Below are positions 1-64,000 of a stretch of 64,000 nucleotides of DNA, one piece after another (the stretch's first letter is position 1; the number at the start of each line of letters is the position of its first letter). Location of the stretch: NCBI GenBank assembly GCA_021832345.1, contig JAKBKY010000002.1, positions 124,001 to 188,000 of the forward strand, in the 5' to 3' direction. Both the position numbers and the translations under genes were made by a program. Under the pieces are notes generated by a model that saw nothing but the letters and a program-made list of their open reading frames with translations, was not told the DNA's origin and searched no databases. The stretch comes from a bacterium (GTDB lineage: Bacteria > Vulcanimicrobiota > Vulcanimicrobiia > Vulcanimicrobiales > Vulcanimicrobiaceae).

Positions 1-58
1 GCTCCTGGATGCGCTGGCCGATGCCGGAGAAGGAATTCGATGCTTCACCTCGCCATGA
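1..58 (+). CDS. 3' end of an upstream gene (partial)
   Basis: Frame 2 is open from the window edge to a TGA at 56-58 and ends in a helix-like stretch (LLDALADAGEG) before a short tail. It would overlap the next gene's start, as is common in this window. Only about 18 residues are visible, so no function can be assigned and the reading could be chance. Confidence 0.3.
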   Translation, partial: LLDALADAGEGIRCFTSP

Positions 59-750
59 TGATCGCTCTACAGGGGGCGCCCGCCGCGCACAGCGCAGCGG
101 CATCTGCCGCGCCGACATCGGCGGTGCAGACTGCCCGCTTGTTTCCGGCGAGCGGTACGTACGTCTACCGCGCCAGCTCCGATGGGCAGGCTGCCGGGAA
201 CGCGCGGATCGTGGTGGCGCGTAGCGGGGCGAGCATATCGCTCTCCGAGACGTCGAGCGGAACCGTCGCAGGGCAGCCTTCGTCGGCACAGACGGCGATG
301 ATCCTCGCGCCGAATCTCGCGCCGCTCTCCTACGCCGGGCGTTACGACGCGATGGGCAAGGCGACTTCCAGTACCGTGAGTTTCTCGGGAGGCAGTGCGA
401 CGGCGACTGGGATGAGCGGCACGTCGACCTTGAGCCTGGTAGCCGACGCGAAGCACTTCGTGATCTTAGATGGAGCGCTCGTTTCAGGGTTCTTTGCGCT
501 GCCCGCGCAGATGAAAGCCTGGGGCGATACCCCGGCCATCGCGGTGATCGCGGTCTACGGTGTCGGTGTGCCGATCGCCGTCGCACCTACGGCGAGGGCG
601 ACCCCTCCGGCCGGAGTGCCGGCAACGGACGTTCATCTCTCGTTTGACGGGACGGTGCCGTTTTCGGAGTGGTACAACCCGGCGACGCTGATCGTCGATC
701 AGATCGACGTGCCCTCGCAAGGGATTATCGTCACGCGCCGGCCGGCGTAG
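40..750 (+). CDS. Putative exported protein, unknown function
   Basis: This is a 236-residue protein. The ATG at 40 follows a good GGAGAAGG ribosome site at 25-32. The first 30 residues are short, hydrophobic and alanine-rich (LAMMIALQGAPAAHSAAA), which suggests an export signal, though a weak one without a clear basic N-region. The rest is rich in Ser, Thr, Ala and Gly with alternating hydrophobics, which suggests a beta-rich domain (for example GTYVYRASSDGQAAGNARI near residues 38-56). I do not recognise the family. The next gene runs towards it on the other strand with an 8-base gap. Confidence 0.6.
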   Translation: MLHLAMMIALQGAPAAHSAAASAAPTSAVQTARLFPASGTYVYRASSDGQAAGNARIVVARSGASISLSETSSGTVAGQPSSAQTAMILAPNLAPLSYAGRYDAMGKATSSTVSFSGGSATATGMSGTSTLSLVADAKHFVILDGALVSGFFALPAQMKAWGDTPAIAVIAVYGVGVPIAVAPTARATPPAGVPATDVHLSFDGTVPFSEWYNPATLIVDQIDVPSQGIIVTRRPA

Positions 751-758
751 AACGGCGC

Positions 759-2192
759 CTAGGAGCCGTCGTCTTTGAGGAAGCAGGACGTCATGACGGC
801 GTCCGTCATGCCGTGGATCAAACGCTTGTCGGCCGGCGCGACCGTCGCGAGAATCCCACCGAGTCGCGCTTCGTCTGCCACCACGAAGAAGTAGGGGCAC
901 AGGCGCACACGGCCGTCAAAGTGGCGGACATCGTCGTGTTCGTGGTCGAAATACGGCATACGAATGCGTTTGGCTTTATGAAAACGCTGGAGAATCCGCG
1001 GCGTGCGGTCGAACTCCGCTAAGGCTTGATCGAGCGTCGCGATCCACTCCTCTTTGGTGAGGTCGTTTGCCACCCGAACGCCGCGCGATCCCCACGCAAG
1101 CTCGGAGAATCCAGAGGGCTTGACGACATAATCGCGTTCGCTCTTGCCGAGATCGATGAGTGCATGCCAGTCGCTCACCGGTCTGCCCCCTGCGGTCAAG
1201 CCGTAGATGATCGCCTGCGGCGGAACCGGACGCGGATCGAGCACCCACGTCTGGGGAAAGAGCGTTGCCAATCGCGCGAACGCCGGCGCCCCCAGTTCGT
1301 CGCGCCAGAGCTTCTCCAGGGCCGGATGGTGAAAGAGCGCAAAGGCGAGCTTCTCTTCGAGGTGTGCTTTGGGCGGCGGCGTCATGATGACGCGTTGGTG
1401 TCGCGCCGCGTAGAGCATAAGTTCGCTCTTGGGCACGTTGAGCAGATCGAAGAGTTCGAAGTTCCGATAGATGATATCCAGCTTCTCTTCGCGCCCGTCT
1501 TCTAAGCGCGCAAAGAGCGCCTCTTCGGTGAAGATGACATCGCTTGGCGCCAGCACGTGTGCATCGGCCAGCTTGCGCGCGCGAAGGACTTGCGCGAGCC
1601 ACTGGAGTTCGGCGCGGTAGTCGTCGGATTCTTCCGAGACGACGATGCCGACCACCGGATACTCGCGCTGCGCAAGTCCGGAGAGCATGGCGGCAAAACC
1701 GTCGGCGATGCCCTGCCCGCCGCCGATGCTCTCGATCCCAAGCTTACAGTACGTCTCGGACATCGCACCCAGAAACCCCATGCCGCCTGGAACGCTATCG
1801 AGTTCGGAGGCGATGAATCCATCGTCGGTGAGGATCAGATCCGGGCGGATGACGCTCGGGATATCCTGTTTGAAGCGATTCTGTCGCGCAAGCCGTACGA
1901 TGTGCTCGGGTTTGCCGAGATCGAGATACTCGGCGATGAAGGCCGGTGCCGTGCCTCGCGCGCTCCGGAGATAGAGTCGGTTCAGCGTGTGGTAGAAAGC
2001 GACCAGGTCTCCTCCGATGGTTTCGATGCGTTCGACGGTCGCCGCCGAGAGTGCGAACGGCTCGGAGCTGATGCGCCAGGCGATTCGATCTGCCTCGTTC
2101 TCCGCTTTGAAAAGTCCCGGCGGGATCGTTTCGTAGAGGAACTGCGCTTGCTCGCGAGCCGTGAGATTTTTGGCGTATGCGCTACAGGACAT
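759..2192 (-). CDS. ATP-grasp-like ligase of unknown substrate
   Basis: The 477-residue product resembles the circularly permuted ATP-grasp / glutathionylspermidine-synthase-like group. An early segment near residues 117-140 (PDLILTDDGFIASELDSVPG) looks like the pre-grasp substrate domain. A later segment near residues 345-370 (YVVKPSGFSELAWGSRGV) resembles the Gly-rich nucleotide-binding Lys loop. Such enzymes join a carboxylate to an amine or thiol through an acyl phosphate. The substrate cannot be inferred, since no peptide or polyamine gene is adjacent. It is probably a single-gene unit and the protein is soluble. The family call rests on motif resemblance only. Confidence 0.6.
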   Translation of the reverse strand: MSCSAYAKNLTAREQAQFLYETIPPGLFKAENEADRIAWRISSEPFALSAATVERIETIGGDLVAFYHTLNRLYLRSARGTAPAFIAEYLDLGKPEHIVRLARQNRFKQDIPSVIRPDLILTDDGFIASELDSVPGGMGFLGAMSETYCKLGIESIGGGQGIADGFAAMLSGLAQREYPVVGIVVSEESDDYRAELQWLAQVLRARKLADAHVLAPSDVIFTEEALFARLEDGREEKLDIIYRNFELFDLLNVPKSELMLYAARHQRVIMTPPPKAHLEEKLAFALFHHPALEKLWRDELGAPAFARLATLFPQTWVLDPRPVPPQAIIYGLTAGGRPVSDWHALIDLGKSERDYVVKPSGFSELAWGSRGVRVANDLTKEEWIATLDQALAEFDRTPRILQRFHKAKRIRMPYFDHEHDDVRHFDGRVRLCPYFFVVADEARLGGILATVAPADKRLIHGMTDAVMTSCFLKDDGS

Positions 2193-2301
2193 AGAGCGCC
2201 TACTGCCCTCGGTCCGGAATCTTGGAGCGCTTGAAAGCGATATATCGGCGTCGCATATCGCCTCAAAATCCGTCTATCGGCCGGGAGGTTGCAGCAGTCG
2301 C

Positions 2302-2694
2302 TCAGCGGATGACGATGGCGCCCGGGGTGAGCAGAGCGCCGTCGAGGCGCACCTGCCCGTTGCGGTAGAGCAGGGTTGTGTGGAGCGTGCCGTGCAGGCC
2401 GACGCTTGCGAGGGGAACGCTCTCGATGACGCGCGAGGAGGCCTGCCCGGCGATGAACTGGAGAATCGAGGTGCGCCGATAGGTCCGGCTACCGGAGGTG
2501 AAGGTCTCGGCGACCGTCACGCTGGTCTCATCTCCCGGCAGCGCGGTCGGCGGAGCGACGATGCAGTAGTTCACGTAGAGCGCCACGCCCCGGACCGTGA
2601 GCGTATCGCGCGTACAGGTCGCACCGAGAGCCGGCGCGGCGCATGCAAGCGCGGTCGTGAGCAGGAGCGCGAGGGCGGTCGTCTTTCTAGCCAT
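2302..2694 (-). CDS. Small secreted protein, unknown function
   Basis: A 130-residue protein with a textbook signal peptide: a basic start (MARKT), a leucine/alanine core and cleavage probably after ALG in APALGATC. The mature part is about 105 residues, has two Cys that could form a disulfide, and looks beta-rich. It is intact, with its start facing the decayed gene downstream of 2777. I do not recognise a family. An envelope or extracytoplasmic location is the only safe inference. Confidence 0.6.
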   Translation of the reverse strand: MARKTTALALLLTTALACAAPALGATCTRDTLTVRGVALYVNYCIVAPPTALPGDETSVTVAETFTSGSRTYRRTSILQFIAGQASSRVIESVPLASVGLHGTLHTTLLYRNGQVRLDGALLTPGAIVIR

Positions 2695-2776
2695 ACCGTA
2701 CCTATAACGTGGCTCGGGGTCGAAACGACGCTTCGGGCAGGAGCTTCGACGGACCCGCCTTGACGCCGGGTATACT

Positions 2777-3021
2777 ATGGCGATGGTGTCTGCCTACGTC
2801 ACCTCATGCCGTCGATCTGGACGGGACGCTGCTCGATCCGCAGGATCGTGTCTGCCTGCCTTGCGTTCTTGCAAGCGCTCGATGCGGGCGTTCGGGTTGT
2901 CCTTGGGGAGGTACTCATGCATACGTTGATCTGCAGCCGTATCGATACGCTTGCGCTTGCCGGATCCTCGCGGGAGTGGCCGGCGGCGCACAGCTCTACC
3001 ACCGATGCGGCAGGGGACTGA
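2777..3021 (+). pseudogene. Decayed HAD-family (Cof-type) phosphatase remnant
   Basis: Fragments of a HAD hydrolase lie in different frames. The nucleophile motif DLDGTLLD sits at 2814-2837 with DPQDRV after it. The usual next helix, LQALDAGVRVVL, is at 2869-2904 but in another frame. Later sequence slips again, and a stop at 3019-3021 ends it after about 80 codons where the family needs about 260. A TATACT box at 2771-2776, just before the first ATG, could be the old promoter -10 or the promoter of the moa genes. I read this as a frameshifted, internally deleted gene. A sequencing error could explain one shift but not the missing length. Confidence 0.6.
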
Positions 3022-3024
3022 AGC

Positions 3025-3270
3025 ATGCACGTTCGGCTGATCGCCTTCGCCCGTCTACGCGAGTTGTTGGGCGAGAGCCTGGGCAGCGTCCAGGTCGCTC
3101 CCGGCGCCTGCATCGAAGATCTCTGGAACGATCTTGCGCGGCGCGTACCCGCCATCGTGGAACTGATGCCCAGCACTCGCGTTGCCGTAAACGGCTCTCT
3201 GGCCGACTGGTCAACTCGCCCGGCGGAGGGCGATGAGATTGCACTGCTACCGCCGGTGGGCGGCGGGTGA
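3025..3270 (+). CDS. moaD: Molybdopterin synthase sulfur-carrier subunit
   Basis: An 81-residue ubiquitin-fold protein ending in the Gly-Gly tail (PPVGGG) that is thiocarboxylated and donates sulfur for the molybdopterin dithiolene. Length and ending fit MoaD. It overlaps moaE by four bases (GTGA), so the two subunits are translationally coupled. The activating MoeB-like enzyme is two genes further on at 4408. Confidence 0.93.
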   Translation: MHVRLIAFARLRELLGESLGSVQVAPGACIEDLWNDLARRVPAIVELMPSTRVAVNGSLADWSTRPAEGDEIALLPPVGGG

Positions 3271-3719
3271 GCGCGCCTGCGCATCTGCGCATCGTGCGCA
3301 CTGCGATCGATCCAGCGGCCCTGGAGGAAGCGATCCGCTCCGATGTGTTCGGCGCGACGGTGCAGTTTCTTGGAATCGTTCGCCAAACCGGCGATGACGG
3401 GCGCAGGGTCGTTGGACTCTCCTACGAGGCGCATGAATCGATGGCGCTCGACCAGTTTGCAGAGATCTGCGCGCAAGCCCGCACCCGCTACGGTGATATC
3501 GCCGTTGCGGTCGAGCACCGCATTGGGGAGCTGGCTATCGGCGACGTTGCCGTCGCGGTCGTCGTCGGGTCGGCACATCGTGGAGCTGCGTTTCTCGCGT
3601 GCCGCTATATCATCGACGAACTCAAAGCACACGCGGCGATCTGGAAGTGCGAACGCTATGCCGATGGAACGTCGCTCTGGCGGGCCAATGCGTGTGCGCA
3701 ATCGCCTGGTGAGGCATGA
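3267..3719 (+). CDS. moaE: Molybdopterin synthase catalytic subunit
   Basis: A 150-residue MoaE. It joins MoaD in a heterotetramer that converts precursor Z (cPMP) to molybdopterin. Family landmarks are visible: YEAHESMA near residue 53, HRIGELAIGD near residue 87, AHRGAAF near residue 104, and the LKAHAAIWKCE segment with the two catalytic lysines. The GTG start overlaps the moaD stop and the end overlaps the hydrolase start at 3716. Confidence 0.93.
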   Translation: MSAPAHLRIVRTAIDPAALEEAIRSDVFGATVQFLGIVRQTGDDGRRVVGLSYEAHESMALDQFAEICAQARTRYGDIAVAVEHRIGELAIGDVAVAVVVGSAHRGAAFLACRYIIDELKAHAAIWKCERYADGTSLWRANACAQSPGEA

Positions 3720-4435
3720 GGATCGACCTGTTGCGAACGCCGGCCCCGCCAAACGAGGTCGCATTCTTGCGCTACGAAGCGCGGCGCCCGCGCGGCGTCA
3801 CGCTTGTGGCAGGTCACGGCTACTCGTCGAGCAAGCACAATCTCGACGCGTTGTGCGCGTTCTTGGCCGGTCACGGATTTACGGTCTACAGCTTAGACTT
3901 TCCGGGGCACAAATTGGGCGCGAGCGGTGGCCGGCTCGGCGGGGTAGACGACTGCATCGCGGCGATGTCGGCGGTGGTTGGAGTCGCTCGCAGTCGCGAG
4001 CAGGCAGGCCCGGTCTACGTCATGGGGCATAGTATGGGCGCGATGACCGCGATCTTCAGCGCAGCACTCGATCCGCAGTTGGCCGGGGTGATCGCCATCG
4101 CGACCGGCTATGGCCGCCCGAGCGCAATCGCCGCGATGCAGCGGGCCGGCGTCGCCGATTTTCGTTCGGCCTACGTCGACGGCGTCACCCTGCCCGAGTT
4201 GCTGGTCGACGTCGACGCTCGGTATGCTCAACTGCTGCCGCGCCTGGCGGGCCGGCCGTGCCTTTATGTCAGCGCCGGTGCCGACGGCATGGTAAGTCCG
4301 GCCAGCGTTGCCGAACTCTACACGCATGCGCCCGAGCCCAAGACCCTTGCCGCCATCCACGGCGACCACACCTACGCGGCCGAGCATGCGCGCGGGGAGG
4401 TGCTGGCATGGCTAAACGCTCTGCACCCCCGCTGA
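3716..4435 (+). CDS. Alpha/beta hydrolase (serine hydrolase)
   Basis: A 239-residue alpha/beta-hydrolase fold protein. The oxyanion region is GHGYSSSKHN near residue 33, the nucleophile elbow is GHSMG near residue 104, an acid is plausible near GADGM, and the catalytic His is in HGDHTYAAEH near residue 217. There is no signal peptide, so it is cytoplasmic. It overlaps moaE by four bases and the moeB-like gene by 28, so it belongs to the molybdenum-cofactor operon, though hydrolases are not a standard part of that pathway. Its substrate is unknown. Confidence 0.8.
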   Translation: MRIDLLRTPAPPNEVAFLRYEARRPRGVTLVAGHGYSSSKHNLDALCAFLAGHGFTVYSLDFPGHKLGASGGRLGGVDDCIAAMSAVVGVARSREQAGPVYVMGHSMGAMTAIFSAALDPQLAGVIAIATGYGRPSAIAAMQRAGVADFRSAYVDGVTLPELLVDVDARYAQLLPRLAGRPCLYVSAGADGMVSPASVAELYTHAPEPKTLAAIHGDHTYAAEHARGEVLAWLNALHPR

Positions 4436-5556
4436 GCCTGGCCGGCAAGCGAGCGCTACTCCGCTATAGCCGCCATCTGCTCATTCCGGAGGTTGGCCTT
4501 GCCGGCCAGGAGCGTCTGGCCGCCTCGCGGGTCCTCGTCGTGGGGGCCGGCGGCTTGGGCTCGCCGGTTTTGACCTACCTCGCCGCGGCCGGCGTCGGGC
4601 GGCTGGGTGTGATGGATGACGATCTCGTCGATGAAACGAACCTGCAGCGCCAGACACTCTTCGCTACGGCCGACATCGGGCGGCGCAAGGTGGAGGTGGC
4701 CGCCGAGCGCCTGCAGGCGCAGAATCCCCAGGTGGCGATCGATCCTATCGGGGTGCGTTTCGGCCGGGAGAACGCGCGCGAGCTGGTCGGCCTCTACGAC
4801 GTGATCGTGGATTGTACCGACCGCTTCGAGTCGCGCTATCTGATCAACGACGCCTGTGCGCTAGAAGGCAGGCCCGACGTCTATGGATCGATCTTCCGTT
4901 TTGACGGCCAAGTGAGCGTCTTTGCTCGCGGCCGGGGGCCGTGTTATCGCTGTCTCTATCCGCAGGCCCCCCCGCCGGGCAGCGTTCCGACCTGCGCGGA
5001 GGGCGGTGTGCTGGGCGTCTTGGCGGGAATCGTCGGAACCTGGCAGGCGAACGAGGTGCTCAAGCTCTTGCTTGGCATCGGAGAGCCCTTGATCGGGCGC
5101 CTGCTCTTGATCGATGCGCTGGGCGCGACGACGCGGCAAATTCGCTTCGAACCCGATCCCCAGTGTGCGCTCTGCGGTCGCGACCCGAGTATCGTGGAGC
5201 TGGAGGCCTCCGGGGAACGTGACGATCTGCCCGCCGACGACGATCTGCCGGAGATCGACGCCGCGCAGCTCGACGAGGTCTTGGAGCATGCGACGCTGCT
5301 CGACGTGCGCGAACCGCATGAAGCGGTCTTGGGGATCCTGGAGGGTTCGGTGCATATGCCTGTCTCGCAACTCGAGGCGCGTCTGCACGAACTGGACTCT
5401 GCGCAACGCTACGTCGTCGCATGTCGCGTCGGCTCCAACTCTCATTGGGCGGCACGGCGGCTGCGCGATGCCGGATTTACGCGCGTCGTGCATCTGCGTG
5501 GCGGGCTGCTGGCCTATGCGGCAGCGCGTGCAGAGATCGGGATGATGGTCTTTTAA
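4408..5556 (+). CDS. moeB: MoaD-activating adenylyltransferase with rhodanese domain
   Basis: A 382-residue fusion of a MoeB/ThiF E1-like domain (residues 1-250) and a C-terminal rhodanese domain (about 280-382), the layout of MoeZ/MOCS3. The nucleotide loop is GAGGLGSP, followed by DCTDRFESR. Zinc cysteines come as CYRC and CALC, and the adenylate-attacking Cys is in PTCAEGG. The rhodanese loop is CRVGSNSHWA, with Cys ready to carry persulfide. It therefore probably both adenylates and sulfurates MoaD, and possibly a ThiS-like carrier. The start at 4408 has GGGGAGG seven bases upstream. Confidence 0.9.
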   Translation: MAKRSAPPLSLAGKRALLRYSRHLLIPEVGLAGQERLAASRVLVVGAGGLGSPVLTYLAAAGVGRLGVMDDDLVDETNLQRQTLFATADIGRRKVEVAAERLQAQNPQVAIDPIGVRFGRENARELVGLYDVIVDCTDRFESRYLINDACALEGRPDVYGSIFRFDGQVSVFARGRGPCYRCLYPQAPPPGSVPTCAEGGVLGVLAGIVGTWQANEVLKLLLGIGEPLIGRLLLIDALGATTRQIRFEPDPQCALCGRDPSIVELEASGERDDLPADDDLPEIDAAQLDEVLEHATLLDVREPHEAVLGILEGSVHMPVSQLEARLHELDSAQRYVVACRVGSNSHWAARRLRDAGFTRVVHLRGGLLAYAAARAEIGMMVF

Positions 5557-5561
5557 GGCAG

Positions 5562-6413
5562 ATGCGACAACGGCGCCTCGGTAGCACGGATGTCGAGCTG
5601 CCGATCATCGGCCAAGGCACGTGGGATCTGCCGCCGGCCGGATACGGGCGCCGGCAGGCGATCGCAGCGCTGCGTTGCGGCATCGAGCAGGGCATGGTGC
5701 ATATCGACACAGCTGAGATGTATGACGACGGAGCGGTCGAGGAGCTGCTTGCAGAGGCGATCGCGCCGATCCCGCGTCGCAGTCTGTTCCTAACGAGCAA
5801 GGTGGTGCCGGGCAATGCGACCTACGACGGTACGATCGCCGCGTGCGAGCGGTCGCTACGCCGTCTAGGAACGGAGTACCTGGATCTCTACCTGTTGCAC
5901 TGGCCGTCGCAACATCCGCTGGAAGAGACCATGCGCGCATTTGGAACGTTGGTAGCGTCGGGGAAGGTGCGCTACGTGGGCGTCAGCAACTTTGACCTCG
6001 ACGAGATGCGGCAGGCACAGAGCTATCTGGGCAGCGTGCCGCTTACGGTAAACCAGGTACTCTACCATCCGCTCGAGCGCGGCATCGAACGCCGGCTCTT
6101 GCCCTACTGCGCCCAGCACTGCATCGCCATCGTGGGATACACGCCGTTTGCGCGCGGGCGCATCGCAGCGAGAGCCCTCTCCGGCGACGGCGTCTTGGGC
6201 CGGATCGCGGCCCGGCATGCGGCGACGCCGCGGCAGGTGATCCTCGCCTTTCTCACGCGGCTTCCCGCGCTCTTTGCGATTCCGAAGGCGGCCACCGTGC
6301 CGCACGTGATGGAGAACGCGGGTGCGGGAGATCTGTGCCTCGACGATGCCGAGATCGCGCAGATCGATGCGGCCTTTCCGATCGGTGAGGACGCCCCGCT
6401 TGCCACCCTTTGA
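5562..6413 (+). CDS. Aldo/keto reductase
   Basis: A 283-residue NADPH-dependent aldo/keto reductase of TIM-barrel fold. The catalytic tetrad is visible: Asp and Tyr in HIDTAEMYDD (near residues 48-55), Lys in LTSKVVPG (near 80), and His in LLHWPSQ (near 113). The cofactor region follows near FAIPKAATV. The ATG at 5562 lies five bases after the moeB stop. It is co-transcribed with cofactor genes, but the carbonyl substrate cannot be read from sequence. Confidence 0.9.
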   Translation: MRQRRLGSTDVELPIIGQGTWDLPPAGYGRRQAIAALRCGIEQGMVHIDTAEMYDDGAVEELLAEAIAPIPRRSLFLTSKVVPGNATYDGTIAACERSLRRLGTEYLDLYLLHWPSQHPLEETMRAFGTLVASGKVRYVGVSNFDLDEMRQAQSYLGSVPLTVNQVLYHPLERGIERRLLPYCAQHCIAIVGYTPFARGRIAARALSGDGVLGRIAARHAATPRQVILAFLTRLPALFAIPKAATVPHVMENAGAGDLCLDDAEIAQIDAAFPIGEDAPLATL

Positions 6414-7557
6414 TCCAGACCGGCGGCGGGCGCTGGTGGTGGAGGCCGCGTTGTGCGGCGGCGCGGGCGCGGTGCGCATCGCCTCTGCGATGGCCGACGA
6501 AACGACGCGCGACCGCTTGGCGGCATCGCTACGACGCGGGGACCTGGCAACCTGGCCGTACGACCATGCGTATGCGGCGCGCGCCGCCGATCCGCGTGCG
6601 CTGCTGGCCGAGGCGCGCAGCGTCGTCTGCCTCGCGTTTCCGTATTCGGCACCGGCACCCGGGCACGACGACGCGCTGCGCGGGCGGGTCTCCAGGTATG
6701 CCTGGTCGCGCGATTATCATCGGCGCATCGGCGAGATGCTGGCCGGTATCGCCCGGCGCATCGATGAGCTGTTCGGCCGTTCGGTGACGGCACTGGCCTG
6801 CGATACGAAGCCGCTTGCAGAGCGCGCCTTTGCCGCACGGTCGGGTTTAGGGTGGATCGGCAAGCATACGAACCTCATCGCCCCGGGGCTGGGTTCATTT
6901 GTCTTCCTCGGCGAGATCGTGACCTCGCTGCAGCTACCGATCGACCCGCCGCTGCGCACGCATTGCGGCACCTGCCGGCGTTGCATCGATCTCTGCCCGA
7001 CGGGCGCGTTGCGAGGCGACTATACGATCGACGCGACGCGATGCATCGCCGATTTAACGCAGCGCACCGATGCGATTCCGCGAGAGCTGCGAGCGCGTAT
7101 GGGCACCTGGGTTTGGGGCTGCGATCTCTGCCAGGAGGTTTGCCCGCCGACGGGTCGCGCACCGCAGGCAGGCGACCCGTCAAACGCTCCGCTGGACGCC
7201 GAGGCCGCCGCGCCGTCGCTGCGCGCGTTGCTGCGCCTGCGCAGCGGTGAGTTTAAGCGGCGGTATGCGAAGACCGCGATGGGCTGGCGCGGCGCGGCGG
7301 TGCTGCGACGCAATGCCGCCGTGGCGCTCGGCAATACGATGGATCCGTCGGCCGTGCCGGACCTCGCCGCGGCGCTGGAGTGCGATCCGCATCCGATGGT
7401 GCGCGGACATGTCGCCTGGGCACTCGGGCGGATCGGCTCTCCGAGCGCCCTTGCCGCTCTTGCCGCGCGCGCGGAACGCGAAGGGGATCCCGGGGTCCTG
7501 GGTGAGATTCGCCTCGCTTTGGAACCGTTTGCTCCCGCCTCTCGTTTGGATGCATGA
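6400..7557 (+). CDS. queG: Epoxyqueuosine reductase
   Basis: A 385-residue QueG. It reduces epoxyqueuosine to queuosine in tRNA using a cobalamin and two 4Fe-4S clusters. Ferredoxin-type cysteines appear as CGTCRRCIDLCP and CDLCQEVCPP. The cobalamin/catalytic region holds ACDTKPLAERAFA and GLGWIGKH. A C-terminal HEAT-like repeat region (RNAAVALGN, HVAWALGRIG) binds tRNA in characterised homologues. The TTG at 6400 is preferred because GGTGAGGA lies upstream. A GTG at 6385 is an alternative. The end overlaps the next gene by four bases. The downstream adenosyltransferase at 63.6 kb also fits cobalamin use by this organism. Confidence 0.9.
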   Translation: MPPFDPDRRRALVVEAALCGGAGAVRIASAMADETTRDRLAASLRRGDLATWPYDHAYAARAADPRALLAEARSVVCLAFPYSAPAPGHDDALRGRVSRYAWSRDYHRRIGEMLAGIARRIDELFGRSVTALACDTKPLAERAFAARSGLGWIGKHTNLIAPGLGSFVFLGEIVTSLQLPIDPPLRTHCGTCRRCIDLCPTGALRGDYTIDATRCIADLTQRTDAIPRELRARMGTWVWGCDLCQEVCPPTGRAPQAGDPSNAPLDAEAAAPSLRALLRLRSGEFKRRYAKTAMGWRGAAVLRRNAAVALGNTMDPSAVPDLAAALECDPHPMVRGHVAWALGRIGSPSALAALAARAEREGDPGVLGEIRLALEPFAPASRLDA

Positions 7558-8186
7558 TGAGAGTTTGGCGCGGCCTCTTCCTCGTGGTGCTCTTCTTGGG
7601 CTGCGCCGGCAGTGCGGGGGCCGGCGCAAGCGACGGTCTCCTGGCGCGAGCGATGGCGCTCAACTCCGGGTTGCGCTCCTATCAAGCCAAGCTCTCGGCG
7701 ACGCTGCAACTGCAGACCTTTCCCTTCCTGAGCTTCACATTGGTTGGGATGCGGTATCACAAGCGGCCGAACCTCGATAAAATTGTCTTTTCCAGTGGCC
7801 TGCCGGCGCTCGGCGCGCAGTTTGATAAGGTGTATCCAAAGATTCCCAGCCCTTCCTCATGGCCGCGCCTCTATCTGGTAAGCAAGGGCGGCGATAACGG
7901 CCGGACCACCACCTATACGCTGGTGCCGCGTAAGCGTGGGCGCGTCACGCATGTGACCGTGAGGATCGACGATGCCGATGCCACCATCGCCTCGATGCGC
8001 TGGAGTTACGTTGACGGCGGATACGTGAAGATCGATCAGCGCTTTGAGCGCATCGACGGCAACTATCTGGTTGCCGGTCAAACCGGTGAACTCGACGTGC
8101 CGGCGTATAAAGCCACGCTGACGTCGACCTTTCGCGACTATCGCCTCAATCCGTCGCTGCAAGATGGGTTCTTTAAGGGCGCCTAG
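7554..8186 (+). CDS. Exported LolA-like lipoprotein-carrier-fold protein
   Basis: A 210-residue protein. The signal peptide covers residues 1-24 (LFLVVLFLGCAGSAGA, cleaved near GAGA; the Cys at 17 could instead be a lipobox-like site). The body resembles the LolA/LppX half-barrel: a start near residues 30-45 about lipid release (ALNSGLRSYQAKLSATLQLQ) and then antiparallel strands. Such folds bind acyl chains in the periplasm. It is coupled to queG by an ATGATGA overlap, probably only as operon company. Family assignment is moderate. Confidence 0.6.
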   Translation: MMRVWRGLFLVVLFLGCAGSAGAGASDGLLARAMALNSGLRSYQAKLSATLQLQTFPFLSFTLVGMRYHKRPNLDKIVFSSGLPALGAQFDKVYPKIPSPSSWPRLYLVSKGGDNGRTTTYTLVPRKRGRVTHVTVRIDDADATIASMRWSYVDGGYVKIDQRFERIDGNYLVAGQTGELDVPAYKATLTSTFRDYRLNPSLQDGFFKGA

Positions 8187-8339
8187 ATAAATCCAGGTGC
8201 TCGGATTGGGCGCTTAGGAAACGCAGATGCGAGGAGGGCGCGAGGGAGCATATACAGCGTGATCTGTGACTGAGCACACGACGAAGCAGGTGCGTTCTCC
8301 GAGGGTTCAAGACGAGTGCCTGGATTTTTCGAGGTGCCC
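8186..8339. repeat. Foldback (MITE-like) element with inverted ends
   Basis: This 154-base intergenic stretch is bounded by inverted copies of one sequence: GATAAATCCAGGTGC at 8186-8200 on the left, and the reverse-oriented GTGCCTGGATTTTTCGAGG beginning at 8316 on the right. The similarity goes on inwards (AACGCAGATGC against AACGCACCTGC after reversal). A relative of the same motif forms a perfect palindrome at 52572-52605. It holds no credible gene. It separates the LolA-like gene from moaA and might affect termination or moaA expression. Confidence 0.55.
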
Positions 8340-8370
8340 TTAAGTCTAGCTAGAACCTGCTCGGCAGCCC

Positions 8371-9384
8371 ATGGCAACGACGCTTGTCGATCTCACCCGC
8401 CCTCTCGAAGACGCGTTCTCCCGAGCCATCACCTACCTGCGCGTCTCGGTGACCGACAAGTGCAATCTGCGCTGTATCTATTGCATGCCGGAGGCCGGGT
8501 TCCAATGGCTGCAGCGCGCGGAGCTGCTCAGTTACGAAGAGATCGTGCGCATCGTCCGGGCAGCCGCAAGCGTCGGCGTGCGCGCGATCCGGTTGACCGG
8601 CGGCGAGCCCCTGGTGCGGCGCGATCTGCACCGCTTGGTCCGTGCCATCGCACAGGTCCCGGGGATCGATGACGTCTCACTCTCGACCAACGGCCTGCTC
8701 TTGGAAGAGTCGGTGGATGCGTTATGTGCCGCTGGTTTGCGCCGGGTGAATATCTCTCTTGACACGTTGCGCGAGGAACGGTTCGCATCGATGGCGCGGC
8801 GCGAAGGCTTGGCTCGCGTGCTTGCCGGCATCGACGCGGCGCTGGCGCGAGGGCTGGCTCCCGTCAAGATTAACTGCGTCGTCATGCGCGGTCGTAATGA
8901 CGATGAACTCGATGATTTTGCGCAGCTCACCGCCGCTAAGCCGCTCTACGTTCGCTTTATCGAAGTGATGCCGGCGCATGAGAACTTGGAGTTGCAGCGC
9001 GACACCTACATCGGCGCCGATGAGATTATCGAGCACTTGAGTCGTAACCACGACTTGCTGCCGGTCGCAGGACCACGCGGCAACGGCCCGGCACGCTACT
9101 TCGGCTACGCCGGTGCGCCTGGGGCGGTCGGCGTGATCAGCCCGCTCTCACACGACTATTGCGAGCGGTGCAATCGCGTGCGCCTCTCGGCAGATGGGCG
9201 CTTGCGGCTCTGCCTTTTCGGCGATCAGCACGTGGATCTGCGCACGGCCGTGCGCACCGGCGCGAGCGAAGCGGAGCTTGCCGCGCTGCTGGCCGGCGCG
9301 ATGCTCATCAAGCCCGAACGCCATCATCTGCGTCTGGGCGAGGCCTCTTCGCGGATGCGCGCGCTCAGCGAGATCGGCGGTTAA
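8371..9384 (+). CDS. moaA: GTP 3',8-cyclase (radical SAM), molybdenum cofactor
   Basis: A 337-residue MoaA, the radical-SAM enzyme that with MoaC turns GTP into cyclic pyranopterin monophosphate. The N-terminal cluster motif is CNLRCIYC (near residues 31-38) and the SAM-binding TGGEP is near residue 78. The C-terminal second cluster has CERCNRVRLSADG and a later Cys (near residues 263-283). The protein ends in Gly-Gly, which family enzymes need for activity. No moaC is visible in the window. The 184-base gap before it is mostly the foldback element. Confidence 0.95.
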   Translation: MATTLVDLTRPLEDAFSRAITYLRVSVTDKCNLRCIYCMPEAGFQWLQRAELLSYEEIVRIVRAAASVGVRAIRLTGGEPLVRRDLHRLVRAIAQVPGIDDVSLSTNGLLLEESVDALCAAGLRRVNISLDTLREERFASMARREGLARVLAGIDAALARGLAPVKINCVVMRGRNDDELDDFAQLTAAKPLYVRFIEVMPAHENLELQRDTYIGADEIIEHLSRNHDLLPVAGPRGNGPARYFGYAGAPGAVGVISPLSHDYCERCNRVRLSADGRLRLCLFGDQHVDLRTAVRTGASEAELAALLAGAMLIKPERHHLRLGEASSRMRALSEIGG

Positions 9385-9452
9385 GGCGAACGCCTGTAAA
9401 GCGGTCGCTCATTGAGCCTGTAGCGCAACCCGCCGCGCCGGACGGAGCGACA

Positions 9453-9521
9453 ACAAACGAACGTTTGCGGATGTAGAAGAACCGCATCGCCGGGCGCAAC
9501 CCTGAATGACGTACATGATCG
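9453..9521. repeat. Dispersed repeat, copy A
   Basis: This copy carries the core shared with copies B, C and D: a TTCGAACGTTTGnGG-like block followed here by GAAGAACCGCATCGCCGGGC and then CGCAACCC. It agrees with copy B over nearly 70 bases in the same orientation. It lies between moaA and the small membrane gene, and nothing else is seen in that 161-base gap. Confidence 0.65.
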
Positions 9522-9545
9522 CCGGTTTGAAGGTGGCCCCGGCAA

Positions 9546-9764
9546 TTAGCCTCGCAGGAGCATCAGGAATCCGGCGCGGAACTGCCGCCAACGTTCAGAC
9601 GAAACGGGCGGTGTGAAGATCGCCACTCCGACAAAGAAGCCGATGAGGACACCCCACAGATGGAACCTGCTCAACGGCTGCACCAGGCTCAGGATGTAGC
9701 ATAGGGCAGCAGCAGCGATCCATCGCCACCTGGCCCGCAAGGCGGTCTGCCAATCGAAACGCAT
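9546..9764 (-). CDS. Small membrane protein, unknown function
   Basis: A 72-residue product from the ATG at 9764. It has two likely transmembrane segments (WIAAAALCYILSLV near residues 15-28 and LWGVLIGFFVGVAIF near 36-50) and a basic end. The frame is open further upstream, but that part runs through repeat copy B and is unlikely to be coding. It lies between two direct repeat copies, so it may be a remnant moved with them. No family is recognised. Confidence 0.5.
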   Translation of the reverse strand: MRFDWQTALRARWRWIAAAALCYILSLVQPLSRFHLWGVLIGFFVGVAIFTPPVSSERWRQFRAGFLMLLRG

Positions 9765-9810
9765 CGCCGTTTCTTCAGGTTCGCGGACCCGCATCCTGTC
9801 GAGTCGCACC

Positions 9811-9882
9811 AAATCGAACCTTTGTGGATGGAGAAGAACCGCATCGCCGGGCGCAACCCCGAGTGACGTACGCGATAGCCTG
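9811..9882. repeat. Dispersed repeat, copy B
   Basis: A direct repeat of copy A with an identical core of about 27 bases (GAAGAACCGCATCGCCGGGC followed by GCAACCC). The flanking bases differ at scattered sites: CGAACCTTTGTGG here against CGAACGTTTGCGG in A. Such drift suggests an old repeat family, not a recent duplication. Confidence 0.65.
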
Positions 9883-9955
9883 CAAGCGTTCATAGTCGCT
9901 CTCGCCGCCCGCGCTACGAAGGGGAGTGATCCAGCGGTCCCCGAAGGAGGCCCCT

Positions 9956-10333
9956 ATGAAGAATCGGCCGCTTAGCGTTCGCTCTGCTGTTCTGTTTGCG
10001 AGCGCGGCGATCGCGTTGGCGCTTGCTGCGTGCGGCGGGAAGGGCATGCCCCCAGTCGCCGGGCCAACGTCACCAGGCCCCGGCGTCGTGACCGAGTATC
10101 CGATCCCAACGGCCGACTCAGTTCCGTTGGGGATCACGGCAGGGCCGGACGGCAACCTCTGGTTCACCGAATGGGGCGTCGACAAGATCGGGAAGATCAC
10201 CACCGGCGGCACCATCACCGGGTATCCGGTGCCAACGGCTAACGCGCAGCCGGAGGGCATCACGGCGGGCCCGGACGGCAACCTCTGGTTTACCGAATCC
10301 GCCAGCAACAAGATCGGGAAGATCACGCCGTAG
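9956..10333 (+). CDS. Truncated beta-propeller (Vgb-like) lipoprotein
   Basis: A 125-residue lipoprotein. The signal ends in the lipobox-like LALAAC with acylated Cys near residue 24, then come Gly/Pro linkers and only two propeller blades. Each blade holds ITAGPDGNLWFTE followed by DKIGKIT or NKIGKIT. Virginiamycin-B-lyase-like propellers need about seven such blades, so this is a shortened gene, probably by recombination between blades. The start has AAGGAGG five bases upstream, so it may still be expressed. It is not expected to be an active lyase. Confidence 0.7.
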   Translation: MKNRPLSVRSAVLFASAAIALALAACGGKGMPPVAGPTSPGPGVVTEYPIPTADSVPLGITAGPDGNLWFTEWGVDKIGKITTGGTITGYPVPTANAQPEGITAGPDGNLWFTESASNKIGKITP

Positions 10334-10371
10334 CGGCGTTCCAGCATGATGACGCGCCGTGTTGGAACATC

Positions 10372-10402
10372 TCCAAATTCGGACGTTTGAGGATATGCGG
10401 CC
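10372..10402. repeat. Dispersed repeat, copy C (partial)
   Basis: Only the first block is kept (CCAAATTCGGACGTTTGAGG and GATATG). It lies 40 bases after the truncated propeller gene. The gap 10334-10556 otherwise holds no gene I can support. The placement suggests that the repeat marks the recombination edge that cut the propeller. Confidence 0.5.
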
Positions 10403-10556
10403 ATCCCAGCCTGCAGTCGCACCAGCCGAGGACGACGCGGTGGCCGCGATCCCTTCGCGACGATCGTTACACCTCGACAGCAACGCGGTGAACGCCCGCC
10501 GATTCGAGATGACGCAACGCGGATGCACCCCGGGCCCCGGGAGGCTAACGATACGA

Positions 10557-11270
10557 TCAGAGTCGTTTGCCTGCCAAGAAGAACAAAAGCACAAGAAGAC
10601 CATTATTCGTCATGTGCGCAACCACCGTCGCGAGCAGAGAGCCATACCTGTAGCGCATCCATGTCACGACAATCACAAATGGCACTATTGATAGCCCACT
10701 TGCTCCGTGGGCTGCAGCGAAAAGTCCACCAGCCAAGAGCGCTCCCCAGATTCCCCAACGCTCTTGCAATCGAGATTGCAGCCACCCCCGAAACAGAAGT
10801 TCTTCGGCCAAGGGCGTCAACACGACGACAAGAACGATGCCTACCGCTGACACTCCGAACGGCCATGGTCTCACCATCAACGGAATCGTGGTTCGTAAGA
10901 TGGTATTCAGAAGAAGTGCGAGCACCCAGGGTGCCAATGTGATCATGCCTAACATGCCGACAGCAATGGCACTAAACCAGGAAAGCTTCCCAAGGAATAC
11001 TTGACGCAGCGGTAATGATTTCCCTCGAGCACTTAGAATCGCTACGACCCCGGCAGCAATTATGTATACCTCTGCGAGCATAAGTAAAATGTCATGGGTA
11101 GAGCCTCGCACGGTGAGATTCTTGGGCTTCAAAAGAGCATAGGTCACAAGAATTTGAAAAAACCACAGCACAACCGCCGCGCCAAGCCACATGCCAAGGC
11201 GCGTAGCCTTAATGAAGTCGATAAAAGACCGATTGAGACTCGCGGGTCGACTATCGCGTGGAGCGATCAC
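10557..11270 (-). CDS. CPBP-family intramembrane metalloprotease
   Basis: A 237-residue multi-pass membrane protein with the CPBP (Abi/Rce1-like) motifs: EELLFRGWL with the paired glutamates (motif 1), AAAHG (motif 2) and HMTNN (motif 4). Such enzymes cleave within membranes, and in Gram-positive bacteria some process or give immunity to peptide bacteriocins. The frame is open to 11426, but that would overlap the neighbour by about 107 bases, so the GTG at 11270 is preferred. Base use is more AT-rich than the flanks, which suggests acquisition. The neighbour upstream on the same strand may be its partner or substrate. Confidence 0.75.
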   Translation of the reverse strand: MIAPRDSRPASLNRSFIDFIKATRLGMWLGAAVVLWFFQILVTYALLKPKNLTVRGSTHDILLMLAEVYIIAAGVVAILSARGKSLPLRQVFLGKLSWFSAIAVGMLGMITLAPWVLALLLNTILRTTIPLMVRPWPFGVSAVGIVLVVVLTPLAEELLFRGWLQSRLQERWGIWGALLAGGLFAAAHGASGLSIVPFVIVVTWMRYRYGSLLATVVAHMTNNGLLVLLFFLAGKRL

Positions 11271-11319
11271 AACGACCTCGTGACCGCTCCGCTGTTCACA
11301 ATTTGGCAATGCGTTGGAA

Positions 11320-11922
11320 TCAGGCAGACGTGTTGATGATTTGACCTGGGGCAACCGTCGCTGTTCCTTGCCAGTTCCCAACGATGGTTGCAAGCTCCGC
11401 GATAAGTTTAGGCATCTCGGGAACAAGAGATGCAGGCGTCATGCTCTTGATTTGGGCGGCGGCCGCATCTGCAGCTTTCTGCCGAGCTTGTTGCGCTGGG
11501 ATGACGATATCTATAACTGGTGGGAGGGCTCCCGGTTCTATTGGTGGCTCCTCCCCTGGAGGGGGTTTCGGGAAGACGTGCTGCAAGCCGTGGATTGCAT
11601 CTTTCCCATAGTTCATGACGGTGTCTACTATCGTCTTAACAAGCTTTATCTCGGGCCCGTACTTTTTAGCCCACGCGTTGATGGCGTTGTTAATCTTCGA
11701 GAGTTCGGAGAGATTCAAACCGTGGGTTGGGTTGCAACCACCTTTTCCACCGCTTTTAATGATCCCCCCGTCGTCGGGTTGCTCGCTATCACAGATCGAT
11801 CGCGCGCCGGGGTTGCTGATACTGAAACTGCCGCTACCGGAGTTCGTGCTTACTTTCGCAATGGTGCGTAATCTCTTTCCCTGGATATCAGTGGTTACGC
11901 CAGAAACTGAAGGTATAGCCAT
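11320..11922 (-). CDS. Unknown protein next to the CPBP protease
   Basis: A 200-residue protein with a GAAAGGA ribosome site upstream of its ATG. There is no classical signal peptide. The first 60 residues are polar with Ser/Gly-rich stretches and a GGC motif (SGGKGGCNPTHG). The centre is helical and amphipathic (LSELSKINNAINAWAKKYG). A proline-rich hinge (PKPPPGEEPPIEPGALPP) is followed by an Ala/Gln-rich helix. It lies on the same strand as, and 49 bases upstream of, the CPBP gene, with similar AT-rich base use. It could be a leader-containing secreted peptide precursor, but this is speculation. Confidence 0.55.
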   Translation of the reverse strand: MAIPSVSGVTTDIQGKRLRTIAKVSTNSGSGSFSISNPGARSICDSEQPDDGGIIKSGGKGGCNPTHGLNLSELSKINNAINAWAKKYGPEIKLVKTIVDTVMNYGKDAIHGLQHVFPKPPPGEEPPIEPGALPPVIDIVIPAQQARQKAADAAAAQIKSMTPASLVPEMPKLIAELATIVGNWQGTATVAPGQIINTSA

Positions 11923-12051
11923 GTAGTTTGAGTCCTTTCAAAACGTGGATCTTCCATGGTGCGATCGACCGCCGTGCCATCGTGGCTGGGCGGTCGCCGT
12001 CTGCCAGGGGACATGCGTTCCCCAGCCGCGTCAAGGTAGCGTAAAGCATCT

Positions 12052-12063
12052 GGGGGGGGGGGG
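12052..12063. repeat. Homopolymer run of 12 G
   Basis: Twelve consecutive G residues sit in a non-coding gap. Such runs slip during replication and can vary in length between cells, and they are also prone to sequencing error. No supported gene is placed to be switched by it. Confidence 0.85.
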
Positions 12064-12135
12064 TATGACCTTTGTCACTCAGAGTTGCCGGGATGCAGTG
12101 GCGATTGCGGGTGCGGTGTCACAGGTGCGGTGTCA

Positions 12136-12200
12136 CATCCCCAAATTCGAACGTTTGGGGATGGACGAAACCGCCCGTGCGGCGCAAACCCGCATGAAAT
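12136..12200. repeat. Dispersed repeat, copy D (palindromic)
   Basis: This copy shows the core as a hairpin: CCCCAAA, then a short TTCGAACG centre, then TTTGGGG. It is followed by GGACGAAACCG and GCGCAAACCC, matching the order in copies A and B. The paired arms suggest the ancestral repeat encoded a stem-loop. Confidence 0.55.
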
Positions 12201-12291
12201 CGAACGCCGGACTCGCATGCGTGTTTGCGCGGTCGCCCGCTCGTTGCTTTCCGGGGCGACCCGGGGCCTGATCGTCGACCGCTACCTCCCA

Positions 12292-12795
12292 TTATTCGAT
12301 CGACTTGCGGAAGAAGGCCAGCATCTTGGCGGGTTCAGCCATGATCCGAAACTCTTGGAAGCCCCAGCGCTTGGCCTGACGGATCCCGCGTGCTTGATTC
12401 ATCGGTAAGCAGAACGTCAGCGTCTTCACGTTTCGTTTGACGGCGATGCGCTGCGCCTCTTCTACCAGTTGGCTCCCGACCTCGGCCGGCGCGTCGGCGC
12501 GCGTTCGCAATCCCTCCATCATCGCCACATCCATGCCGTTGGCGGCCTCTGCATCCTCATAGCCGACCGGGAACTTGAAGACGAGATGCACCATGCCGAG
12601 CAGGCCGCTTGGGTCTTCGGCGACCAGGACGGCGCGCCGGCCAGCGCGTTGTTCGGCTAGCCACTTGACCAGCCGTTGCGCCCAGCTCTCTCGCGGCGGA
12701 GGGGGACCGCTGACGACGCCCTCACGGAGCAGCCGCTCGATATCGGCGGCAACTGCGTAGCGAATGAAGATCTTGCGCGCAGACACGGGGGGCAT
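12292..12795 (-). CDS. GNAT-family N-acetyltransferase
   Basis: A 167-residue protein with a GNAT fold: a first strand-helix near residues 10-25 (IRYAVAADIERLL), a central strand set (AVLVAEDPSGLLGMVHLVF), a cofactor-side helix (VGSQLVEEAQRIAVKRNV near 105-122), and the late segment RGIRQAKRWGFQEF typical of acetyltransferases. The substrate is unknown. It may act on small amines or a protein N-terminus. It is transcribed away from the cytochrome gene. Confidence 0.7.
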   Translation of the reverse strand: MPPVSARKIFIRYAVAADIERLLREGVVSGPPPPRESWAQRLVKWLAEQRAGRRAVLVAEDPSGLLGMVHLVFKFPVGYEDAEAANGMDVAMMEGLRTRADAPAEVGSQLVEEAQRIAVKRNVKTLTFCLPMNQARGIRQAKRWGFQEFRIMAEPAKMLAFFRKSIE

Positions 12796-12842
12796 GATTC
12801 CCTAGCCGGGGAGAAGAGTACTCCTGCCGAACTCGCCGCCGT

Positions 12843-13166
12843 ATGGTACGCTCGTGGTTGTTGTGTACGACCGTTGCCCTCGTGACTTTGGCCGCCGGCT
12901 GTAGCGCGAGGAGTACGTCTGCCTCCGCTGCGGCGACGCCGAGTGCCGTGCGCGGGCGACCGATCTTTGCGGCGAACTGCGCGGCCTGCCACGGCGTTCG
13001 AGGCCAGGGCAGCGTGTTGGGTCCCTCGTTGCGCGCGCATCGCCGCACCTTCGCAAGCATCCTGCGCATCGTCACAGATCCCGAGTCGCCGATGCCCAAA
13101 CTCTATCCCGGAACTTTGACCGCCGAACAGGTGCGCGACGTGAGCGCCTACGTCGAGTCGTTATGA
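12843..13166 (+). CDS. Class I c-type cytochrome, probable lipoprotein
   Basis: A 107-residue cytochrome. The signal ends in a lipobox-like LAAGC, so the mature protein is probably anchored by lipid in the envelope. The haem motif is CAACH near residues 42-46, and a Met (SPMPKLYPG near 86) can be the axial ligand. It overlaps the photolyase start by four bases. Electron transfer to an oxidase or another periplasmic partner is the likely role, but no partner gene is nearby. Confidence 0.85.
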   Translation: MVRSWLLCTTVALVTLAAGCSARSTSASAAATPSAVRGRPIFAANCAACHGVRGQGSVLGPSLRAHRRTFASILRIVTDPESPMPKLYPGTLTAEQVRDVSAYVESL

Positions 13167-14602
13167 GCCGGGCGCCGTGCGTTCTGTACCGGTTCGCGCA
13201 CGATCTTCGGCTGGACGATCACGCCGGGCTGGCGGCCGCCTGCGCTCTGGGCGAGGTGGTGGGGGTGTTGGTTCTGGATCGGCAGATCGTCGCTCGGCTC
13301 GTTCGTTCCCCGCGTCGCGCCGCCGTGTATTGCGCGGCAGTGCAGGCGCTCGATTCCGCCTTACGGCGGTACGGCTCGCACCTGGTCGTGCGTCGCGGAA
13401 ACGTCGGTACAACCCTGCGCGAAGTCGCGCGCGGGTGTGGCGCGAGCGCCGTCGCCTGGAGCGCTTCCTACGAGTACGCGGGCAGGCTCGCCGATCAACA
13501 TCTGCAGTCGATCCTTGAGGAGGCTGGACTGCGAGCGCTGCTGGTGCATGACGCGCCGGTGATCGCCCCTGAAGACACCGATCTCAGCGGCCCGGATGGG
13601 CGCGGCTATCGTGCCTTTGCCGGGTACTACGAGCGTTGGCAGCGCTTGATTCTGGGTCGCGATCTGAGTACGGCGCCCATTGCCTTCTCGCAGACGGTTC
13701 TTCACAGCGAGCCGTTGCCGAGCGCTCAGGAGTTCGGCGCTTGCGCGCAGATCGCGCCGATCGCAGAAGAAGAGGTTGCGGCGAGCCTCGCGGCCTTTTT
13801 GGTTGGACCGGCCTTGCAGTACGCCGTGACTGCCAAGGTGCCGGCAAGCGACGGAACCTCGCGTCTCGGGGCTGACCTGTCGCTCGGTCGGCTCGCCGCC
13901 CGTCGAGTCGTCCGAGAGACGCTTGCCCGGCTCAACGACCCGTTCTTGCTTGCCGAAGAGCGTACGTCGTTGGGCTCGTTTCTGCGAGCGCTCGCGCGAC
14001 GCGATTTTTTCCTGCAGCTCGCGTGGTACGCCGAGGGTGAGGACCGCGCGCTGCAGGAGGAGATGCGTGACTTCCTCTTGGCGAGCGACCACCCGGGATT
14101 GAGTGCGTGGCTTGAGGGCCGGACGGGATTCCCGCTGGTCGATGCCGGGATGCGAGAGTTGCGCCTCACGGGATGGATGCACCCGCGGGTGCGGCCGGTC
14201 GCGGCCTCGTTTCTCTGCTTCGATCTGGGGGTCGATTGGCGGATTGGGCGGGATCTGTGGGAGCGCTGGTTGATCGAGGATGACCCTGCGCTGGCAACAG
14301 GCAACTGGCAGTGGGCCGCAGGGGTGGGCGCGGATCTGGCCCAGGTCCCACGAATCTACGATCCCGAACGCCAACGGCGACGCGTCGATCCCGAAGGGCG
14401 CTACGTGAGCCGATACGTCGACGAGCTTGCCGGCCTACCGGTAGGCGCGTGGGCCGGCCGTCCCGCCGGGGCCTCGCAGCTTGAACTCGACCTCTTTGGG
14501 CCGGTCGGCTATCCCAAGCCGATCCTGGATCATCAGGCCAGTGCGCACGCCTATCTCGCGCGCTACCGAGCGTACCGCCGAGAGCGCGCCGGGACGACTT
14601 AG
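13163..14602 (+). CDS. phr: Deoxyribodipyrimidine photolyase / cryptochrome
   Basis: A 479-residue DNA photolyase family protein. An N-terminal antenna Rossmann domain starts with VLYRFAHDLRLDDH. The FAD domain holds TGWMHPRVRP and the hallmark FAD/DNA segment around DDPALATGNWQWAAG (near residue 370-385). Length matches class I CPD photolyases, and the two Trp of NWQW fit the electron-transfer area. A cryptochrome or (6-4) enzyme cannot be excluded by sight. It is coupled to the cytochrome gene by ATGA. Confidence 0.9.
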   Translation: MSRAPCVLYRFAHDLRLDDHAGLAAACALGEVVGVLVLDRQIVARLVRSPRRAAVYCAAVQALDSALRRYGSHLVVRRGNVGTTLREVARGCGASAVAWSASYEYAGRLADQHLQSILEEAGLRALLVHDAPVIAPEDTDLSGPDGRGYRAFAGYYERWQRLILGRDLSTAPIAFSQTVLHSEPLPSAQEFGACAQIAPIAEEEVAASLAAFLVGPALQYAVTAKVPASDGTSRLGADLSLGRLAARRVVRETLARLNDPFLLAEERTSLGSFLRALARRDFFLQLAWYAEGEDRALQEEMRDFLLASDHPGLSAWLEGRTGFPLVDAGMRELRLTGWMHPRVRPVAASFLCFDLGVDWRIGRDLWERWLIEDDPALATGNWQWAAGVGADLAQVPRIYDPERQRRRVDPEGRYVSRYVDELAGLPVGAWAGRPAGASQLELDLFGPVGYPKPILDHQASAHAYLARYRAYRRERAGTT

Positions 14603-15138
14603 GCCGGCAGACGCTCGTCGAGCCAGTCGCTCAGGATCGGAATCCGCACCGGCTCACCCTGCCACGCGCGCCAGCCATAGTAGCAACTGCCGATCAAGAA
14701 GAGCGGTGCCAGCAGCGGCAGCAGAATGACGGCGGAGAAGCCGAGCCACGGAACCGCAGCCAGCGCCGTGAGCAGCACGGCAAAGGCCATGATGCCGAGG
14801 TTAAATGCGACGGCTTGAATAGCGTGCCGGCGCAGCGGCTTAGACTGCTTGCGGTCGAAGAGCGAGAGCAACGCCAGGGGAAAGAGCGGGTAGCCCAGCG
14901 CGACGATGGCACGCGACTCCGGCGGATCCAACGGCGTAGCGACCGCCGGCGTGGCGCTGACCCGAGGGCCGACGTTGCCCGCGAGGTGCGGGCGGGTCAC
15001 CGTGGCGGCATCGATCTTGGCGGCAAGCCGGCAACTCGGGCACGCCCCGCGATCGTCCCGGCATGTGGCGCAGATCGGCTTGGCGCAGTCGCTGCAGCGC
15101 GCGATCGAGGGTACGTTTGCGTGAAAGAAGCAGTCCAT
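14599..15138 (-). CDS. Zinc-finger membrane protein (B-box plus DUF4870-like)
   Basis: A 179-residue protein starting at the ATG at 15138, which has GAAGGA six bases upstream. The N-terminus has Cys and His in B-box spacing (DCFFH, CSDC, CATC, CPSC), likely binding zinc. The rest has three membrane segments and a middle region like DUF4870/Tic20 (PLFPLALLSLF, AVAFNLGIMAFAVLLTAL). Function is unknown. It converges on the photolyase gene with a four-base overlap. Confidence 0.65.
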   Translation of the reverse strand: MDCFFHANVPSIARCSDCAKPICATCRDDRGACPSCRLAAKIDAATVTRPHLAGNVGPRVSATPAVATPLDPPESRAIVALGYPLFPLALLSLFDRKQSKPLRRHAIQAVAFNLGIMAFAVLLTALAAVPWLGFSAVILLPLLAPLFLIGSCYYGWRAWQGEPVRIPILSDWLDERLPA

Positions 15139-15229
15139 CGCGTGTCCTTCCCGGAGCTTGTTCATCTCTACGTACCGGGTGCCTGCGAAAGAGGTTTCAC
15201 CGGCGGCCAACCGCAAGACGCTTGCCCCG

Positions 15230-17020
15230 ATGACGCGCAGCGAAATCTTGCGCCGGTTGGCGCGCGAAGCTCGGCCCTATGCGGGTCGCTTGATCCTGGC
15301 CGTGCTCTTAGGCACCTTCGCCGGCGTCTTGAGTCTGGTGGCACCCTGGGCGTTTGGGCAGATCATCGGCCACGTGCTCGCGCCGCCCAAGGGCCGGCAG
15401 CCCGAGATCGGTGTGCTCTATGTTAGTCTGGCGTTAACCTTTTCGGCGCTGTTGTTGGCCAACGGCGCTACCTATGCGCAGACCTACCTCACCGCTTGGG
15501 CGGGCCAGCGTCTGATCGCCGGCCTGCGGGTGCGGCTCTTCGAGCGCGCCTTGCGGCTGCCGCTCGCGGAGTTCGATAAATGGCGGCCCGGAGAGCTGAT
15601 GGCGCGCTTCTCGGCCGATCTGCAACTGATGAGCGACGCGGTGACGGTTGCGCTGCCGCAGTTCATCGTCGCGTTCGTGACCTTCGTCTCGTCGCTGGTG
15701 GCGATGCTCTATCTGGATTGGCTGCTGACGCTGACCCTGCTGATCGTCACGCCCCTGGTATCGTTTGCCGTCTCTCGCTTTCAGCGGCTGATCTCGACCA
15801 GCACGCGCAGGTCGCAAGAACTCATCGCCGATCTCTCGTCTAACCTGTCGGAGATCCTCCAGGGGCAGCGCGTGGTGAAGGCCTTTGCGCGGGAGGAGTA
15901 TGAGACGGGGCGGTTCGCCGATCGCACCGACGACTACTTCGGCGCGTCGATGAAGCTCACGCAGTTCGTGCAGACGCAGCCGCTGGTGGTCAGCGCCATC
16001 ATGGTGAGCGCGGTGGTGATCATCATTTGGCTCTCCGTTCGCGAGGTGTTGGTCGGTCGCTTGACGACCGCCAGTGTCTTCAACTACTGGCTGCTCTTGG
16101 TCAACCTCGCCAATCCCCTCAATCGCCTGGCCACCTTCGTCGGAGAGATCAGCAAGGCGATCGTGGGCACCGGTCGCGTCTATCAGATTCTCGACTTGCC
16201 GGTCGAGCGTGACGAACCGACGGTCGCCCCGGTAACGGCGCCCCTCAAAGGGGAGCTCGCCTTTGAAGATGTCTGGTTTACGTATGCGGGTGACGTGCAA
16301 CCGGCGTTGCGCGGGATCGATCTCGTCGTGGCCGCGGGCGAGATCGTCGCTTTCGTCGGGCCCTCGGGCGCCGGCAAGACCACGATCGTCAATCTCGTTC
16401 CGCGCTTCTACACCCCGAGCCGGGGCAGCGTTAAGCTCGACGGTATCGACATCGAGCATCTGCCGTTGCATATGCTGCGAGATGCAATCGGCATCGTGCC
16501 GCAGGATCTGCAGCTCTTTCGCGGCACCGTCGCGGAGAATATCGCGTACGGTCGACTCGGTGCCCGGGACGACGAGGTTCGGGCGGTAGCTCGCGATGCC
16601 AACGCCGATACGTTCATCCAAGGTCTGCCCGATGGCTACGCTACGCAAGTCGGCGAGCGCGGGATCCGGCTCTCCGGCGGCGAGCGGCAGCGCATCGCGA
16701 TCGCCCGTGCCATGCTGCGCGATCCGCGCATCCTCATCTTGGACGAAGCGACCAGCGCGTTGGACGCGGAGTCGGAGAAGCTGATCGAAGGGGCTCTCGA
16801 CCGGCTTCTGCCGGGCCGGACCACCCTGATTGTCGCGCATCGGCTCTCGACGGTGCGGCGGGCTCATCGGATCGTTTTCTTGGACGGCGGAGCGATCATT
16901 GAAGTCGGGACGCACGAAGAGCTCCTGGCGCGCGGTGGACGCTACGCTCGCCTCTACGCCAACCAACTCCCGGCCGAGACTGGAAGGGCGCCTCAACTCC
17001 GGAGCGTTCTCGACCGATAG
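15230..17020 (+). CDS. ABC exporter with fused membrane and ATPase domains
   Basis: About 596 residues: six transmembrane helices (residues 20-300) and a nucleotide-binding domain with Walker A GPSGAGKTT, Q-loop PQDLQLF, signature LSGGERQRIAIARAM, Walker B ILILDEATSALD and His-switch VAHRLST. The type I exporter half-size layout fits MsbA-like lipid or drug exporters acting as homodimers in the inner membrane. The ATG at 15230 gives the usual N-terminus, but a TTG at 15158 would add 24 residues. It ends eight bases before flgB, so it may share its transcript with the flagellar genes, and its cargo is unknown. Confidence 0.85.
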   Translation: MTRSEILRRLAREARPYAGRLILAVLLGTFAGVLSLVAPWAFGQIIGHVLAPPKGRQPEIGVLYVSLALTFSALLLANGATYAQTYLTAWAGQRLIAGLRVRLFERALRLPLAEFDKWRPGELMARFSADLQLMSDAVTVALPQFIVAFVTFVSSLVAMLYLDWLLTLTLLIVTPLVSFAVSRFQRLISTSTRRSQELIADLSSNLSEILQGQRVVKAFAREEYETGRFADRTDDYFGASMKLTQFVQTQPLVVSAIMVSAVVIIIWLSVREVLVGRLTTASVFNYWLLLVNLANPLNRLATFVGEISKAIVGTGRVYQILDLPVERDEPTVAPVTAPLKGELAFEDVWFTYAGDVQPALRGIDLVVAAGEIVAFVGPSGAGKTTIVNLVPRFYTPSRGSVKLDGIDIEHLPLHMLRDAIGIVPQDLQLFRGTVAENIAYGRLGARDDEVRAVARDANADTFIQGLPDGYATQVGERGIRLSGGERQRIAIARAMLRDPRILILDEATSALDAESEKLIEGALDRLLPGRTTLIVAHRLSTVRRAHRIVFLDGGAIIEVGTHEELLARGGRYARLYANQLPAETGRAPQLRSVLDR

Positions 17021-17028
17021 CAGTAACG

Positions 17029-17460
17029 ATGGCAGGCGTAGATCCTCTCTCGTTCGGCACGACCGTGAACGTCCTCAAGGACGCCATGAAGGGTGTCGGC
17101 ATGGAGCAGACCCAGCTTGCCAATAATATCGCCAACGTCAATACGCCGAACTTCCAGCGCGGCACGGTGAAGTTTAAGGAGGCGCTCGCGGCGTCTCTCG
17201 GTACTCCCCCAACTCCCGGTGAACTCGGCTTGAAGGTCAACAATTCGCGACAGTTCGCGATCGGGGACCCCGCCCCAAAAGCCTTCGACCCGAAGGCGCA
17301 GACCGTTACCGGGACGCAGATGCGCGTGGACGGGAGCAACGTCGATATCGACCAAGAAGCCGCGCGTCTGGCACAAAACGCCGGGTATGGACAGACGATG
17401 GCGCAACTGCTGTACGCGCAATACATGCGCTTGCGCATCGCGATTACGGAGCAGCCTTAA
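17029..17460 (+). CDS. flgB: Flagellar proximal rod protein FlgB
   Basis: A 143-residue rod protein. It has the shared rod/hook N-terminal motif (ANNIANVNTPNFQR near residues 31-44) and a helical C-terminus (QLLYAQYMRLRIAI). FlgB forms part of the proximal rod in the periplasm and is exported through the flagellar type III apparatus without a cleaved signal. It is the first gene of the rod set, two bases before flgC. Confidence 0.92.
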   Translation: MAGVDPLSFGTTVNVLKDAMKGVGMEQTQLANNIANVNTPNFQRGTVKFKEALAASLGTPPTPGELGLKVNNSRQFAIGDPAPKAFDPKAQTVTGTQMRVDGSNVDIDQEAARLAQNAGYGQTMAQLLYAQYMRLRIAITEQP

Positions 17461-17462
17461 GA

Positions 17463-17915
17463 GTGGGATTTTACACGTCGATCCAAATCAGCGCTTCGGG
17501 CCTCTCGGCCGAACGCTTGGCGATGGATGTCATCGCCAACAACATTGCCAACGTCAATACGACGCGCACGCCGCAGGGTGGGCCGTTTCGGCGTCAGTTG
17601 GTCGTCTTTGCCTCCAAACCCAACGAAGCGGGCAAGGCCGGCGGAATGTTCGCCTCGCCGTTTGCCAAGCAGGGCGAAGGCAGCGGCGGCGTGGAGGTGC
17701 TGGGCATCGTCCAGGATCCCAGCCCCGACCGCTTGGTTTTCGATCCCAGCAACCCGGCAGCCGACGCCCGCGGCTACGTGCACTATCCCAACATCCAGGT
17801 GGTCAAGGAGATGGTGGACATGATGGCGGCGTCACGCGCCTACCAAGCCGACGTGGCGGCGATCCACGATGCGAGTACGATGAGTAGCAAGACGCTGCAG
17901 ATCCTTCAAGCGTAG
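17463..17915 (+). CDS. flgC: Flagellar proximal rod protein FlgC
   Basis: A 150-residue FlgC with a GTG start. The N-terminus shows IQISASGLSAERLAMDVIAN and NNIANVNTTRTPQGGPFRR, and the C-terminus shows the family RGYVHYPNIQVVKEMVDMM and SRAYQAD. Both ends form the coiled coil that packs the rod. It comes between flgB and fliE, the usual order. Confidence 0.93.
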   Translation: MGFYTSIQISASGLSAERLAMDVIANNIANVNTTRTPQGGPFRRQLVVFASKPNEAGKAGGMFASPFAKQGEGSGGVEVLGIVQDPSPDRLVFDPSNPAADARGYVHYPNIQVVKEMVDMMAASRAYQADVAAIHDASTMSSKTLQILQA

Positions 17916-17927
17916 CGAGGAGCGACG

Positions 17928-18278
17928 ATGACTATCTCCGGTTCTTCCTACGGTGATGCGATGAGTCGGGTTGTGCCCGGGACGTTCGTGCCGGACATCG
18001 CTCCCGGCGCGCCCAAAGCCGTTCCGCTGCCCAGTCAAGAGGTCGCGGGAGTCGGCGCAACGTCGTTCCGCGATACCGTCAAATCCATGCTGGCCGGCGT
18101 CAACGATAAGATGGCGACCTCGGATACCCTGACGCAACAGCTTGCCTCCGGGCAGACGCACGATACGGCGAAGGTCGTGACCTCGGTTGAGGAAGCCAAC
18201 CTTGCCTTTGAGTTCACCTTGGCGATTCGTAATAAGCTGCTCTCCGCCTACCAAGAGATCAGCCAGATGCAGGTCTAG
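17928..18278 (+). CDS. fliE: Flagellar hook-basal body protein FliE
   Basis: A 116-residue FliE that links the MS ring to the proximal rod. Its C-terminal half fits the family: FRDTVKSMLAGVN, VEEANLAFEFTLAIRNKLL and YQEISQMQV. The first 45 residues are variable and Pro-rich. It ends just before the structured leader of the next gene, so polarity between this gene and flgF may be set there. Confidence 0.9.
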   Translation: MTISGSSYGDAMSRVVPGTFVPDIAPGAPKAVPLPSQEVAGVGATSFRDTVKSMLAGVNDKMATSDTLTQQLASGQTHDTAKVVTSVEEANLAFEFTLAIRNKLLSAYQEISQMQV

Positions 18279-18445
18279 GAGTTTTCCGGTGGGGCGAACA
18301 TCGGGCTAAACTCCCGGTGTTCACCTGCCGACCACACCATATGGATGCGGCTGGATTACCTCCAGCACGAAGGTAAAGCCGCAGGCAGACCCGACTGATT
18401 GACGGTCCGCCAAAGAGACTCCAACTTCGTGCGGAGGTTTTTGCT
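18279..18445 (+). promoter_or_regulatory. Structured mRNA leader of flgF, candidate riboswitch
   Basis: This 167-base gap holds ordered pairing. Hairpin 1 is 18296-18322 (GAACATCGGG, loop CTAAACT, CCCGGTGTTC). Hairpin 2 joins TGCGGCT (18346-18352) to AGCCGCA (18377-18383) and TTACCT (18356-18361) to AGGTAA (18371-18376) around the loop CCAGCACGA. Hairpin 3 is 18384-18411. The loop GCACGA (18365-18370), together with CC at 18362-18363, can pair with TCGTGCGG at 18427-18434, whose last two bases begin the Shine-Dalgarno GGAGG (18433-18437). A rival fold pairs ACCTCC..GCACGAAG with CTTCGTGCGGAGGT, also hiding the ribosome site. This looks like an expression switch. Class and ligand are unknown. 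Confidence 0.55.
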
Positions 18446-19255
18446 TTGATACGTGGCCTTTATACGGCAGCCAGCGGAGCGCTCGTCGCGCAGACGATGG
18501 CGAACACGATCGCGAACAATCTCGCGAACGTCGACACCGCCGGCTTCAAGCGGACGTTGTTGCAGATCCAATCTGCACCGTCGCTCGACCTCTACCGTTT
18601 TCAGACCGATCCCGGCCACACGCCGGGCCGGGCTCGCGCCGGCGTTGCGGTCTCCCAGCCGGTCGGGGCGCTTGGCACCGGGGCGTGGGTCTACGACACG
18701 CCGACGGTCTTCACGCAAGGCGCGCTCCAGCAGACGGGAAACCCGCTGGACGTGGCGCTCTCGGGCAGCAATGCGTTCTTCTCCGTTCAGACGCCGCAGG
18801 GCGTCCGATATACGCGCGACGGTGAGTTTGTGCGCAATCAGAACGGCTACCTCTCAACGCAGAACGGCGATTTGGTTCTTGGACAGAATGGACCGATTGC
18901 GTTGCCGATCGGTGGTTTCCAGATCGCCCAAGACGGAACCATCACGCAACGAGGTCAGGTTCTCACCCAAACGAAGCAGATTGTCGACCAACTGCAGATC
19001 ACGCAGTTCGGCAACCTCGTCGCCTTGCGTCCGCAGGGCGGCAACCTCTTCGTGAATACCGGTGCCGCGCGCCCGGCTCCCGCTACGGCCGCCGGTGTGC
19101 AGCAGGGCTTCCTTGAGAAGAGCAACGCCGGCGTGGTCAAGTCGATGGTCGATATGATCACCGCCGAGCGTTGGTTTCAGGCCAACATCAAGTCCATCAG
19201 TGCCGAAGACGCGGCGACCAAACAAGCCCTAACCGATGTCGCCATCGCCAACTAA
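18446..19255 (+). CDS. flgF: Flagellar rod protein FlgF-like
   Basis: A 269-residue rod/hook-basal protein beginning with the unusual start TTG. GGAGG lies eight bases upstream at 18433-18437. The N-terminus is IRGLYTAASGALVAQ with ANNLANVDTAGFKR, and the C-terminus has GFLEKSNAGVVKSMVDMIT. It precedes a second, near-identical-type gene (flgG), and the pair order fits FlgF then FlgG. FlgF/FlgG assignment by sight is not absolute. Confidence 0.85.
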   Translation: MIRGLYTAASGALVAQTMANTIANNLANVDTAGFKRTLLQIQSAPSLDLYRFQTDPGHTPGRARAGVAVSQPVGALGTGAWVYDTPTVFTQGALQQTGNPLDVALSGSNAFFSVQTPQGVRYTRDGEFVRNQNGYLSTQNGDLVLGQNGPIALPIGGFQIAQDGTITQRGQVLTQTKQIVDQLQITQFGNLVALRPQGGNLFVNTGAARPAPATAAGVQQGFLEKSNAGVVKSMVDMITAERWFQANIKSISAEDAATKQALTDVAIAN

Positions 19256-19273
19256 AGGAGCAAAGACGACGCC

Positions 19274-20065
19274 ATGATGCGAGCCCTCTACAGCGCTGCC
19301 AGCGGCATGATTGCCCAGCAGTACAACATGGATACCATCTCCAACAACTTGGCGAACGTCGATACGACGGGCTTTCGTCGCAACGTTGCGCGCTTTCAGG
19401 ATCTGGTCTACCAGCAACTGCAGGCACCGGGTGCCCCGGTCGGCGCAAGCGTCGTTCCGGTCGGTCAGGACGTGGGCTTGGGCGTTCGGGTCTCCGACTC
19501 AGAGAAGATCTTCACGCAAGGCTCGCTGATCCAGACGAACAACCCGCTGGATGTCGCGATCCAGGGTAATGGCTTCTTCCAAGTCACGAAACCCGACGGC
19601 ACGACCGCCTACACCCGCGATGGGTCGTTCAAGGTCGATGCCAACGGCGCGATCGTGACGGCCGCCGGTTACTTCGTCCAGCCGCAGATTACGATTCCTC
19701 AGAATGCGACGCAGGTGCAGGTCGGCCCCGATGGGACCGTCACGGCCTTGATTCCGGGATCGACCCAGCCACAGCTTCTGGGCCAGCTTCAGCTCGCCAA
19801 CTTCGTTAATCCGGCGGGACTCTCGCCCGTCGATGGGGGTAATCTCTACACCGAGACCGCCGCCAGTGGTGCGCCCGTCGTTTCGCAGCCGGGCTTGAAC
19901 GGGGCGGGCTCGCTGCAAGGCGGCTTCCTTGAGAACTCCAACGTCCAGGTCGTTCAAGAGATCGTCAACATGATCGTGGCGCAACGTGCCTTCGAGGCGA
20001 ACTCCAAGACCATCAGCGCTGCCGATCAGATGATCCAGACGGCCGTGAATATGTATACGCCCTAA
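19274..20065 (+). CDS. flgG: Flagellar distal rod protein FlgG
   Basis: A 263-residue distal rod protein. It starts with MMRALYSAASGMIAQQYNMD and ISNNLANVDTTGFRR, carries the family TQGSLIQTNNPLDVAIQG and YTRDGSF mid-protein motifs, and ends with GGFLENSNVQVVQEIVNMI. The length of about 260 fits FlgG. It ends in TAATG shared with flgA. Confidence 0.93.
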   Translation: MMRALYSAASGMIAQQYNMDTISNNLANVDTTGFRRNVARFQDLVYQQLQAPGAPVGASVVPVGQDVGLGVRVSDSEKIFTQGSLIQTNNPLDVAIQGNGFFQVTKPDGTTAYTRDGSFKVDANGAIVTAAGYFVQPQITIPQNATQVQVGPDGTVTALIPGSTQPQLLGQLQLANFVNPAGLSPVDGGNLYTETAASGAPVVSQPGLNGAGSLQGGFLENSNVQVVQEIVNMIVAQRAFEANSKTISAADQMIQTAVNMYTP

Positions 20066-20799
20066 TGTCGTCCGGCATGCGCGCGCTCGTCGCCTTCGTC
20101 GTCCTGCTCCTCGGGACTTGTGCGGTCGTTCCTTCCGCACGAGCCGGGCAGCAGGGCTGGCAGGTCGTGAGCGGCGCTCGATTGACGACGCTGGCACGCG
20201 CCGTCATCGCACGTCTGCCGCGACGCCGCGACCAGGCATATCTGCCGGTCGCAAGCGTTGCAGATCAGCGTGTGCCGGCCGGGCGTATCGGCGTCGACGT
20301 CGCGTCGGCGCTCGTCAGTCCGTCCTACGTCAACGTTCCGATTCGTTTGACGCTGGACGGACGGCTGTTGCGAACGATCTTCGTCGGCTATCGGGTGCAG
20401 CGCTACGTTCGCATGGCCGTTGCCGCGCACGATCTGGCACCTGGAACGGTGTTGGCGGCAGCCGATCTCACGATGCACCTCGTTCCGTTTGTAGGGCAGC
20501 AACCCAACGGCACCCGCGTTCTGATCGGTCGCAAGATCTTCGAACCGGTGACCAAAGGCCAGCCGATCGCCATCTGGCAGACGCACGTCAATCAGATCGT
20601 GCAGGCCGGGACGACGGTGGTCTTACTCGTTCGCGGTTACGGCGTTGCCCTGGTCGCCGACGTCGTCGCCCGAACGAGCGGGGGACTGGGCGACGAGGTC
20701 TCGCTCTATAACCCCTCGACCAACAAAATGCTCTCGGGCGTCGTGACCGGCCCCGGGCGCGCCGAACTCGATCTTCGTGGAGGCTCCTCAACATGGTGA
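20065..20799 (+). CDS. flgA: Flagellar P-ring assembly chaperone FlgA
   Basis: A 244-residue periplasmic protein. The signal peptide covers about residues 1-27 (VAFVVLLLGTCAVVPSARA). The C-terminal half is an SAF domain (AHDLAPGTVLAAADLTMH near residue 125; KGQPIAIWQT near 172). FlgA guides FlgI during P-ring formation. Its start touches the flgG stop and its end overlaps flgH by seven bases, so flgA-flgH-flgI is a coupled ring module. Confidence 0.85.
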   Translation: MSSGMRALVAFVVLLLGTCAVVPSARAGQQGWQVVSGARLTTLARAVIARLPRRRDQAYLPVASVADQRVPAGRIGVDVASALVSPSYVNVPIRLTLDGRLLRTIFVGYRVQRYVRMAVAAHDLAPGTVLAAADLTMHLVPFVGQQPNGTRVLIGRKIFEPVTKGQPIAIWQTHVNQIVQAGTTVVLLVRGYGVALVADVVARTSGGLGDEVSLYNPSTNKMLSGVVTGPGRAELDLRGGSSTW

Positions 20800-21401
20800 A
20801 GCGATTTCATCGGCTCGGTCTGATCCTGGCGATCTGCGCGCTCTGTGCCCCGCTTGCCGTTTCAGCCGATACGCTCTATCAAGCGGCGCCGCCCCCGGTT
20901 GGCCCGGGCCACCCGCTGCAGCTCGGCCCCGACCATCGTGCGAGCCAGGTCGGCGATCTCGTCTACGTCGTCTTTAACTTCGCGGTCAATAGCGCCAGCT
21001 CGAATGTGGTTCAGAACGCCAAAGGGTACAAGGTGAACCTCGCTGCCGGCGTCGGCAATGCGGCACTCAGTTTTCTGCGTTTCCCCACGGGGATCGGCGG
21101 CACGACCGGCACTCAGTCGAGTCGTACGCGCAACGGGAGCAATGCGTTCACCTCCTCGATGATGGCGACGGTCACCAATGTTCTGCCGAGCGGCGTCCTG
21201 CAAATCTCGGGCTCGCAGAATCTGATCATCAACGGCCAGACGCAGGTACTCAACGTGGTTGGTTACATCCGCCCGGAGGATATCGACAGCACCGACAGCG
21301 TCCCCTCATCGCGCATCGCCGACGTCCGGGCGAACTTCGGCGGCGACTTTCAGAATCCGCATCGCGGGATATTGCAGCGCGTCGTAGACTTTTTGTTCTA
21401 G
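20793..21401 (+). CDS. flgH: Flagellar L-ring protein FlgH
   Basis: A 202-residue L-ring protein. It contains the FlgH landmarks VGDLVYVVF near residue 52, ASSNVVQN, TNVLPSGVLQISGSQNLIING near residue 130 and VGYIRPEDIDSTDSV near 152. The N-terminal signal (LILAICALCAPLAVSA) has Cys at 16 and 19 but no clean lipobox, where the usual FlgH is a lipoprotein. An L ring implies an outer membrane. It sits 13 bases before flgI. Confidence 0.9.
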   Translation: MVKRFHRLGLILAICALCAPLAVSADTLYQAAPPPVGPGHPLQLGPDHRASQVGDLVYVVFNFAVNSASSNVVQNAKGYKVNLAAGVGNAALSFLRFPTGIGGTTGTQSSRTRNGSNAFTSSMMATVTNVLPSGVLQISGSQNLIINGQTQVLNVVGYIRPEDIDSTDSVPSSRIADVRANFGGDFQNPHRGILQRVVDFLF

Positions 21402-21414
21402 GTAAGGCAAGATT

Positions 21415-22551
21415 ATGCAGATGAAACCGGTGCGGTGGTTCGGATCCGTGATGACGGTAGCGTTAGCTGCTTCGATGTATAGTACCTATCCCGCTGCGGC
21501 CGCTTCATCCCAGCGCGTCGAGATCAAGAATATTGCAAAAGTGCAGGGTGTGACCGGCAATCAGCTCGTGGGCTATGGGGTGGTTGTCGGACTCGCCGGC
21601 ACCGGCGATACGACGCAGTCGATCTTCACCAGCCAAACGGTGGCCAACATCCTCGAATCCTTTGGTTTGAACATCGCCTCGCAGAACGTTCGAACGCGCG
21701 ACGTGGCCGCGGTGATCGTGACGGCGATCCTTCCCCCGTTTGCTCACTCCGGCGACAATATCGACGTTGACGTCTCCGCGATGGGCGATGCCAGCTCGCT
21801 GCAGGGCGGCACGCTGGTGCTAACCCAACTGCGAGCGGCCAACAACCTCGTGTATGCCACGGCCCAAGGCCCGATCTCGGTCGGCGGCTTTACTGCAGGC
21901 ATCCCCGGGAACTCGATCACGCAGAACTATACCTCGGTCGGCCGCATCCCCAACGGCGGGGTCGTCGCTCGCACGATGGTGACCCCGTTACTCAGTCGCC
22001 CAAACGGTTTCAACTACGTCTTGACGACGCCGGATTTTCGGACGGCCGCCAATCTCGCCGGGACGCTCAACGCCTACTTCGGCTACGGAACGGCGCATGC
22101 AAGCAACGCCGAGACGGTCCACGTGACGCTGCCGCCCTCCTATCGCGGCAATACGGTGCAGTTCCTCGCCGATGCGTCGAACTTGAAGCTGACGCAAGAT
22201 CGCTTGGCCAAAGTCGTGATGAACGAACGGACGGGGACCATCGTCTTCGGCGGCGACATCAAGCTTGCGCCCTGTGCGATCGCCCACGGGAACCTGACCA
22301 TCACGATCACGACGACCAACAAAGTCGTCCAGCCGCCGCCCTTTACCCTCGCCTCACCCGGCCTGCAGACCAATACGCGAGTCACCGCCGTGCAGGGGAA
22401 GAAGCATCTGACGTTCATCGCCGGGGCGGCGACGCTCTCTTCGGTCGTGCGTGCGCTCAACGCCATCGGTGCGACGCCTCGGGACCTCATCGCCATCGTG
22501 CAAGCACTGCGCCAAGCAGGCGCCCTTCAAGCCGAAATCGAGATTCAATGA
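21415..22551 (+). CDS. flgI: Flagellar P-ring protein FlgI
   Basis: A 378-residue protein. A signal peptide of about 29 residues (VMTVALAASMYSTYPAAAA) is followed by the FlgI core: VQGVTGNQLVGYGVVVGLAG, FTSQTVANILESFG, NVAAVIVTA-like stretches, DVSAMGDASSLQGGTLVLT and TGTIVFGGDIKLAPCAIAHG. It forms the ring around the rod in the periplasm or peptidoglycan layer. The end overlaps the flgJ start by four bases. Confidence 0.95.
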   Translation: MQMKPVRWFGSVMTVALAASMYSTYPAAAASSQRVEIKNIAKVQGVTGNQLVGYGVVVGLAGTGDTTQSIFTSQTVANILESFGLNIASQNVRTRDVAAVIVTAILPPFAHSGDNIDVDVSAMGDASSLQGGTLVLTQLRAANNLVYATAQGPISVGGFTAGIPGNSITQNYTSVGRIPNGGVVARTMVTPLLSRPNGFNYVLTTPDFRTAANLAGTLNAYFGYGTAHASNAETVHVTLPPSYRGNTVQFLADASNLKLTQDRLAKVVMNERTGTIVFGGDIKLAPCAIAHGNLTITITTTNKVVQPPPFTLASPGLQTNTRVTAVQGKKHLTFIAGAATLSSVVRALNAIGATPRDLIAIVQALRQAGALQAEIEIQ

Positions 22552-22898
22552 TGTCGCTCGCGCCGATCGCTGCGCCGGTTCCACAGGCTGCGCCGCTCAC
22601 CGCCGTGCAGAAGGAGGCCTTGGCGCATCTGCACAAGGTCGCGACGCAGTTCGAGGGGATCTTCGTGGATATGCTGCTCAAGTCCATGCGCAATACCGTT
22701 CCGAAAAACTCGATCTTCGGCAAGCAGAGCCTCTCGGAGAACGTCTTTGGTTCGATGCTCGACCAGCAGCGCGCGCAGGCGATCGCCGCCAGCGGTTCGT
22801 TTGGTTTGGCCAAGGTACTCGAGCAGCAGATGCGTTCGGCGGTGCTCGGCGATGCTGCAGCCGAGGCCAAGACGCACGTGCGGAGCGTCGGGCCGTGA
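22548..22898 (+). CDS. flgJ: Rod-binding protein, FlgJ N-terminal type
   Basis: A 116-residue protein matching only the rod-binding part of FlgJ: ATQFEGIFVDMLLKSMRNTV near residue 31, then NVFGSMLDQQRAQAIA and GSFGLAKVLEQQM. The muramidase domain of enteric FlgJ is missing, as in many other phyla. It may act as a rod cap, with wall cutting left to another enzyme not in this window. It overlaps flgI and flgN by four bases each. Confidence 0.88.
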   Translation: MMSLAPIAAPVPQAAPLTAVQKEALAHLHKVATQFEGIFVDMLLKSMRNTVPKNSIFGKQSLSENVFGSMLDQQRAQAIAASGSFGLAKVLEQQMRSAVLGDAAAEAKTHVRSVGP

Positions 22899-23374
22899 GC
22901 GATTCTTGGGATCTCTTCATGGACGCACTCGTCCAAGAGTCAGGGGCGCTGTCGGCAATGAATGCAGCGGCACTGGAGTTAACCGGGGCTCTGGTTGCTC
23001 GTGATCCGGAGGCCATCGCGCAAGCGGAGCGCGCTCTGGATGCGAGCCGGCAGCTCTACTCGAAGGCAGCGGGAGTGCGGCGTTCGATGCAGGTGCGCGG
23101 ATTCGGCGCGGCAACGCTACGCCAAGTGTGCGCGCACGCGCCGCGTCACCTCGCTGCGACCTTCAATGCTCGCCTCTCGGAACTGGTGACCCTCTCGATC
23201 TCGCTTGGAATCACGATCGCCAACAACAAGTCGTTGATTCTCGCCGGAATGGAGCGCCTCTTGCAGGTTACGACGGCTTTGCAGCGGGCCTCGAATGAAG
23301 AACCCGGGACCTACCGTCGCCGCGGTTTCGTGCCGCCGCCCTCCAACAGCGTCTTAGTGAGTAGCCGAGCATGA
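22895..23374 (+). CDS. flgN: Flagellar export chaperone FlgN-like
   Basis: A 159-residue, almost wholly helical protein. The GTG start at 22895 overlaps the flgJ stop. It lies directly before flgK and flgL, the clients of FlgN. The N-terminal part fits the FlgN pattern (ALVQESGALSAMNAAALELTG), and the NNKSLILAGMERLL segment near residues 110-123 is a FlgN hallmark. The identification rests on context plus that segment. Confidence 0.8.
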   Translation: MSDSWDLFMDALVQESGALSAMNAAALELTGALVARDPEAIAQAERALDASRQLYSKAAGVRRSMQVRGFGAATLRQVCAHAPRHLAATFNARLSELVTLSISLGITIANNKSLILAGMERLLQVTTALQRASNEEPGTYRRRGFVPPPSNSVLVSSRA

Positions 23375-25524
23375 GCAGTTTTCCGCAGGGCAGTTTCTTC
23401 GGGGTCGATCTGATGGGGACGTCACTCAACGCCTTTCAAGAGGCGGAGAACGTCACCTCGAACAACATCGCCAACGTCAACACGCCCGGCGCCTCCCGCC
23501 AAGTCGCCCAACTTAACGAGTTCGCGCCGATCTCCGGATCCACGGGGTATGCTGCGCACGTCTCGGGGACGTTCGGCGAGGGTGTGGTCGTCCAGCAGAT
23601 CCAGCGCATTCACAGCAATAGCTACGACACGCTCTTTCGCGCGGCGTCCTCATCGCAAAACTACTATACGGTGGAGCAGAACGCGCTTCAGGCGTTCCAA
23701 TCCACGCTCGGCGATCCCAACTCCGGGATCGGCACGCAGTTCACCGCCTTCCAAAGCGCCGTCAATCAACTGGTGACCCAGGCCGGAGGCGGTTCGAGCA
23801 CCTCGGCTCGCGCCAACGTGATCACGCAAGCGCAAGCCTTGGCCAGTGCCCTCAACAATGCGGCGAACACCGTGTTGCAGCAGAAGAGTCAAGTGCTTGC
23901 GCAAGGCTCTGCGATCGTGACGCAGGTCAACGGCATCCTCGATCAAATCGCCGCGCTCAACGGGCAGATTCGCGCCTCGACGGCCGTGGGAGACAACCCG
24001 AATACGTTCGCCGATCAGCGCGATCAGTTGATCAACAAACTTTCGCAGTATCTCTCGACCCAGACGGCGATCCAACCCGACGGTTCGACGCTGGTGACGG
24101 TCAACGGCCAGGCGCTGGTCAACGACACGGTTGCCTACCATCTTGCCGCTCCGACGATCGGCACCGCATCGAACGGTTCGCCGATCTTCAAGATCAACTT
24201 TGCGACGACGCCGCCGGCTGCCGGCACCGCCCCGGGCATTCCGCTTGGGAGCGGGCAGCTCGCCGGTTTGCAGGATCTCTACAACAACAAGCTTACGGTC
24301 TACGGCCGGCAACTCGATCAGTTCGCCTCCTCGATGGCAAACGAGGTCGATCGCGTCACTCAAGCGGGCTACGATCAGAACGGGCAGGCGGGCGTCGGGC
24401 TCTTTCAGCCGATCGTCGGAAGCCTGCCGATCTCGGCGGGAAACATCAAGGTGGGGATCACCGATCCCTCACAGTTGCCGGCGGCGCTGGCGTCGACCGC
24501 GGCCGGGACGCTGGTTGTGCCGATGAACTCCGCCAACAACACCGTGGATACCTCGGCGCAGATCGACGGCAATACCTCGCTTGCCAACCCGCCGGCAGCC
24601 GCCGGAATCGCCGGCAAGCTGACGGTCACGGTGGATGGCGTAGCGCAAACGTTCAACTACAACACCGGCACCGGCGGCAACGCGAATACGATCAACGCCT
24701 TCATCACGAACTTCAATGCAGCCCACTTAGGCGTGACGGCTTCTTTCAACGCCTCCTCGCAGTCGATCGTCTTTGCGCGCGATCCGGTCAATACCGACCT
24801 GGTCCATCGGGCGGCGCAGGGCACCAATCCGACCACCCCGACGTTCACGATCAGCGACAGTAACTATAGTGGGGCCACTCCCGCCGCTTCGCTGCTCGGC
24901 GCGCTGGGCGCCAATGCCATCAGCGGCGTCCCGCAAAATGCAAGCAACGCCTTTGCCGCAAACGACAACAGCAACGCCAATGCCCTCAATCAGGTGTTCT
25001 CCTCAAACGTCGGCGTCCCGGCGCTCGAAACCACCAGTGCCGCTGCAGCCGTTGCCGGTACGCCGATGACCGTGCCGCTTCCGGCCGGCGTGAACAACGT
25101 CGCCGTAGGGCAGGTCCTCACGATCGACGCCCAACCCGGCGGCGCGCCGCCTCAAGAGAACGTGGTGGTCTCGGCGGTCTCGTTCACTGGGGGCATCGAA
25201 TCGGTCACCTTTACGCCTGCGAACAGCCATTTGGCGGGATTCTCAATCGCCAGCGCCCAAGTGCAGACGCTCGGACAGTTCTACGGTCAGCTCATCACCC
25301 AGGTTGGGCTCGATACGCAGACCGCGATTACCGGAACGCAGACCCAGACGAATCTGGCCAACAATATCAATGCGACCAGGCAGAGCATCGACGGCATCAA
25401 CATCGACGAAGAGACACAGAATCTTATCAAATATCAGAATGCTTACCAGGCAGCAGCTCAAACCATCAACGTGCTCAACCAACTGCTCAACACCGTCATC
25501 AATAACCTCGGAGTCGGGCAGTAA
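23371..25524 (+). CDS. flgK: Hook-filament junction protein FlgK (HAP1)
   Basis: A 717-residue FlgK. The N-terminus holds the rod/hook motif NNIANVNTPGASRQ near residue 31, followed by the HAP1 region QQIQRIHSNSYDTLFR. The C-terminus is ISIDEET-like: SIDGINIDEETQNLIKYQ and AYQAAAQTINVLNQLL. The middle (residues 380-600) is a long, Ser/Thr/Ala/Asn-rich insert, making it longer than the usual 450-550 residues, probably surface-exposed and variable. It overlaps flgN by four bases. Confidence 0.93.
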   Translation: MSSFPQGSFFGVDLMGTSLNAFQEAENVTSNNIANVNTPGASRQVAQLNEFAPISGSTGYAAHVSGTFGEGVVVQQIQRIHSNSYDTLFRAASSSQNYYTVEQNALQAFQSTLGDPNSGIGTQFTAFQSAVNQLVTQAGGGSSTSARANVITQAQALASALNNAANTVLQQKSQVLAQGSAIVTQVNGILDQIAALNGQIRASTAVGDNPNTFADQRDQLINKLSQYLSTQTAIQPDGSTLVTVNGQALVNDTVAYHLAAPTIGTASNGSPIFKINFATTPPAAGTAPGIPLGSGQLAGLQDLYNNKLTVYGRQLDQFASSMANEVDRVTQAGYDQNGQAGVGLFQPIVGSLPISAGNIKVGITDPSQLPAALASTAAGTLVVPMNSANNTVDTSAQIDGNTSLANPPAAAGIAGKLTVTVDGVAQTFNYNTGTGGNANTINAFITNFNAAHLGVTASFNASSQSIVFARDPVNTDLVHRAAQGTNPTTPTFTISDSNYSGATPAASLLGALGANAISGVPQNASNAFAANDNSNANALNQVFSSNVGVPALETTSAAAAVAGTPMTVPLPAGVNNVAVGQVLTIDAQPGGAPPQENVVVSAVSFTGGIESVTFTPANSHLAGFSIASAQVQTLGQFYGQLITQVGLDTQTAITGTQTQTNLANNINATRQSIDGINIDEETQNLIKYQNAYQAAAQTINVLNQLLNTVINNLGVGQ

Positions 25525-25544
25525 AGGCGTCAAGGAGGACGGCA

Positions 25545-26846
25545 ATGCGTATCGCGACATCGACCATCTACGAGCAGCAGACGGCAGCCATCGACAACTT
25601 GGTTGCTCAGCAGGCTCGGTACGGCAACGAACTCTCGACCGGCAAATCGCTCAACGTGCCCTCGGACAATCCAACGCAGATCGCCCAGGACCTAGCGGTT
25701 CGCAACGATATTGCGCTTGGGAACAATACCGTCAGTGACGTCACGAACTTATCGGATCAACTGACGACGGTGGACGGTGCCATGTCGACGCTGACAAAAG
25801 TGTTGCAGAGCGCCCGGTCGCTTGCCGTCCAGGGTGCCTCCGATGCCGTTAGTCCCTCACAGCAGCAGGCCATCGCGCTTCAGCTCAATCAACTGCTGGG
25901 CGAGGCCATCGGGGTGGCGAACACCCAATATGCGGGGCAGTACGTCTTCGCGGGCTCCGCCAGCCCGACATCGGCTCCGGTGCAGGCCAACGGCTCGCCC
26001 GCAAGCTCGGTCTCCTTTAGCGGAAACAACGTCTCGCAGAGTCAGGTCTTCGCAAACGGGCAGCGCGTCGCCGCCAACGTCACCTTGCAGCAAGCCTTCA
26101 ACTACCAATCGACCAACGGCACGCCCGATGTCTTTCAAACGCTGATCGACCTGCGCAACACGTTGCAGAACCAACAGGTCGTCGACCAGAGCGGTGCTTC
26201 GGTCAATACCCAAGGCACGAGCCTCTCACCCACTGCGCCGGGGACCCCGCTCAACACGGCCGGTGTCTTGCGGACGCCGCTCACGCCCGATGCCTCCGGG
26301 AGCGTCTCGATCTCGATCGGCTCGTCGAAGGCCACCAACGGCGTGACGATCACCTTTTCGCCGTCGGCTTCGATCCAGACGGTACTGACCGACATCAATG
26401 CGCAGACGGGCGCCACCGGCGTGACCGCATCCTTTGACTTCGCTCAACAGAAACTTTCCTTGAGTTCATCCGTCGGCGCGTTCAGCGTCCAAGACACGCC
26501 CAGCCCCGGCGCGACGAATACCGGGAACTTCGTCGAAGCCTTTGGGTTGCAACATCAAGCCGATGTCACCAATACGGTCTCCACGCAGATCGGCAACCTC
26601 GACAACGTGCTGCAGGTAGCCCTCAATGCGCGGGCAACGCTCGGCAGCACGATCCAGCGCTTGCAGACGCTCTCGACCACGACCAACGCCCAGGTGGTCA
26701 GCGACACGCAGGTGCAATCGGGGATCGAGGATGCCAACATCCCGCAGGTTGTCTCGAAGTTCTCGCTGACGCAGACCGCCCTGCAGGCGGCCTATGGAAC
26801 GACCACGAGGCTGGAGCAGAAGACGCTCTTCGATTACCTCACGTAA
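25545..26846 (+). CDS. flgL: Hook-filament junction protein FlgL (HAP3)
   Basis: A 433-residue FlgL. The flagellin-like N-terminus has LVAQQARYGNELSTGKSLNV and PSDNPTQIAQDLAVRN, followed by GQYVFAGS near residue 127, a typical FlgL motif. The C-terminus holds IEDANIPQVVSKFSLTQTAL and AAYGTTTRLEQKTLFDYL. It caps the hook side of the filament with FlgK. An AAGGAGG site lies upstream. Confidence 0.92.
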   Translation: MRIATSTIYEQQTAAIDNLVAQQARYGNELSTGKSLNVPSDNPTQIAQDLAVRNDIALGNNTVSDVTNLSDQLTTVDGAMSTLTKVLQSARSLAVQGASDAVSPSQQQAIALQLNQLLGEAIGVANTQYAGQYVFAGSASPTSAPVQANGSPASSVSFSGNNVSQSQVFANGQRVAANVTLQQAFNYQSTNGTPDVFQTLIDLRNTLQNQQVVDQSGASVNTQGTSLSPTAPGTPLNTAGVLRTPLTPDASGSVSISIGSSKATNGVTITFSPSASIQTVLTDINAQTGATGVTASFDFAQQKLSLSSSVGAFSVQDTPSPGATNTGNFVEAFGLQHQADVTNTVSTQIGNLDNVLQVALNARATLGSTIQRLQTLSTTTNAQVVSDTQVQSGIEDANIPQVVSKFSLTQTALQAAYGTTTRLEQKTLFDYLT

Positions 26847-26866
26847 GCTGCCGATAGAGAGAGTAG

Positions 26867-27370
26867 ATGAGCGAAACCGATACTGCGGCGCCTGCCCAAG
26901 CCCAGGCCGACCAAATCACCGTGACCCTGCCGCGTTTCGGTGATTTCACCTACGCCGAGCAGGACGTGATCCGGTTTCCGTGGGGACTGCCGGGCTTTGC
27001 GCTCTTGCGGCGATGGTTGGCCGTCTCGCTGCCGAGCCAGCCGAACTTCGTGTGGCTCCAGAGTCTCGACGACCTCAACGTGGCCCTTCCCACCGCCGAT
27101 CCCTGGCTGGTCTTTGAGAGCTACGACCCGAAGCTGCCGCCCTACGCGGTCGCGGCGCTGGAGATCCGGGATGCCGGCGAGTTCACCATCCTCTGCGTGG
27201 TGGTCGTGACCGGAGAGGCCCAGGAGATGACCATGAACCTCCTGGCGCCGATCGTCGTGAACCTGCGCACTCGCCGGGCCCGCCAGATCATGCTGGAGAA
27301 CGCGCCCTACTCCGTCCGCGAGCCGATGCCGCGCACCGCGCCGCCGGCAAGCGAGCCCGCCAAGGCTTGA
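26867..27370 (+). CDS. fliW: Flagellar assembly factor FliW
   Basis: A 167-residue FliW. Family features are FPWGLPGFALLRRWL near residues 44-58, PWLVFESYDPKL, and the central FTILCVVVVTG and MTMNLLAPIVVNLRTRRARQ near 125-144. FliW binds free flagellin and, when flagellin is scarce, frees itself to inhibit CsrA. It is next to csrA and flagellin, the same module as in Bacillus. Confidence 0.93.
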   Translation: MSETDTAAPAQAQADQITVTLPRFGDFTYAEQDVIRFPWGLPGFALLRRWLAVSLPSQPNFVWLQSLDDLNVALPTADPWLVFESYDPKLPPYAVAALEIRDAGEFTILCVVVVTGEAQEMTMNLLAPIVVNLRTRRARQIMLENAPYSVREPMPRTAPPASEPAKA

Positions 27371-27451
27371 ACGCCGCGGCCCTGCCCGCCTAGGGAGGAG
27401 GCAGCCCACTCCGGCCGAAGGCTGATTCTCTACGCCACGGAGGGCTTCATC

Positions 27452-27718
27452 GTGCTGGTGCTCAGCCGGAAGATCAATCAGTCGATCATGGTCGGTGACG
27501 ACGTTCGCATCGTCATCGTTTCGGTCGACCGCGACCAGGTCAAGCTTGGGATCGAGGCGCCGCGCGATATCCCGGTCCACCGATCTGAGGTCTACGAAGA
27601 GATCCGCCGGAGTAACCAGTCGGCGGCTTCAGGTTTGCGCCCTGCGGCAGCGCCCGCTCGGCCCGCCGGTGCGGCCCTCCTGCGGCCGCGCGGCGCTGGG
27701 CAGGGTACAAAGCCCTAA
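27452..27718 (+). CDS. csrA: Carbon storage regulator CsrA
   Basis: An 88-residue CsrA with a GTG start and GGAGGG seven bases upstream. The core is MLVLSRKINQSIMVGDDV and IRIVSVDRD-like VIVSVDRDQVKLGIEAPRDI, with RSEVYEEI. The C-terminal tail (about 25 Ala/Pro-rich residues) is longer than in enteric CsrA; FliW-regulated CsrA proteins often carry extra C-terminal sequence. It dimerises and blocks translation of mRNAs with GGA hairpins, here probably flagellin's. Its stop codon lies inside the next promoter. Confidence 0.93.
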   Translation: MLVLSRKINQSIMVGDDVRIVIVSVDRDQVKLGIEAPRDIPVHRSEVYEEIRRSNQSAASGLRPAAAPARPAGAALLRPRGAGQGTKP

Positions 27719-27743
27719 AGTTCGGTCCCGGCAGGGCCGATAG
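27716..27743 (+). promoter_or_regulatory. Sigma-28 (FliA) promoter of flagellin
   Basis: TAAAGTTC at 27716-27723 and GCCGATAG at 27736-27743, 12 bases apart, match the sigma-28 consensus TAAAGTTT / GCCGATAA in 14 of 16 positions. The -35 box uses the csrA stop codon. Transcription would begin near 27750 and leave a leader of about 65 bases before flagellin. Confidence 0.8.
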
Positions 27744-27756
27744 AAACAGGGAGGGG

Positions 27757-27812
27757 GGCAGGATGCCTCAGCCTTGAGACTAGTCTGCACGCGCATGCGT
27801 GTTCATGGAGGA
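27757..27812 (+). promoter_or_regulatory. Candidate CsrA sites in the flagellin leader
   Basis: Site 1 is a mini-hairpin GGCA-GGA-TGCC at 27757-27767, presenting GGA in the loop as CsrA prefers. Site 2 is ATGGAGGA at 27805-27812, overlapping the flagellin Shine-Dalgarno sequence. A further stem CACGC..GCGTG lies between at 27788-27801. Two sites with one on the ribosome site repeat the Bacillus hag layout and fit the fliW-csrA pair just upstream. Confidence 0.6.
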
Positions 27813-27816
27813 AAGA

Positions 27817-29133
27817 ATGCAAGGTATCTCTTTAGCTAACAACCTGTTAGCCAACGCCGTTCAGTTCAACCTGAATAATAATCAAACGGCGTTACAGAAC
27901 ATCGTCACTCAGCTTTCCAGTGGTCTGCGGATCAATACGGCCGCAGACGATCCGGCGGGCCTGGCGATTGCAACCAACCTGCAGACGCAGGTCGACGGCT
28001 TCAATCAAGCCGTTCAGAACGTTCAGAACGCCAACAACGCGGCCCAGGTCGCCGACGGCGCGCTGACGACCGTCACCCAGATTCTTCAGACCATTCGCAA
28101 TCTCGCAGTCGAGGGTTCGAGCGACATCTCGTCGACCTCGGATCGCCAGAATCTGCAAGCTGAAGTCTCGCAGTTGCTGCTCGAAGTCAATCGCATCGCG
28201 CAGAACACGAACTTCAACGGCAACCCGTTGCTCGACGGCAGCCATGCCGGCTTCCAGCCGCAAGTGCTGGCGTACGACAATATCACGGCCAACGCTGCTC
28301 TGGCCACCAACGGTGGACAGGCAGTGGTCAACGGCGTCAACGCTGCGCTTCTGGCGGCCTCGGTCATCGGCACAGAGGCTGCAGGTATCGGAGCGACCAT
28401 CGGTTCGAGCACGGGCTTTGCCACCACGGTCGGCGGAGCGCAGGGCATCAGCGTCAACGGCGTTGCAGGCACGGGCACGCTGGACGGCACCATCGAACTG
28501 CAGGTCATCAACACCGGCACCTCGATCGCAGTCCAAGAGACGTTCATCGAGAGCGCGACCGGCACGGTCTGCGTCTCGTCCACGCTCTATGCCGGAAATG
28601 CGGTGATCAGCGACTTCGATAACGTTCAGATCACGACCGGCAACATCACGACGGCCGACGTCGGCGTGACCTCGTATATCAAGATCAGCCAGAACGTCGC
28701 CGCGCTGACCAACCCGGCCAACCCGGCCTTCAACTTCCAGTCGGGCGCTGACGAAGGCCAGACGATCGCCGTCGGCTTCTCGGCGGTGAACACGCAGACG
28801 CTGCGCGTATCGAACATCAATCTGGCGATCAGCTCCAACAACAACCCGTCGATCGGGGCGGAGGATGCGATCGGGCAGGTCGACGTTGCGCTGAACAGCA
28901 TCTTGCAGGAGCAAGCCAGCCTCGGCGCGGTCATCAACCGCCTCAACTACGACGCGAATAACGACAACATCGCCTCGACCAACTTGCAGGCCTCCGAAGC
29001 CTCGATTCGCGACCTCAACGTCGGCCAAGCGACCACCCAGTTCACGCGACTGCAGGTCCTGGTGCAAGTCGGCACCTCGGTCCTGGCGCAGTCCAACCTC
29101 AACGAGCAGACGGTGCTCGCCCTCTTCCGCTAA
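27817..29133 (+). CDS. fliC: Flagellin
   Basis: A 438-residue flagellin starting at the ATG with GGAGGAAAG upstream. The conserved D0/D1 N-terminus is visible (LQNIVTQLSSGLRINTAADD and PAGLAIATNLQTQ), and the C-terminus ends with GTSVLAQSNLNEQTVLALF. The centre (residues 165-330) is a Gly/Ser/Thr-rich variable domain exposed on the filament and a plausible target for O-glycosylation by the three downstream genes. Export uses the flagellar type III system. It is followed by a terminator at 29161. Confidence 0.95.
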   Translation: MQGISLANNLLANAVQFNLNNNQTALQNIVTQLSSGLRINTAADDPAGLAIATNLQTQVDGFNQAVQNVQNANNAAQVADGALTTVTQILQTIRNLAVEGSSDISSTSDRQNLQAEVSQLLLEVNRIAQNTNFNGNPLLDGSHAGFQPQVLAYDNITANAALATNGGQAVVNGVNAALLAASVIGTEAAGIGATIGSSTGFATTVGGAQGISVNGVAGTGTLDGTIELQVINTGTSIAVQETFIESATGTVCVSSTLYAGNAVISDFDNVQITTGNITTADVGVTSYIKISQNVAALTNPANPAFNFQSGADEGQTIAVGFSAVNTQTLRVSNINLAISSNNNPSIGAEDAIGQVDVALNSILQEQASLGAVINRLNYDANNDNIASTNLQASEASIRDLNVGQATTQFTRLQVLVQVGTSVLAQSNLNEQTVLALFR

Positions 29134-29160
29134 TCCTAATCCGCGGTCGCAGGAGATGAC

Positions 29161-29190
29161 GAGGGTCCGCTACGGCGGGCCCTCTCTTTT
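29161..29190 (+). terminator. Rho-independent terminator after flagellin
   Basis: The stem GAGGGTCCGC / GCGGGCCCTC (one G-U pair) around the loop TACG is followed by TCTTTT. It lies 27 bases after the flagellin stop, so flagellin can be a single-gene transcript from the sigma-28 promoter. Confidence 0.85.
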
Positions 29191-29238
29191 GTTGCGACCT
29201 CCTAAGAGCCGGCATCGTGTCTGTCGAATACCTGAGCG

Positions 29239-31314
29239 ATGCCCATTCGCGTGAAGTCCTCCGGTTTTGCACCGCCGCAACAGAGGCAAACGCCCGCGCA
29301 GGCACTGGCCGGCTTCCCGGCCCCGCCGCCGGGCTACGTGCAGCGGTCGGCCGGCTTGAGCTTGTGCATGATCGTGAAGAACGAAGAGCGCTTTCTCGAA
29401 CAGTGCTTGCGCAGTGCCGTCGACATCGTGGATGAGATCTGCATCGTGGATACCGGTTCGACCGATGGGACGCTTGCGATCGCACAGCGTTTTGGGGCGC
29501 GCATCGAGCAGCGAGAGTGGCGCAACGACTTCGCCTGGGCCCGCAACCAAGCGCTGGAGATGGCGACCAAACGCTGGATTCTCGTCTTGGATGCCGATGA
29601 GGAGCTTCTGCCGCAGTCCTACCCGACGCTGCGCGCTCTGAAGTCCACCCCCGCGTATCGCCACGGCGTGTGGATGCGGGTGCTCAACAAGGCCAGCGAC
29701 TTCGTCGGCAGCGGCGAGATGACGCATGCGCTGATACGCATCTTCCCGGCCGCGCCGGAGATTCGCTACAAGGGTGCCATCCATGAGTTTGCGACGGTCA
29801 ATGACGATCCGAACGGCCTGCAGGCCTGCCTTTCGGACGTCACGATTCGCCACTACGGCTACGTCAACGAGGTTGTTCAGTCCAAGGATAAGGGCCAACG
29901 CAACCTCGCGATCGTCCAGACGGCAGTTGAACGAGATCCGGCGGACCCGTTTAACTGGTTCAACTTGGGCAGCACGCTCTTTCTCGTGGGGCGCATGCAA
30001 GAGGCGGCCGATGCGCTCGAGCATGCCGTTGAGGTGAACGCCGGTAAGCCGCGCGGCTTTATGCCCAACTGCTTGAGCGTGCTCGCGCAGATCTACACCG
30101 AACATCTTGGCGACCCGCAGCGCGCGATCGAGTTGTTGGAGCTGTGTTTAACTTACTCTCCCAGCTATGCCAACGCGCATTTCGGCTTAGGGAAGACCTA
30201 CCTGAGCATGAAGAACTACGAGGCGGCGCGCAAGAACTTCGAGTGTGCGATTGCCGATGCGCCGCACAATCGCGTACAGTTTATCGTTGACGATGAAGTC
30301 TCTGTGTGGAAGGCGCACAGCGAGATCGGATCGACCTACGTTGCGCAGGGCGATGACGAGCGCGCCTTAGAGTGGTTTGAGAAGGGCATCGTTAATCGCC
30401 CGACGGCGCAGGCCATTCGCATGAACCGTGCCCGATGTCTGGAGCGATTGGGCCGGCATGAAGCAGCCTCAGAGGCCTATCGAGGACTCTACGAAGAGTT
30501 TGGCGACGAGTTCAGCGCGCTCAACTACATCAACTATCTCATGCGTACGCAGCAGGATGCGCAGGCGCTGCACGTGATTGAAACGGCTTTGCCGATGGTT
30601 GCGCCGCGTTCCGCCGCGGCCTTGCTCGTGGGAGCCTTTGCGGTGGCGCGGCGCAACGGTTGGCTGGGCGACGTTGCCTACCTTGAGCGCGCCGTAGAGC
30701 TGATGCCCGGCTGTGCCGAGGCGCTCGGACCGCTTGAGGCGATCTATCGGCAACGCGGAGACGACGCGGCGCTGGCGCGTCTGTTGGAGGCGGAGGCTGC
30801 CTCGGAGCCCCAAGATGCGTTAGACTTCTTGCGCCGTTCGCATCAATCGCTAGAACGTCGCGAGTATGCCGATGCCTTGCGCTGGGCGTCCAGCGGCCTG
30901 GAGCGCTTTCCGGACGACGGCAAGCTTCGCTACAACGTAGCCCTGGCGCTGGTCAACCTGGAGCGCGTGGATGAGGCGCTGGATCATCTTGCTGCGGTTC
31001 CGGCCTCCGACGACGAGGCGTGGCTTGGGGCGGGTTACCTGCAAGCCGTACTCTTGCGCAAGCAAGGCGCACTGCAGGATGCTCTCGCTGCGCTCGATCG
31101 TTTGCTGAACCACGCACCGGGGCACGTTGACGGGCTGCTGTTGCGCGCGGCCGTTCTTGAGGAGAGCGATCGCTTCGACGAGGCGGAGGCCGCTCTGCTG
31201 GCGATTCCCCGGAGAGAGGATCGCCGGGTCTCCATGGAACTTGCGACCTTCTATCTTCGTCGTGGTCGCATGGTCGATGCCCAGCGCATCGCCGAAGAAG
31301 CGCTCGCGACCTAG
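29239..31314 (+). CDS. Glycosyltransferase family 2 with TPR repeats
   Basis: A 691-residue protein. The N-terminal GT2 domain (residues 40-200) begins SLCMIVKNEERFLEQCL, then VDTGSTDGT and the metal motif LDADEE. The rest is TPR-type helical repeats (for example NWFNLGSTLFLVGRMQEAAD, AHFGLGKTYLSMKNYEAARK). GT2-TPR proteins next to flagellin often add sugars to Ser/Thr of flagellin, though that is inference. It ends TAGTG, coupling it to the next gene. Confidence 0.8.
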   Translation: MPIRVKSSGFAPPQQRQTPAQALAGFPAPPPGYVQRSAGLSLCMIVKNEERFLEQCLRSAVDIVDEICIVDTGSTDGTLAIAQRFGARIEQREWRNDFAWARNQALEMATKRWILVLDADEELLPQSYPTLRALKSTPAYRHGVWMRVLNKASDFVGSGEMTHALIRIFPAAPEIRYKGAIHEFATVNDDPNGLQACLSDVTIRHYGYVNEVVQSKDKGQRNLAIVQTAVERDPADPFNWFNLGSTLFLVGRMQEAADALEHAVEVNAGKPRGFMPNCLSVLAQIYTEHLGDPQRAIELLELCLTYSPSYANAHFGLGKTYLSMKNYEAARKNFECAIADAPHNRVQFIVDDEVSVWKAHSEIGSTYVAQGDDERALEWFEKGIVNRPTAQAIRMNRARCLERLGRHEAASEAYRGLYEEFGDEFSALNYINYLMRTQQDAQALHVIETALPMVAPRSAAALLVGAFAVARRNGWLGDVAYLERAVELMPGCAEALGPLEAIYRQRGDDAALARLLEAEAASEPQDALDFLRRSHQSLERREYADALRWASSGLERFPDDGKLRYNVALALVNLERVDEALDHLAAVPASDDEAWLGAGYLQAVLLRKQGALQDALAALDRLLNHAPGHVDGLLLRAAVLEESDRFDEAEAALLAIPRREDRRVSMELATFYLRRGRMVDAQRIAEEALAT

Positions 31315-33980
31315 TGCACCTCACCCCACGGATCTTGGACTACTCGATCATCATCCCGGTCTTCAACAAGGCCGCACTGACCCGGCAGTGTCTGGAGACG
31401 CTGCCGGCAACCATTGAGGCCGCGGGGCAAGGCGAGGTCATCGTCATCGATAACGCCTCGACTGACGAGACGCCGCAGGTGCTCGCGCAGTTCCCGTGGA
31501 TTCGCTCCGTTCGCAACGAGCAAAACCTGGGCTATGCAACGGCGAACAATCAGGGTGCCCGGCTGGCAACCGGGCGCTTTCTCGTGTTGCTCAACAATGA
31601 TACGCAAGGATGGCCAGGCTGGCTGGCTGCGATGCTGCAGGCTGCCGCCGACCCGAGCGTCGGTGCTGTGGGTGCGAGACTGCTCTACCCCGATCGCACG
31701 GTCCAACATGCGGGCGTCGTCATCACGGGCCTTGAGTTCGGTCGTCAGAGCTTTCTCCCGGTGCATTACAACTATGGCGTGCCTGAAGATGCCCCAGGGG
31801 TAAATCGACGTCGCGAGTTTCAGGTGGTGACCGGAGCGTGCTTATTGACACCCGCCGATCTCTATCGGCGGGTGGGCGGCCTTGACGAGGGGTTCTGGAA
31901 CGGTTATGAGGATGTCGACTACTGCTTCAAGGTGCGCGAGCGTGGCTTGCGCGTTGTCTACGAGCCGGCTGCAACGCTCTTTCACTATGAATCACAGTCG
32001 GGCGTCGCTCGCTTTCGGCGCATTGCCTGGAACGTCGAGCGGTTGGAGGCCCGCTGGCGCGATCGGGTCACCCTGGATGGCGAAGCGATCATGCTCCAGC
32101 ATTGTACAGTTCGCCAACGCATACGCGCGAGCCGCGGGAGCATGCCGCCTGCGATCGTCCCTGTTCCCGAGGTGACCCTGGTCATCTATGGCGACGAGCA
32201 TGAGACCGGGGGGCGCGCGCGCTTCGAAGTGCAGGCACGAGATTGCTCCTCGCCCATCTCAAAGATCTTCTGGACCGATCGTGCGCACGCGACGACGTTC
32301 GTCCGGCAGCTTATGGAGCTGCGGGGGCATCGCTACCTGGTGACTGTGGACGCGCGCGCGCGGCTCTCTCCCGGTTGGCTCGACGAGCTGATCGTGCAAG
32401 TCGAAGCTACGCCCGACACTGTAGCCGCGAGCGGCGTGCCCGAGCTTGGAGGCGAACAGGTTGTCGCTCCTCTGGCAGCCGACGCCCGTTGCACGTTGCT
32501 CTCGTTACGGCATCTTCCGGCGCATCTGCGCCTAGGAGACTTTGAGACGTTCGACGGCGCAGTTGCCGACCTCTTACTTCGTGCGCTTGAACTCGAACGT
32601 GGGACTCGCGCGGCGTCGCCGGTCGTCGCGCAGCTTCCACCGTGCAGTGAGGATTCGGTGTTTGAGCGCGTCCATGGGATGGCTTTGAGGCAGGTGTTTG
32701 CAAGCAACCCGCCGGTGCTTGAAGAACGCCTGCGTCCCCCAAGGCCGTCGGGGCATCCGCTGGTTTCGATCATCACCCTGAGCTGGAACGCCGTGCAGTT
32801 TACGAAGATCGCCCTAGAGTCGATACGAGCGCATACCTCGGAACCGTACGAGGTCGTGGTTGTGGACAACGGCTCGGGGGAGGAGACGCGCGCGTGGCTT
32901 CGGAGCATCGACGATCCGCATGTGCGAGTGGTGTATAACGCCGCCAACTGCGGCTATGCAGGAGGCAACAACATCGGTCTCGGCCATGCGCGTGGAGAGT
33001 TCGTCGTCTTCCTCAACAACGATGTCATTGTGGCAGACGGGTGGTTGGACGGCCTCACCGATGCCTTTGTGCGCATTCCGGGTTTAGGCGTGAGTGCGCC
33101 GCGCAGCAACAAGGTCACCGGACACCAGCAGACGAGCGATCATTCTTACGAAGGACTGGAAGAGTTCGGGCGATATGCGCAGGGACGCCGGCAACGCTAT
33201 GCGCAGCGTGGCTATGTGACCGATCGGGCCATCGGCCTCTGCTTATGCGTCGATCGCCGGCTCATCGGGGAAGTCGGAGGTTTCGATGAACGGTATGGCG
33301 TCGGCAACTTCGAGGACGATGACTTCTGCCTGCGCGTTCGAGCCGCAGGGTATAAGATTTATATCTGCGACGATGTCTTCATTCACCACTTCGGCAGTCA
33401 GAGCTTCGCGGCGAATAAGGTGGATTACGGCGCGACCATGCGGGCAAACTGGGCAAAGTTTGCAGCGAAGTGGAACCTGCCTGCGGCTTATCCGGAGCAC
33501 GGGTATGACGCGCTGCCCGCCATTCGAGCGGGCTTCGATCGAACACGCCATTATGCGGCCGTTCCGGCGGTCTCTCCTGCGGAGCCTCTTGCGGCCGTCG
33601 CTGATGACGCCTCCGGGAGCGCCGTGGAGGCCGGGCGCCTGCCCGCCGCGCTCACCTTCGTTGCGCGCGCGACGGATGACGCCTCCTGGGAGAAGCTGGC
33701 GGCGTTTGCGCGTCGCTACCTCTCTGCGTTCTCTGAAAGCGATCCGGTTTGTTTGGTTGCGATCGTCGGCGAAGGCGTCAGCGTCACGGACGCGGCCCGG
33801 CGCTTCAACCGCTTGGCCTCGCGCGCGGGCGTCGAGCCCGGTGCTGTTCCTGACGTGGTGATTCTGGATTCCGAGCCGCAACCGGAGGCTGACTTTGAAG
33901 GTGTGGTGACGCCGATCGACTCGCTTGTGCAAACGAGCCCCTCGTCGCTACGCCGGCTTCTGGCGAAACACCGCGCATGA
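31314..33980 (+). CDS. Tandem family-2 glycosyltransferase
   Basis: An 888-residue protein with two GT2 domains. The first (residues 5-250) has SIIIPVFNKAALTRQCLE, VIDNASTDET, LLNNDTQG and GGLDEGFWNGYEDVDYCFK. The second (residues 480-730) has VSIITLSWNAVQFTKIALES, VVDNGSGEET, FLNNDVIV and FEDDDFCLRVRAAG. The linker and last 150 residues are unassigned. Two transferase sites could add two sugars in turn. The GTG start overlaps the previous stop, and it overlaps the next gene by four bases. Confidence 0.85.
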   Translation: MHLTPRILDYSIIIPVFNKAALTRQCLETLPATIEAAGQGEVIVIDNASTDETPQVLAQFPWIRSVRNEQNLGYATANNQGARLATGRFLVLLNNDTQGWPGWLAAMLQAAADPSVGAVGARLLYPDRTVQHAGVVITGLEFGRQSFLPVHYNYGVPEDAPGVNRRREFQVVTGACLLTPADLYRRVGGLDEGFWNGYEDVDYCFKVRERGLRVVYEPAATLFHYESQSGVARFRRIAWNVERLEARWRDRVTLDGEAIMLQHCTVRQRIRASRGSMPPAIVPVPEVTLVIYGDEHETGGRARFEVQARDCSSPISKIFWTDRAHATTFVRQLMELRGHRYLVTVDARARLSPGWLDELIVQVEATPDTVAASGVPELGGEQVVAPLAADARCTLLSLRHLPAHLRLGDFETFDGAVADLLLRALELERGTRAASPVVAQLPPCSEDSVFERVHGMALRQVFASNPPVLEERLRPPRPSGHPLVSIITLSWNAVQFTKIALESIRAHTSEPYEVVVVDNGSGEETRAWLRSIDDPHVRVVYNAANCGYAGGNNIGLGHARGEFVVFLNNDVIVADGWLDGLTDAFVRIPGLGVSAPRSNKVTGHQQTSDHSYEGLEEFGRYAQGRRQRYAQRGYVTDRAIGLCLCVDRRLIGEVGGFDERYGVGNFEDDDFCLRVRAAGYKIYICDDVFIHHFGSQSFAANKVDYGATMRANWAKFAAKWNLPAAYPEHGYDALPAIRAGFDRTRHYAAVPAVSPAEPLAAVADDASGSAVEAGRLPAALTFVARATDDASWEKLAAFARRYLSAFSESDPVCLVAIVGEGVSVTDAARRFNRLASRAGVEPGAVPDVVILDSEPQPEADFEGVVTPIDSLVQTSPSSLRRLLAKHRA

Positions 33981-35971
33981 GGTTTCATCGATATCTGAAG
34001 GCTTTCGAGCCGTTTCACGATGCTGCGGTCATCACCGAACAGTTCACTGCAGGCGATCTGGCCGTCGCCCGGCTCGAGCCGCTGCTCTCTCATGCTCGGG
34101 ACGCGGTTCTCGATCTCGTGTTCATGCGCGAGGACCGCATGGCGGTACTCCCGTTTCTCATCGTTGACGCCCTCATGTTATGGGAGCGTGAGACTCCTCC
34201 GATCGCTTGGCCGCAGTGGACCTCTGCACTGCCCGAGACGTTTCTCCTTGGCCTCGAAGAGCGTCTCGAACCATGGCTTCGATCGTTGGTGTTGGCTCGT
34301 TACGATCATGAGGAGCACATTCGTTTCTTTCAAGATACCGAGGCGGTGCGAGCGGAGTATGCTTATGCGCGTACTCAAGGATGGGCGGGCGCCGCGCCGC
34401 TGCGCGACGTCCTGACGGCGCTGGCACCCTATGTCTATGCCCATCGCTTCGCTGCCGGCGCACGCGTGGCGATTCGAGACTCCCAGGGCGCCGCCGGCGC
34501 TGCAATCCTCGGCCGAGAGGCGCGCTCCATTGCACTGGATGCGGGTGAGACTGACGTGAAGATCGCGGCGGCGCGCTGGTTCGCCCTCCCGCCCTGGCCG
34601 GAGATCGCCGATGACGAGCGCTACGATCTGGCGATCGGCGGTGATCTGCCGAAAGCCGGCGTCGCCATTGCTCTCCAAGCGGCCGATGCCGGTTCGAATG
34701 CGCGGCCCGTGAGCGTGGCGGCGCCGCTGCCGCTGATGATCCCGCTGTCGTTCGACCTCGACGACGCAGACGAAGTCCGCCGGTTCTTCGTTGAGGTTGC
34801 CGCTCCCAAGGCACCGAGAACGACGTCGATCCCGCCGTTTACCGTGACCGACCGGTCATCCGGGCGCATTGCGCTGGTTCTGCGTGAAGACTGGATGCGC
34901 ACCGGCGATGCCGACGTTGATGCAGCCAAGATCCTGGCAAGCCGGTTATCGGCGCAAGGATTTGACGCCGTCATGACCGCACCGGCAACGCTCGATTCGT
35001 CACAGTGCGACATCCTGCATGTCATCGGATCACGCGCGGCCGCCGGTCTGCTGCCTCGTTTGCCGGCGTTGCATCAACGCGGGATTCCGATCGTCTTCGC
35101 GCCGCTCGCCGACGACCCCAAGGGCGACGCGCTCTGGGGGACGAGCGTCTGGAACGGTATTCTCACGAATAATGTGGATGACGTTGCGCTGGTCGAATAT
35201 GAATCGTTCCTTGAGCGCCGCAGCTTGATCCTCAATGCGGGCGTCACTCCCGGCTCAGGCGACTCGGTCCTGTATGCAGCCGTGCGCGAGTTGCTCGGCG
35301 CCTCTCATGCGGTGATCGTTTCGTCGGTGGAAGAACGGCAGTTGCTTGAAGAGCGTTTCGGGTATGCGGGCCCCGCGCACCTGGTCACGGCGTACGGCGA
35401 AAATGTTCCGGTCGAGCCGGTCGACGATCTGGTCGGCAGTGGTGATTATGTCTTGGCGCACGCGCCGGTAGAGAATCGGCAGAATCTCTTCGCGCTGCTG
35501 CGCGCCTGCCGGAGGGTTGATCTCCCCCTGGTTCTCGTCGGCCAGGTGGCCGATGTGACCACCTACCAACGCCTGCTCCTCGAGGCGGACGAACGCTTCA
35601 TCTGGCTTGCGGAGGACCGCCTTACGCCGGCCCGCCTCGCGGGGCTCTACGGCCGAGCCCGCGTCTTCGCCGACCTTGCATGGAGTGGGAACGGAGTAGC
35701 GCGAGTTGCTCGGGCACTGGCCTGCGGCTGCGCCGCCGCCGTGGCATCCAGCCGGTTGGCGAGCGCGTCCTTCGGCCCGCAGGTCGCAACTGCCGACCCT
35801 TGGTCGATCTCTGGGATGAGCGCTGCGCTGCAAGCGGCCTGGGAACGGTCGGGCGAGCGGCAGACAGCTCACCTTGCCGCTGTAGTGACCGATCCTACGT
35901 CGACTCTCATCGCGACGGTGGCGGCCTATCTCCAAGCTCAAGAACGGCTTCGGCCGAAGGGCCTAAACTAA
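33977..35971 (+). CDS. Large protein with GT-B-like C-terminal domain
   Basis: A 664-residue protein. Residues 1-270 are helical, without a family I can name. The C-terminal part (residues 290-640) resembles a GT-B fold glycosyltransferase: a first Rossmann part (IALVLREDWMRTGDADVDAA), then YVLAHAPVENRQNLFALLRA and VFADLAWSGNGVARVARALA, the position of the donor-binding helix. It is the third gene of a coupled set after flagellin and ends 46 bases before flaG. A filament-glycosylation role is inferred from place. Confidence 0.6.
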   Translation: MRFHRYLKAFEPFHDAAVITEQFTAGDLAVARLEPLLSHARDAVLDLVFMREDRMAVLPFLIVDALMLWERETPPIAWPQWTSALPETFLLGLEERLEPWLRSLVLARYDHEEHIRFFQDTEAVRAEYAYARTQGWAGAAPLRDVLTALAPYVYAHRFAAGARVAIRDSQGAAGAAILGREARSIALDAGETDVKIAAARWFALPPWPEIADDERYDLAIGGDLPKAGVAIALQAADAGSNARPVSVAAPLPLMIPLSFDLDDADEVRRFFVEVAAPKAPRTTSIPPFTVTDRSSGRIALVLREDWMRTGDADVDAAKILASRLSAQGFDAVMTAPATLDSSQCDILHVIGSRAAAGLLPRLPALHQRGIPIVFAPLADDPKGDALWGTSVWNGILTNNVDDVALVEYESFLERRSLILNAGVTPGSGDSVLYAAVRELLGASHAVIVSSVEERQLLEERFGYAGPAHLVTAYGENVPVEPVDDLVGSGDYVLAHAPVENRQNLFALLRACRRVDLPLVLVGQVADVTTYQRLLLEADERFIWLAEDRLTPARLAGLYGRARVFADLAWSGNGVARVARALACGCAAAVASSRLASASFGPQVATADPWSISGMSAALQAAWERSGERQTAHLAAVVTDPTSTLIATVAAYLQAQERLRPKGLN

Positions 35972-36017
35972 ACCGCTTCGCCTCGGCGACCGAAGACCAG
36001 TAGAGAGGAGTGCGAAC

Positions 36018-36371
36018 ATGGACGTTCAGTCAGCAGCTCAGACGGCTGTCTCCCAAGGCGGGGGCATCGGCAGTTACCAGGTTCAGGCGTCGGCACAGCC
36101 GGTGGGTGGAGTTGTGGGCACGGCCGGCAAATCCGGCCAGCCGCAGCGCGGTATCGCGCCTGCCATTGCCAAGATCTTCGGATCCTCGATTGCGCCCGAT
36201 GCGCACTTGAGCGTCTCTTTTCGCGTAGCACGGGCACCGGACGAGATTGTGACGGTCTTTAGCGATCCCCAAACGGGCGACGAGGTGGTGCAGTTCCCAC
36301 CGGAACTGATGCTCAAGATCGCCGAGTTCTTCGATCAGCATGCCGGCGTCGCGCTCGATACGAACGCGTAG
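36018..36371 (+). CDS. flaG: FlaG-family flagellar protein
   Basis: A 117-residue protein. The C-terminal half fits FlaG: SVSFRVARAPDEIVTVFSDP, then TGDEVVQFPPELMLKIAEFF. The N-terminal half is disordered and Gln/Gly-rich. FlaG lies next to fliD in many bacteria and affects filament length. GAGAGGAG lies upstream. A possible sigma-28-like site (TAAACCGC at 35968 onwards) precedes it but is weak. Confidence 0.8.
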   Translation: MDVQSAAQTAVSQGGGIGSYQVQASAQPVGGVVGTAGKSGQPQRGIAPAIAKIFGSSIAPDAHLSVSFRVARAPDEIVTVFSDPQTGDEVVQFPPELMLKIAEFFDQHAGVALDTNA

Positions 36372-36427
36372 CTTCGACTCGTCTGCCATCGCCGTGAACT
36401 GCACGCCGTCTACAAGAAGAGGCAACT

Positions 36428-38437
36428 GTGTCTACCAGTAACATCCCCGGTACGAATATTCCACCGATCAGTTTCCCGGGCATCGTCTCGGGGATCGATT
36501 ATAACTCGATCATTCAAAAGCTCACCTCAGCGACGTTGTATCCGACGATCTCGCTCAATCAGCAGATCGCAACGCTCAATCAAGCGAACCTAGCGCTTGT
36601 CAATATAAATGGGCTGCTCGCTTCCGTGCAAACAACGTTGCAAAACCTGAGCAATGTGAGCCTCTTCGATTCGTATAATGCGCTGAGCAGCAACACCAGC
36701 GTCGCCACCGCGCAGGGCATTCCGAGCGTCGTTGCCACTCCGGGTGTCTATACGATCGATTCGGTGCAGACCGCCACTTCGACGACGATCGTCAGCAACG
36801 CCGGCGCCGGGCACAACATCAACGACAACATCGATAGTCCGGGTGTCTCCTCGGCGACCGTTCCGCTGGTTGATTCGTATGCTGCGATCACGCCGGCGAA
36901 CGGCTCGACGGGCTTAGGGAAAGTGACGGTTGACGGCGTCCAAGTCTCCTACGACGTCACCAGCCAATCGCTCGATACGATTCTCTCCAACATCCAAACG
37001 GCCGTTCAAGCCGTCGACCCCGGCTTTACGGCTAGCGTGAACGCGGGCGGAGTCGTGACCTTTGCGTCGACCGACAAACCGATCTCGATTGGAAGCGCCT
37101 CGGATTCCGGCAATCTCCTCGACGTGCTCAAACTGACGAATGCCCAGGTCGTGAACACCCCGACAAGCGGTCAGGTGGTGGGGACGAGCGACGTCGGTGG
37201 CATCAACCAAGCCCTCGCGTTTAACTCGACCAACGCCACCGGCTATGCGACGAACGCAAACTTTATAACCGCGGTCACGTCGGGATCGTTTACGATCAAC
37301 GGCGTTGCGATCAGCGTCAACGCCGCCACCGACAACACGGCGTCGGTCATCGCCCGAATCAATGCCGCCAACGCGGGGGTGCTGGCCGGCTACGATGCCA
37401 CCACCAATCAAGTCACGCTCACCGCCACGCAGTCGGGCCCGCAGAGCATTGTGCTCGGCAGTAGCGGCGATACGAGCAACTTCCTTTCGGCGGTCGGCTT
37501 GACTGGGCCAGGCGCAACGACGACGATCGGCCAGCAGGCGCAGATCCTTCTCCAGACGCCGAGCGGCGGCACGCAGACGATCTACAGCAACTCAAACCAG
37601 GTGACCACGGCGATCCCCGGCATCCAGATCAATCTGCTGAGCAACACGACGCAGCCGTTTACGATCTCGGTCTCGCAAGACTCCTCGCAGCTCGTCAACG
37701 CCGCAACGGCCTTCGTTTCGGCCTATAATGCCGCCGTCTCGGAGATCAATACCGCGACGGCAGCGCCGCTTATCCCGCCGAGCCCAAGCGGCGCCCTCGG
37801 CGCGCCTCCGGTTCAGCCCATCGGCGGCGGCCTCCTGTACGGCAATACCGAGTTAAGCCTGGTCCAAAATCAGTTGACGAACATCGTCGGTGGATTCCTC
37901 GGCGATCAAACCACAGGCTACAACTCGCTGTCGCAGATCGGCGTGAAGCTTACGTCCACGATGAGCCAACTGACGACCAGCAACAACACGGGGCAGAATA
38001 GCACCGGCAGTAATGCGCCGCCGGTCTCCGTTACGCAGCTCCAGGGATCCGACGGTACCCTGCAGCCGTTGAATGCGTCGGCCTTGGTGGCTGCGTTGCA
38101 AGCGAACCCAACCGCGGTGCAAGCTCTGTTAACCGGTCCAAACGGTCTCGCATCGCAACTTGGCGGGTATCTCACCGGCGTGACGGGGATCCCCACGATT
38201 CTCCCGTCGGGCGTGGTTGGGCAGATCCCTTCGGTCTCGATCCTCCAGAACGATGAGAATACGCTTGCGAGCCAGATTGCTTCGATACAGCAACAGGTGC
38301 AGAATATCAAGGATGTCGCTAACGCACAGGCCGATCAACTGCGCTCCGAGTTCGTCAATACCGAAACGCAACTCTCGCAGTACCAGGCCCTGCAGCAGCA
38401 ACTCTCCGGCTTCTTTAAGCAGTCCGGAAGCTCATAG
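36428..38437 (+). CDS. fliD: Flagellar filament cap protein FliD (HAP2)
   Basis: A 669-residue cap protein with a GTG start after AAGAGG. The N-terminal FliD region is FPGIVSGIDYNSIIQKLTSA and YPTISLNQQIATLNQ. The C-terminus is a long coiled coil (LASQIASIQQQVQNIKDVAN, QYQALQQQLSGFFKQSG). The middle is Ser/Thr/Asn-rich and variable. Five copies cap the filament tip and fold arriving flagellin. Its stop codon overlaps the fliS start. Confidence 0.92.
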   Translation: MSTSNIPGTNIPPISFPGIVSGIDYNSIIQKLTSATLYPTISLNQQIATLNQANLALVNINGLLASVQTTLQNLSNVSLFDSYNALSSNTSVATAQGIPSVVATPGVYTIDSVQTATSTTIVSNAGAGHNINDNIDSPGVSSATVPLVDSYAAITPANGSTGLGKVTVDGVQVSYDVTSQSLDTILSNIQTAVQAVDPGFTASVNAGGVVTFASTDKPISIGSASDSGNLLDVLKLTNAQVVNTPTSGQVVGTSDVGGINQALAFNSTNATGYATNANFITAVTSGSFTINGVAISVNAATDNTASVIARINAANAGVLAGYDATTNQVTLTATQSGPQSIVLGSSGDTSNFLSAVGLTGPGATTTIGQQAQILLQTPSGGTQTIYSNSNQVTTAIPGIQINLLSNTTQPFTISVSQDSSQLVNAATAFVSAYNAAVSEINTATAAPLIPPSPSGALGAPPVQPIGGGLLYGNTELSLVQNQLTNIVGGFLGDQTTGYNSLSQIGVKLTSTMSQLTTSNNTGQNSTGSNAPPVSVTQLQGSDGTLQPLNASALVAALQANPTAVQALLTGPNGLASQLGGYLTGVTGIPTILPSGVVGQIPSVSILQNDENTLASQIASIQQQVQNIKDVANAQADQLRSEFVNTETQLSQYQALQQQLSGFFKQSGSS

Positions 38438-38892
38438 TGGCGATGCGCAGCAAACCCGGCGAACGCTATCTCGAGACCGCCATCTCCACGACCTCGAAGG
38501 AAGACCTCATCGTTAAGACCTTCGATGTGCTCATTCTCGCCTCGCAACAGGCGCTCTCCAGGATGCAAGCCGATCTCGGCGATATCGAGGGCATCCATCG
38601 AGCGCTGCTTCGGGCGCAGCGAGCGATCGCGGCGCTCATGGGCGCGCTCGACATGGAGATCGGCGGGGAGCTAGCGGTCAACCTCTTCCGGGTCTACGAG
38701 TTCTGGCACCATGAGTTGGTCATGGCCAACATGAGCAAGGATATGGAACGACTCTCGCGTGTGATCCCGTATTTCGTAGAGTATCGTCAGACGTGGGCCG
38801 AGGCGGTGACGCAGTTTAAAGCCATGCAGCGACAGAATGCGGATGCCTCCCAGGCCATGGTAGCCGGGGCGAGTTTTGCCGCTGTCGGCTGA
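38437..38892 (+). CDS. fliS: Flagellin export chaperone FliS
   Basis: A 151-residue helical protein. It begins like FliS (RYLETAISTTSKEDLIVKTF, DVLILASQQALSRM) and has LDMEIGGELAVNLFRVYEF near residue 70 and MANMSKDMERL near 97, where family members keep similar contacts to the flagellin C-terminus. It prevents early polymerisation in the cytoplasm. The GTG start overlaps the fliD stop. Confidence 0.85.
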   Translation: MAMRSKPGERYLETAISTTSKEDLIVKTFDVLILASQQALSRMQADLGDIEGIHRALLRAQRAIAALMGALDMEIGGELAVNLFRVYEFWHHELVMANMSKDMERLSRVIPYFVEYRQTWAEAVTQFKAMQRQNADASQAMVAGASFAAVG

Positions 38893-39274
38893 GGCGCAGG
38901 ACTTGCGCAGCGTCATCCTCCAGGAGCTGACGGAGCTCGAGCGTTCCTGCGCGCAGATGCAGCAGGCGCTTATCGCTCGCGACGAGTTGAAGTTGCAGCG
39001 CGCTTTTTCCGACGCCAGGCGACTCACGCACGCATTACACAATGCGATGGAAGCGGCTACAGCCGTGCGTGACGAGCCGTTCGACCGTGAGGTAACCGTG
39101 CGCTTACAGCGCGTCTATGAGGCACGCGAGTGGCAACGGGCATGGCTGCAGGGCTATCACGACGCGGTTGGCGAGCGTTTGCGCACGTTCTCGAAGTGGA
39201 AGTTATATGCGCGTTCGGTCGGTGGCACCGCCCGCCGTCGCTCGCGTTTAGGCTCGCTCGACGACCTGCGCTAG
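38876..39274 (+). CDS. Helical protein at FliT position
   Basis: A 132-residue helical protein overlapping fliS by 17 bases, starting with TTG. Segments such as QDLRSVILQELTELERSCAQ and RQLALERA-type helices suit a small export chaperone such as FliT, which follows fliS in many genomes. There is no clear FliT signature, so the name is not given. The C-terminus is basic (ARRRSRLGS). Confidence 0.55.
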   Translation: MPLSAEAQDLRSVILQELTELERSCAQMQQALIARDELKLQRAFSDARRLTHALHNAMEAATAVRDEPFDREVTVRLQRVYEAREWQRAWLQGYHDAVGERLRTFSKWKLYARSVGGTARRRSRLGSLDDLR

Positions 39275-39286
39275 CGCACCTTGTAG

Positions 39287-40060
39287 CTAGCTGTTGACGA
39301 TCACGTAGTCGATTCGGCCCGGCAGATGCTCTTCGACGGCATGAGGCGTACTCTGATCGACGGGAACCAGGGTCGCAATGCCGTCGACCAGGGCGACCAT
39401 ACGGGGCTCGCGCGACGTGGCCACGGGCTCCCAGACTGCCGGCGCAATGGTCTGACTGGCGCGATCGACATGTCCGCAGCGAACGCCCGGATGCAGGGCG
39501 ACCGTGTGCCCATGAGCGCGTAGCCTGGCGCAGAGCAGATAATCTTCATCACAGACTCGTACCCGCCCCTGCGCCGATTCGACGAAGACGTGGGCGGAAA
39601 AGTAGGGGCGTTCGAGCAGTTCGAGCATCGCGACGCGCAAGGCGACGCAGCCGAAGCCGACGCCGTCGACCTCGACCGGCGTATGGTCGTCGAAGCCGGG
39701 GATATGGGCCGTTGTGGTATCGTGCGGATCCCAGCCGTCAACGGCCATCGGGCGCAGCCCGTCGCGGGAGTAGTATAACGCCCCGACCGCGGCCAAGCGG
39801 TCGCTCGCGAACAGCGTTTCGCAGAGCTTGATGAACGCGTCGGCAGGCAGGACCATATCGTCGTCGCACATGATGAGCACGTCGGCTCGCCCTGCGATGG
39901 CGCGCTCTACGAGCAGGTCGCGCTCGGCGGGGATGAAGTTGCCGGTGACGATGTGACGATCGAAGCCGACGATGCCCTTCGGCAGGCGCAGCTTGCTCAG
40001 ACTTGCGGTGAACTCCGGTGCCGGCGAGCCGGCCGTCGGGATGCCGAGCAGCAGTCTCAT
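39287..40060 (-). CDS. GT-A-fold glycosyltransferase-like protein
   Basis: A 257-residue protein. The central MCDDDMVLPADAF near residues 63-76 is an Asp triad like the metal-binding DXD of GT-A enzymes, with an early LLLGIPTAGSPAPEF start. A late VCDEDYLLCARLRAHGHTV near 168-186 resembles the acceptor-side region. It is coupled to the gene before it by a four-base overlap. The sugar and acceptor are unknown. It converges with the flagellar operon 13 bases away. Confidence 0.65.
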   Translation of the reverse strand: MRLLLGIPTAGSPAPEFTASLSKLRLPKGIVGFDRHIVTGNFIPAERDLLVERAIAGRADVLIMCDDDMVLPADAFIKLCETLFASDRLAAVGALYYSRDGLRPMAVDGWDPHDTTTAHIPGFDDHTPVEVDGVGFGCVALRVAMLELLERPYFSAHVFVESAQGRVRVCDEDYLLCARLRAHGHTVALHPGVRCGHVDRASQTIAPAVWEPVATSREPRMVALVDGIATLVPVDQSTPHAVEEHLPGRIDYVIVNS

Positions 40061-41613
40061 GTGAGAAACAAAGGAGCAAACGCGGCAAGGACTGCCTTTG
40101 CAGCCGTGTCGAGTGCGGGTTCCGGTTGGGCGAGCAGTCCGGTGGTACGGTCGATGCGAATGCGTACGAAGAGCTTCTGCAGTGCCGTCATGGCGCTCTG
40201 TGCGTAGACGCGTAGCGCCTCTTCGAGGGCTGCACGCTGCGCATCCGTTCCAGAGCCGCCGATAACGCGTTGCGCCTGGAGGGCCAATGTTAGCTGGCGT
40301 GCTCGTACAAAATCCCAGCGGTCGCGTTGTTCCGCTAACCGATGCAGCACGTCGCGCGTGGGTTGCGCAAGTTCGGCCATCAGGATCAAACGTGATGCGT
40401 CGCTCTCCAGTGCCGGACGATCGGGCAGCGGGCTCGGAACGATCTCATCGAGCGCTGCGAGGAGTTCGCCGGCGTACTCGGTGATCGGCTCTCTCTTGCC
40501 GAGCCTCTCATGCAGGCCGATGCGATGCATGATCTGCGATTGAGCGTCGAAGTGGCGTTTGAGTCCGGCCGCGTCCTGCCCGTCGCTTGCCCAACGCGTG
40601 CAGGCCAACGCTCCGGCGAAGATGCAGTGCTGCAGGATCGTCGCCGGCTTCCCGCCGTGGAAGGTGCGCTCGAAGAAGGCCAGGGTTGGGCGATCGAATG
40701 TGCCCAAAAGGATACACGCGTCTTGGCGTTGCGGTTGCAGTTGCGGTTGCAGTTGCGGCTCAGGCGGTGGCTTCGTGGGCGGTTGCGCCTCAGGCGCTTG
40801 CAGTTCTGCAGCAGGCGGCGACGCGTGGGATTGCGCGCTCTCGATATGCACGTCGTTGATGTTCTGCGTTGCCGGCGTGGGTGTGAGAGTCGGCGGAACC
40901 GGGGCGGCCGTCGAAAGCGCGGCGTCCGCAGCCTCGTAGACGAGCTGCTCTTCAGCGTCGAGCTCGTAGATCGGCAGCTCCGAGGCGACCAGCGGCGTTG
41001 AGATCACGGGGCGACTCTCGTAGAGCGCGGGATCGATCCTGGCGACCTGATGGCTGAAGGCTCCGGCCGGCGCGTCTTTGCGATGGAGAACGAGGGCCTT
41101 GGCCCCGACGATGGCCGCTCCGCGCGCCTGAACCTGTGCCGCGATGACCAGCGGCTTCACGCCGAGTTTTACGCCGATCTTCCAGGAGAACGTCCTGCGC
41201 GTATGCGCAGCCATCGACGCTACGACGATGCCGCTGCCGAAGAAGCGCTCCGCTTCATCGTCGGGAGCCGGTCGACCGTCGCGTTGGAAGGAGCCTGGCC
41301 GGTAGCCGACGCCGCCTGGGAGGGGAACGGCGAGGGTGATATCGCTTGCGGGCGCCTGGCCGTCGTTGTGGACGCTCAGCGAGAGGGTGACCACCGCGCC
41401 CGGGATCAGGTCGAGGGTCGGCGAGGCCGATGCCTCCACGGTGAGAACCGCACCGCCTGCTTGGGGCGCCGGCTCTGCGGTGATGATGCTTCCGTCGGAG
41501 GGGATGCGCGACTCCCAGGCAGGACGGGAGGGTGGGTGGAGGCCAAGCGCCGTGCGCTGCAGCTCAAGGAGCCGCATATCGGCGCTGGCATCGAAGTCCG
41601 GCTCCCGACTCAC
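40057..41613 (-). CDS. DUF11/CARDB-like protein with helical C-terminus
   Basis: A 518-residue protein with no recognised family overall. Residues 50-160 look like a DUF11/CARDB beta-sandwich (VTLSLSVHNDGQAPASDITL, GVGYRPGSF). Residues 190-310 are Pro/Ala-rich and include Gln-Pro-Leu repeats (PQLQPQLQPQRQ). Residues 320-518 are helical. No signal peptide is evident, so its place in the cell is unclear. It overlaps both neighbours by four bases, so it works with the ATPase and the glycosyltransferase-like gene if the operon is functional. Confidence 0.55.
   Translation of the reverse strand: MSREPDFDASADMRLLELQRTALGLHPPSRPAWESRIPSDGSIITAEPAPQAGGAVLTVEASASPTLDLIPGAVVTLSLSVHNDGQAPASDITLAVPLPGGVGYRPGSFQRDGRPAPDDEAERFFGSGIVVASMAAHTRRTFSWKIGVKLGVKPLVIAAQVQARGAAIVGAKALVLHRKDAPAGAFSHQVARIDPALYESRPVISTPLVASELPIYELDAEEQLVYEAADAALSTAAPVPPTLTPTPATQNINDVHIESAQSHASPPAAELQAPEAQPPTKPPPEPQLQPQLQPQRQDACILLGTFDRPTLAFFERTFHGGKPATILQHCIFAGALACTRWASDGQDAAGLKRHFDAQSQIMHRIGLHERLGKREPITEYAGELLAALDEIVPSPLPDRPALESDASRLILMAELAQPTRDVLHRLAEQRDRWDFVRARQLTLALQAQRVIGGSGTDAQRAALEEALRVYAQSAMTALQKLFVRIRIDRTTGLLAQPEPALDTAAKAVLAAFAPLFLT
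40727..40760. repeat. Short tandem repeat inside the DUF11-like gene
   Basis: The 12-base unit TTGCGGTTGCAG occurs nearly three times in tandem, encoding the Gln-Pro-Leu stretch on the other strand. Its unit keeps frame, so copy changes would lengthen or shorten the linker by four residues. Confidence 0.6.
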
Positions 41614-42545
41614 TTCGTGACGACCTGCCGTCGACGCAAGCGCCGCGGAAAGAGGCGGGCGAAGAAGGGGCGACGTGCAGTGCCCTCCGGCGCCATCTCA
41701 GTGAGAGGCTCGCTGCTCGGCGGGAGCACGATGCCGCGGACGGCCAGAGCCGCGTGGACGTGGTCTTCGTTCACCTGGCTGCTGGAGCGATCGGCAGCCT
41801 CCTCCAGGGCGAGATGGGCGATCATCGTCAGACGTCGCGCGAGGCCGCCTGAGGCGCCGATGAGGACCTCGCGGGCATCCGGCGTAAAGAGCGTCTGCCC
41901 CGGCGTGAGCCCAGCGCGCGCTAGGCGAAAATCGAGGACCGCCGAGGCGGCCGCAGGATCGAGGCGACCCAAGCGAATCCAGCCGTCGATGCGATCGGCC
42001 AGGTTCCCCCGCGCGGCGATGCGCGTCTCCAGCTCGCTCTGCCCGAAGAGCAAGATGTTGAGTAACTTGCGTTGCGGGATATGGTAGTTGAGGAGAAGCC
42101 TCAACGCTTCGAGGTTGTCGTCTGAGAGATTCTGCGCTTCGTCAACGATCAGCACGAGGGTACGGTTTTCGAGCACCACGCTCTCAAAGAAGAAGTTCTT
42201 CAGAGCGTTCTTCAGCGCCGCGCTTGAGCGAGGGGGCAGCGCTAGCCCGAAGACGCGACCGACGGCGATCAGAAACTCCGTGTCCGTCGCAAACGACGGA
42301 TCGAGGATCTTGCCGAGAATGATGGTGTCGTCGGCAAGGAGCTCTTGTTCCAGCGCTCCGCACAGGCTGGTCTTGCCGGTTCCAGGATCCCCGAGGACGA
42401 TCGTGAGGCCGCGCGATGCTTGGACCGACCCTGCCAGGCGCTCCTTAGCGCGGCGGACCGCACCAAGCTCGCAGTAGAAGTACGGATCTGCGGTATCGAG
42501 AAACGGATCGCGCTCAAGCCCGAAGAACCGAAAGTACTTTGACAT
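41610..42545 (-). CDS. ExeA/MshM-like AAA+ ATPase
   Basis: A 311-residue AAA+ protein of the type seen in secretion and type IV pilus systems (ExeA, MshM). Walker A is GDPGTGKTSL near residues 52-61, Walker B is LVLIVDEAQNL near 131-141, and sensor and arginine regions follow (LLFGQSELETRI, IRLGRLDPAAASAVL). The N-terminal FFGLERDPFLDTADP is the ExeA-type lead-in. The C-terminal about 40 residues are basic. No secretin or pilus genes are nearby, so its role with the two coupled genes is open. Confidence 0.75.
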   Translation of the reverse strand: MSKYFRFFGLERDPFLDTADPYFYCELGAVRRAKERLAGSVQASRGLTIVLGDPGTGKTSLCGALEQELLADDTIILGKILDPSFATDTEFLIAVGRVFGLALPPRSSAALKNALKNFFFESVVLENRTLVLIVDEAQNLSDDNLEALRLLLNYHIPQRKLLNILLFGQSELETRIAARGNLADRIDGWIRLGRLDPAAASAVLDFRLARAGLTPGQTLFTPDAREVLIGASGGLARRLTMIAHLALEEAADRSSSQVNEDHVHAALAVRGIVLPPSSEPLTEMAPEGTARRPFFARLFPRRLRRRQVVTK

Positions 42546-42652
42546 CTCTTCCAGAGATTAGCCCCCGGTCTGGAAAGTCTTTGTATGGCGGACCCGGGAG
42601 CGGGACTGCTCGCCGAGGGGTGCGCGGCAGAGACGTCGAGCGGCGACGCCGG

Positions 42653-45544
42653 TTAGGGGCGCCCGCACTCGCCGATGCGCACAACCTCGTGGAGACGGGC
42701 GGCAAATGCCTGCGGTGATACCTCACGTCGCACAGCTTCGAGTGCGCCCTTGCGCAGGAGTTCCCACGTGTGCGCATCCTCGTAGACACGAACTATTGCG
42801 CCGAGCCACTCTTGGGGCGTGTCCGCTACGAGCAGTTGACGCCCATTCGTCCAGCCCAACTGCTCGGCAATGAGCGATGTGGCAACGATCGGTACACCAT
42901 TAGCCGCGGCTTCGTAGACCTTTTGCGGCAGGCCCGCCGCATAGCGAGTCGGCGCGATGAACACCCGAGAGCGTTCGTATTCTTCACGCAAATCGGTGAC
43001 AACACCCAGAAATTCAACCGCCGATCCAACCTCGGCTTGGAGTACCCTCGACGTCATGACACCGGCGTGACGTATCGGAATGCCCGGGTCATATTTGCGC
43101 AAGAGCGGCAAAACTTCCGCGGCAAACCAGCCCAAGGCATCCTCGTTTGGGCTACCGGGTTCGATGGTACCGACGAAAAGGAGACCTTCTCGCTGCGCGA
43201 AGGGTGTTGAGGTCGGGGATGCGCTCAAACAGAATGAGAGAACCTCTACTGGGCACCCGCAGCTTTCGGCGATCGCTTCACGATCACGATGTGACACGGC
43301 GAAGATGAGATCGCAACCATGCAACAACGCGGTTTCGCGAGCGATAAGTTCGGTTTGCGTGACGGCGTCGAGGGGCTTACCTGAGAGCGCCGCCTTCGTG
43401 ATATCGCGGTGCGCGTAAATGGCCTCCGCATCGTAGACGAGTTTCCACCGCCGATTCGAAGGGATCGTGCCGCCGAGCGCCTTGCGTACTCGCTCCATAT
43501 TATGCGGCCTGCTGACCCACAGGATATCCGTCTCCGAAAGTAATTCATCGAGCGTCGGCGCAAGCATGGCCGTCCCGTACCCGTAGAGGATTCGAATGTT
43601 AGGGATGCCGCTCTGTAGGGGCGGCTCGTCTACCGGCGTCAGCAACGGGTAGAATGTCACGTGCGTACTCTCGCGCAGGATTTCGATGATATCGCGCGCT
43701 CGGGGATAGCCGCGACCGAGCTCGCGGTACGGAACACGATCATCGATCATGAGCACACGGGGACGATCGCTACGCTGCACGCTCTGGGGAGTGGTCGATT
43801 CGGTGCCGCGCACGATCGCCCAGAATCCGAGGAGACCACCGACGTCGGCGGTCGCGACTGCTTGTGGGATTGCGGCCTGTAAGCGCGTAAGATGCGCGTT
43901 TACCTGCAACTGCAACGGAGCGCTCATCGGTCGCGAGGTGTAGATCGAGCGTAGCGTATTGAGGTATCCATTGGGGTCTTGTAGTGCCGGGTGAGGGGTA
44001 TCTAGCTGCCGTCGTAGTGAGACGGCATTGGTGTCATCGAAGCCCACGGTTCCGGTACCGAGGATGCGCCGGACGAATTCAAACTCGCAGAGATAGGGGA
44101 GGCGCTCGTCGAAGCCGCCGAGCCGGTCGACCGCGCTTCGACGATGAGCCAGGGCACAGAGCGGCACAGCCTCACCCACGAGACCGCTGGTCTGTGCCAG
44201 CGTCGCGCCCAGAAAGCCTACCGAATTCGTCACCACTCGGTTGTCCCGGCTAAGCGCGACGTCGACCCGTACCACCACCGCGTCGATATACTGTGCGGCG
44301 AAGTGCTTGACGATCGATGCGAGATGGTGGGCAGGCCACGTGGCGCCGGACTCACCGTAAACCAAGATATCGCCGTCGGCCAGCCGGATCGCGTCATTGC
44401 AAGCCGCGGCGAAAGAACGCGGCGCCGTGTGCCGAAGCAGCTTGATCGATAGCGCTCCCGTGCGGTCGCACACGACAGGCCGAACGTCCACGGTCGTGTC
44501 GCAGACGACGATAACCTCGAAGTTCGGATACTCTTGCGTCTGCAGCATCGAAAGAAGGTCGAGGACGCTTTGCAGATCATCGCCACAGGGAACGATGACG
44601 CTCACCCGAGGCTGCGCCGGCAGGGGGGTGCCGGACGCCTTGGCAAGCGAGGCATTTAGGCGTGCGGTGAGTTTGTCTATCCGCGGCTGTGCTGTCGGCA
44701 TAACCTGCGCTGCGACCTCGGGATAGGCGCGAAGATTGTTGACCTTTGCGCCCAGTAATCGCGCCAAGCCATGCTCGCGGCCGGCAATCAAGGGCTGCGC
44801 TTCGTCAGTAAGATGGCGCTCCATGAGGTACAAGTGTTCGAGTAGTTGCTTGCCTGTCGCGACGTAGCGCTCTTCGCCGCTGGCCGCCGCAGAATGGACC
44901 CGAATGCAGACTCCGGGCTCATCCAAGAATGCCATAACGTAGCCTTCGCGCGCCATGCGAAGATACACATCGTAGTCAAAGGCATTTATCGCCGGGTCGA
45001 ACCCTCCGGCGGCAAGCACGTACTCGCGGCGAAGCAGTGAGGTTGGCAAACATGCGTAGCAATCGTGGGTCAACAGGTCCGCGAATTCGTTGCGTCCACC
45101 GTAGTAGGAGCCGCGTAGATGGCCCACATGGCCGAAATGGCCCAAGAGCCGGTCATCCTCGTCCACTTTAAAATACGACGCGAAAACGACGTCGACCTCA
45201 GGATGTCCCTGATGAACGGCACAGACGCGTTCGAGGTGTCCCGGCAGTAGGTAATCGTCTGCGGACAGGAACAGAACGCGCTCGCCGCGTGCCGACGCTA
45301 AGCCGCGATTGTGGTTCTCGATAAGACCGACGTTCGCTTCATTGCGGAATGCGCGAATCCGTCGGTCGTGGGAGGCCTCAGCCTCAATAAGCTCCCAAGA
45401 TTTATCCGTTGAGGCGTTGTCCACGATGACGATTTCGAGGGAGGGAAGCTGTTGTGCTTGGGCGCTGGCGATGGCTCTGGGCAAGAACCGAGCGTAATTA
45501 TATGACGTCAGAACGATGCTGATCTGTGGTGGGGGCTCGCTCAT
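42653..45544 (-). CDS. Three-domain glycosyltransferase (GT2, GT2, GT4-like)
   Basis: A 963-residue protein. Domain 1 (residues 5-230) is GT2: ISIVLTSYNYARFLPRAIAS, VDNASTDKS, FLSADDYLL. Domain 2 (residues 310-520) is GT2-like: VSVIVPCGDDLQSVLDLLSM and GGFDERLPYLCEFEF. Domain 3 (residues 595-950) is GT4-like: FVGTIEPGSPNEDALGWFAA, then APTRYAAGLPQKVYEAAANG for donor binding. One chain may build a short branched glycan. It is read away from rfbF with an 84-base gap. No clear Shine-Dalgarno site is seen. Confidence 0.8.
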   Translation of the reverse strand: MSEPPPQISIVLTSYNYARFLPRAIASAQAQQLPSLEIVIVDNASTDKSWELIEAEASHDRRIRAFRNEANVGLIENHNRGLASARGERVLFLSADDYLLPGHLERVCAVHQGHPEVDVVFASYFKVDEDDRLLGHFGHVGHLRGSYYGGRNEFADLLTHDCYACLPTSLLRREYVLAAGGFDPAINAFDYDVYLRMAREGYVMAFLDEPGVCIRVHSAAASGEERYVATGKQLLEHLYLMERHLTDEAQPLIAGREHGLARLLGAKVNNLRAYPEVAAQVMPTAQPRIDKLTARLNASLAKASGTPLPAQPRVSVIVPCGDDLQSVLDLLSMLQTQEYPNFEVIVVCDTTVDVRPVVCDRTGALSIKLLRHTAPRSFAAACNDAIRLADGDILVYGESGATWPAHHLASIVKHFAAQYIDAVVVRVDVALSRDNRVVTNSVGFLGATLAQTSGLVGEAVPLCALAHRRSAVDRLGGFDERLPYLCEFEFVRRILGTGTVGFDDTNAVSLRRQLDTPHPALQDPNGYLNTLRSIYTSRPMSAPLQLQVNAHLTRLQAAIPQAVATADVGGLLGFWAIVRGTESTTPQSVQRSDRPRVLMIDDRVPYRELGRGYPRARDIIEILRESTHVTFYPLLTPVDEPPLQSGIPNIRILYGYGTAMLAPTLDELLSETDILWVSRPHNMERVRKALGGTIPSNRRWKLVYDAEAIYAHRDITKAALSGKPLDAVTQTELIARETALLHGCDLIFAVSHRDREAIAESCGCPVEVLSFCLSASPTSTPFAQREGLLFVGTIEPGSPNEDALGWFAAEVLPLLRKYDPGIPIRHAGVMTSRVLQAEVGSAVEFLGVVTDLREEYERSRVFIAPTRYAAGLPQKVYEAAANGVPIVATSLIAEQLGWTNGRQLLVADTPQEWLGAIVRVYEDAHTWELLRKGALEAVRREVSPQAFAARLHEVVRIGECGRP

Positions 45545-45628
45545 CTGCGTACGCAGGAGGGGATGGGGGACGTGACGTAGGTCATCTGTGATGTCTTCGG
45601 TGCATGTTTCCCGAGTCCGGCTTCACAC

Positions 45629-46402
45629 ATGAAGGCCGTCTTGCTTGCCGGTGGGCTGGGAACGCGCATTAGCGAGGAATCGGCTTTGCGCCCCAAACCG
45701 ATGATTGAGATCGGCGGCAAACCGATACTTTGGCACATCATGAAGTACTACGCCACCTTCGGCATTACGGAGTTCATCATATGTCTTGGGTACAAAGGCT
45801 ACGTCATAAAAGAGTACTTCGCCAACTACTATCTTCATTCGTGCGACGTCACCTTCGCTTTACATAACAACACGATGACCGTCCATCGTAGCGTGACCGA
45901 AGATTGGAAGGTAACGCTCGTCGACACCGGCGAGGCAACGATGACGGGCGGTCGTCTCAAGCGAATCTTACCCTACGTTCGAGGTGAGACGTTTTGCTGC
46001 ACGTACGGCGATGGTCTCACGAACCTCGATTTGCAGGCGCTCATTGCCTTTCATGAGCGCAGCGGATTGCCTGCTACCCTGATGGCGGTGCAGCCGCCGG
46101 GCCGCTACGGGGCGCTACGGTTAGGAGAAGACGATCTCGTCACAGAGTTTCAGGAAAAGCCACAAGGAGACGGCGGCTGGATAAACGGCGGGTACTTTGT
46201 CTTGCACTCGGACGTCCTCGACCTTGTGGAGGGAGACGCTACGCTGTGGGAGCGCGAACCGCTCGAAAGGCTGGCCGCGTCACGCTCTTTGAACGCCTTC
46301 CTCCATGCCGGGTTTTGGCACCCACTCGATACGTTGCGCGACAAGACGTATCTTGAGTCACTATGGATGTCCGGGACGGCACCATGGAAGCGTTGGGACT
46401 AG
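45629..46402 (+). CDS. rfbF: Glucose-1-phosphate cytidylyltransferase
   Basis: A 257-residue enzyme making CDP-glucose from CTP and glucose-1-phosphate. The N-terminal nucleotidyltransferase motif is LLAGGLGTRISEESALRPKP, with GDG in CTYGDGLTNLD near residue 130 and FWHPLDTLRDKTYLE near the end. These features and length point to RfbF, not the thymidylyl enzyme. It starts the CDP-sugar cassette and overlaps rfbG by 19 bases. Confidence 0.92.
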   Translation: MKAVLLAGGLGTRISEESALRPKPMIEIGGKPILWHIMKYYATFGITEFIICLGYKGYVIKEYFANYYLHSCDVTFALHNNTMTVHRSVTEDWKVTLVDTGEATMTGGRLKRILPYVRGETFCCTYGDGLTNLDLQALIAFHERSGLPATLMAVQPPGRYGALRLGEDDLVTEFQEKPQGDGGWINGGYFVLHSDVLDLVEGDATLWEREPLERLAASRSLNAFLHAGFWHPLDTLRDKTYLESLWMSGTAPWKRWD

Positions 46403-47454
46403 ATCCCGCCTTCTGGCGCGGGTGCCGCGTCTTCGTTACCGGTCATACGGGGTTCAAGGGCGCCTGGCTTTCGTTTTGGCTTCGTGAATTGGGCGCGGTG
46501 GTTTGCGGCTACTCGCTTGCTCCCGAAACGTCGCCGAATCTGTTCTCGTTACTCCGGTTGAGCGAATCCATGGATTCGCGCCTTGGCGACGTGCGTCAAG
46601 CGGATCTGCTAGCGGATGCAATCGCCGAGTTCGAACCGCTTGTGATAGTTCATCTGGCTGCTCAAGCACTGGTGCGCAGGGGCTATGCCGATCCACTGCA
46701 TACGTTTGCAACGAATGCCATGGGAACCGCCGGCGTTTTGCAGGCAGCTCGCAGTTGTGCATCCGTGCGCTCGATCGTAGTGATCACGAGCGATAAATGC
46801 TACGCGAACGAAACTGCGGTAGGCAGCCCCTTTAACGAAGATGATCCCCTGGGGGGGTATGATCCGTACAGCGCCAGTAAGGCCTGCGCAGAAATCATCA
46901 CTGCGGCGTATCGCCGTTCGTATTTCAGTCAAAGTACCGTCGTCGTGGCGTCGGCCCGGGCCGGCAATGTCATCGGGGGTGGAGATTGGTCGCAGGATCG
47001 TTTGATTCCTGATGTTGTGCGTTCCGTGCATGCAGGCTTGTCAGTCGAACTGCGCAACCCCGATGCGATCCGCCCCTGGCAGCACGTCTTCGAATCGCTT
47101 TGGGGATATCTGCTTCTTGCGCAACGAGGTGCCGCCGGCGATCGGAGCGTGGCCGGCGCGTGGAACTTTGGTCCGGATCACGGCCAATCCTGTAGCGTCT
47201 CGGAGGTTGTCGAGCTATTCGGGCGTGCGCTAGAAACGACGACTGGTTGGTATCCTGTAGCACTTCGCGATGCTCTGCACGAAGCGCCCGCGCTTCTCTT
47301 GGATGCGAGCAAAGCTCAAAGAGCGTTGGGTTGGAAACCGAGGCTCTCGACGCTGCAAGCCGTGAGCCTTACGGCGGCGTGGTACCGACGCTTTTTCAAG
47401 GGCGATGACGTTGGGGAACTCTGCCGGGAGCAGTTGTCCGCATATGTCGCCTGA
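46384..47454 (+). CDS. rfbG: CDP-glucose 4,6-dehydratase
   Basis: A 356-residue SDR enzyme. The NAD loop is GHTGFKGAW, the active YxxxK is YDPYSASKACAE near residue 159, and STVVVASARAGNVIGGGDWS follows, a hallmark of this enzyme. It makes CDP-4-keto-6-deoxyglucose. The ATG at 46384 is chosen because family members begin near MxxxFWxGxRVFVTG. An ATG at 46363 is possible. It is followed by a methyltransferase, so the pathway is not the abequose or tyvelose type. Confidence 0.92.
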   Translation: MEALGLDPAFWRGCRVFVTGHTGFKGAWLSFWLRELGAVVCGYSLAPETSPNLFSLLRLSESMDSRLGDVRQADLLADAIAEFEPLVIVHLAAQALVRRGYADPLHTFATNAMGTAGVLQAARSCASVRSIVVITSDKCYANETAVGSPFNEDDPLGGYDPYSASKACAEIITAAYRRSYFSQSTVVVASARAGNVIGGGDWSQDRLIPDVVRSVHAGLSVELRNPDAIRPWQHVFESLWGYLLLAQRGAAGDRSVAGAWNFGPDHGQSCSVSEVVELFGRALETTTGWYPVALRDALHEAPALLLDASKAQRALGWKPRLSTLQAVSLTAAWYRRFFKGDDVGELCREQLSAYVA

Positions 47455-48682
47455 GTTGCGTTGCCGTGCCTGCAACGCCGTAGTCAGCGACACATTCGTC
47501 GATCTTGGCAGCTCGCCGCTTTCGAATTCATACTTGCGTGAAACGGACCTCGACGCCATGGAGCCCACCTATCCGCTGCATGCGCGCGTTTGCCGGGAGT
47601 GCTTCCTGGTTCAGCTTCCGGCGTTCGAAACGCCGGAGCGCATCTTTGGGGAGCATTATCCGTATTTTTCTTCCTTTTCGGATACCTGGCTTGATCACTG
47701 CCGAACCTATGCGCAGGAGGTCGTTGGCGCTCTGGACTTGGGCGCAAGATCGTTTGTGGTTGAGGTTGCGAGCAACGATGGATACTTGCTGCAGTATTTC
47801 GCTCAGCGAAGGATACCCGTGCGAGGCATCGAGCCTGCCGCCAACGTTGCCTCTGCTGCAAGGAAACGCGGCATACCCACCGACACCGTGTTTCTGGGCG
47901 CCGAGACGGCGCAGCGGTTCGTCGAGGAGTACGGCCCGGCAGATGTAGTGGTCGCGAATAATGTTATCGCGCACGTTCCGAATCTTCATGATTTCGTGCA
48001 GGGATTGGCGGTATTGCTTAAGCGCGACGGGGTATTGACCGTTGAGTTCCCACACGTTCTGCAGCTCATGGAACACGTCCAGTTCGATACGATTTACCAC
48101 GAACATTTTAGCTATTTCGGTCTCATGTCGGCTGAAACGGTATTGCCGGCGCACGGATTGCGCGTGTTCGACGTGCAGGAGCTTGCCACTCATGGTGGAT
48201 CGTTGCGCCTGTGGATTTGCCGTCGTGAAAGCTCTCGCAAGGAAACCGAACGAGTCTCGACGCTTCGGACAAGAGAACGCTCCTACGGGTTGCTGGACAT
48301 GTCGCGGTATGCGGAATTCTCAAGTCGCGTCCGCTTGGCCAAGCGCGATCTGTTGCGGTACGTGATCGATACAGTCGAAGCCGGCAAGCGCATCGCAGGC
48401 TACGGGGCGGCTGCCAAGGGTAACACGCTTCTGAATTATTGCGGCATTCGAGCGGACATGATCGAATACGTGATGGACCGTAATCCCGAGAAGATAGGAC
48501 GGTGGCTGCCTGGATCGCGTATCCCGGTCGTTGCTCCTACGGTGGGCCGGGAGCGGCGCCCGGACGTGTTGCTGATTCTTCCCTGGAACATCAGGAACGA
48601 GGTCATCGCACAACTGGATGATCTGCGTCGAGAGGGTACCCGGTTCGTGGTTGCAGTGCCGCGCGTGGCTGTGGTGGCGTGA
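47444..48682 (+). CDS. NDP-hexose C-methyltransferase
   Basis: A 412-residue SAM-dependent methyltransferase. The N-terminal zinc part has CRAC and CREC pairs (residues 6-9 and 50-53). The SAM domain has EVASNDGYLLQYF near residue 107, and the C-terminal domain has GYGAAAKGNTLLNYCGI near residue 308 and PWNIRNEVIAQL. This layout is shared with TylCIII-type enzymes that put a methyl group on C-3 of a 4-keto sugar. The substrate is probably the CDP-4-keto-6-deoxyglucose from rfbG. The ATG at 47444 fits the family start. Confidence 0.85.
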   Translation: MSPELRCRACNAVVSDTFVDLGSSPLSNSYLRETDLDAMEPTYPLHARVCRECFLVQLPAFETPERIFGEHYPYFSSFSDTWLDHCRTYAQEVVGALDLGARSFVVEVASNDGYLLQYFAQRRIPVRGIEPAANVASAARKRGIPTDTVFLGAETAQRFVEEYGPADVVVANNVIAHVPNLHDFVQGLAVLLKRDGVLTVEFPHVLQLMEHVQFDTIYHEHFSYFGLMSAETVLPAHGLRVFDVQELATHGGSLRLWICRRESSRKETERVSTLRTRERSYGLLDMSRYAEFSSRVRLAKRDLLRYVIDTVEAGKRIAGYGAAAKGNTLLNYCGIRADMIEYVMDRNPEKIGRWLPGSRIPVVAPTVGRERRPDVLLILPWNIRNEVIAQLDDLRREGTRFVVAVPRVAVVA

Positions 48683-49209
48683 TCGTTAAACCGTTGCCCA
48701 TCTTCGGAGCCTTTGCGTTGCTGATGACGCCATTTATGGATGAGCGCGGATACTTTGCTCGCACGTACGACGAATCGGACTTTCGCAGCCACGCTCTCTG
48801 TACGACGTTTCCAGAGCATAGCGTCGCTGTCAACCGACGTTCCGGGATCGTTCGCGGACTACATTATCAGGCAGATCCGTGCGACGAGGTAAAAGTAATC
48901 CGCTGTAGCCGTGGCGCGATCTTCGATGTTCTCGTGGACGTGCGTCCTGACTCCGAAACCTACGGATGCTGGCATGGCGTGGAGCTTCGCGAAGACGAAG
49001 GAGTGCAGATTTATGCTCCGGCAGGCGTGGCGCATGGATATCAAACACTGGAGGAGCGGACCGACGTGCAGTATCTCATCTCGGCACCGTACGTCGCGCA
49101 ACGCTCCAGGGGCTACCGCTACGACAGCCCTAGTCTTGGGATCGCGTGGCCGATTACCAATGCGCTGCTTTCGGCGCGCGATCGAAGCTTGCCGCTCTTT
49201 GAACGATGA
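48679..49209 (+). CDS. RmlC-like sugar 3,5-epimerase
   Basis: A 176-residue cupin epimerase. Motifs are DERGYFARTYDESDF near residue 20, then FPEHSVAVNRRSGIVRGLHY near 47 and AGVAHGYQTLEERTDVQYLI near 112. In this place it would epimerise the methylated 4-keto sugar (3- and/or 5-position). It is placed beside a CDP-sugar cassette, not dTDP-rhamnose genes, so the rfbC name is avoided. The GTG start overlaps the methyltransferase stop. Confidence 0.85.
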   Translation: MIVKPLPIFGAFALLMTPFMDERGYFARTYDESDFRSHALCTTFPEHSVAVNRRSGIVRGLHYQADPCDEVKVIRCSRGAIFDVLVDVRPDSETYGCWHGVELREDEGVQIYAPAGVAHGYQTLEERTDVQYLISAPYVAQRSRGYRYDSPSLGIAWPITNALLSARDRSLPLFER

Positions 49210-50030
49210 CCTCGGTATTGCTTACCGGTGCCACCGGATTCATTGGGCAGGCGGTTCAAGCCGCGTTGGCGTGGGAGGATGTTGAGGTGCATACCGTCTC
49301 ACGCCGGGATGTCGATCTCCTGGACGAGACGGCGATGCGCTCCTATGTAGGGCGTATCCGCGCCGACGTCCTCGTACACTTAGCGTGGTGCGCCGACCCG
49401 GCGCGATTCTGGACCGACCCGGAAAACCTCACATGGGCACGTCGGAGTATCTCGCTGCTTGAGGCCTTTATCGAGAACGGTGGAGGCGCGTTTGTTGGGG
49501 CAGGAACATGCGCCGAGTACTTCGCCATGGACACTCCGTACGCCGCAGCAAAGGCGTCTTTTTGGAGAGAGGCTTCGCGCCTGTGTGCGCGGCGGGGCGT
49601 TCGTGCGGTCTGGGCGCGCATCTTCTATGCGTTTGGGCCAGGCGAGGCGCATGAACGCTTGCTCTCGGCTGCGCTGATGCGTCTGGTGCAGGGCGAATTG
49701 GTCGTCTTACGCGAGCCGGAGAGTCGGCTGGATTACGTCTACGTTGCAGACGTTGGGCGTGCCTTTGCCAAGCTAACACGTTGCTCGGAGGCGAGCGGCG
49801 AATACGATGTTGGAATGGGACAGGCACGCACGGTTATGGAGTTGGTGCGCCAGGCGGCCGCCGTGGCCGGTTTGGACGGTCGCCTGGTCGTTGGGGGCGT
49901 CGAGGCTGGGTCTATCCGCATGGTCGTCGCGGATACTGCGCGCTTGCGTACGGTGGGCTGGGCGCCGGAGATGAGCCTTTCGCAAGGAATAGCACGCCTA
50001 TGGAGCGGTCTACGGAGTGAGTTACAATGA
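49206..50030 (+). CDS. NAD-dependent sugar epimerase/reductase (SDR)
   Basis: A 274-residue extended SDR. The NAD loop is TGATGFIGQ near residue 7, and YAAAKASFWRE near residue 112 holds the Tyr-Lys pair. DYVYVADVGRAF near 172 fits nucleotide-sugar enzymes. As the last cassette gene it probably reduces the 4-keto group, giving a CDP-6-deoxy-3-C-methyl-hexose. The ATGA overlap with the epimerase argues for one operon. Confidence 0.8.
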   Translation: MTSVLLTGATGFIGQAVQAALAWEDVEVHTVSRRDVDLLDETAMRSYVGRIRADVLVHLAWCADPARFWTDPENLTWARRSISLLEAFIENGGGAFVGAGTCAEYFAMDTPYAAAKASFWREASRLCARRGVRAVWARIFYAFGPGEAHERLLSAALMRLVQGELVVLREPESRLDYVYVADVGRAFAKLTRCSEASGEYDVGMGQARTVMELVRQAAAVAGLDGRLVVGGVEAGSIRMVVADTARLRTVGWAPEMSLSQGIARLWSGLRSELQ

Positions 50031-50112
50031 TTCAGATTGATCCGGGGGTCTGGATGCTAACCGTCGGCGGAAAGGGCGCGACTCACTTGTCTGACTCCGG
50101 TGAACGACTGCT

Positions 50113-50769
50113 ATGAAGTTGCGAAATATGACGCGGATCGAACTCATTCATTATACCGCGGCTCAACTCACCCATTTCTTTCCGGATAAGAAGCCTGGGA
50201 ACATACGCTCGGATATAGAGAAACACATGGATCAGGCGCTTGACCGCCTAAAGAAAAACATCAATGCTGTACTGGCATGGCCGGGGAATGAATTCAATTA
50301 TATGCAATCTTCCCAGTATTGCCACTACCTCTATTTTTTGGCGAATACCATCTGGCAAGAGACGGAGGATGTTCATGTATGTACGAAGCTATTTCTCTTA
50401 AACAAAGTCTTGAATGGGATTGACTGTTTTTACGAAATAAAACTCCCGGACATTTTCTATTTTGGCCATTCAGTCGGAATAGTACTCGCCAAGGCCACCT
50501 ATAGCGACTATATGGTGATGTATCAAAACGCCACAGTTGGAAAAAATCATGGTGTAGCCCCAATTCTTGAAGAGGGTGTCGTGTTATATCCCAACACGGC
50601 AATCATTGGGCGAAGCAGAATTCGGAAAGGAACGATCGTATCGCAAGGGACCAGTGTCATTAATCAAGACACCCCGGGCGAGTGCGTGGTGTACCCCGGA
50701 ATAGCTGGCAAGTTAGTATTTAAGCCGCCGAACCGAGCGGTACTTAAGGATATATTTCGTGATGCATAG
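50113..50769 (+). CDS. Hexapeptide-repeat (SAT-like) acyltransferase
   Basis: A 218-residue protein. The C-terminal part is a left-handed beta-helix (GHSVGIVLAKATYSDYMVMY, IIGRSRIRKGTIVSQGTSVI) like serine or sugar acetyltransferases. The N-terminal half is helical with many Tyr, His and Phe. Base use is distinctly more AT-rich than its neighbours, a sign of transfer. Sugar O-acetylation is the likely role because of the adjacent sugar genes. Confidence 0.75.
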   Translation: MKLRNMTRIELIHYTAAQLTHFFPDKKPGNIRSDIEKHMDQALDRLKKNINAVLAWPGNEFNYMQSSQYCHYLYFLANTIWQETEDVHVCTKLFLLNKVLNGIDCFYEIKLPDIFYFGHSVGIVLAKATYSDYMVMYQNATVGKNHGVAPILEEGVVLYPNTAIIGRSRIRKGTIVSQGTSVINQDTPGECVVYPGIAGKLVFKPPNRAVLKDIFRDA

Positions 50770-50775
50770 CGCTTT

Positions 50776-51492
50776 TTAGCGTCCCCGGGCAACTAACTCG
50801 CTTGCCCGAAAGAGCGATTCGAACTGTCCGGCGTCGGTCCACCATCCTTCGAGGATATCGTAGTGGAGGTCGCCTTCAGCAATGTAGTGGTTATTCACGT
50901 CGGTGATTTCCAGCTCACCGCGCTCTGAAGGTTTGAGCTTGCGGATGAAGTCGAAGACTCGGCGGTCGTACATGTAGATGCCGGTCACCGCGTAGCGGCT
51001 CTTGGGGATATCCGGCTTCTCTTCGATCCGTAAGATGCGATCGCCGTCGAGCTCGGGAACGCCGAAGCGTTCGGGGTCCTCGACCTGTTTGAGCAGAATG
51101 CGGGCACCGGAGTCTTGCTGCTCGAACCGGCGCACGAACGGCCCGATGTCGTCTTGGACGATGTTGTCGCCCAGGATGACGACGACGCGGTTGTCTTCGG
51201 CGAAGTGCTCGCAGAGTTTGAGCGCATCGGCGATTCCGCCTTCACCCTCCTGGTAGGTGTAGTAGATATCTTTGAGGCCGAACTCCGCGCCGTTACCGAG
51301 CAGGCGCAGAAAGTCGCCGGCGGAGGTGCCCCCGGTGACGATCATGATGTCGTGGATTCCGGCTCGCACGAGCGTTTCGATCGGATAGTAGATCATGGGT
51401 TTGTCGTAGATCGGCAGCAGGTGCTTGTTGGTCACCTTGGTCAGCGGTCGCAGCCGTGAGCCGAGTCCCCCGGCCAGAATAATGCCCTTCAT
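50776..51492 (-). CDS. rmlA: Glucose-1-phosphate thymidylyltransferase
   Basis: A 238-residue short-form RmlA making dTDP-glucose. It starts IILAGGLGSRLRPLTKVTNK, then LLPIYDKPMIYYPIETLV, LGDNIVQDD for the metal site near residue 95, and EKPDIPKSRYAVTGIYMYD near 148. The short form lacks the C-terminal extension of enteric RmlA. The start at 51492 overlaps the rmlB stop by ATGA. No rmlC or rmlD partner is visible here, so the final dTDP sugar is unknown. Confidence 0.9.
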   Translation of the reverse strand: MKGIILAGGLGSRLRPLTKVTNKHLLPIYDKPMIYYPIETLVRAGIHDIMIVTGGTSAGDFLRLLGNGAEFGLKDIYYTYQEGEGGIADALKLCEHFAEDNRVVVILGDNIVQDDIGPFVRRFEQQDSGARILLKQVEDPERFGVPELDGDRILRIEEKPDIPKSRYAVTGIYMYDRRVFDFIRKLKPSERGELEITDVNNHYIAEGDLHYDILEGWWTDAGQFESLFRASELVARGR

Positions 51493-52514
51493 TCCCCTAC
51501 GCTCTCTTCCTCGCGGTGTGCATATTGGCGGCGGTAGTATTCGAGAAACTCGCCCGACTTGAGCGGTCGCCACCAGGCCTCATGGTTGCGGTACCAGGCG
51601 ATCGTCTTCGTCAGCCCGTCTTCGAAGTCGACGCGGGGCTGCCATCCGAGTGCCATCGCCTTGGACGAATCGATCGCATAGCGGCGGTCATGCCCCAAGC
51701 GATCGGCGACATGCCGAACGTGGCTCTCCATCGAGCGGTCGCAGCCCTCGACCAGGCGGCGCGTGATCTCGAGGTTCGTGCGGGGATTTCCACCGCCCAG
51801 GTTATAGATTTCGCCGAGCGCCCCATGCTCGAGGACGTGAAGGATGCCGCGCGCATGGTCTTCGACATGGAGCCAGTCGCGGATCTGCTGGCCGTCGCCG
51901 TAGAGCGGGACGGGTTCGTCGTCGAGCAGGTTGGTGACGAAGAGCGGGATCAGCTTCTCCGGATACTGGTAGGGCCCGTAGGTGTTGCTGCCGCGCGTGA
52001 CGAGCACGGGCGAGCCGAAGGTGGCTCGATAGGCTAAGACCTGAAGGTCGCCGCCTGCCTTGCTCGCGCTGTAGGGGCTGCGAGGACGCAAGGGATCCTC
52101 CTCGCGGGAGTGCCCGGAGGCGACATCGCCGTAGACCTCGTCGGTTGAGACCTGTAGGTAACGCGCGATCCGGCGTTCGTGGACCGCCTCAAGGAGCGTG
52201 TGGGTCCCCAGGATATCGGTGCGTAGGAACGCCTCGGGGTCGAGGATCGAGCGATCCACGTGGGTCTCCGCTGCGAAGTTCACAATCGCGTCGATGCCCT
52301 CGCCGATGGCTTGGGCGACCGCCGCCGGATCGCCGATCTCCCCGCGGACAAAAGAGTAGCGGGGATCGTGCTCGATGTCGCGCAGATTGGCGGGATTCCC
52401 CGCGTACGTCATCGCGTCGAGGTTGACGATCTGCGCATCGGGACGCTCGCGCACAACGAGGCGGATGAAGGCCGATCCGATGAACCCGAGGCCACCGGTT
52501 ACGAGCAGGCGCAT
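51489..52514 (-). CDS. rmlB: dTDP-glucose 4,6-dehydratase
   Basis: A 341-residue extended SDR. The NAD loop is [11 protein letters not shown], then [11 protein letters not shown] near residue 82, STDEVYGD near 123 and YSASKAGGD near 152 (catalytic YxxxK), all RmlB landmarks. It makes dTDP-4-keto-6-deoxyglucose. The ATG at 52514 is chosen because GAGG lies six bases upstream. It is the first gene of the rmlB-rmlA pair and is divergent from rpsB. Confidence 0.93.
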
Positions 52515-52571
52515 GGCTCGCCTCATACGGGGCCGACCGCAGGAACTCTTTGTTCGTCCGTGCGTGGAGTA

Positions 52572-52605
52572 CTAGGGGCACCTGGATTTATCGAGGTGCC
52601 CCTAG
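52572..52605. repeat. Perfect 12-bp palindrome, relative of the 8.2-kb element
   Basis: CTAGGGGCACCT and AGGTGCCCCTAG flank the loop GGATTTATCG. The inner half is the same motif seen at 8186-8200 (reverse) and 8316-8339. It sits between the divergent rmlB and rpsB genes. No T-run follows, so it is a repeat family member more than a terminator. Confidence 0.7.
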
Positions 52606-52623
52606 GTCAGACCCCGGTGTGCG

Positions 52624-52632
52624 TGGTATACT
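52624..52632 (+). promoter_or_regulatory. Extended -10 promoter of rpsB
   Basis: TGGTATACT at 52624-52632 is an extended -10 element. No good -35 hexamer lies 16-18 bases upstream. It leaves a leader of about 105 bases before the rpsB ATG at 52743, long enough to hold autoregulation by S2, though no known S2 motif was recognised. Confidence 0.55.
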
Positions 52633-52742
52633 GCCGGGCGTTATCACTACACCCGGCAGGGAGGCTGGGCGAGATGGTTCCGTTGACGCGACCGCAGAGC
52701 CAAGACGGCAGCGCGGCCGGGAGCCAGGGAGGGGAATCCTTT

Positions 52743-53519
52743 ATGTCCGTCGTCTCCATGCGAGAACTCTTAGAAGCCGGAGTCCATTTCGGGCACCAAA
52801 CGCGCCGTTGGAATCCGAAGATGAAGCCGTTCATCTTCCAGGAACGCAACGGCATCTACATTATCGATCTATCGATGACGCTGGCGCGCCTGCGCGCAAC
52901 CTACGAAATCGTGCGCAAGATGTCCAGTGAAAAGCGTGTGATTCTCTTCGTTGGGACCAAGAAGCAAGCCCAGGAAGTCGTGCGCGAGGAGGCCGAACGC
53001 GCGGGGACGTTCTTCGTCAATCAGCGCTGGCTCGGCGGCACGTTGACGAACTTCTCCACCATTCAGAAGCGGATTTTGCGGCTGCGGGAGCTGGAGAATA
53101 TGAAGGCTCAGGGCGACTTCGAGCGCTTACCGAAAAAAGAAGTTGCAAAGCTGCAAGAAGAGCTCAGCAAACTCGAGCGCTTCCTCGGCGGCATCAAAGA
53201 TATGCATCGGCTTCCGGATGCGATGTTCATCGTCGATCCGAAGAAGGAACGCATCGCCGTTCTGGAGGCGCGCAAACTGAAGATCCCGATTATCGCCGTG
53301 ATCGACACCAACTGCGATCCCGACGAGATCGACTACCCCATTCCGGGAAACGACGATGCGATTCGGGCCGTCAAGCTGATGGTCGGCAAGATTGCAGACG
53401 CCATCATCGAGGGGAAGACCGAGCGCGAGAGCTCCTATGAGGAGTCGAGCTATCCGGGAGCAGCGCCGCCGGAGTATGTCGAGCCGACCCTGGCGCAAGC
53501 CGAGGCAGCCTCGGCCTAA
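52743..53519 (+). CDS. rpsB: 30S ribosomal protein S2
   Basis: A 258-residue S2. It begins [20 protein letters not shown] and contains [40 protein letters not shown] and [20 protein letters not shown], all standard. The C-terminus has a longer acidic/Pro-Ala tail than E. coli S2. The ATG at 52743 with GGAGGGGA upstream matches the family start, although the frame is open much further. It starts the translation-factor operon. Confidence 0.97.
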
Positions 53520-53710
53520 CAGGTCGCGGGAAAAGGCTGGTGCGGCTATCGCGCCGTGGTTTTGAGGCGGTTTCGAGGAGCGAGGAGCGCAGAATGACCG
53601 CGTCATTTCAGCAACGAGCGACGATGAAAGCGACCCAAAGCGGGGTGCGAGAGATGTGCGGGCCTTTCCCCCGCAACCTGCTTCCAGGCGAGACCCGCTT
53701 ATCGATGGAA

Positions 53711-53734
53711 GAGAGGCCGATAGGCCTCTCTTTT
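53711..53734 (+). terminator. Hairpin with T-run between rpsB and tsf
   Basis: GAGAGGCC, loop GATA, GGCCTCTC, followed by TTTT: a perfect eight-pair intrinsic terminator. It lies 191 bases after rpsB and 47 before tsf, so tsf must be read by leakage through it or from its own promoter. The 261-base spacer 53520-53780 has no other gene I can support. Confidence 0.85.
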
Positions 53735-53780
53735 GCGAACGAAACCACTGATTCTAGCGTGAGGAGAAGATCATACCGCG

Positions 53781-54392
53781 ATGACCTACCAACCGAAGGC
53801 CGACGAGATTAAGGCGCTGCGCGAATCGACCAACGCTCCGATGATGGAGTGCCGAAAGGCGCTCGTCGAGGCCGGCGGTGACATGGAGCGTGCCAAGGTG
53901 ATCCTGCACGAGCGTGGGGCGGCGGCGGCCGAAAAGAAAGCCGAACGCGTCGCGAATGAGGGCTTGGTCGCCAGCTACATCCACCCTGGAGGGAAGATCG
54001 GCGTCTTGGTCGAGGTCAACAGCGAAACCGATTTCGTGGCCCGCAGCCCCAAGTTTGCCGAGCTGGCACGTGATATCGCGATGCATATTGCCGCGATGTC
54101 GCCGGAGTATGTCGATCGCGACGCCGTGCCGTCCGAACTGGTCGATCGCTTGAAGGCGGAGTTGCGCCGGAGCGTTCCGGCGGGCAAGTCTGCAGATCTG
54201 GCGGAGAAGATCGTTGAGGGAAAGCTCAACAAGTGGTACGAGGAGCATGTATTGCTCGATCAGGCGTTCGTCAAGGACGACAGCATGAGCGTCGGCGAGC
54301 TGATTAACGGGGTCGTGGGCGTCCTGGGAGAGAAGATTCGGGTGCGCCGGTTCGCGAAGTATGCCCTAGGGGAGAACCAAAGAACACCGTGA
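53781..54392 (+). CDS. tsf: Translation elongation factor Ts
   Basis: A 203-residue EF-Ts, the short form found in Thermus and cyanobacteria, not the 280-residue enteric form. The N-terminal UBA-like part shows [20 protein letters not shown], then [20 protein letters not shown]. The TDFVARSP core near residue 82 contacts EF-Tu to drive GDP release. It overlaps the pyrH GTG start by four bases. Confidence 0.96.
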
Positions 54393-55147
54393 GCGGCGAA
54401 CGACCCAAGTACACGCGGGTCCTGTTGAAGATCTCGGGCGAGGCCTTCGCCGGGAACGGGACAGGCGTGGATGTCGCGACGACGCGTAGTATGGCCGAGC
54501 AGATCAGCGACGTACAGGCCGACGGCGTGAGCGTCGCAGTGGTCGTTGGCGGTGGAAACATCTGGCGCGGCAAGGTTCATGAGGAGGCCGGCATGGATCG
54601 CGCTACGGCCGATTACATGGGCATGCTCGCGACCGTGATCAATGCGCTGGCACTCCAGGATGCCCTCGAGCGTATGGGCGTCCCCTCGCGCGTGCAAACG
54701 GCGATCGCGATGCACCAGATCGCCGAGCCCTACATCCGCCGGCGCGCGATTCGGCATTTGGAGAAGGGACGGGTGGTGATCTTCGCCGCGGGGACCGGCA
54801 ATCCGTACTTCACCACCGACACGACCGCAGCGTTACGCGCGGTTGAAGTGGGCGCGCAGGCGATCCTTAAGGCCACGAAGGTGGACGGTATCTATACCGC
54901 CGACCCGAAGAAGGACCTCAGCGCGACTCGCTTTGCGCGCCTGGACTATATGGAGGTTCTCCAACGCGGCCTGGAGGTGATGGACTCTACCGCGATGGCG
55001 TTATGCATGGACAATCAGATTCCGATCGTGGTCTTTGGAATGGCAGAGGCCGGGAATATTCGGCGCGTCGTCTGGGGAGAAGCGATCGGAACCTACGTGG
55101 GTAAGCCAATGGATGAGTTGACCGGTACAGCCGGAGGAGCACGATGA
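54389..55147 (+). CDS. pyrH: UMP kinase
   Basis: A 252-residue amino-acid-kinase-fold enzyme phosphorylating UMP to UDP. Landmarks are [13 protein letters not shown] near residue 10, [10 protein letters not shown] near 47, the TDTTAALRA segment and the [13 protein letters not shown] segment near 165. It is the usual partner of tsf and frr. Its stop overlaps the frr start by four bases. Confidence 0.95.
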
Positions 55148-55701
55148 GCGAGAACGTTTTTAAAGAGATCGAAGCGAAGATGTCAAAATGCGTCGAGGCG
55201 ACGTGCGCCGATTTCGCCTCTATTCGCACGGGTCGCGCCTCGGCGGCACTGCTCGATCGCCTCCACGTGGAGGCGTATGGCCAAAGTACGCCGCTCAAAC
55301 AAGTGGCGCAGATCGCCGTTCCCGACGCTCGAACGCTGGTGATCACCGCCTGGGACAAAGGCGTCGTCTCAGAGATTCGCAAGGCGATCGAAAAGAGCGA
55401 CTTGGGCATATCCCCGAATGTCGACGGAACGACGATACGCCTCTTTGTTCCGCCCCTCAACGAAGAGCGTCGTCACGACCTGGTCAAGATCATCAAGAAG
55501 AAATCCGAAGATGGCAAGATTGCCGTGCGCAATGTCCGCCACAAGGCACACGATGATCTCAAGACGCAACTCAAGAACGGCGAAATCACCGAAGACGATA
55601 ACAAGCGGCTCCAGGAGCAGTTGCAGAAGTTGACGGATCGGTTTGTCAAGGAGATCGACGCCCTCGTCGTCACCAAAGAAAAAGAAGTCATGGAAGTGTG
55701 A
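55144..55701 (+). CDS. frr: Ribosome recycling factor
   Basis: A 185-residue RRF, splitting post-termination ribosomes with EF-G. Standard landmarks are [20 protein letters not shown] near residue 21, [20 protein letters not shown] near 46, then [20 protein letters not shown] and [20 protein letters not shown]. Its TGA overlaps the GTG of the small gene after it. Confidence 0.97.
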
Positions 55702-55907
55702 ATCCGACAGATGTGATTCTTCTGCGCGAGACCGAAGCGCGCCGTGCATTGCACGGGGTCGAGCTTCGAGTGCGCGTCTTAGCCCCGGTTGGTCCGTGGC
55801 TCGGCTCCGGCGCTTTGCGGGTGTTACGGGCTTCCTACCGGGATGCCGCCCAGAAAGCGGTCGATCTGATCGTCGGCTACGAGTCGTACGAGCGGCAGGC
55901 AGGATGA
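55698..55907 (+). CDS. Small conserved-position protein, unknown
   Basis: A 69-residue protein coupled at both ends: its GTG overlaps the frr stop (GTGA) and its stop overlaps the uppS ATG (ATGA). Such packing supports translation. The sequence has a mixed helical part (LRETEARRALHGVELRVRVL, SYRDAAQKAVDLIVGYESYE) and no membrane segment. No family is recognised. It may be a lineage-specific partner or simply a coupling ORF. Confidence 0.65.
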   Translation: MNPTDVILLRETEARRALHGVELRVRVLAPVGPWLGSGALRVLRASYRDAAQKAVDLIVGYESYERQAG

Positions 55908-56647
55908 GCACCATCGCATCCTCGGACATCGCCGTCGCTCTCGACCCGACGCGAATCCCGGCCCACGTGGCGATCATCATGGACGGCAACCGGCGTTGGG
56001 CTCGAGCACGGGGACTGCCTTCGATCGAAGGACATCGTCGCGGGATCGGCGCACTGCGGCGGATCACGCGCATTGCCGGAGACGTGGGTGTGAAGGCCCT
56101 GACAGTCTATGGATTCTCTACTGAAAATTGGCGCAGAGACGCACGTGAAGTCTCACTATTGCTCGACCTGTGCGTGTACTTTGCTCGTAGTGAACTTGCG
56201 GAACTGCGGCGTAATAACGTTCGTGTACGAGTGATCGGTGCATGGGAAGAGCTGCCGGCGATCTCTCGCAAGGCCCTCGCGGAGTTGCAAGAACGAACGG
56301 CCGACCGGACCGGCTTGCTGCTCAGCTTGGCTGTGAACTACAGCGCGCGGGCGGAGTTGGAACGCGCCGTTCGTGGGATTGCCGCCGAGGTCCAGGCGGG
56401 GGAGTTGGCGGCCGATGCGGTCGACGATGCCTGCATTGCCGCGCACCTCTACACGTGCGACCTGCCCGATCCGGATATCTTGATCCGCCCCGGCGGCGAG
56501 CACCGGCTCTCAAATTTTCTCTTGTATCAGGTTGCCTACACCGAGTTGGTCATGACCGACGTGTACTGGCCGGATTTCGCCAAGGAGCACTTCATCCAAG
56601 CGCTGATCGACTTCCAAACGCGACAGCGCCGTTTCGGCGGAACGTAA
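55904..56647 (+). CDS. uppS: Undecaprenyl diphosphate synthase
   Basis: A 247-residue cis-prenyltransferase making the C55 lipid carrier for wall and glycan synthesis. Motifs are IIMDGNRRWARARGLPSIEG near residue 25, YGFSTENWRR near 70, LSLAVNYSARAEL near 143 and DPDILIRPGGEHRLSNFLL near 188. RPGGE replaces the commoner RTSGE. The ATG at 55904 gives the usual N-terminus and touches the small ORF's stop. Confidence 0.95.
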   Translation: MSTIASSDIAVALDPTRIPAHVAIIMDGNRRWARARGLPSIEGHRRGIGALRRITRIAGDVGVKALTVYGFSTENWRRDAREVSLLLDLCVYFARSELAELRRNNVRVRVIGAWEELPAISRKALAELQERTADRTGLLLSLAVNYSARAELERAVRGIAAEVQAGELAADAVDDACIAAHLYTCDLPDPDILIRPGGEHRLSNFLLYQVAYTELVMTDVYWPDFAKEHFIQALIDFQTRQRRFGGT

Positions 56648-56649
56648 CC

Positions 56650-57486
56650 GTGGAAGCGCAGGCACAGGGTTTCAGTAACCCGATTACCACCCGGCGCGTC
56701 CTGATGGGCGTCCTCGTTGCGGTCGTTGGCTTGGCGAGCATCCTCGTTCCCTGGGCATTCTACGTCCTCGTGCTCGTGGTGGGCTTGGTCAGCATCTACG
56801 AGTTGGATCGGCTCTGCGAGATCAAAGGCCAGCCGCTTGTCTATCCCGTTGCGGTGCTGGGTGTCGTCGGTTACATCTTGCTGACGGCACTGCAACTCTT
56901 GCACAAGTGGGAAGGGGTCTTGCTGGCGGTGATCGTCGTCGCGAGTTTCGGGATCGGCATGTACGGCGAACAGAAGGGCTACTTCGCACGCACGGCTTAC
57001 ACCTTGCTCTCCGTCCTCTACATCGGTAAACTGCTGACGTATTTCGTTCTCGTTCGCCAAGTGGATGGCGTCGGAGCCTGGTGGACGCTCTTCGTCGTGG
57101 TTACAATCGCCCTAACCGATATTTTTGGAATGGTGATCGGCACACTTATCGGGCGACATCCGCTAACGAAGATCTCCCCGAAGAAGACCATCGAAGGTTC
57201 GCTTGGTGCGTTGATTTTTGTCACCGTCGCGGCAGCGCTGTTGGCCGTTTGCCCGCAGTTTCACTTGACGTGGGTGCAAGGAGCCGTGCTTGGGGCGGTG
57301 ACGTGCTTGGCGGCCCAAGCCGGGGATCTCATCGAATCAGGACTCAAGCGCGACGCCGGCGTCAAGGATACCGGCAGTGTCATTGTCGGTCACGGCGGCG
57401 TCCTGGACCGCTTCGACTCCTATCTCTTCGGCGGGGTGGCGTTCTTTGCCATGCTGCATGTGCTCGGCATCCTCGGAATGCGATGA
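56650..57486 (+). CDS. cdsA: Phosphatidate cytidylyltransferase
   Basis: A 278-residue, eight-helix membrane enzyme making CDP-diacylglycerol. The C-terminal signature includes the RHPLTKISPKKTIEGSLGA segment, GDLIESGLKRDAGVKDTG and HGGVLDRFDSYLF. The GTG at 56650 is two bases after uppS, the normal gene order. It acts in the inner membrane and supplies all phospholipids. Confidence 0.93.
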   Translation: MEAQAQGFSNPITTRRVLMGVLVAVVGLASILVPWAFYVLVLVVGLVSIYELDRLCEIKGQPLVYPVAVLGVVGYILLTALQLLHKWEGVLLAVIVVASFGIGMYGEQKGYFARTAYTLLSVLYIGKLLTYFVLVRQVDGVGAWWTLFVVVTIALTDIFGMVIGTLIGRHPLTKISPKKTIEGSLGALIFVTVAAALLAVCPQFHLTWVQGAVLGAVTCLAAQAGDLIESGLKRDAGVKDTGSVIVGHGGVLDRFDSYLFGGVAFFAMLHVLGILGMR

Positions 57487-57513
57487 ATTCCGGTCCGATG
57501 AAGCAGAGCCACC

Positions 57514-58683
57514 ATGTCCCGTAGACGCGTCGCGATCCTCGGTTCGACCGGCTCGATCGGCACGCAGGCGCTCGAGGTCCTCTCACTCCATCCGGAGCGC
57601 TTCGAGCTCGTTGGGCTTGCGGCTGGGCGCCGGGTCACCTTGCTTCGCGAACAAGTCGAGCGCTTTGGAGTGAGGGTGGCGGCGATCGGCACTGACGGCC
57701 CCGAGGGTCTGATGCGCGTGGCTCTGGAGAGCGGTGCAGAGGTCATCCTGGTGGCGACCGACGGCTTCGTCGCCTTCGATGCGGTCTTTGCGGCGGCCGA
57801 GCGTGGGATCGATCTTGCCATCGCCAACAAAGAACTGCTGGTGTCGGCCGGCGAGCTGCTGGTCGCGGCAGCGCGACGAAGCGGGACGCAGATTCTGCCG
57901 GTGGACAGCGAACATAACGCGATCTTCCAATGTTTGCTCGGCGAACGTGAGCAAGACGTGGCGTCGATCGCGTTGACCGCCTCCGGCGGACCGTTCTGGC
58001 GCTGGGGGTTGCCCGAGATGGAGCGGGCGAGCGTCGCTCAAGCCCTTCGTCATCCGACGTGGCAGATGGGGGCGAAGAACACCGTTGATTCGGCCACGAT
58101 GATGAACAAGGGACTCGAAGTGATCGAGGCCAGCCGGCTCTTCCGGCTCCCGGGCGACCGCATCCACATCCTGGTCCATCCGCAGTCAATTGCCCATGGT
58201 TTCGTCATCTTTGCCGACGGCAGCGTCAAAGCACAGCTCTGCGCTCCCGACATGCGGGTTCCGATCGGCTTCGCTCTGGCCTATCCTGATCGGCTCGATG
58301 GCGTCGGGGGACCTCGGATCGATCCGATGATCGCGCTCGGAGCGCAACCGGATGCTCCGCTGCTTCGTTACGAGTTCGAACGTCCGGACCTCGGGCGGTT
58401 TCCATGCGTACGGCTCGCCTACGAGGCACTCGCGACCGGCGGAACGGCTCCTGCCGCCCTCTCCGCAGCCAACGAGATCGCGGTCGCGGCGTTCGTGGAT
58501 GGGAAGATAGGGTTCATGGAGATTGCGCGGTCGGTTGCCGAGGTGGTTGGGAGGGTACCGCTCCAAGAGGCCACTCCGGCGGCAGTACGCGCGGTCGATC
58601 GGCAGGCCAGGCAGACCGCCGAGACGGTTCTGGCCGACTATAAACAAAGACGTCCCGCAACCCGGGCGACATCGCCGCAGTAA
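57514..58683 (+). CDS. dxr: 1-deoxy-D-xylulose 5-phosphate reductoisomerase
   Basis: A 389-residue Dxr, second enzyme of the MEP isoprenoid pathway. The NADPH loop is ILGSTGSIGTQAL near residue 8. Substrate and metal regions include NKELLVSAGELL near 107, the SEHNAIFQ acid motif near 133, TASGGPFWRWG and SATMMNKGLEVIEA near 192. Complete and normal length. ispG lies two genes later, and uppS two genes before, so the operon joins isoprenoid supply to its use. Confidence 0.97.
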   Translation: MSRRRVAILGSTGSIGTQALEVLSLHPERFELVGLAAGRRVTLLREQVERFGVRVAAIGTDGPEGLMRVALESGAEVILVATDGFVAFDAVFAAAERGIDLAIANKELLVSAGELLVAAARRSGTQILPVDSEHNAIFQCLLGEREQDVASIALTASGGPFWRWGLPEMERASVAQALRHPTWQMGAKNTVDSATMMNKGLEVIEASRLFRLPGDRIHILVHPQSIAHGFVIFADGSVKAQLCAPDMRVPIGFALAYPDRLDGVGGPRIDPMIALGAQPDAPLLRYEFERPDLGRFPCVRLAYEALATGGTAPAALSAANEIAVAAFVDGKIGFMEIARSVAEVVGRVPLQEATPAAVRAVDRQARQTAETVLADYKQRRPATRATSPQ

Positions 58684-58691
58684 GGAAGATC

Positions 58692-59825
58692 GTGCTGGCA
58701 GTCATCGTTACATTCCCCACCCTCGAGAAGATCGCGATCTTCTTGCTGACGCTCTCCGTCTTGGTCGTGCTCCACGAGTTCGGGCACTTTCTCATCGCGC
58801 GCCGTAACGGCGTACGCGTCACCGAGTTCGCCGTCGGGATGGGGCCGAAACTCTTCGGCTGGACGAGCCCACGAAGCGGCACGCTCTACTCCATTCGCGC
58901 CTTGCCGATCGGCGGTTACTGCATGATGCACGGCGAGGACGGCAAGACCTCGACGGCCGAACAACAGCGCGAGTTTCGGGTGAGCCGGTCTCCGGACCCG
59001 GAGAACTTTCAGGCAAAATCGCCGCTGGCGCGGCTGGGCATTATCGTTGCCGGTCCCGTCGCCAACTTCATCCTCGCGTATGTGATCTTGCTGCTGGGCA
59101 CGATTGCCTTTGGGGTCGCCTCCTCCACCGTGCAGCCGGTGGTGGGCATGGTTTTGCCGAACTCTCCCGCTCAGGCGATTGGATTGCAGCCCGGCGACCG
59201 CATCCTGCAGATCGACGGCACGGTGATCCGTAGCGGCGACCAACTGATCGCGATGATTCACCGGGCGCTGGGCAAGCGGCTCGATCTTGTCTTCGAGAAC
59301 AACGGCACGCGCCGCGAGGTCTACGTGACGCCAAAGCCCTGCGACGTGCCGCAACTGCACGGGATGGGATGTATCGGCTTTGCGCCGGCGGCAGCCTATC
59401 GCCGGGTCGGCCTCATACACGCCATCGCCTCAAGCGGTCGCGACTATCTCCAGATCGCGGGGCAAACCGTCGGTAGCTTAGGCCTGCTCTTTGCGCATTT
59501 TCATCGGTATGCCTCACAGGTTTCAGGCCCCATCGGCATCGGGCAAGTCGCGATCACGGTCGAAGATTTCGGCTGGGGTCCCTATCTGCGCCTGGCTGCG
59601 CTCATCTCCTTTGCATTGGGCATCTTCAATCTCTTGCCGATCCCTGCACTCGATGGCGGGCGCGCGGCTTTTATCATCGCCGAGTTGATTCGGGGGCGCC
59701 CAGTCGATCCCGATAAGGAGGCGATGGTCCATATCGCAGGTTTTGCCTTGTTGATGGCGCTCATGGTGATCATCGCCGTGCATGATATCTCGCGCATCGT
59801 TGAGGGCCGAGGAGTCTTCAATTGA
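58692..59825 (+). CDS. rseP: Site-2 intramembrane metalloprotease RseP
   Basis: A 377-residue membrane protease. HEFGH near residue 24 is the zinc motif, GMGPKLFGWTSP and LPIGGYCMMHGED follow, a PDZ domain is near residues 130-215 (GLQPGDRILQIDGTVIRSGD), and NLLPIPALDGGRAAF near 315 gives the third zinc ligand. It cuts anti-sigma factors and signal-peptide remnants in the membrane. The GTG has AAGGAAG upstream. Its end overlaps ispG by four bases. Confidence 0.95.
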   Translation: MLAVIVTFPTLEKIAIFLLTLSVLVVLHEFGHFLIARRNGVRVTEFAVGMGPKLFGWTSPRSGTLYSIRALPIGGYCMMHGEDGKTSTAEQQREFRVSRSPDPENFQAKSPLARLGIIVAGPVANFILAYVILLLGTIAFGVASSTVQPVVGMVLPNSPAQAIGLQPGDRILQIDGTVIRSGDQLIAMIHRALGKRLDLVFENNGTRREVYVTPKPCDVPQLHGMGCIGFAPAAAYRRVGLIHAIASSGRDYLQIAGQTVGSLGLLFAHFHRYASQVSGPIGIGQVAITVEDFGWGPYLRLAALISFALGIFNLLPIPALDGGRAAFIIAELIRGRPVDPDKEAMVHIAGFALLMALMVIIAVHDISRIVEGRGVFN

Positions 59826-60955
59826 TTCGCTTGCGCAGGGCGAGCAAGCCCGTCTTCCTGCAGAACAAGACCGGCAAGGCCGACGCCAAGAGCGTTTGGA
59901 TCGGTGGCGACCATCCCGTCGTCGTGCAATCGATGACCACGACCGACACCGCGGACGCCGAGGCGACGCTCCGGCAGATCTATGCACTGACGATGGAAGG
60001 TTGCGAAGTCGTCCGGGTCACGGTGAAGGATCCGCCCGATGCAGCAGGGTTGCCGGCGATCGTCCATCGCTCGCCCGTGCCGATCGTGGCGGATATTCAC
60101 TTCGATCATCGCATGGCGTTGGCCGCGATCGAGGCGGGCGTCGCCAAGTTGCGCTTGAATCCCGGTACTATTCGCGACGCATCCAAGACGCGTGAGGTGG
60201 TGCAGGCGGCGGCGGCGCGCAGCATCCCCATTCGTATCGGAGTGAACATGGGCTCGCTCGCGCCGGACTTGGAGAAGGCGCTCGGGCACAGCGCCGAGGC
60301 GATGGTCGAGTCGGCGATGCGCCACGTCGAGATCCTCGAGGCGCTCGGGCACACCGATCTGGTGATCTCGCTGAAGGCTCACGACGTGCTCACCACGGTG
60401 GCGGCCTATCGTGCGATGGATCTGCGTCTGCGCAAGCGAGAGACGCCCTATGCCCTGCACCTCGGCATCACCGAAGCGGGGCTCTTGCGAGACGGCACGA
60501 TTAAATCCTCGATCGGCCTTGGGATTCTGCTCTTTGAGGGAATCGGCGATACGATCCGATGTTCGCTTGCAGCGGATCCCGTCGAAGAGGTGCCGGTCTG
60601 TTGGAGCATCCTCAAGTCCCTGGGCCTGCGCGAGAAGGGTTTCGAGATCACGGCCTGCCCGTCGTGTGGACGCGCCGAAATATCCGTGTTGGAGTTAGGG
60701 CAAGCAGTGGAGGCGATTGCGAAGGAGTACAGCGCGCCGGTCAAGGTCGCCGTTATGGGATGCGTGGTAAACGGTCCCGGTGAGTCCAAGATGGCCGATG
60801 TCGGTGTCGCCGGAGGCAAGGGCAAGGGTGCAATCTACCGTGCAGGCGAGTTGGTCGGCACCTTCCCGGAAGGCCAACTCCTCGGGGCTCTGCGCCTGGA
60901 GATCGAGAAGGTCATTCGCGACAAGTATCCGGCCTACGCGCACGAGACGACGTGA
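59822..60955 (+). CDS. ispG: HMBPP synthase IspG (GcpE)
   Basis: A 377-residue 4Fe-4S enzyme that reduces MEcPP to HMBPP. The TTG start overlaps rseP's stop. Landmarks are VVVQSMTTTDTADAEATLRQ near residue 35, VADIHFDHRMAL near 91, NPGTIRD near 114 and RIGVNMGSL near 141. Cysteines for the cluster lie in ACPSCGR near 281 and GCVVNGPGE near 315. The end overlaps the next GTG by four bases. Confidence 0.96.
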   Translation: MIRLRRASKPVFLQNKTGKADAKSVWIGGDHPVVVQSMTTTDTADAEATLRQIYALTMEGCEVVRVTVKDPPDAAGLPAIVHRSPVPIVADIHFDHRMALAAIEAGVAKLRLNPGTIRDASKTREVVQAAAARSIPIRIGVNMGSLAPDLEKALGHSAEAMVESAMRHVEILEALGHTDLVISLKAHDVLTTVAAYRAMDLRLRKRETPYALHLGITEAGLLRDGTIKSSIGLGILLFEGIGDTIRCSLAADPVEEVPVCWSILKSLGLREKGFEITACPSCGRAEISVLELGQAVEAIAKEYSAPVKVAVMGCVVNGPGESKMADVGVAGGKGKGAIYRAGELVGTFPEGQLLGALRLEIEKVIRDKYPAYAHETT

Positions 60956-61425
60956 GATATCGAGCCCCGAGCAGAGCGGCGGTAGCGCTCACACTGGCTC
61001 TCTCCGGTGTCGCATCGGTGCTTACGGCGTTCGGCCACCCGGCGCAGATGCGCGTTGACGGCGCGAAGCTCTTCAGCGATGTGCCGCCTGTGACGACGCT
61101 CTCCGATCGCGTCTTTGTTCCGCTGCGCTCGCTTGCGGATGCACTCGGGGCGCAAACCTCGATCCAAACGCACGGGCGGTGGATCGTGGTTACGCGAAAC
61201 CGCCGTTCGTTGCGCTTACGGGTCGGTGACCCACACGCAGTGCTCGACGGAATGCCGATGACCCTCAAGCATGTGCCGTTCTTGGTGCGTGGTCGCGTGA
61301 TGGTGAGTGCGGATACGATGCAGCGGGCCTTCGGTGTCCACATCCGCTATGATGCCTTGAGCGCTCGCGTGGACGTGCACACGCCGGGGATCGCCGACGC
61401 GTATTCCGGCGGCGATACGGAATGA
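60952..61425 (+). CDS. Secreted stalk-domain (copper amine oxidase N-like) protein
   Basis: A 157-residue protein with a signal peptide (residues 1-30). The body is the stalk domain seen in copper-amine-oxidase N-terminal-like proteins: VFVPLRSLADALGAQTS near residue 54 and GRVMVSADTMQRAFGVHIRY near 113. These small beta/alpha repeats bind or arrange envelope components. Coupled to ispG by a four-base overlap. No enzyme function is claimed. Confidence 0.75.
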   Translation: MRYRAPSRAAVALTLALSGVASVLTAFGHPAQMRVDGAKLFSDVPPVTTLSDRVFVPLRSLADALGAQTSIQTHGRWIVVTRNRRSLRLRVGDPHAVLDGMPMTLKHVPFLVRGRVMVSADTMQRAFGVHIRYDALSARVDVHTPGIADAYSGGDTE

Positions 61426-61438
61426 ACTGCGCGACCCG

Positions 61439-62947
61439 CTAGGCGAGCGGCGGTAAGGCCTCACTCTCCGGCACCGGACCGATCCGAGACGGATCGGATT
61501 TGTGAAATCCGTAGGAAAAGAAGAAGATCAAGCCCACGAAGAGTGCGCCGACGAACCATATCCAGGTTGCCTGTGAGAGTCCGTAGACCGCCAGAAACGT
61601 GGACATCACGATGCCGGTTAACGGAAACCATGGGACGAACGGTGATCGGAAGGAGCGAGGAATATCCGGCCGCTTGGCGCGTAAGTAGATCACCCCGGCA
61701 CAGACCACGATAAAGGCGAGCAGCGTGCCGATGTTGACGAGGTTGAGCAGGTTATCCAGGGGCACGATCAGCGTAAGGATGGCGACGCCGATGCCAGTGA
61801 GCATCGTCATCAGTACCGGCGTCTGCAGGCGGGGGTGCACCTTCGCCACAAAGGGCGGCAGCATGCGATCGCGAGCCATCACATAGAAGATTCTGGTCTG
61901 TCCTAGCAGCGAGGCCAGCGCTACGCTCGTCGTCCCCGAGATCACGCCGACGATGATCGCCCAGTTGACGAACGTATTGTGGAGCGGGGCGATGGCCTGC
62001 TCGAGGGCGTTGTGCTGGCTGACCTGTCTCCACGGCATGATGCCGACAAGCACGATGGCCACGGCGCAGTAGATGACGGTGCCGATCGCAAGTGAACCGA
62101 TCACGCCCATGGGGACGTCACGTTGCGGAACCTTGCACTCCTCGGCCGTCGTCGTGGCGGTGTCGAAACCGATGTAGCTGAAGAAGACGAGCGCGGCCGC
62201 CGGGACGATGCCCACCCCGCCGCCGCCCGAGAAGGGTTTGAGGTTCCCCCAGCCGAGCGGAATGAACGGCGTCCAGTTCTGGGGATGGATCAACGAGATA
62301 CCGGCGACGACGAAGACGACGAGCGCGCCGATCTTTAAGACCACGAAGATATTATTGGTCGTCGCCGTCTCACGGATGCCGATGGACAGCAACGCCGAGA
62401 GCAGCAAGACGAAGACGGCCCCGATCACGTCGACCTGCGAGTGTGCGATATCCCAGTTGGCGGGAATCCACCATGCGCCGTGGATCATCAAGTGCGACTG
62501 CTGCATCCACAGCGGGATGGTAATGCCGAAGGCCTGGTGCACGAGGTCTTGGATCGCCGCCGAGAACTGCTGTGCAACCGGAGCGGCACTGATGCCGTAC
62601 TCAAAGAGCAGTGCGAAGCCGATGATCCAGGCGACGAGCTTGCCGAGGGTCGCGTAGGCGTAGGTATAGGCGCTGCCGGCGAGCGGCACCATGGATCCAA
62701 GTTCAGCATACGAGAGCGCCGCAAAGAATGAAGCGGTACCCGCCAGCAGGTAGGAGATGATCACACCGGGGCCGGCCATATGAACGCCGGGCCCGATGGT
62801 GGTGAAGATACCGCCGCCGATCATGGTCCCTAGACCGATGGCGATCAGATCTTTGCCGGTTAAGGCGCGTTTGAGGATCCGTTGTTTGCTCAGAGCCCGC
62901 AGTTTTTCAAGGTTCGTCGTAGCAAAAAGCCGACCGATAAAAGACAT
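61439..62947 (-). CDS. APC-family amino-acid permease
   Basis: A 502-residue, about 12-helix transporter. It begins at the ATG at 62947. The N-terminus is ALTGKDLIAIGLGTMIGGGI, the family glycine-rich helix 1, followed by SYAELGSMVPLAGSAYTYAY near residue 85, then FFSYIGFDTATTTAEECKVP near 265. This is the cationic/APC pattern. The substrate is probably a basic amino acid, but that is inference. Inside its last codons, CCGATCCG-AGA-CGGATCGG (61479-61497) forms a perfect stem that might end the opposing operon. Confidence 0.88.
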   Translation of the reverse strand: MSFIGRLFATTNLEKLRALSKQRILKRALTGKDLIAIGLGTMIGGGIFTTIGPGVHMAGPGVIISYLLAGTASFFAALSYAELGSMVPLAGSAYTYAYATLGKLVAWIIGFALLFEYGISAAPVAQQFSAAIQDLVHQAFGITIPLWMQQSHLMIHGAWWIPANWDIAHSQVDVIGAVFVLLLSALLSIGIRETATTNNIFVVLKIGALVVFVVAGISLIHPQNWTPFIPLGWGNLKPFSGGGGVGIVPAAALVFFSYIGFDTATTTAEECKVPQRDVPMGVIGSLAIGTVIYCAVAIVLVGIMPWRQVSQHNALEQAIAPLHNTFVNWAIIVGVISGTTSVALASLLGQTRIFYVMARDRMLPPFVAKVHPRLQTPVLMTMLTGIGVAILTLIVPLDNLLNLVNIGTLLAFIVVCAGVIYLRAKRPDIPRSFRSPFVPWFPLTGIVMSTFLAVYGLSQATWIWFVGALFVGLIFFFSYGFHKSDPSRIGPVPESEALPPLA

Positions 62948-63069
62948 TGGGGCCGGGGGTTCGCAAGGCCGCCTCAAGCGTCCCCCCAAGAGGGTCGCAT
63001 CCCCCCTCGTATCGCAGGGTTGCCGTCGGTACGGGGTCGGCGCAGCGCAGCGTTGAAGCCTCGGCCATT

Positions 63070-63630
63070 GTGGCTGGATATGAGCGTCGGCAGCGGCGAG
63101 AGCTGTATCGCAATCCGTATATCGCTCTCGAGGTCCATGAGGTGCTCTCTCCGGCGGGGGTGACCGGCGAACACGTGTTGATCGTTACGCCGGCGTCGTG
63201 TGCGGTGATCGTGGACGACGAGGGTGATCTGCTCTTTGCTCGTCAGGCACGCTTTGCCGCAGAATCGGAGGTTCTCGAAGTCGTCAAAGGCGGCGCTGTG
63301 GCCGGCGAGGCACCCTTGGAGTGCGCCAAGCGCGAACTACGGGAGGAACTCGATGTGACGGCGGCATCGTGGCAGGCGCTCGGCATTCTGCATGAGATTC
63401 CCTCGATCGTCGCGCCGCCGGTGAGCCTCTTTCTCGCGCGGAAGATCGAGCATCTCCTGGACGAGGCGCCGAGGGTTGAGCAGATCGAGCGCATCGAACT
63501 GGTGCGGATCCCCGCCGACCGAGCGATCGCGGCTGCGGTCGTCGGCGGGATCGATGACGCCGTTACGATGGCGGCCTTACTGCGCTATGCCGCAGCGACC
63601 GGCCGGTTGCGATCGCTCGGCGCCGATTAG
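63070..63630 (+). CDS. Nudix hydrolase (ADP-ribose pyrophosphatase-like)
   Basis: A 186-residue Nudix protein. The box GGAVAGEAPLECAKRELREE with the following LDV is present near residues 74-96, and LFARQARFAAESEVLEVVKG precedes it, as in ADP-ribose pyrophosphatases. The GTG at 63070 gives the usual N-terminus, although the frame is open upstream. It overlaps the next minus-strand gene by four bases at their stops. Confidence 0.8.
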   Translation: MAGYERRQRRELYRNPYIALEVHEVLSPAGVTGEHVLIVTPASCAVIVDDEGDLLFARQARFAAESEVLEVVKGGAVAGEAPLECAKRELREELDVTAASWQALGILHEIPSIVAPPVSLFLARKIEHLLDEAPRVEQIERIELVRIPADRAIAAAVVGGIDDAVTMAALLRYAAATGRLRSLGAD

Positions 63631-64000
63631 CGCGGTGCGGGCGGTGCGCTGCTCGCGTTCCAGAGGTACTCCGGTTCGCGCAGCTCAGCGTTGATCCAGC
63701 GCGACCAGACAAAGAGCGCATCCGAGAGGCGATTGAGAAACCGCTGCGTATCGAGCGCGATGGTGTCCTCATCCTCCCGCAGCGCCACGAGCAGGCGTTC
63801 TGCGCGGCGGCAGATGGTACGCGCGAGGTGTAGAAAGGCGCCTGCGGAGCTGCCGCCTGGATGAATGAAAGTGTCGAGCGGCGCGAGGTCCCGCTGCGCT
63901 TCGTCGATTGCGCGCTCTAGGGCGGCCGTATCGGCTGGACCGATGAACGGCATCCCGGCCCGGCGGTTCTGCGGCAGCGTTGCGAGGTCGCTGCCGAGGT
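63627..64000 (-). CDS. ATP:cob(I)alamin adenosyltransferase (partial)
   Basis: The C-terminal 124 residues of a PduO/MMAB-type enzyme that adenosylates cobalamin. The frame stays open from the window end through LGSDLAT, a family mark, then LERAIDEAQRDLAPLDTFIH, PGGSSAGAFLHLARTICRRA (near the ATP site) and FLNRLSDALFVWSRWI. An internal Met at 63953 is not the true start because LGSDLAT lies before it. It fits a cobalamin-using cell with queG. Confidence 0.9.
   Translation of the reverse strand, partial: LGSDLATLPQNRRAGMPFIGPADTAALERAIDEAQRDLAPLDTFIHPGGSSAGAFLHLARTICRRAERLLVALREDEDTIALDTQRFLNRLSDALFVWSRWINAELREPEYLWNASSAPPAPR

Follow-up and report, generated by a model that had tools for sequence, protein, structure and literature searches.

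A structured RNA conserved throughout one bacterial order lies directly upstream of the flagellar rod gene flgF. This RNA, here called the rod-hook leader RNA, probably acts in cis on translation initiation at two genes of a genome, flgF and the hook gene flgE. This role is predicted from a fold whose helices covary among relatives and from a second helix that competes with the fold for the Shine-Dalgarno (SD) site. The window referred to below is the whole 64,000-nucleotide stretch of DNA analysed, from a member of the Vulcanimicrobiaceae.

The flgF leader and its promoter

The flgF leader of the window is made up of the following elements, given with the DNA that precedes it and the gene that follows.

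18296-18322, + strand: inverted repeat GAACATCGGG-CTAAACT-CCCGGTGTTC, with 10-bp arms (18296-18305/18313-18322) around the -35 TAAA
18307-18331, + strand: sigma28 (FliA)-type promoter by consensus match, -35 TAAAC at 18307-18311 and -10 GCCGA at 18327-18331
about 18340-18445, + strand: flgF leader RNA, a conserved structured RNA with P1, GGA bulge, P2 and P3
18347-18352/18377-18382, + strand: P1, GCGGCU/AGCCGC, 6 bp, with covariation
18353-18355, + strand: invariant GGA bulge between P1 and P2, on the 5' side
18356-18361/18371-18376, + strand: P2, UUACCU/AGGUAA, with covariation
18362-18370, + strand: 9-nt loop of the P1-P2 hairpin, containing CCAGCACGA
18358-18372, + strand: anti-SD strand ACCUCCAGCACGAAG, comprising the P2 5' strand plus loop and forming 14 bp with 18425-18438
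18384-18391/18404-18411, + strand: P3 (hairpin 18384-18411), loop GACUGAUUGA at 18393-18402, consensus GAnnGAnnGA
18425-18438, + strand: 3' partner CUUCGUGCGGAGGU, including the flgF SD GGAGG at 18433-18437
18427-18434, + strand: UCGUGCGG, which can pair with the P1-P2 hairpin loop and overlaps the SD
18446-19255, + strand: flgF, rod protein, TTG start, first gene of the flgF-flgG-flgA-flgH-flgI-... cluster

The strand ACCUCC(A)GCACGAAG can pair with the 3' partner (18358-18372/18425-18438) in a rival helix of 14 bp with one bulged A, and because this helix occupies the bases of P2 the P1/P2 hairpin and the SD-masked fold are mutually exclusive. Computed energies for the window copy, which leave out pseudoknots and tertiary contacts, are -25.5 kcal/mol for the hairpin fold and -32.2 kcal/mol for the SD-masked fold, indicating that masking is the default in this copy. 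The leader is more stably folded than its shuffled counterparts (z -2.46), and far stronger support for the fold comes from the relatives described below than from this comparison. The product of the gene matches TIGR02490 (FlgF) at E 9.9e-52, 3 bits below the cut-off, as well as the FlgEFG subfamily and Pfam rod domains above cut-off, and the next gene is FlgG by TIGR02488, also above cut-off. A TTG start is unusual for a structural gene, and the one at flgF is common to most relatives and to most genera of family f1.

A first-pass annotation of this DNA had described three hairpins, a loop pairing to 18427-18434 that reaches into the SD, a rival helix drawing on the same bases, and a weak start codon. 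The loop pairing, the mutually exclusive folds and the TTG at 18446 are all borne out, and all three hairpins are present, of which P1/P2 and P3 belong to the RNA. The 5'-most hairpin was rejected as a part of it, as this encloses the -35 element of the sigma28-type promoter and is promoter/terminator DNA instead.

The promoter sequence TAAA/TAAG-N~12-(G/A)CCGA is present in 43/44 leaders of flgF and the NHL-repeat protein gene described below, at a near-constant 6-11 nt 5' of the aligned RNA (29-34 nt in a few genera). An inverted repeat around the TAAA, with arms of 6-14 bp, is found in 16/43 flgF leaders compared with 4.8% of shuffles, and in some relatives a T run follows it. The window repeat at 18296-18322 looks like a terminator that ends the preceding flgB-flgC-fliE operon and overlaps the promoter after it. 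The 5'-most hairpin thus placed probably lies outside the leader RNA, which probably starts at about 18335-18342. In the window (18296-18331) and in relatives, the upstream terminator-like repeat and the downstream sigma28-type promoter use the same bases. Throughout the order the flgF-flgG-flgA-flgH-flgI-flgJ-(flgN)-flgK cluster (window 18307-25524) stands behind a sigma28-type promoter; the usual targets of sigma28 are late filament genes.

Distribution and covariation

A DNA search of 60 relatives located the leader in ten genera, in every case at flgF except for a second copy in one genome (G009). The covariance model R1, built from eleven sequences, recovers the window leader at 18341-18444 (E 2.5e-19, the window sequence itself being in the model) and gives matches in 46/149 genomes of the phylum. 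Two weak matches (L063, L064) lack the invariant letters or a flagellar context and were discarded as chance, leaving 45 sites, i.e. 43 flgF leaders, one leader of an NHL-repeat protein gene (L065, G009) and one of flgN (L062/L107). Searching these 149 genomes with FlgF protein picks out the genomes already found by the RNA search: all 43 members of the order that have an orthologous flgF carry the RNA before it (42 with a FlgF match at E <=1e-60, one whose flgF is cut by a contig end), and genomes of the order without that flgF gave no convincing RNA match in the R1 and core-model searches. Beyond the phylum, a FlgF contig search returned only remote homologues from Alphaproteobacteria and Nitrospirota, in whose genomes the motif was not found, a result that shows little by itself. 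The NHL-repeat copy (L065:2001-2104) is an extra promoter plus RNA, with its own sigma28-type promoter, before the gene for a secreted protein that is ScyD/ScyE-like, below cut-off; this is the sole non-flagellar gene seen with the RNA.

The same RNA is found at flgE. A core model (R2), made from the 43 flgF leaders together with the NHL-repeat and flgN leaders and containing no flgE leader, produced new matches at flgF in G056 (E 7.6e-4), flgE in G010 (0.012), fliK in G133 (0.044) and flgE in G067 (0.18). Among flgE starts collected by a FlgE protein search, R2 matches 24 leaders, just 5' of the start and in a place equivalent to that at flgF. A written motif rule (GGAC, P1, P3 and the loop GAnn[GA]AnnGA) describes 45/47 flgE leaders of the order, compared with 1/4,700 dinucleotide shuffles and 0/224 upstream windows, and the flgE copy of the source genome lies at G000:C1:89648-89706. 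The flgE copies are intercistronic, directly 3' of a conserved upstream flagellar gene, and there are about two copies of the RNA per genome, in most genomes both flagellar. A model built for flgE (R3) matches flgE copies strongly, flgF copies weakly and the fliK copy; the rest are chance, among them eight matches at E 0.03-0.4 which on inspection lack the invariant letters or a flagellar context and look like chance. In other families of the phylum the RNA stands before flgF (G056), flgE (G067), and fliK and flgN (G133), and inspection of the f13 and f14 flgE leaders found the motif absent. The RNA, first annotated as a leader of flgF, is thus not confined to that gene, being also at flgE in the same genomes and at flgE, fliK and flgN elsewhere in the phylum.

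Two leaders depart from the common form. The flgE leader of G056 (L159, family f5) has P1-P2 with GGA and a GACCUC/GAGGUC anti-SD, apparently without P3, and is possibly a minimal or decaying form. The flgN leader of G133 (L062/L107) carries the motif without evident SD pairing; here CUGCCGCGG-UUUU, some 27 nt 5' of the SD, offers a pairing partner to CUGCGGCAG, and the two may make up a platform of the terminator type.

The helices covary in both gene sets. In the 45-sequence alignment, which is mostly flgF, 96.7% of pair cells are paired, 11/17 pairs have changed on both sides and the covariation score is 0.419; sliding the structure gave 0.092 at best, and no shuffle equalled the score; this alignment was fitted to the structure, a favourable bias that is countered by the slid control and by the independent flgE set. 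That second set, chosen by FlgE protein and then by the motif rule, alone gives 94.9% paired cells, 16/20 pairs changed on both sides and a covariation score of 0.534, slid structures reaching no more than 0.130. A joint MAFFT alignment of flgF and flgE leaders put P1 out of register and was set aside. In P3, both-side changes are seen at 6/7 pairs in the flgF set and 8/9 in the flgE set. The consensus is a P1 of mostly 6-7 bp, a 5' GGA bulge facing no more than one or two purines, a P2 of mostly 4-6 bp, a short linker, and a P3 of mostly 7-9 bp closed by the loop GAnnGAnnGA. The letters of P1 and P3 vary freely while GGA and the three GA steps are nearly fixed, which is the pattern of a folded receptor and not of simple hairpins. 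The gap before flgF is thus conserved among relatives, and covarying helices occur at a constant place upstream of orthologues (43 flgF, 45 flgE), as expected of a structured cis-regulatory leader RNA.

The competing helix at the ribosome site

The 5' strand of P2 is also the anti-SD, and its letters follow those of the ribosome site. Cognate anti-SD/SD pairing scores -23.3 at flgF, against -21.4 for permuted partners (p ~0.002, 19 genera), and -10.9 against -9.5 at flgE (p ~0.0005, 20 groups). In f1 flgF leaders an anti-SD resembling CCUUUGCACGAG faces CUCGUGCGGAGG, in f2 flgF leaders the unrelated letters CUGCCCUC face GAGGGCAG at the same place, and in one f2 member CUGCCUUC faces GGGAGGCAG; in the fliK and f11 flgE leaders ACCUC/GACCUC lies opposite GAGGU/GAGGUC. 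Judged from these sequence comparisons, the SD-masking helix that competes with P2 coevolves independently at flgF and flgE, so that a mutually exclusive helix masking the ribosome site is kept by coevolution, as looked for in a translational riboswitch. In some flgE leaders the anti-SD helix reaches only -3 to -8 kcal/mol, and given this weakness the expression platform may differ there. In translational riboswitches with loop-to-SD pairing, such as SAM-II and preQ1-II, the ribosome site is contested by a loop or an anti-SD strand. The rod-hook RNA, as a putative switch, shows the same competition, but here the SD is paired by the 5' side of a domain helix together with its loop, and the letters differ between lineages with the pairing kept.

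That initiation of translation is the step controlled is also indicated by the uneven occurrence of the U run after the SD. An intrinsic terminator or antiterminator, in which the anti-SD helix and a run of U4-6 would end transcription of the flgF operon, is suggested by the 4-6 U that follow the helix in most f1 flgF leaders, but is very improbable as the run is absent from f2 flgF leaders, L058 and the flgE leaders, the helix encloses about 50-60 nt, P3 included, and the U stretch falls exactly in the spacer between SD and start.

Mode of action and possible effectors

The first-pass view of a new structured, riboswitch-like leader that masks the flgF ribosome site is upheld by its conservation, its covariation and the coevolving SD helix, as is the statement that it matches no known class, c-di-GMP-I included. 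A scan of the window with Rfam 15 gave no match to c-di-GMP-I (RF01051), and a scan of the leader region with permissive filters gave 0 matches at E up to 10. Rfam covariance models found no family at ten relative loci at the gathering score, and at six flgE loci, with E values up to 5 allowed, the sole match was to an unrelated snoRNA model, on the other strand and far below the gathering score. Termite-flg (RF01729), flg-Rhizobiales (RF01736) and c-di-GMP-II (RF01786), all in the library scanned, gave no match. Termite-flg and flg-Rhizobiales RNAs are structured leaders upstream of flagellar genes, of unknown function. They belong to other lineages (termite gut only, and Rhizobiales, respectively). 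Both motifs are listed in a table of Weinberg et al. 2010 (PMC2864571). A literature search, mostly outside subscription journals, found no published leader RNA of this type at flgE/flgF. Flagellar leader RNAs as such are already known (c-di-GMP riboswitches, Termite-flg, flg-Rhizobiales); we regard the rod-hook RNA as a translational leader RNA of a new class, its gene set of rod plus hook being unusual.

In the mechanism we propose, the 5' domain (P1, GGA and P2, with the adjoining P3) would fold first during RNA synthesis, and P1/P2 and P3 would be held together, most likely through contacts between GGA and the GA loop while an effector is bound. In the held state the anti-SD would be trapped in P2 and the ribosome site free, whereas in the unheld state the anti-SD strand would pair with the SD and block initiation. 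Distal-rod and hook synthesis would in this way answer to one signal. The scheme builds on the conserved fold, the covariation and the competing SD helix, and adds to these a predicted contact between the P3 loop and the GGA bulge, a predicted switching direction (bound = on) and a putative effector. Most likely this would be a factor acting in trans and related to the flagellum, with about an even chance that this is an RNA-binding protein, either CsrA or a dedicated one.

It is a tentative proposal, possible though on balance improbable, that the RNA is a new riboswitch class outside Rfam sensing a small molecule, most plausibly c-di-GMP or another nucleotide signal, and gating distal-rod and hook synthesis together. 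The build is aptamer-like: helices of variable letters and near-constant length hold invariant unpaired GGA and GA..GA..GA, and an SD-masking expression platform follows. In G009 an additional copy stands before the gene of the secreted NHL-repeat protein. Flagellar operons are among the classical targets of c-di-GMP riboswitches. Genomes with the RNA are rich in GGDEF proteins, with 12 in the source genome, and despite this c-di-GMP-I riboswitches are nearly absent, being found in 1/149 genomes of the phylum and there outside the order. The c-di-GMP-I riboswitch resembles the rod-hook RNA as a flagellar-gene leader in many bacteria and as a compact aptamer with conserved unpaired letters, but the core letters differ, and neither RF01051 nor any other Rfam family is matched. 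Furthermore the almost purely flagellar gene set at two copies per genome is narrower than that of known second-messenger riboswitches, and two flagellar copies in most genomes are unlike most metabolite riboswitches.

CsrA antagonised by FliW is an unlikely explanation in its simple form, in which CsrA bound to the invariant GGA (and the SD GGA) would repress rod and hook translation until titrated by FliW. GGA is the core recognition triplet of CsrA and is invariant in the leader; downstream of flgF, its flagellar cluster also encodes csrA (27452-27718) and fliW (26867-27370), and the only motif-bearing genomes in which FliW was not found are four fragmented drafts. Several flagellar mRNAs of Campylobacter are repressed by CsrA, which FliW titrates (PMC4894983), and CsrA-FliW control of flagellin (hag in Bacillus, flaA in Campylobacter; PMC4894983) likewise acts on translation at a flagellar SD with GGA present. 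However, the rod-hook RNA is a covarying two-domain structure that includes P3, its GGA lies in a bulge or internal loop, not in a hairpin loop, and is without the usual preceding A, and the second GGA at the SD of most flgF leaders is mostly missing from flgE ribosome sites (AAAGGU, GAGGU). CsrA would need neither the coevolving anti-SD nor the deeply conserved P3 loop GAnnGAnnGA, and flagellated families whose flgE leaders lack the motif (G135, G136, G139) have FliW as well. Indeed, the window has a textbook CsrA hairpin, GGC-AGGAU-GCC, quite unlike the rod-hook RNA, in the leader of fliC. This fliC leader (27716-27811) consists of a sigma28-type promoter TAAAGTT...GCCGATAG, then the hairpin and the SD GGAGGA, with csrA and fliW directly upstream, and by analogy suggests a CsrA-FliW-flagellin circuit in the window as in Bacillus.

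A self-acting or passive structure that works without an effector, i.e. an RNA thermometer, a co-transcriptional folding brake or a coupling element, is somewhat less likely again. Competing helices alone can set a translation rate, and the flgE copies come right after a conserved flagellar gene, but thermometers and brakes need neither a letter-exact GGA and GAnnGAnnGA nor a P3 that stands outside SD masking.

Transcription cascades and export checkpoints are the usual explanation for the order in which a flagellum is assembled. The rod-hook RNA places one fold on FlgF, the product of the first distal-rod gene of the cluster, and on FlgE, the hook, parts whose amounts need to be matched to assembly, and in a distant relative the same fold is on hook-length control (fliK). 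If the small-molecule riboswitch were true, one ligand would time a step of flagellar assembly at translation. The paired copies at flgF and flgE offer two independent leaders on which ligands can be screened. The rod-hook leader RNA is thus a testable case of a translational checkpoint shared by rod and hook, which would be run by a leader RNA of a class outside Rfam.
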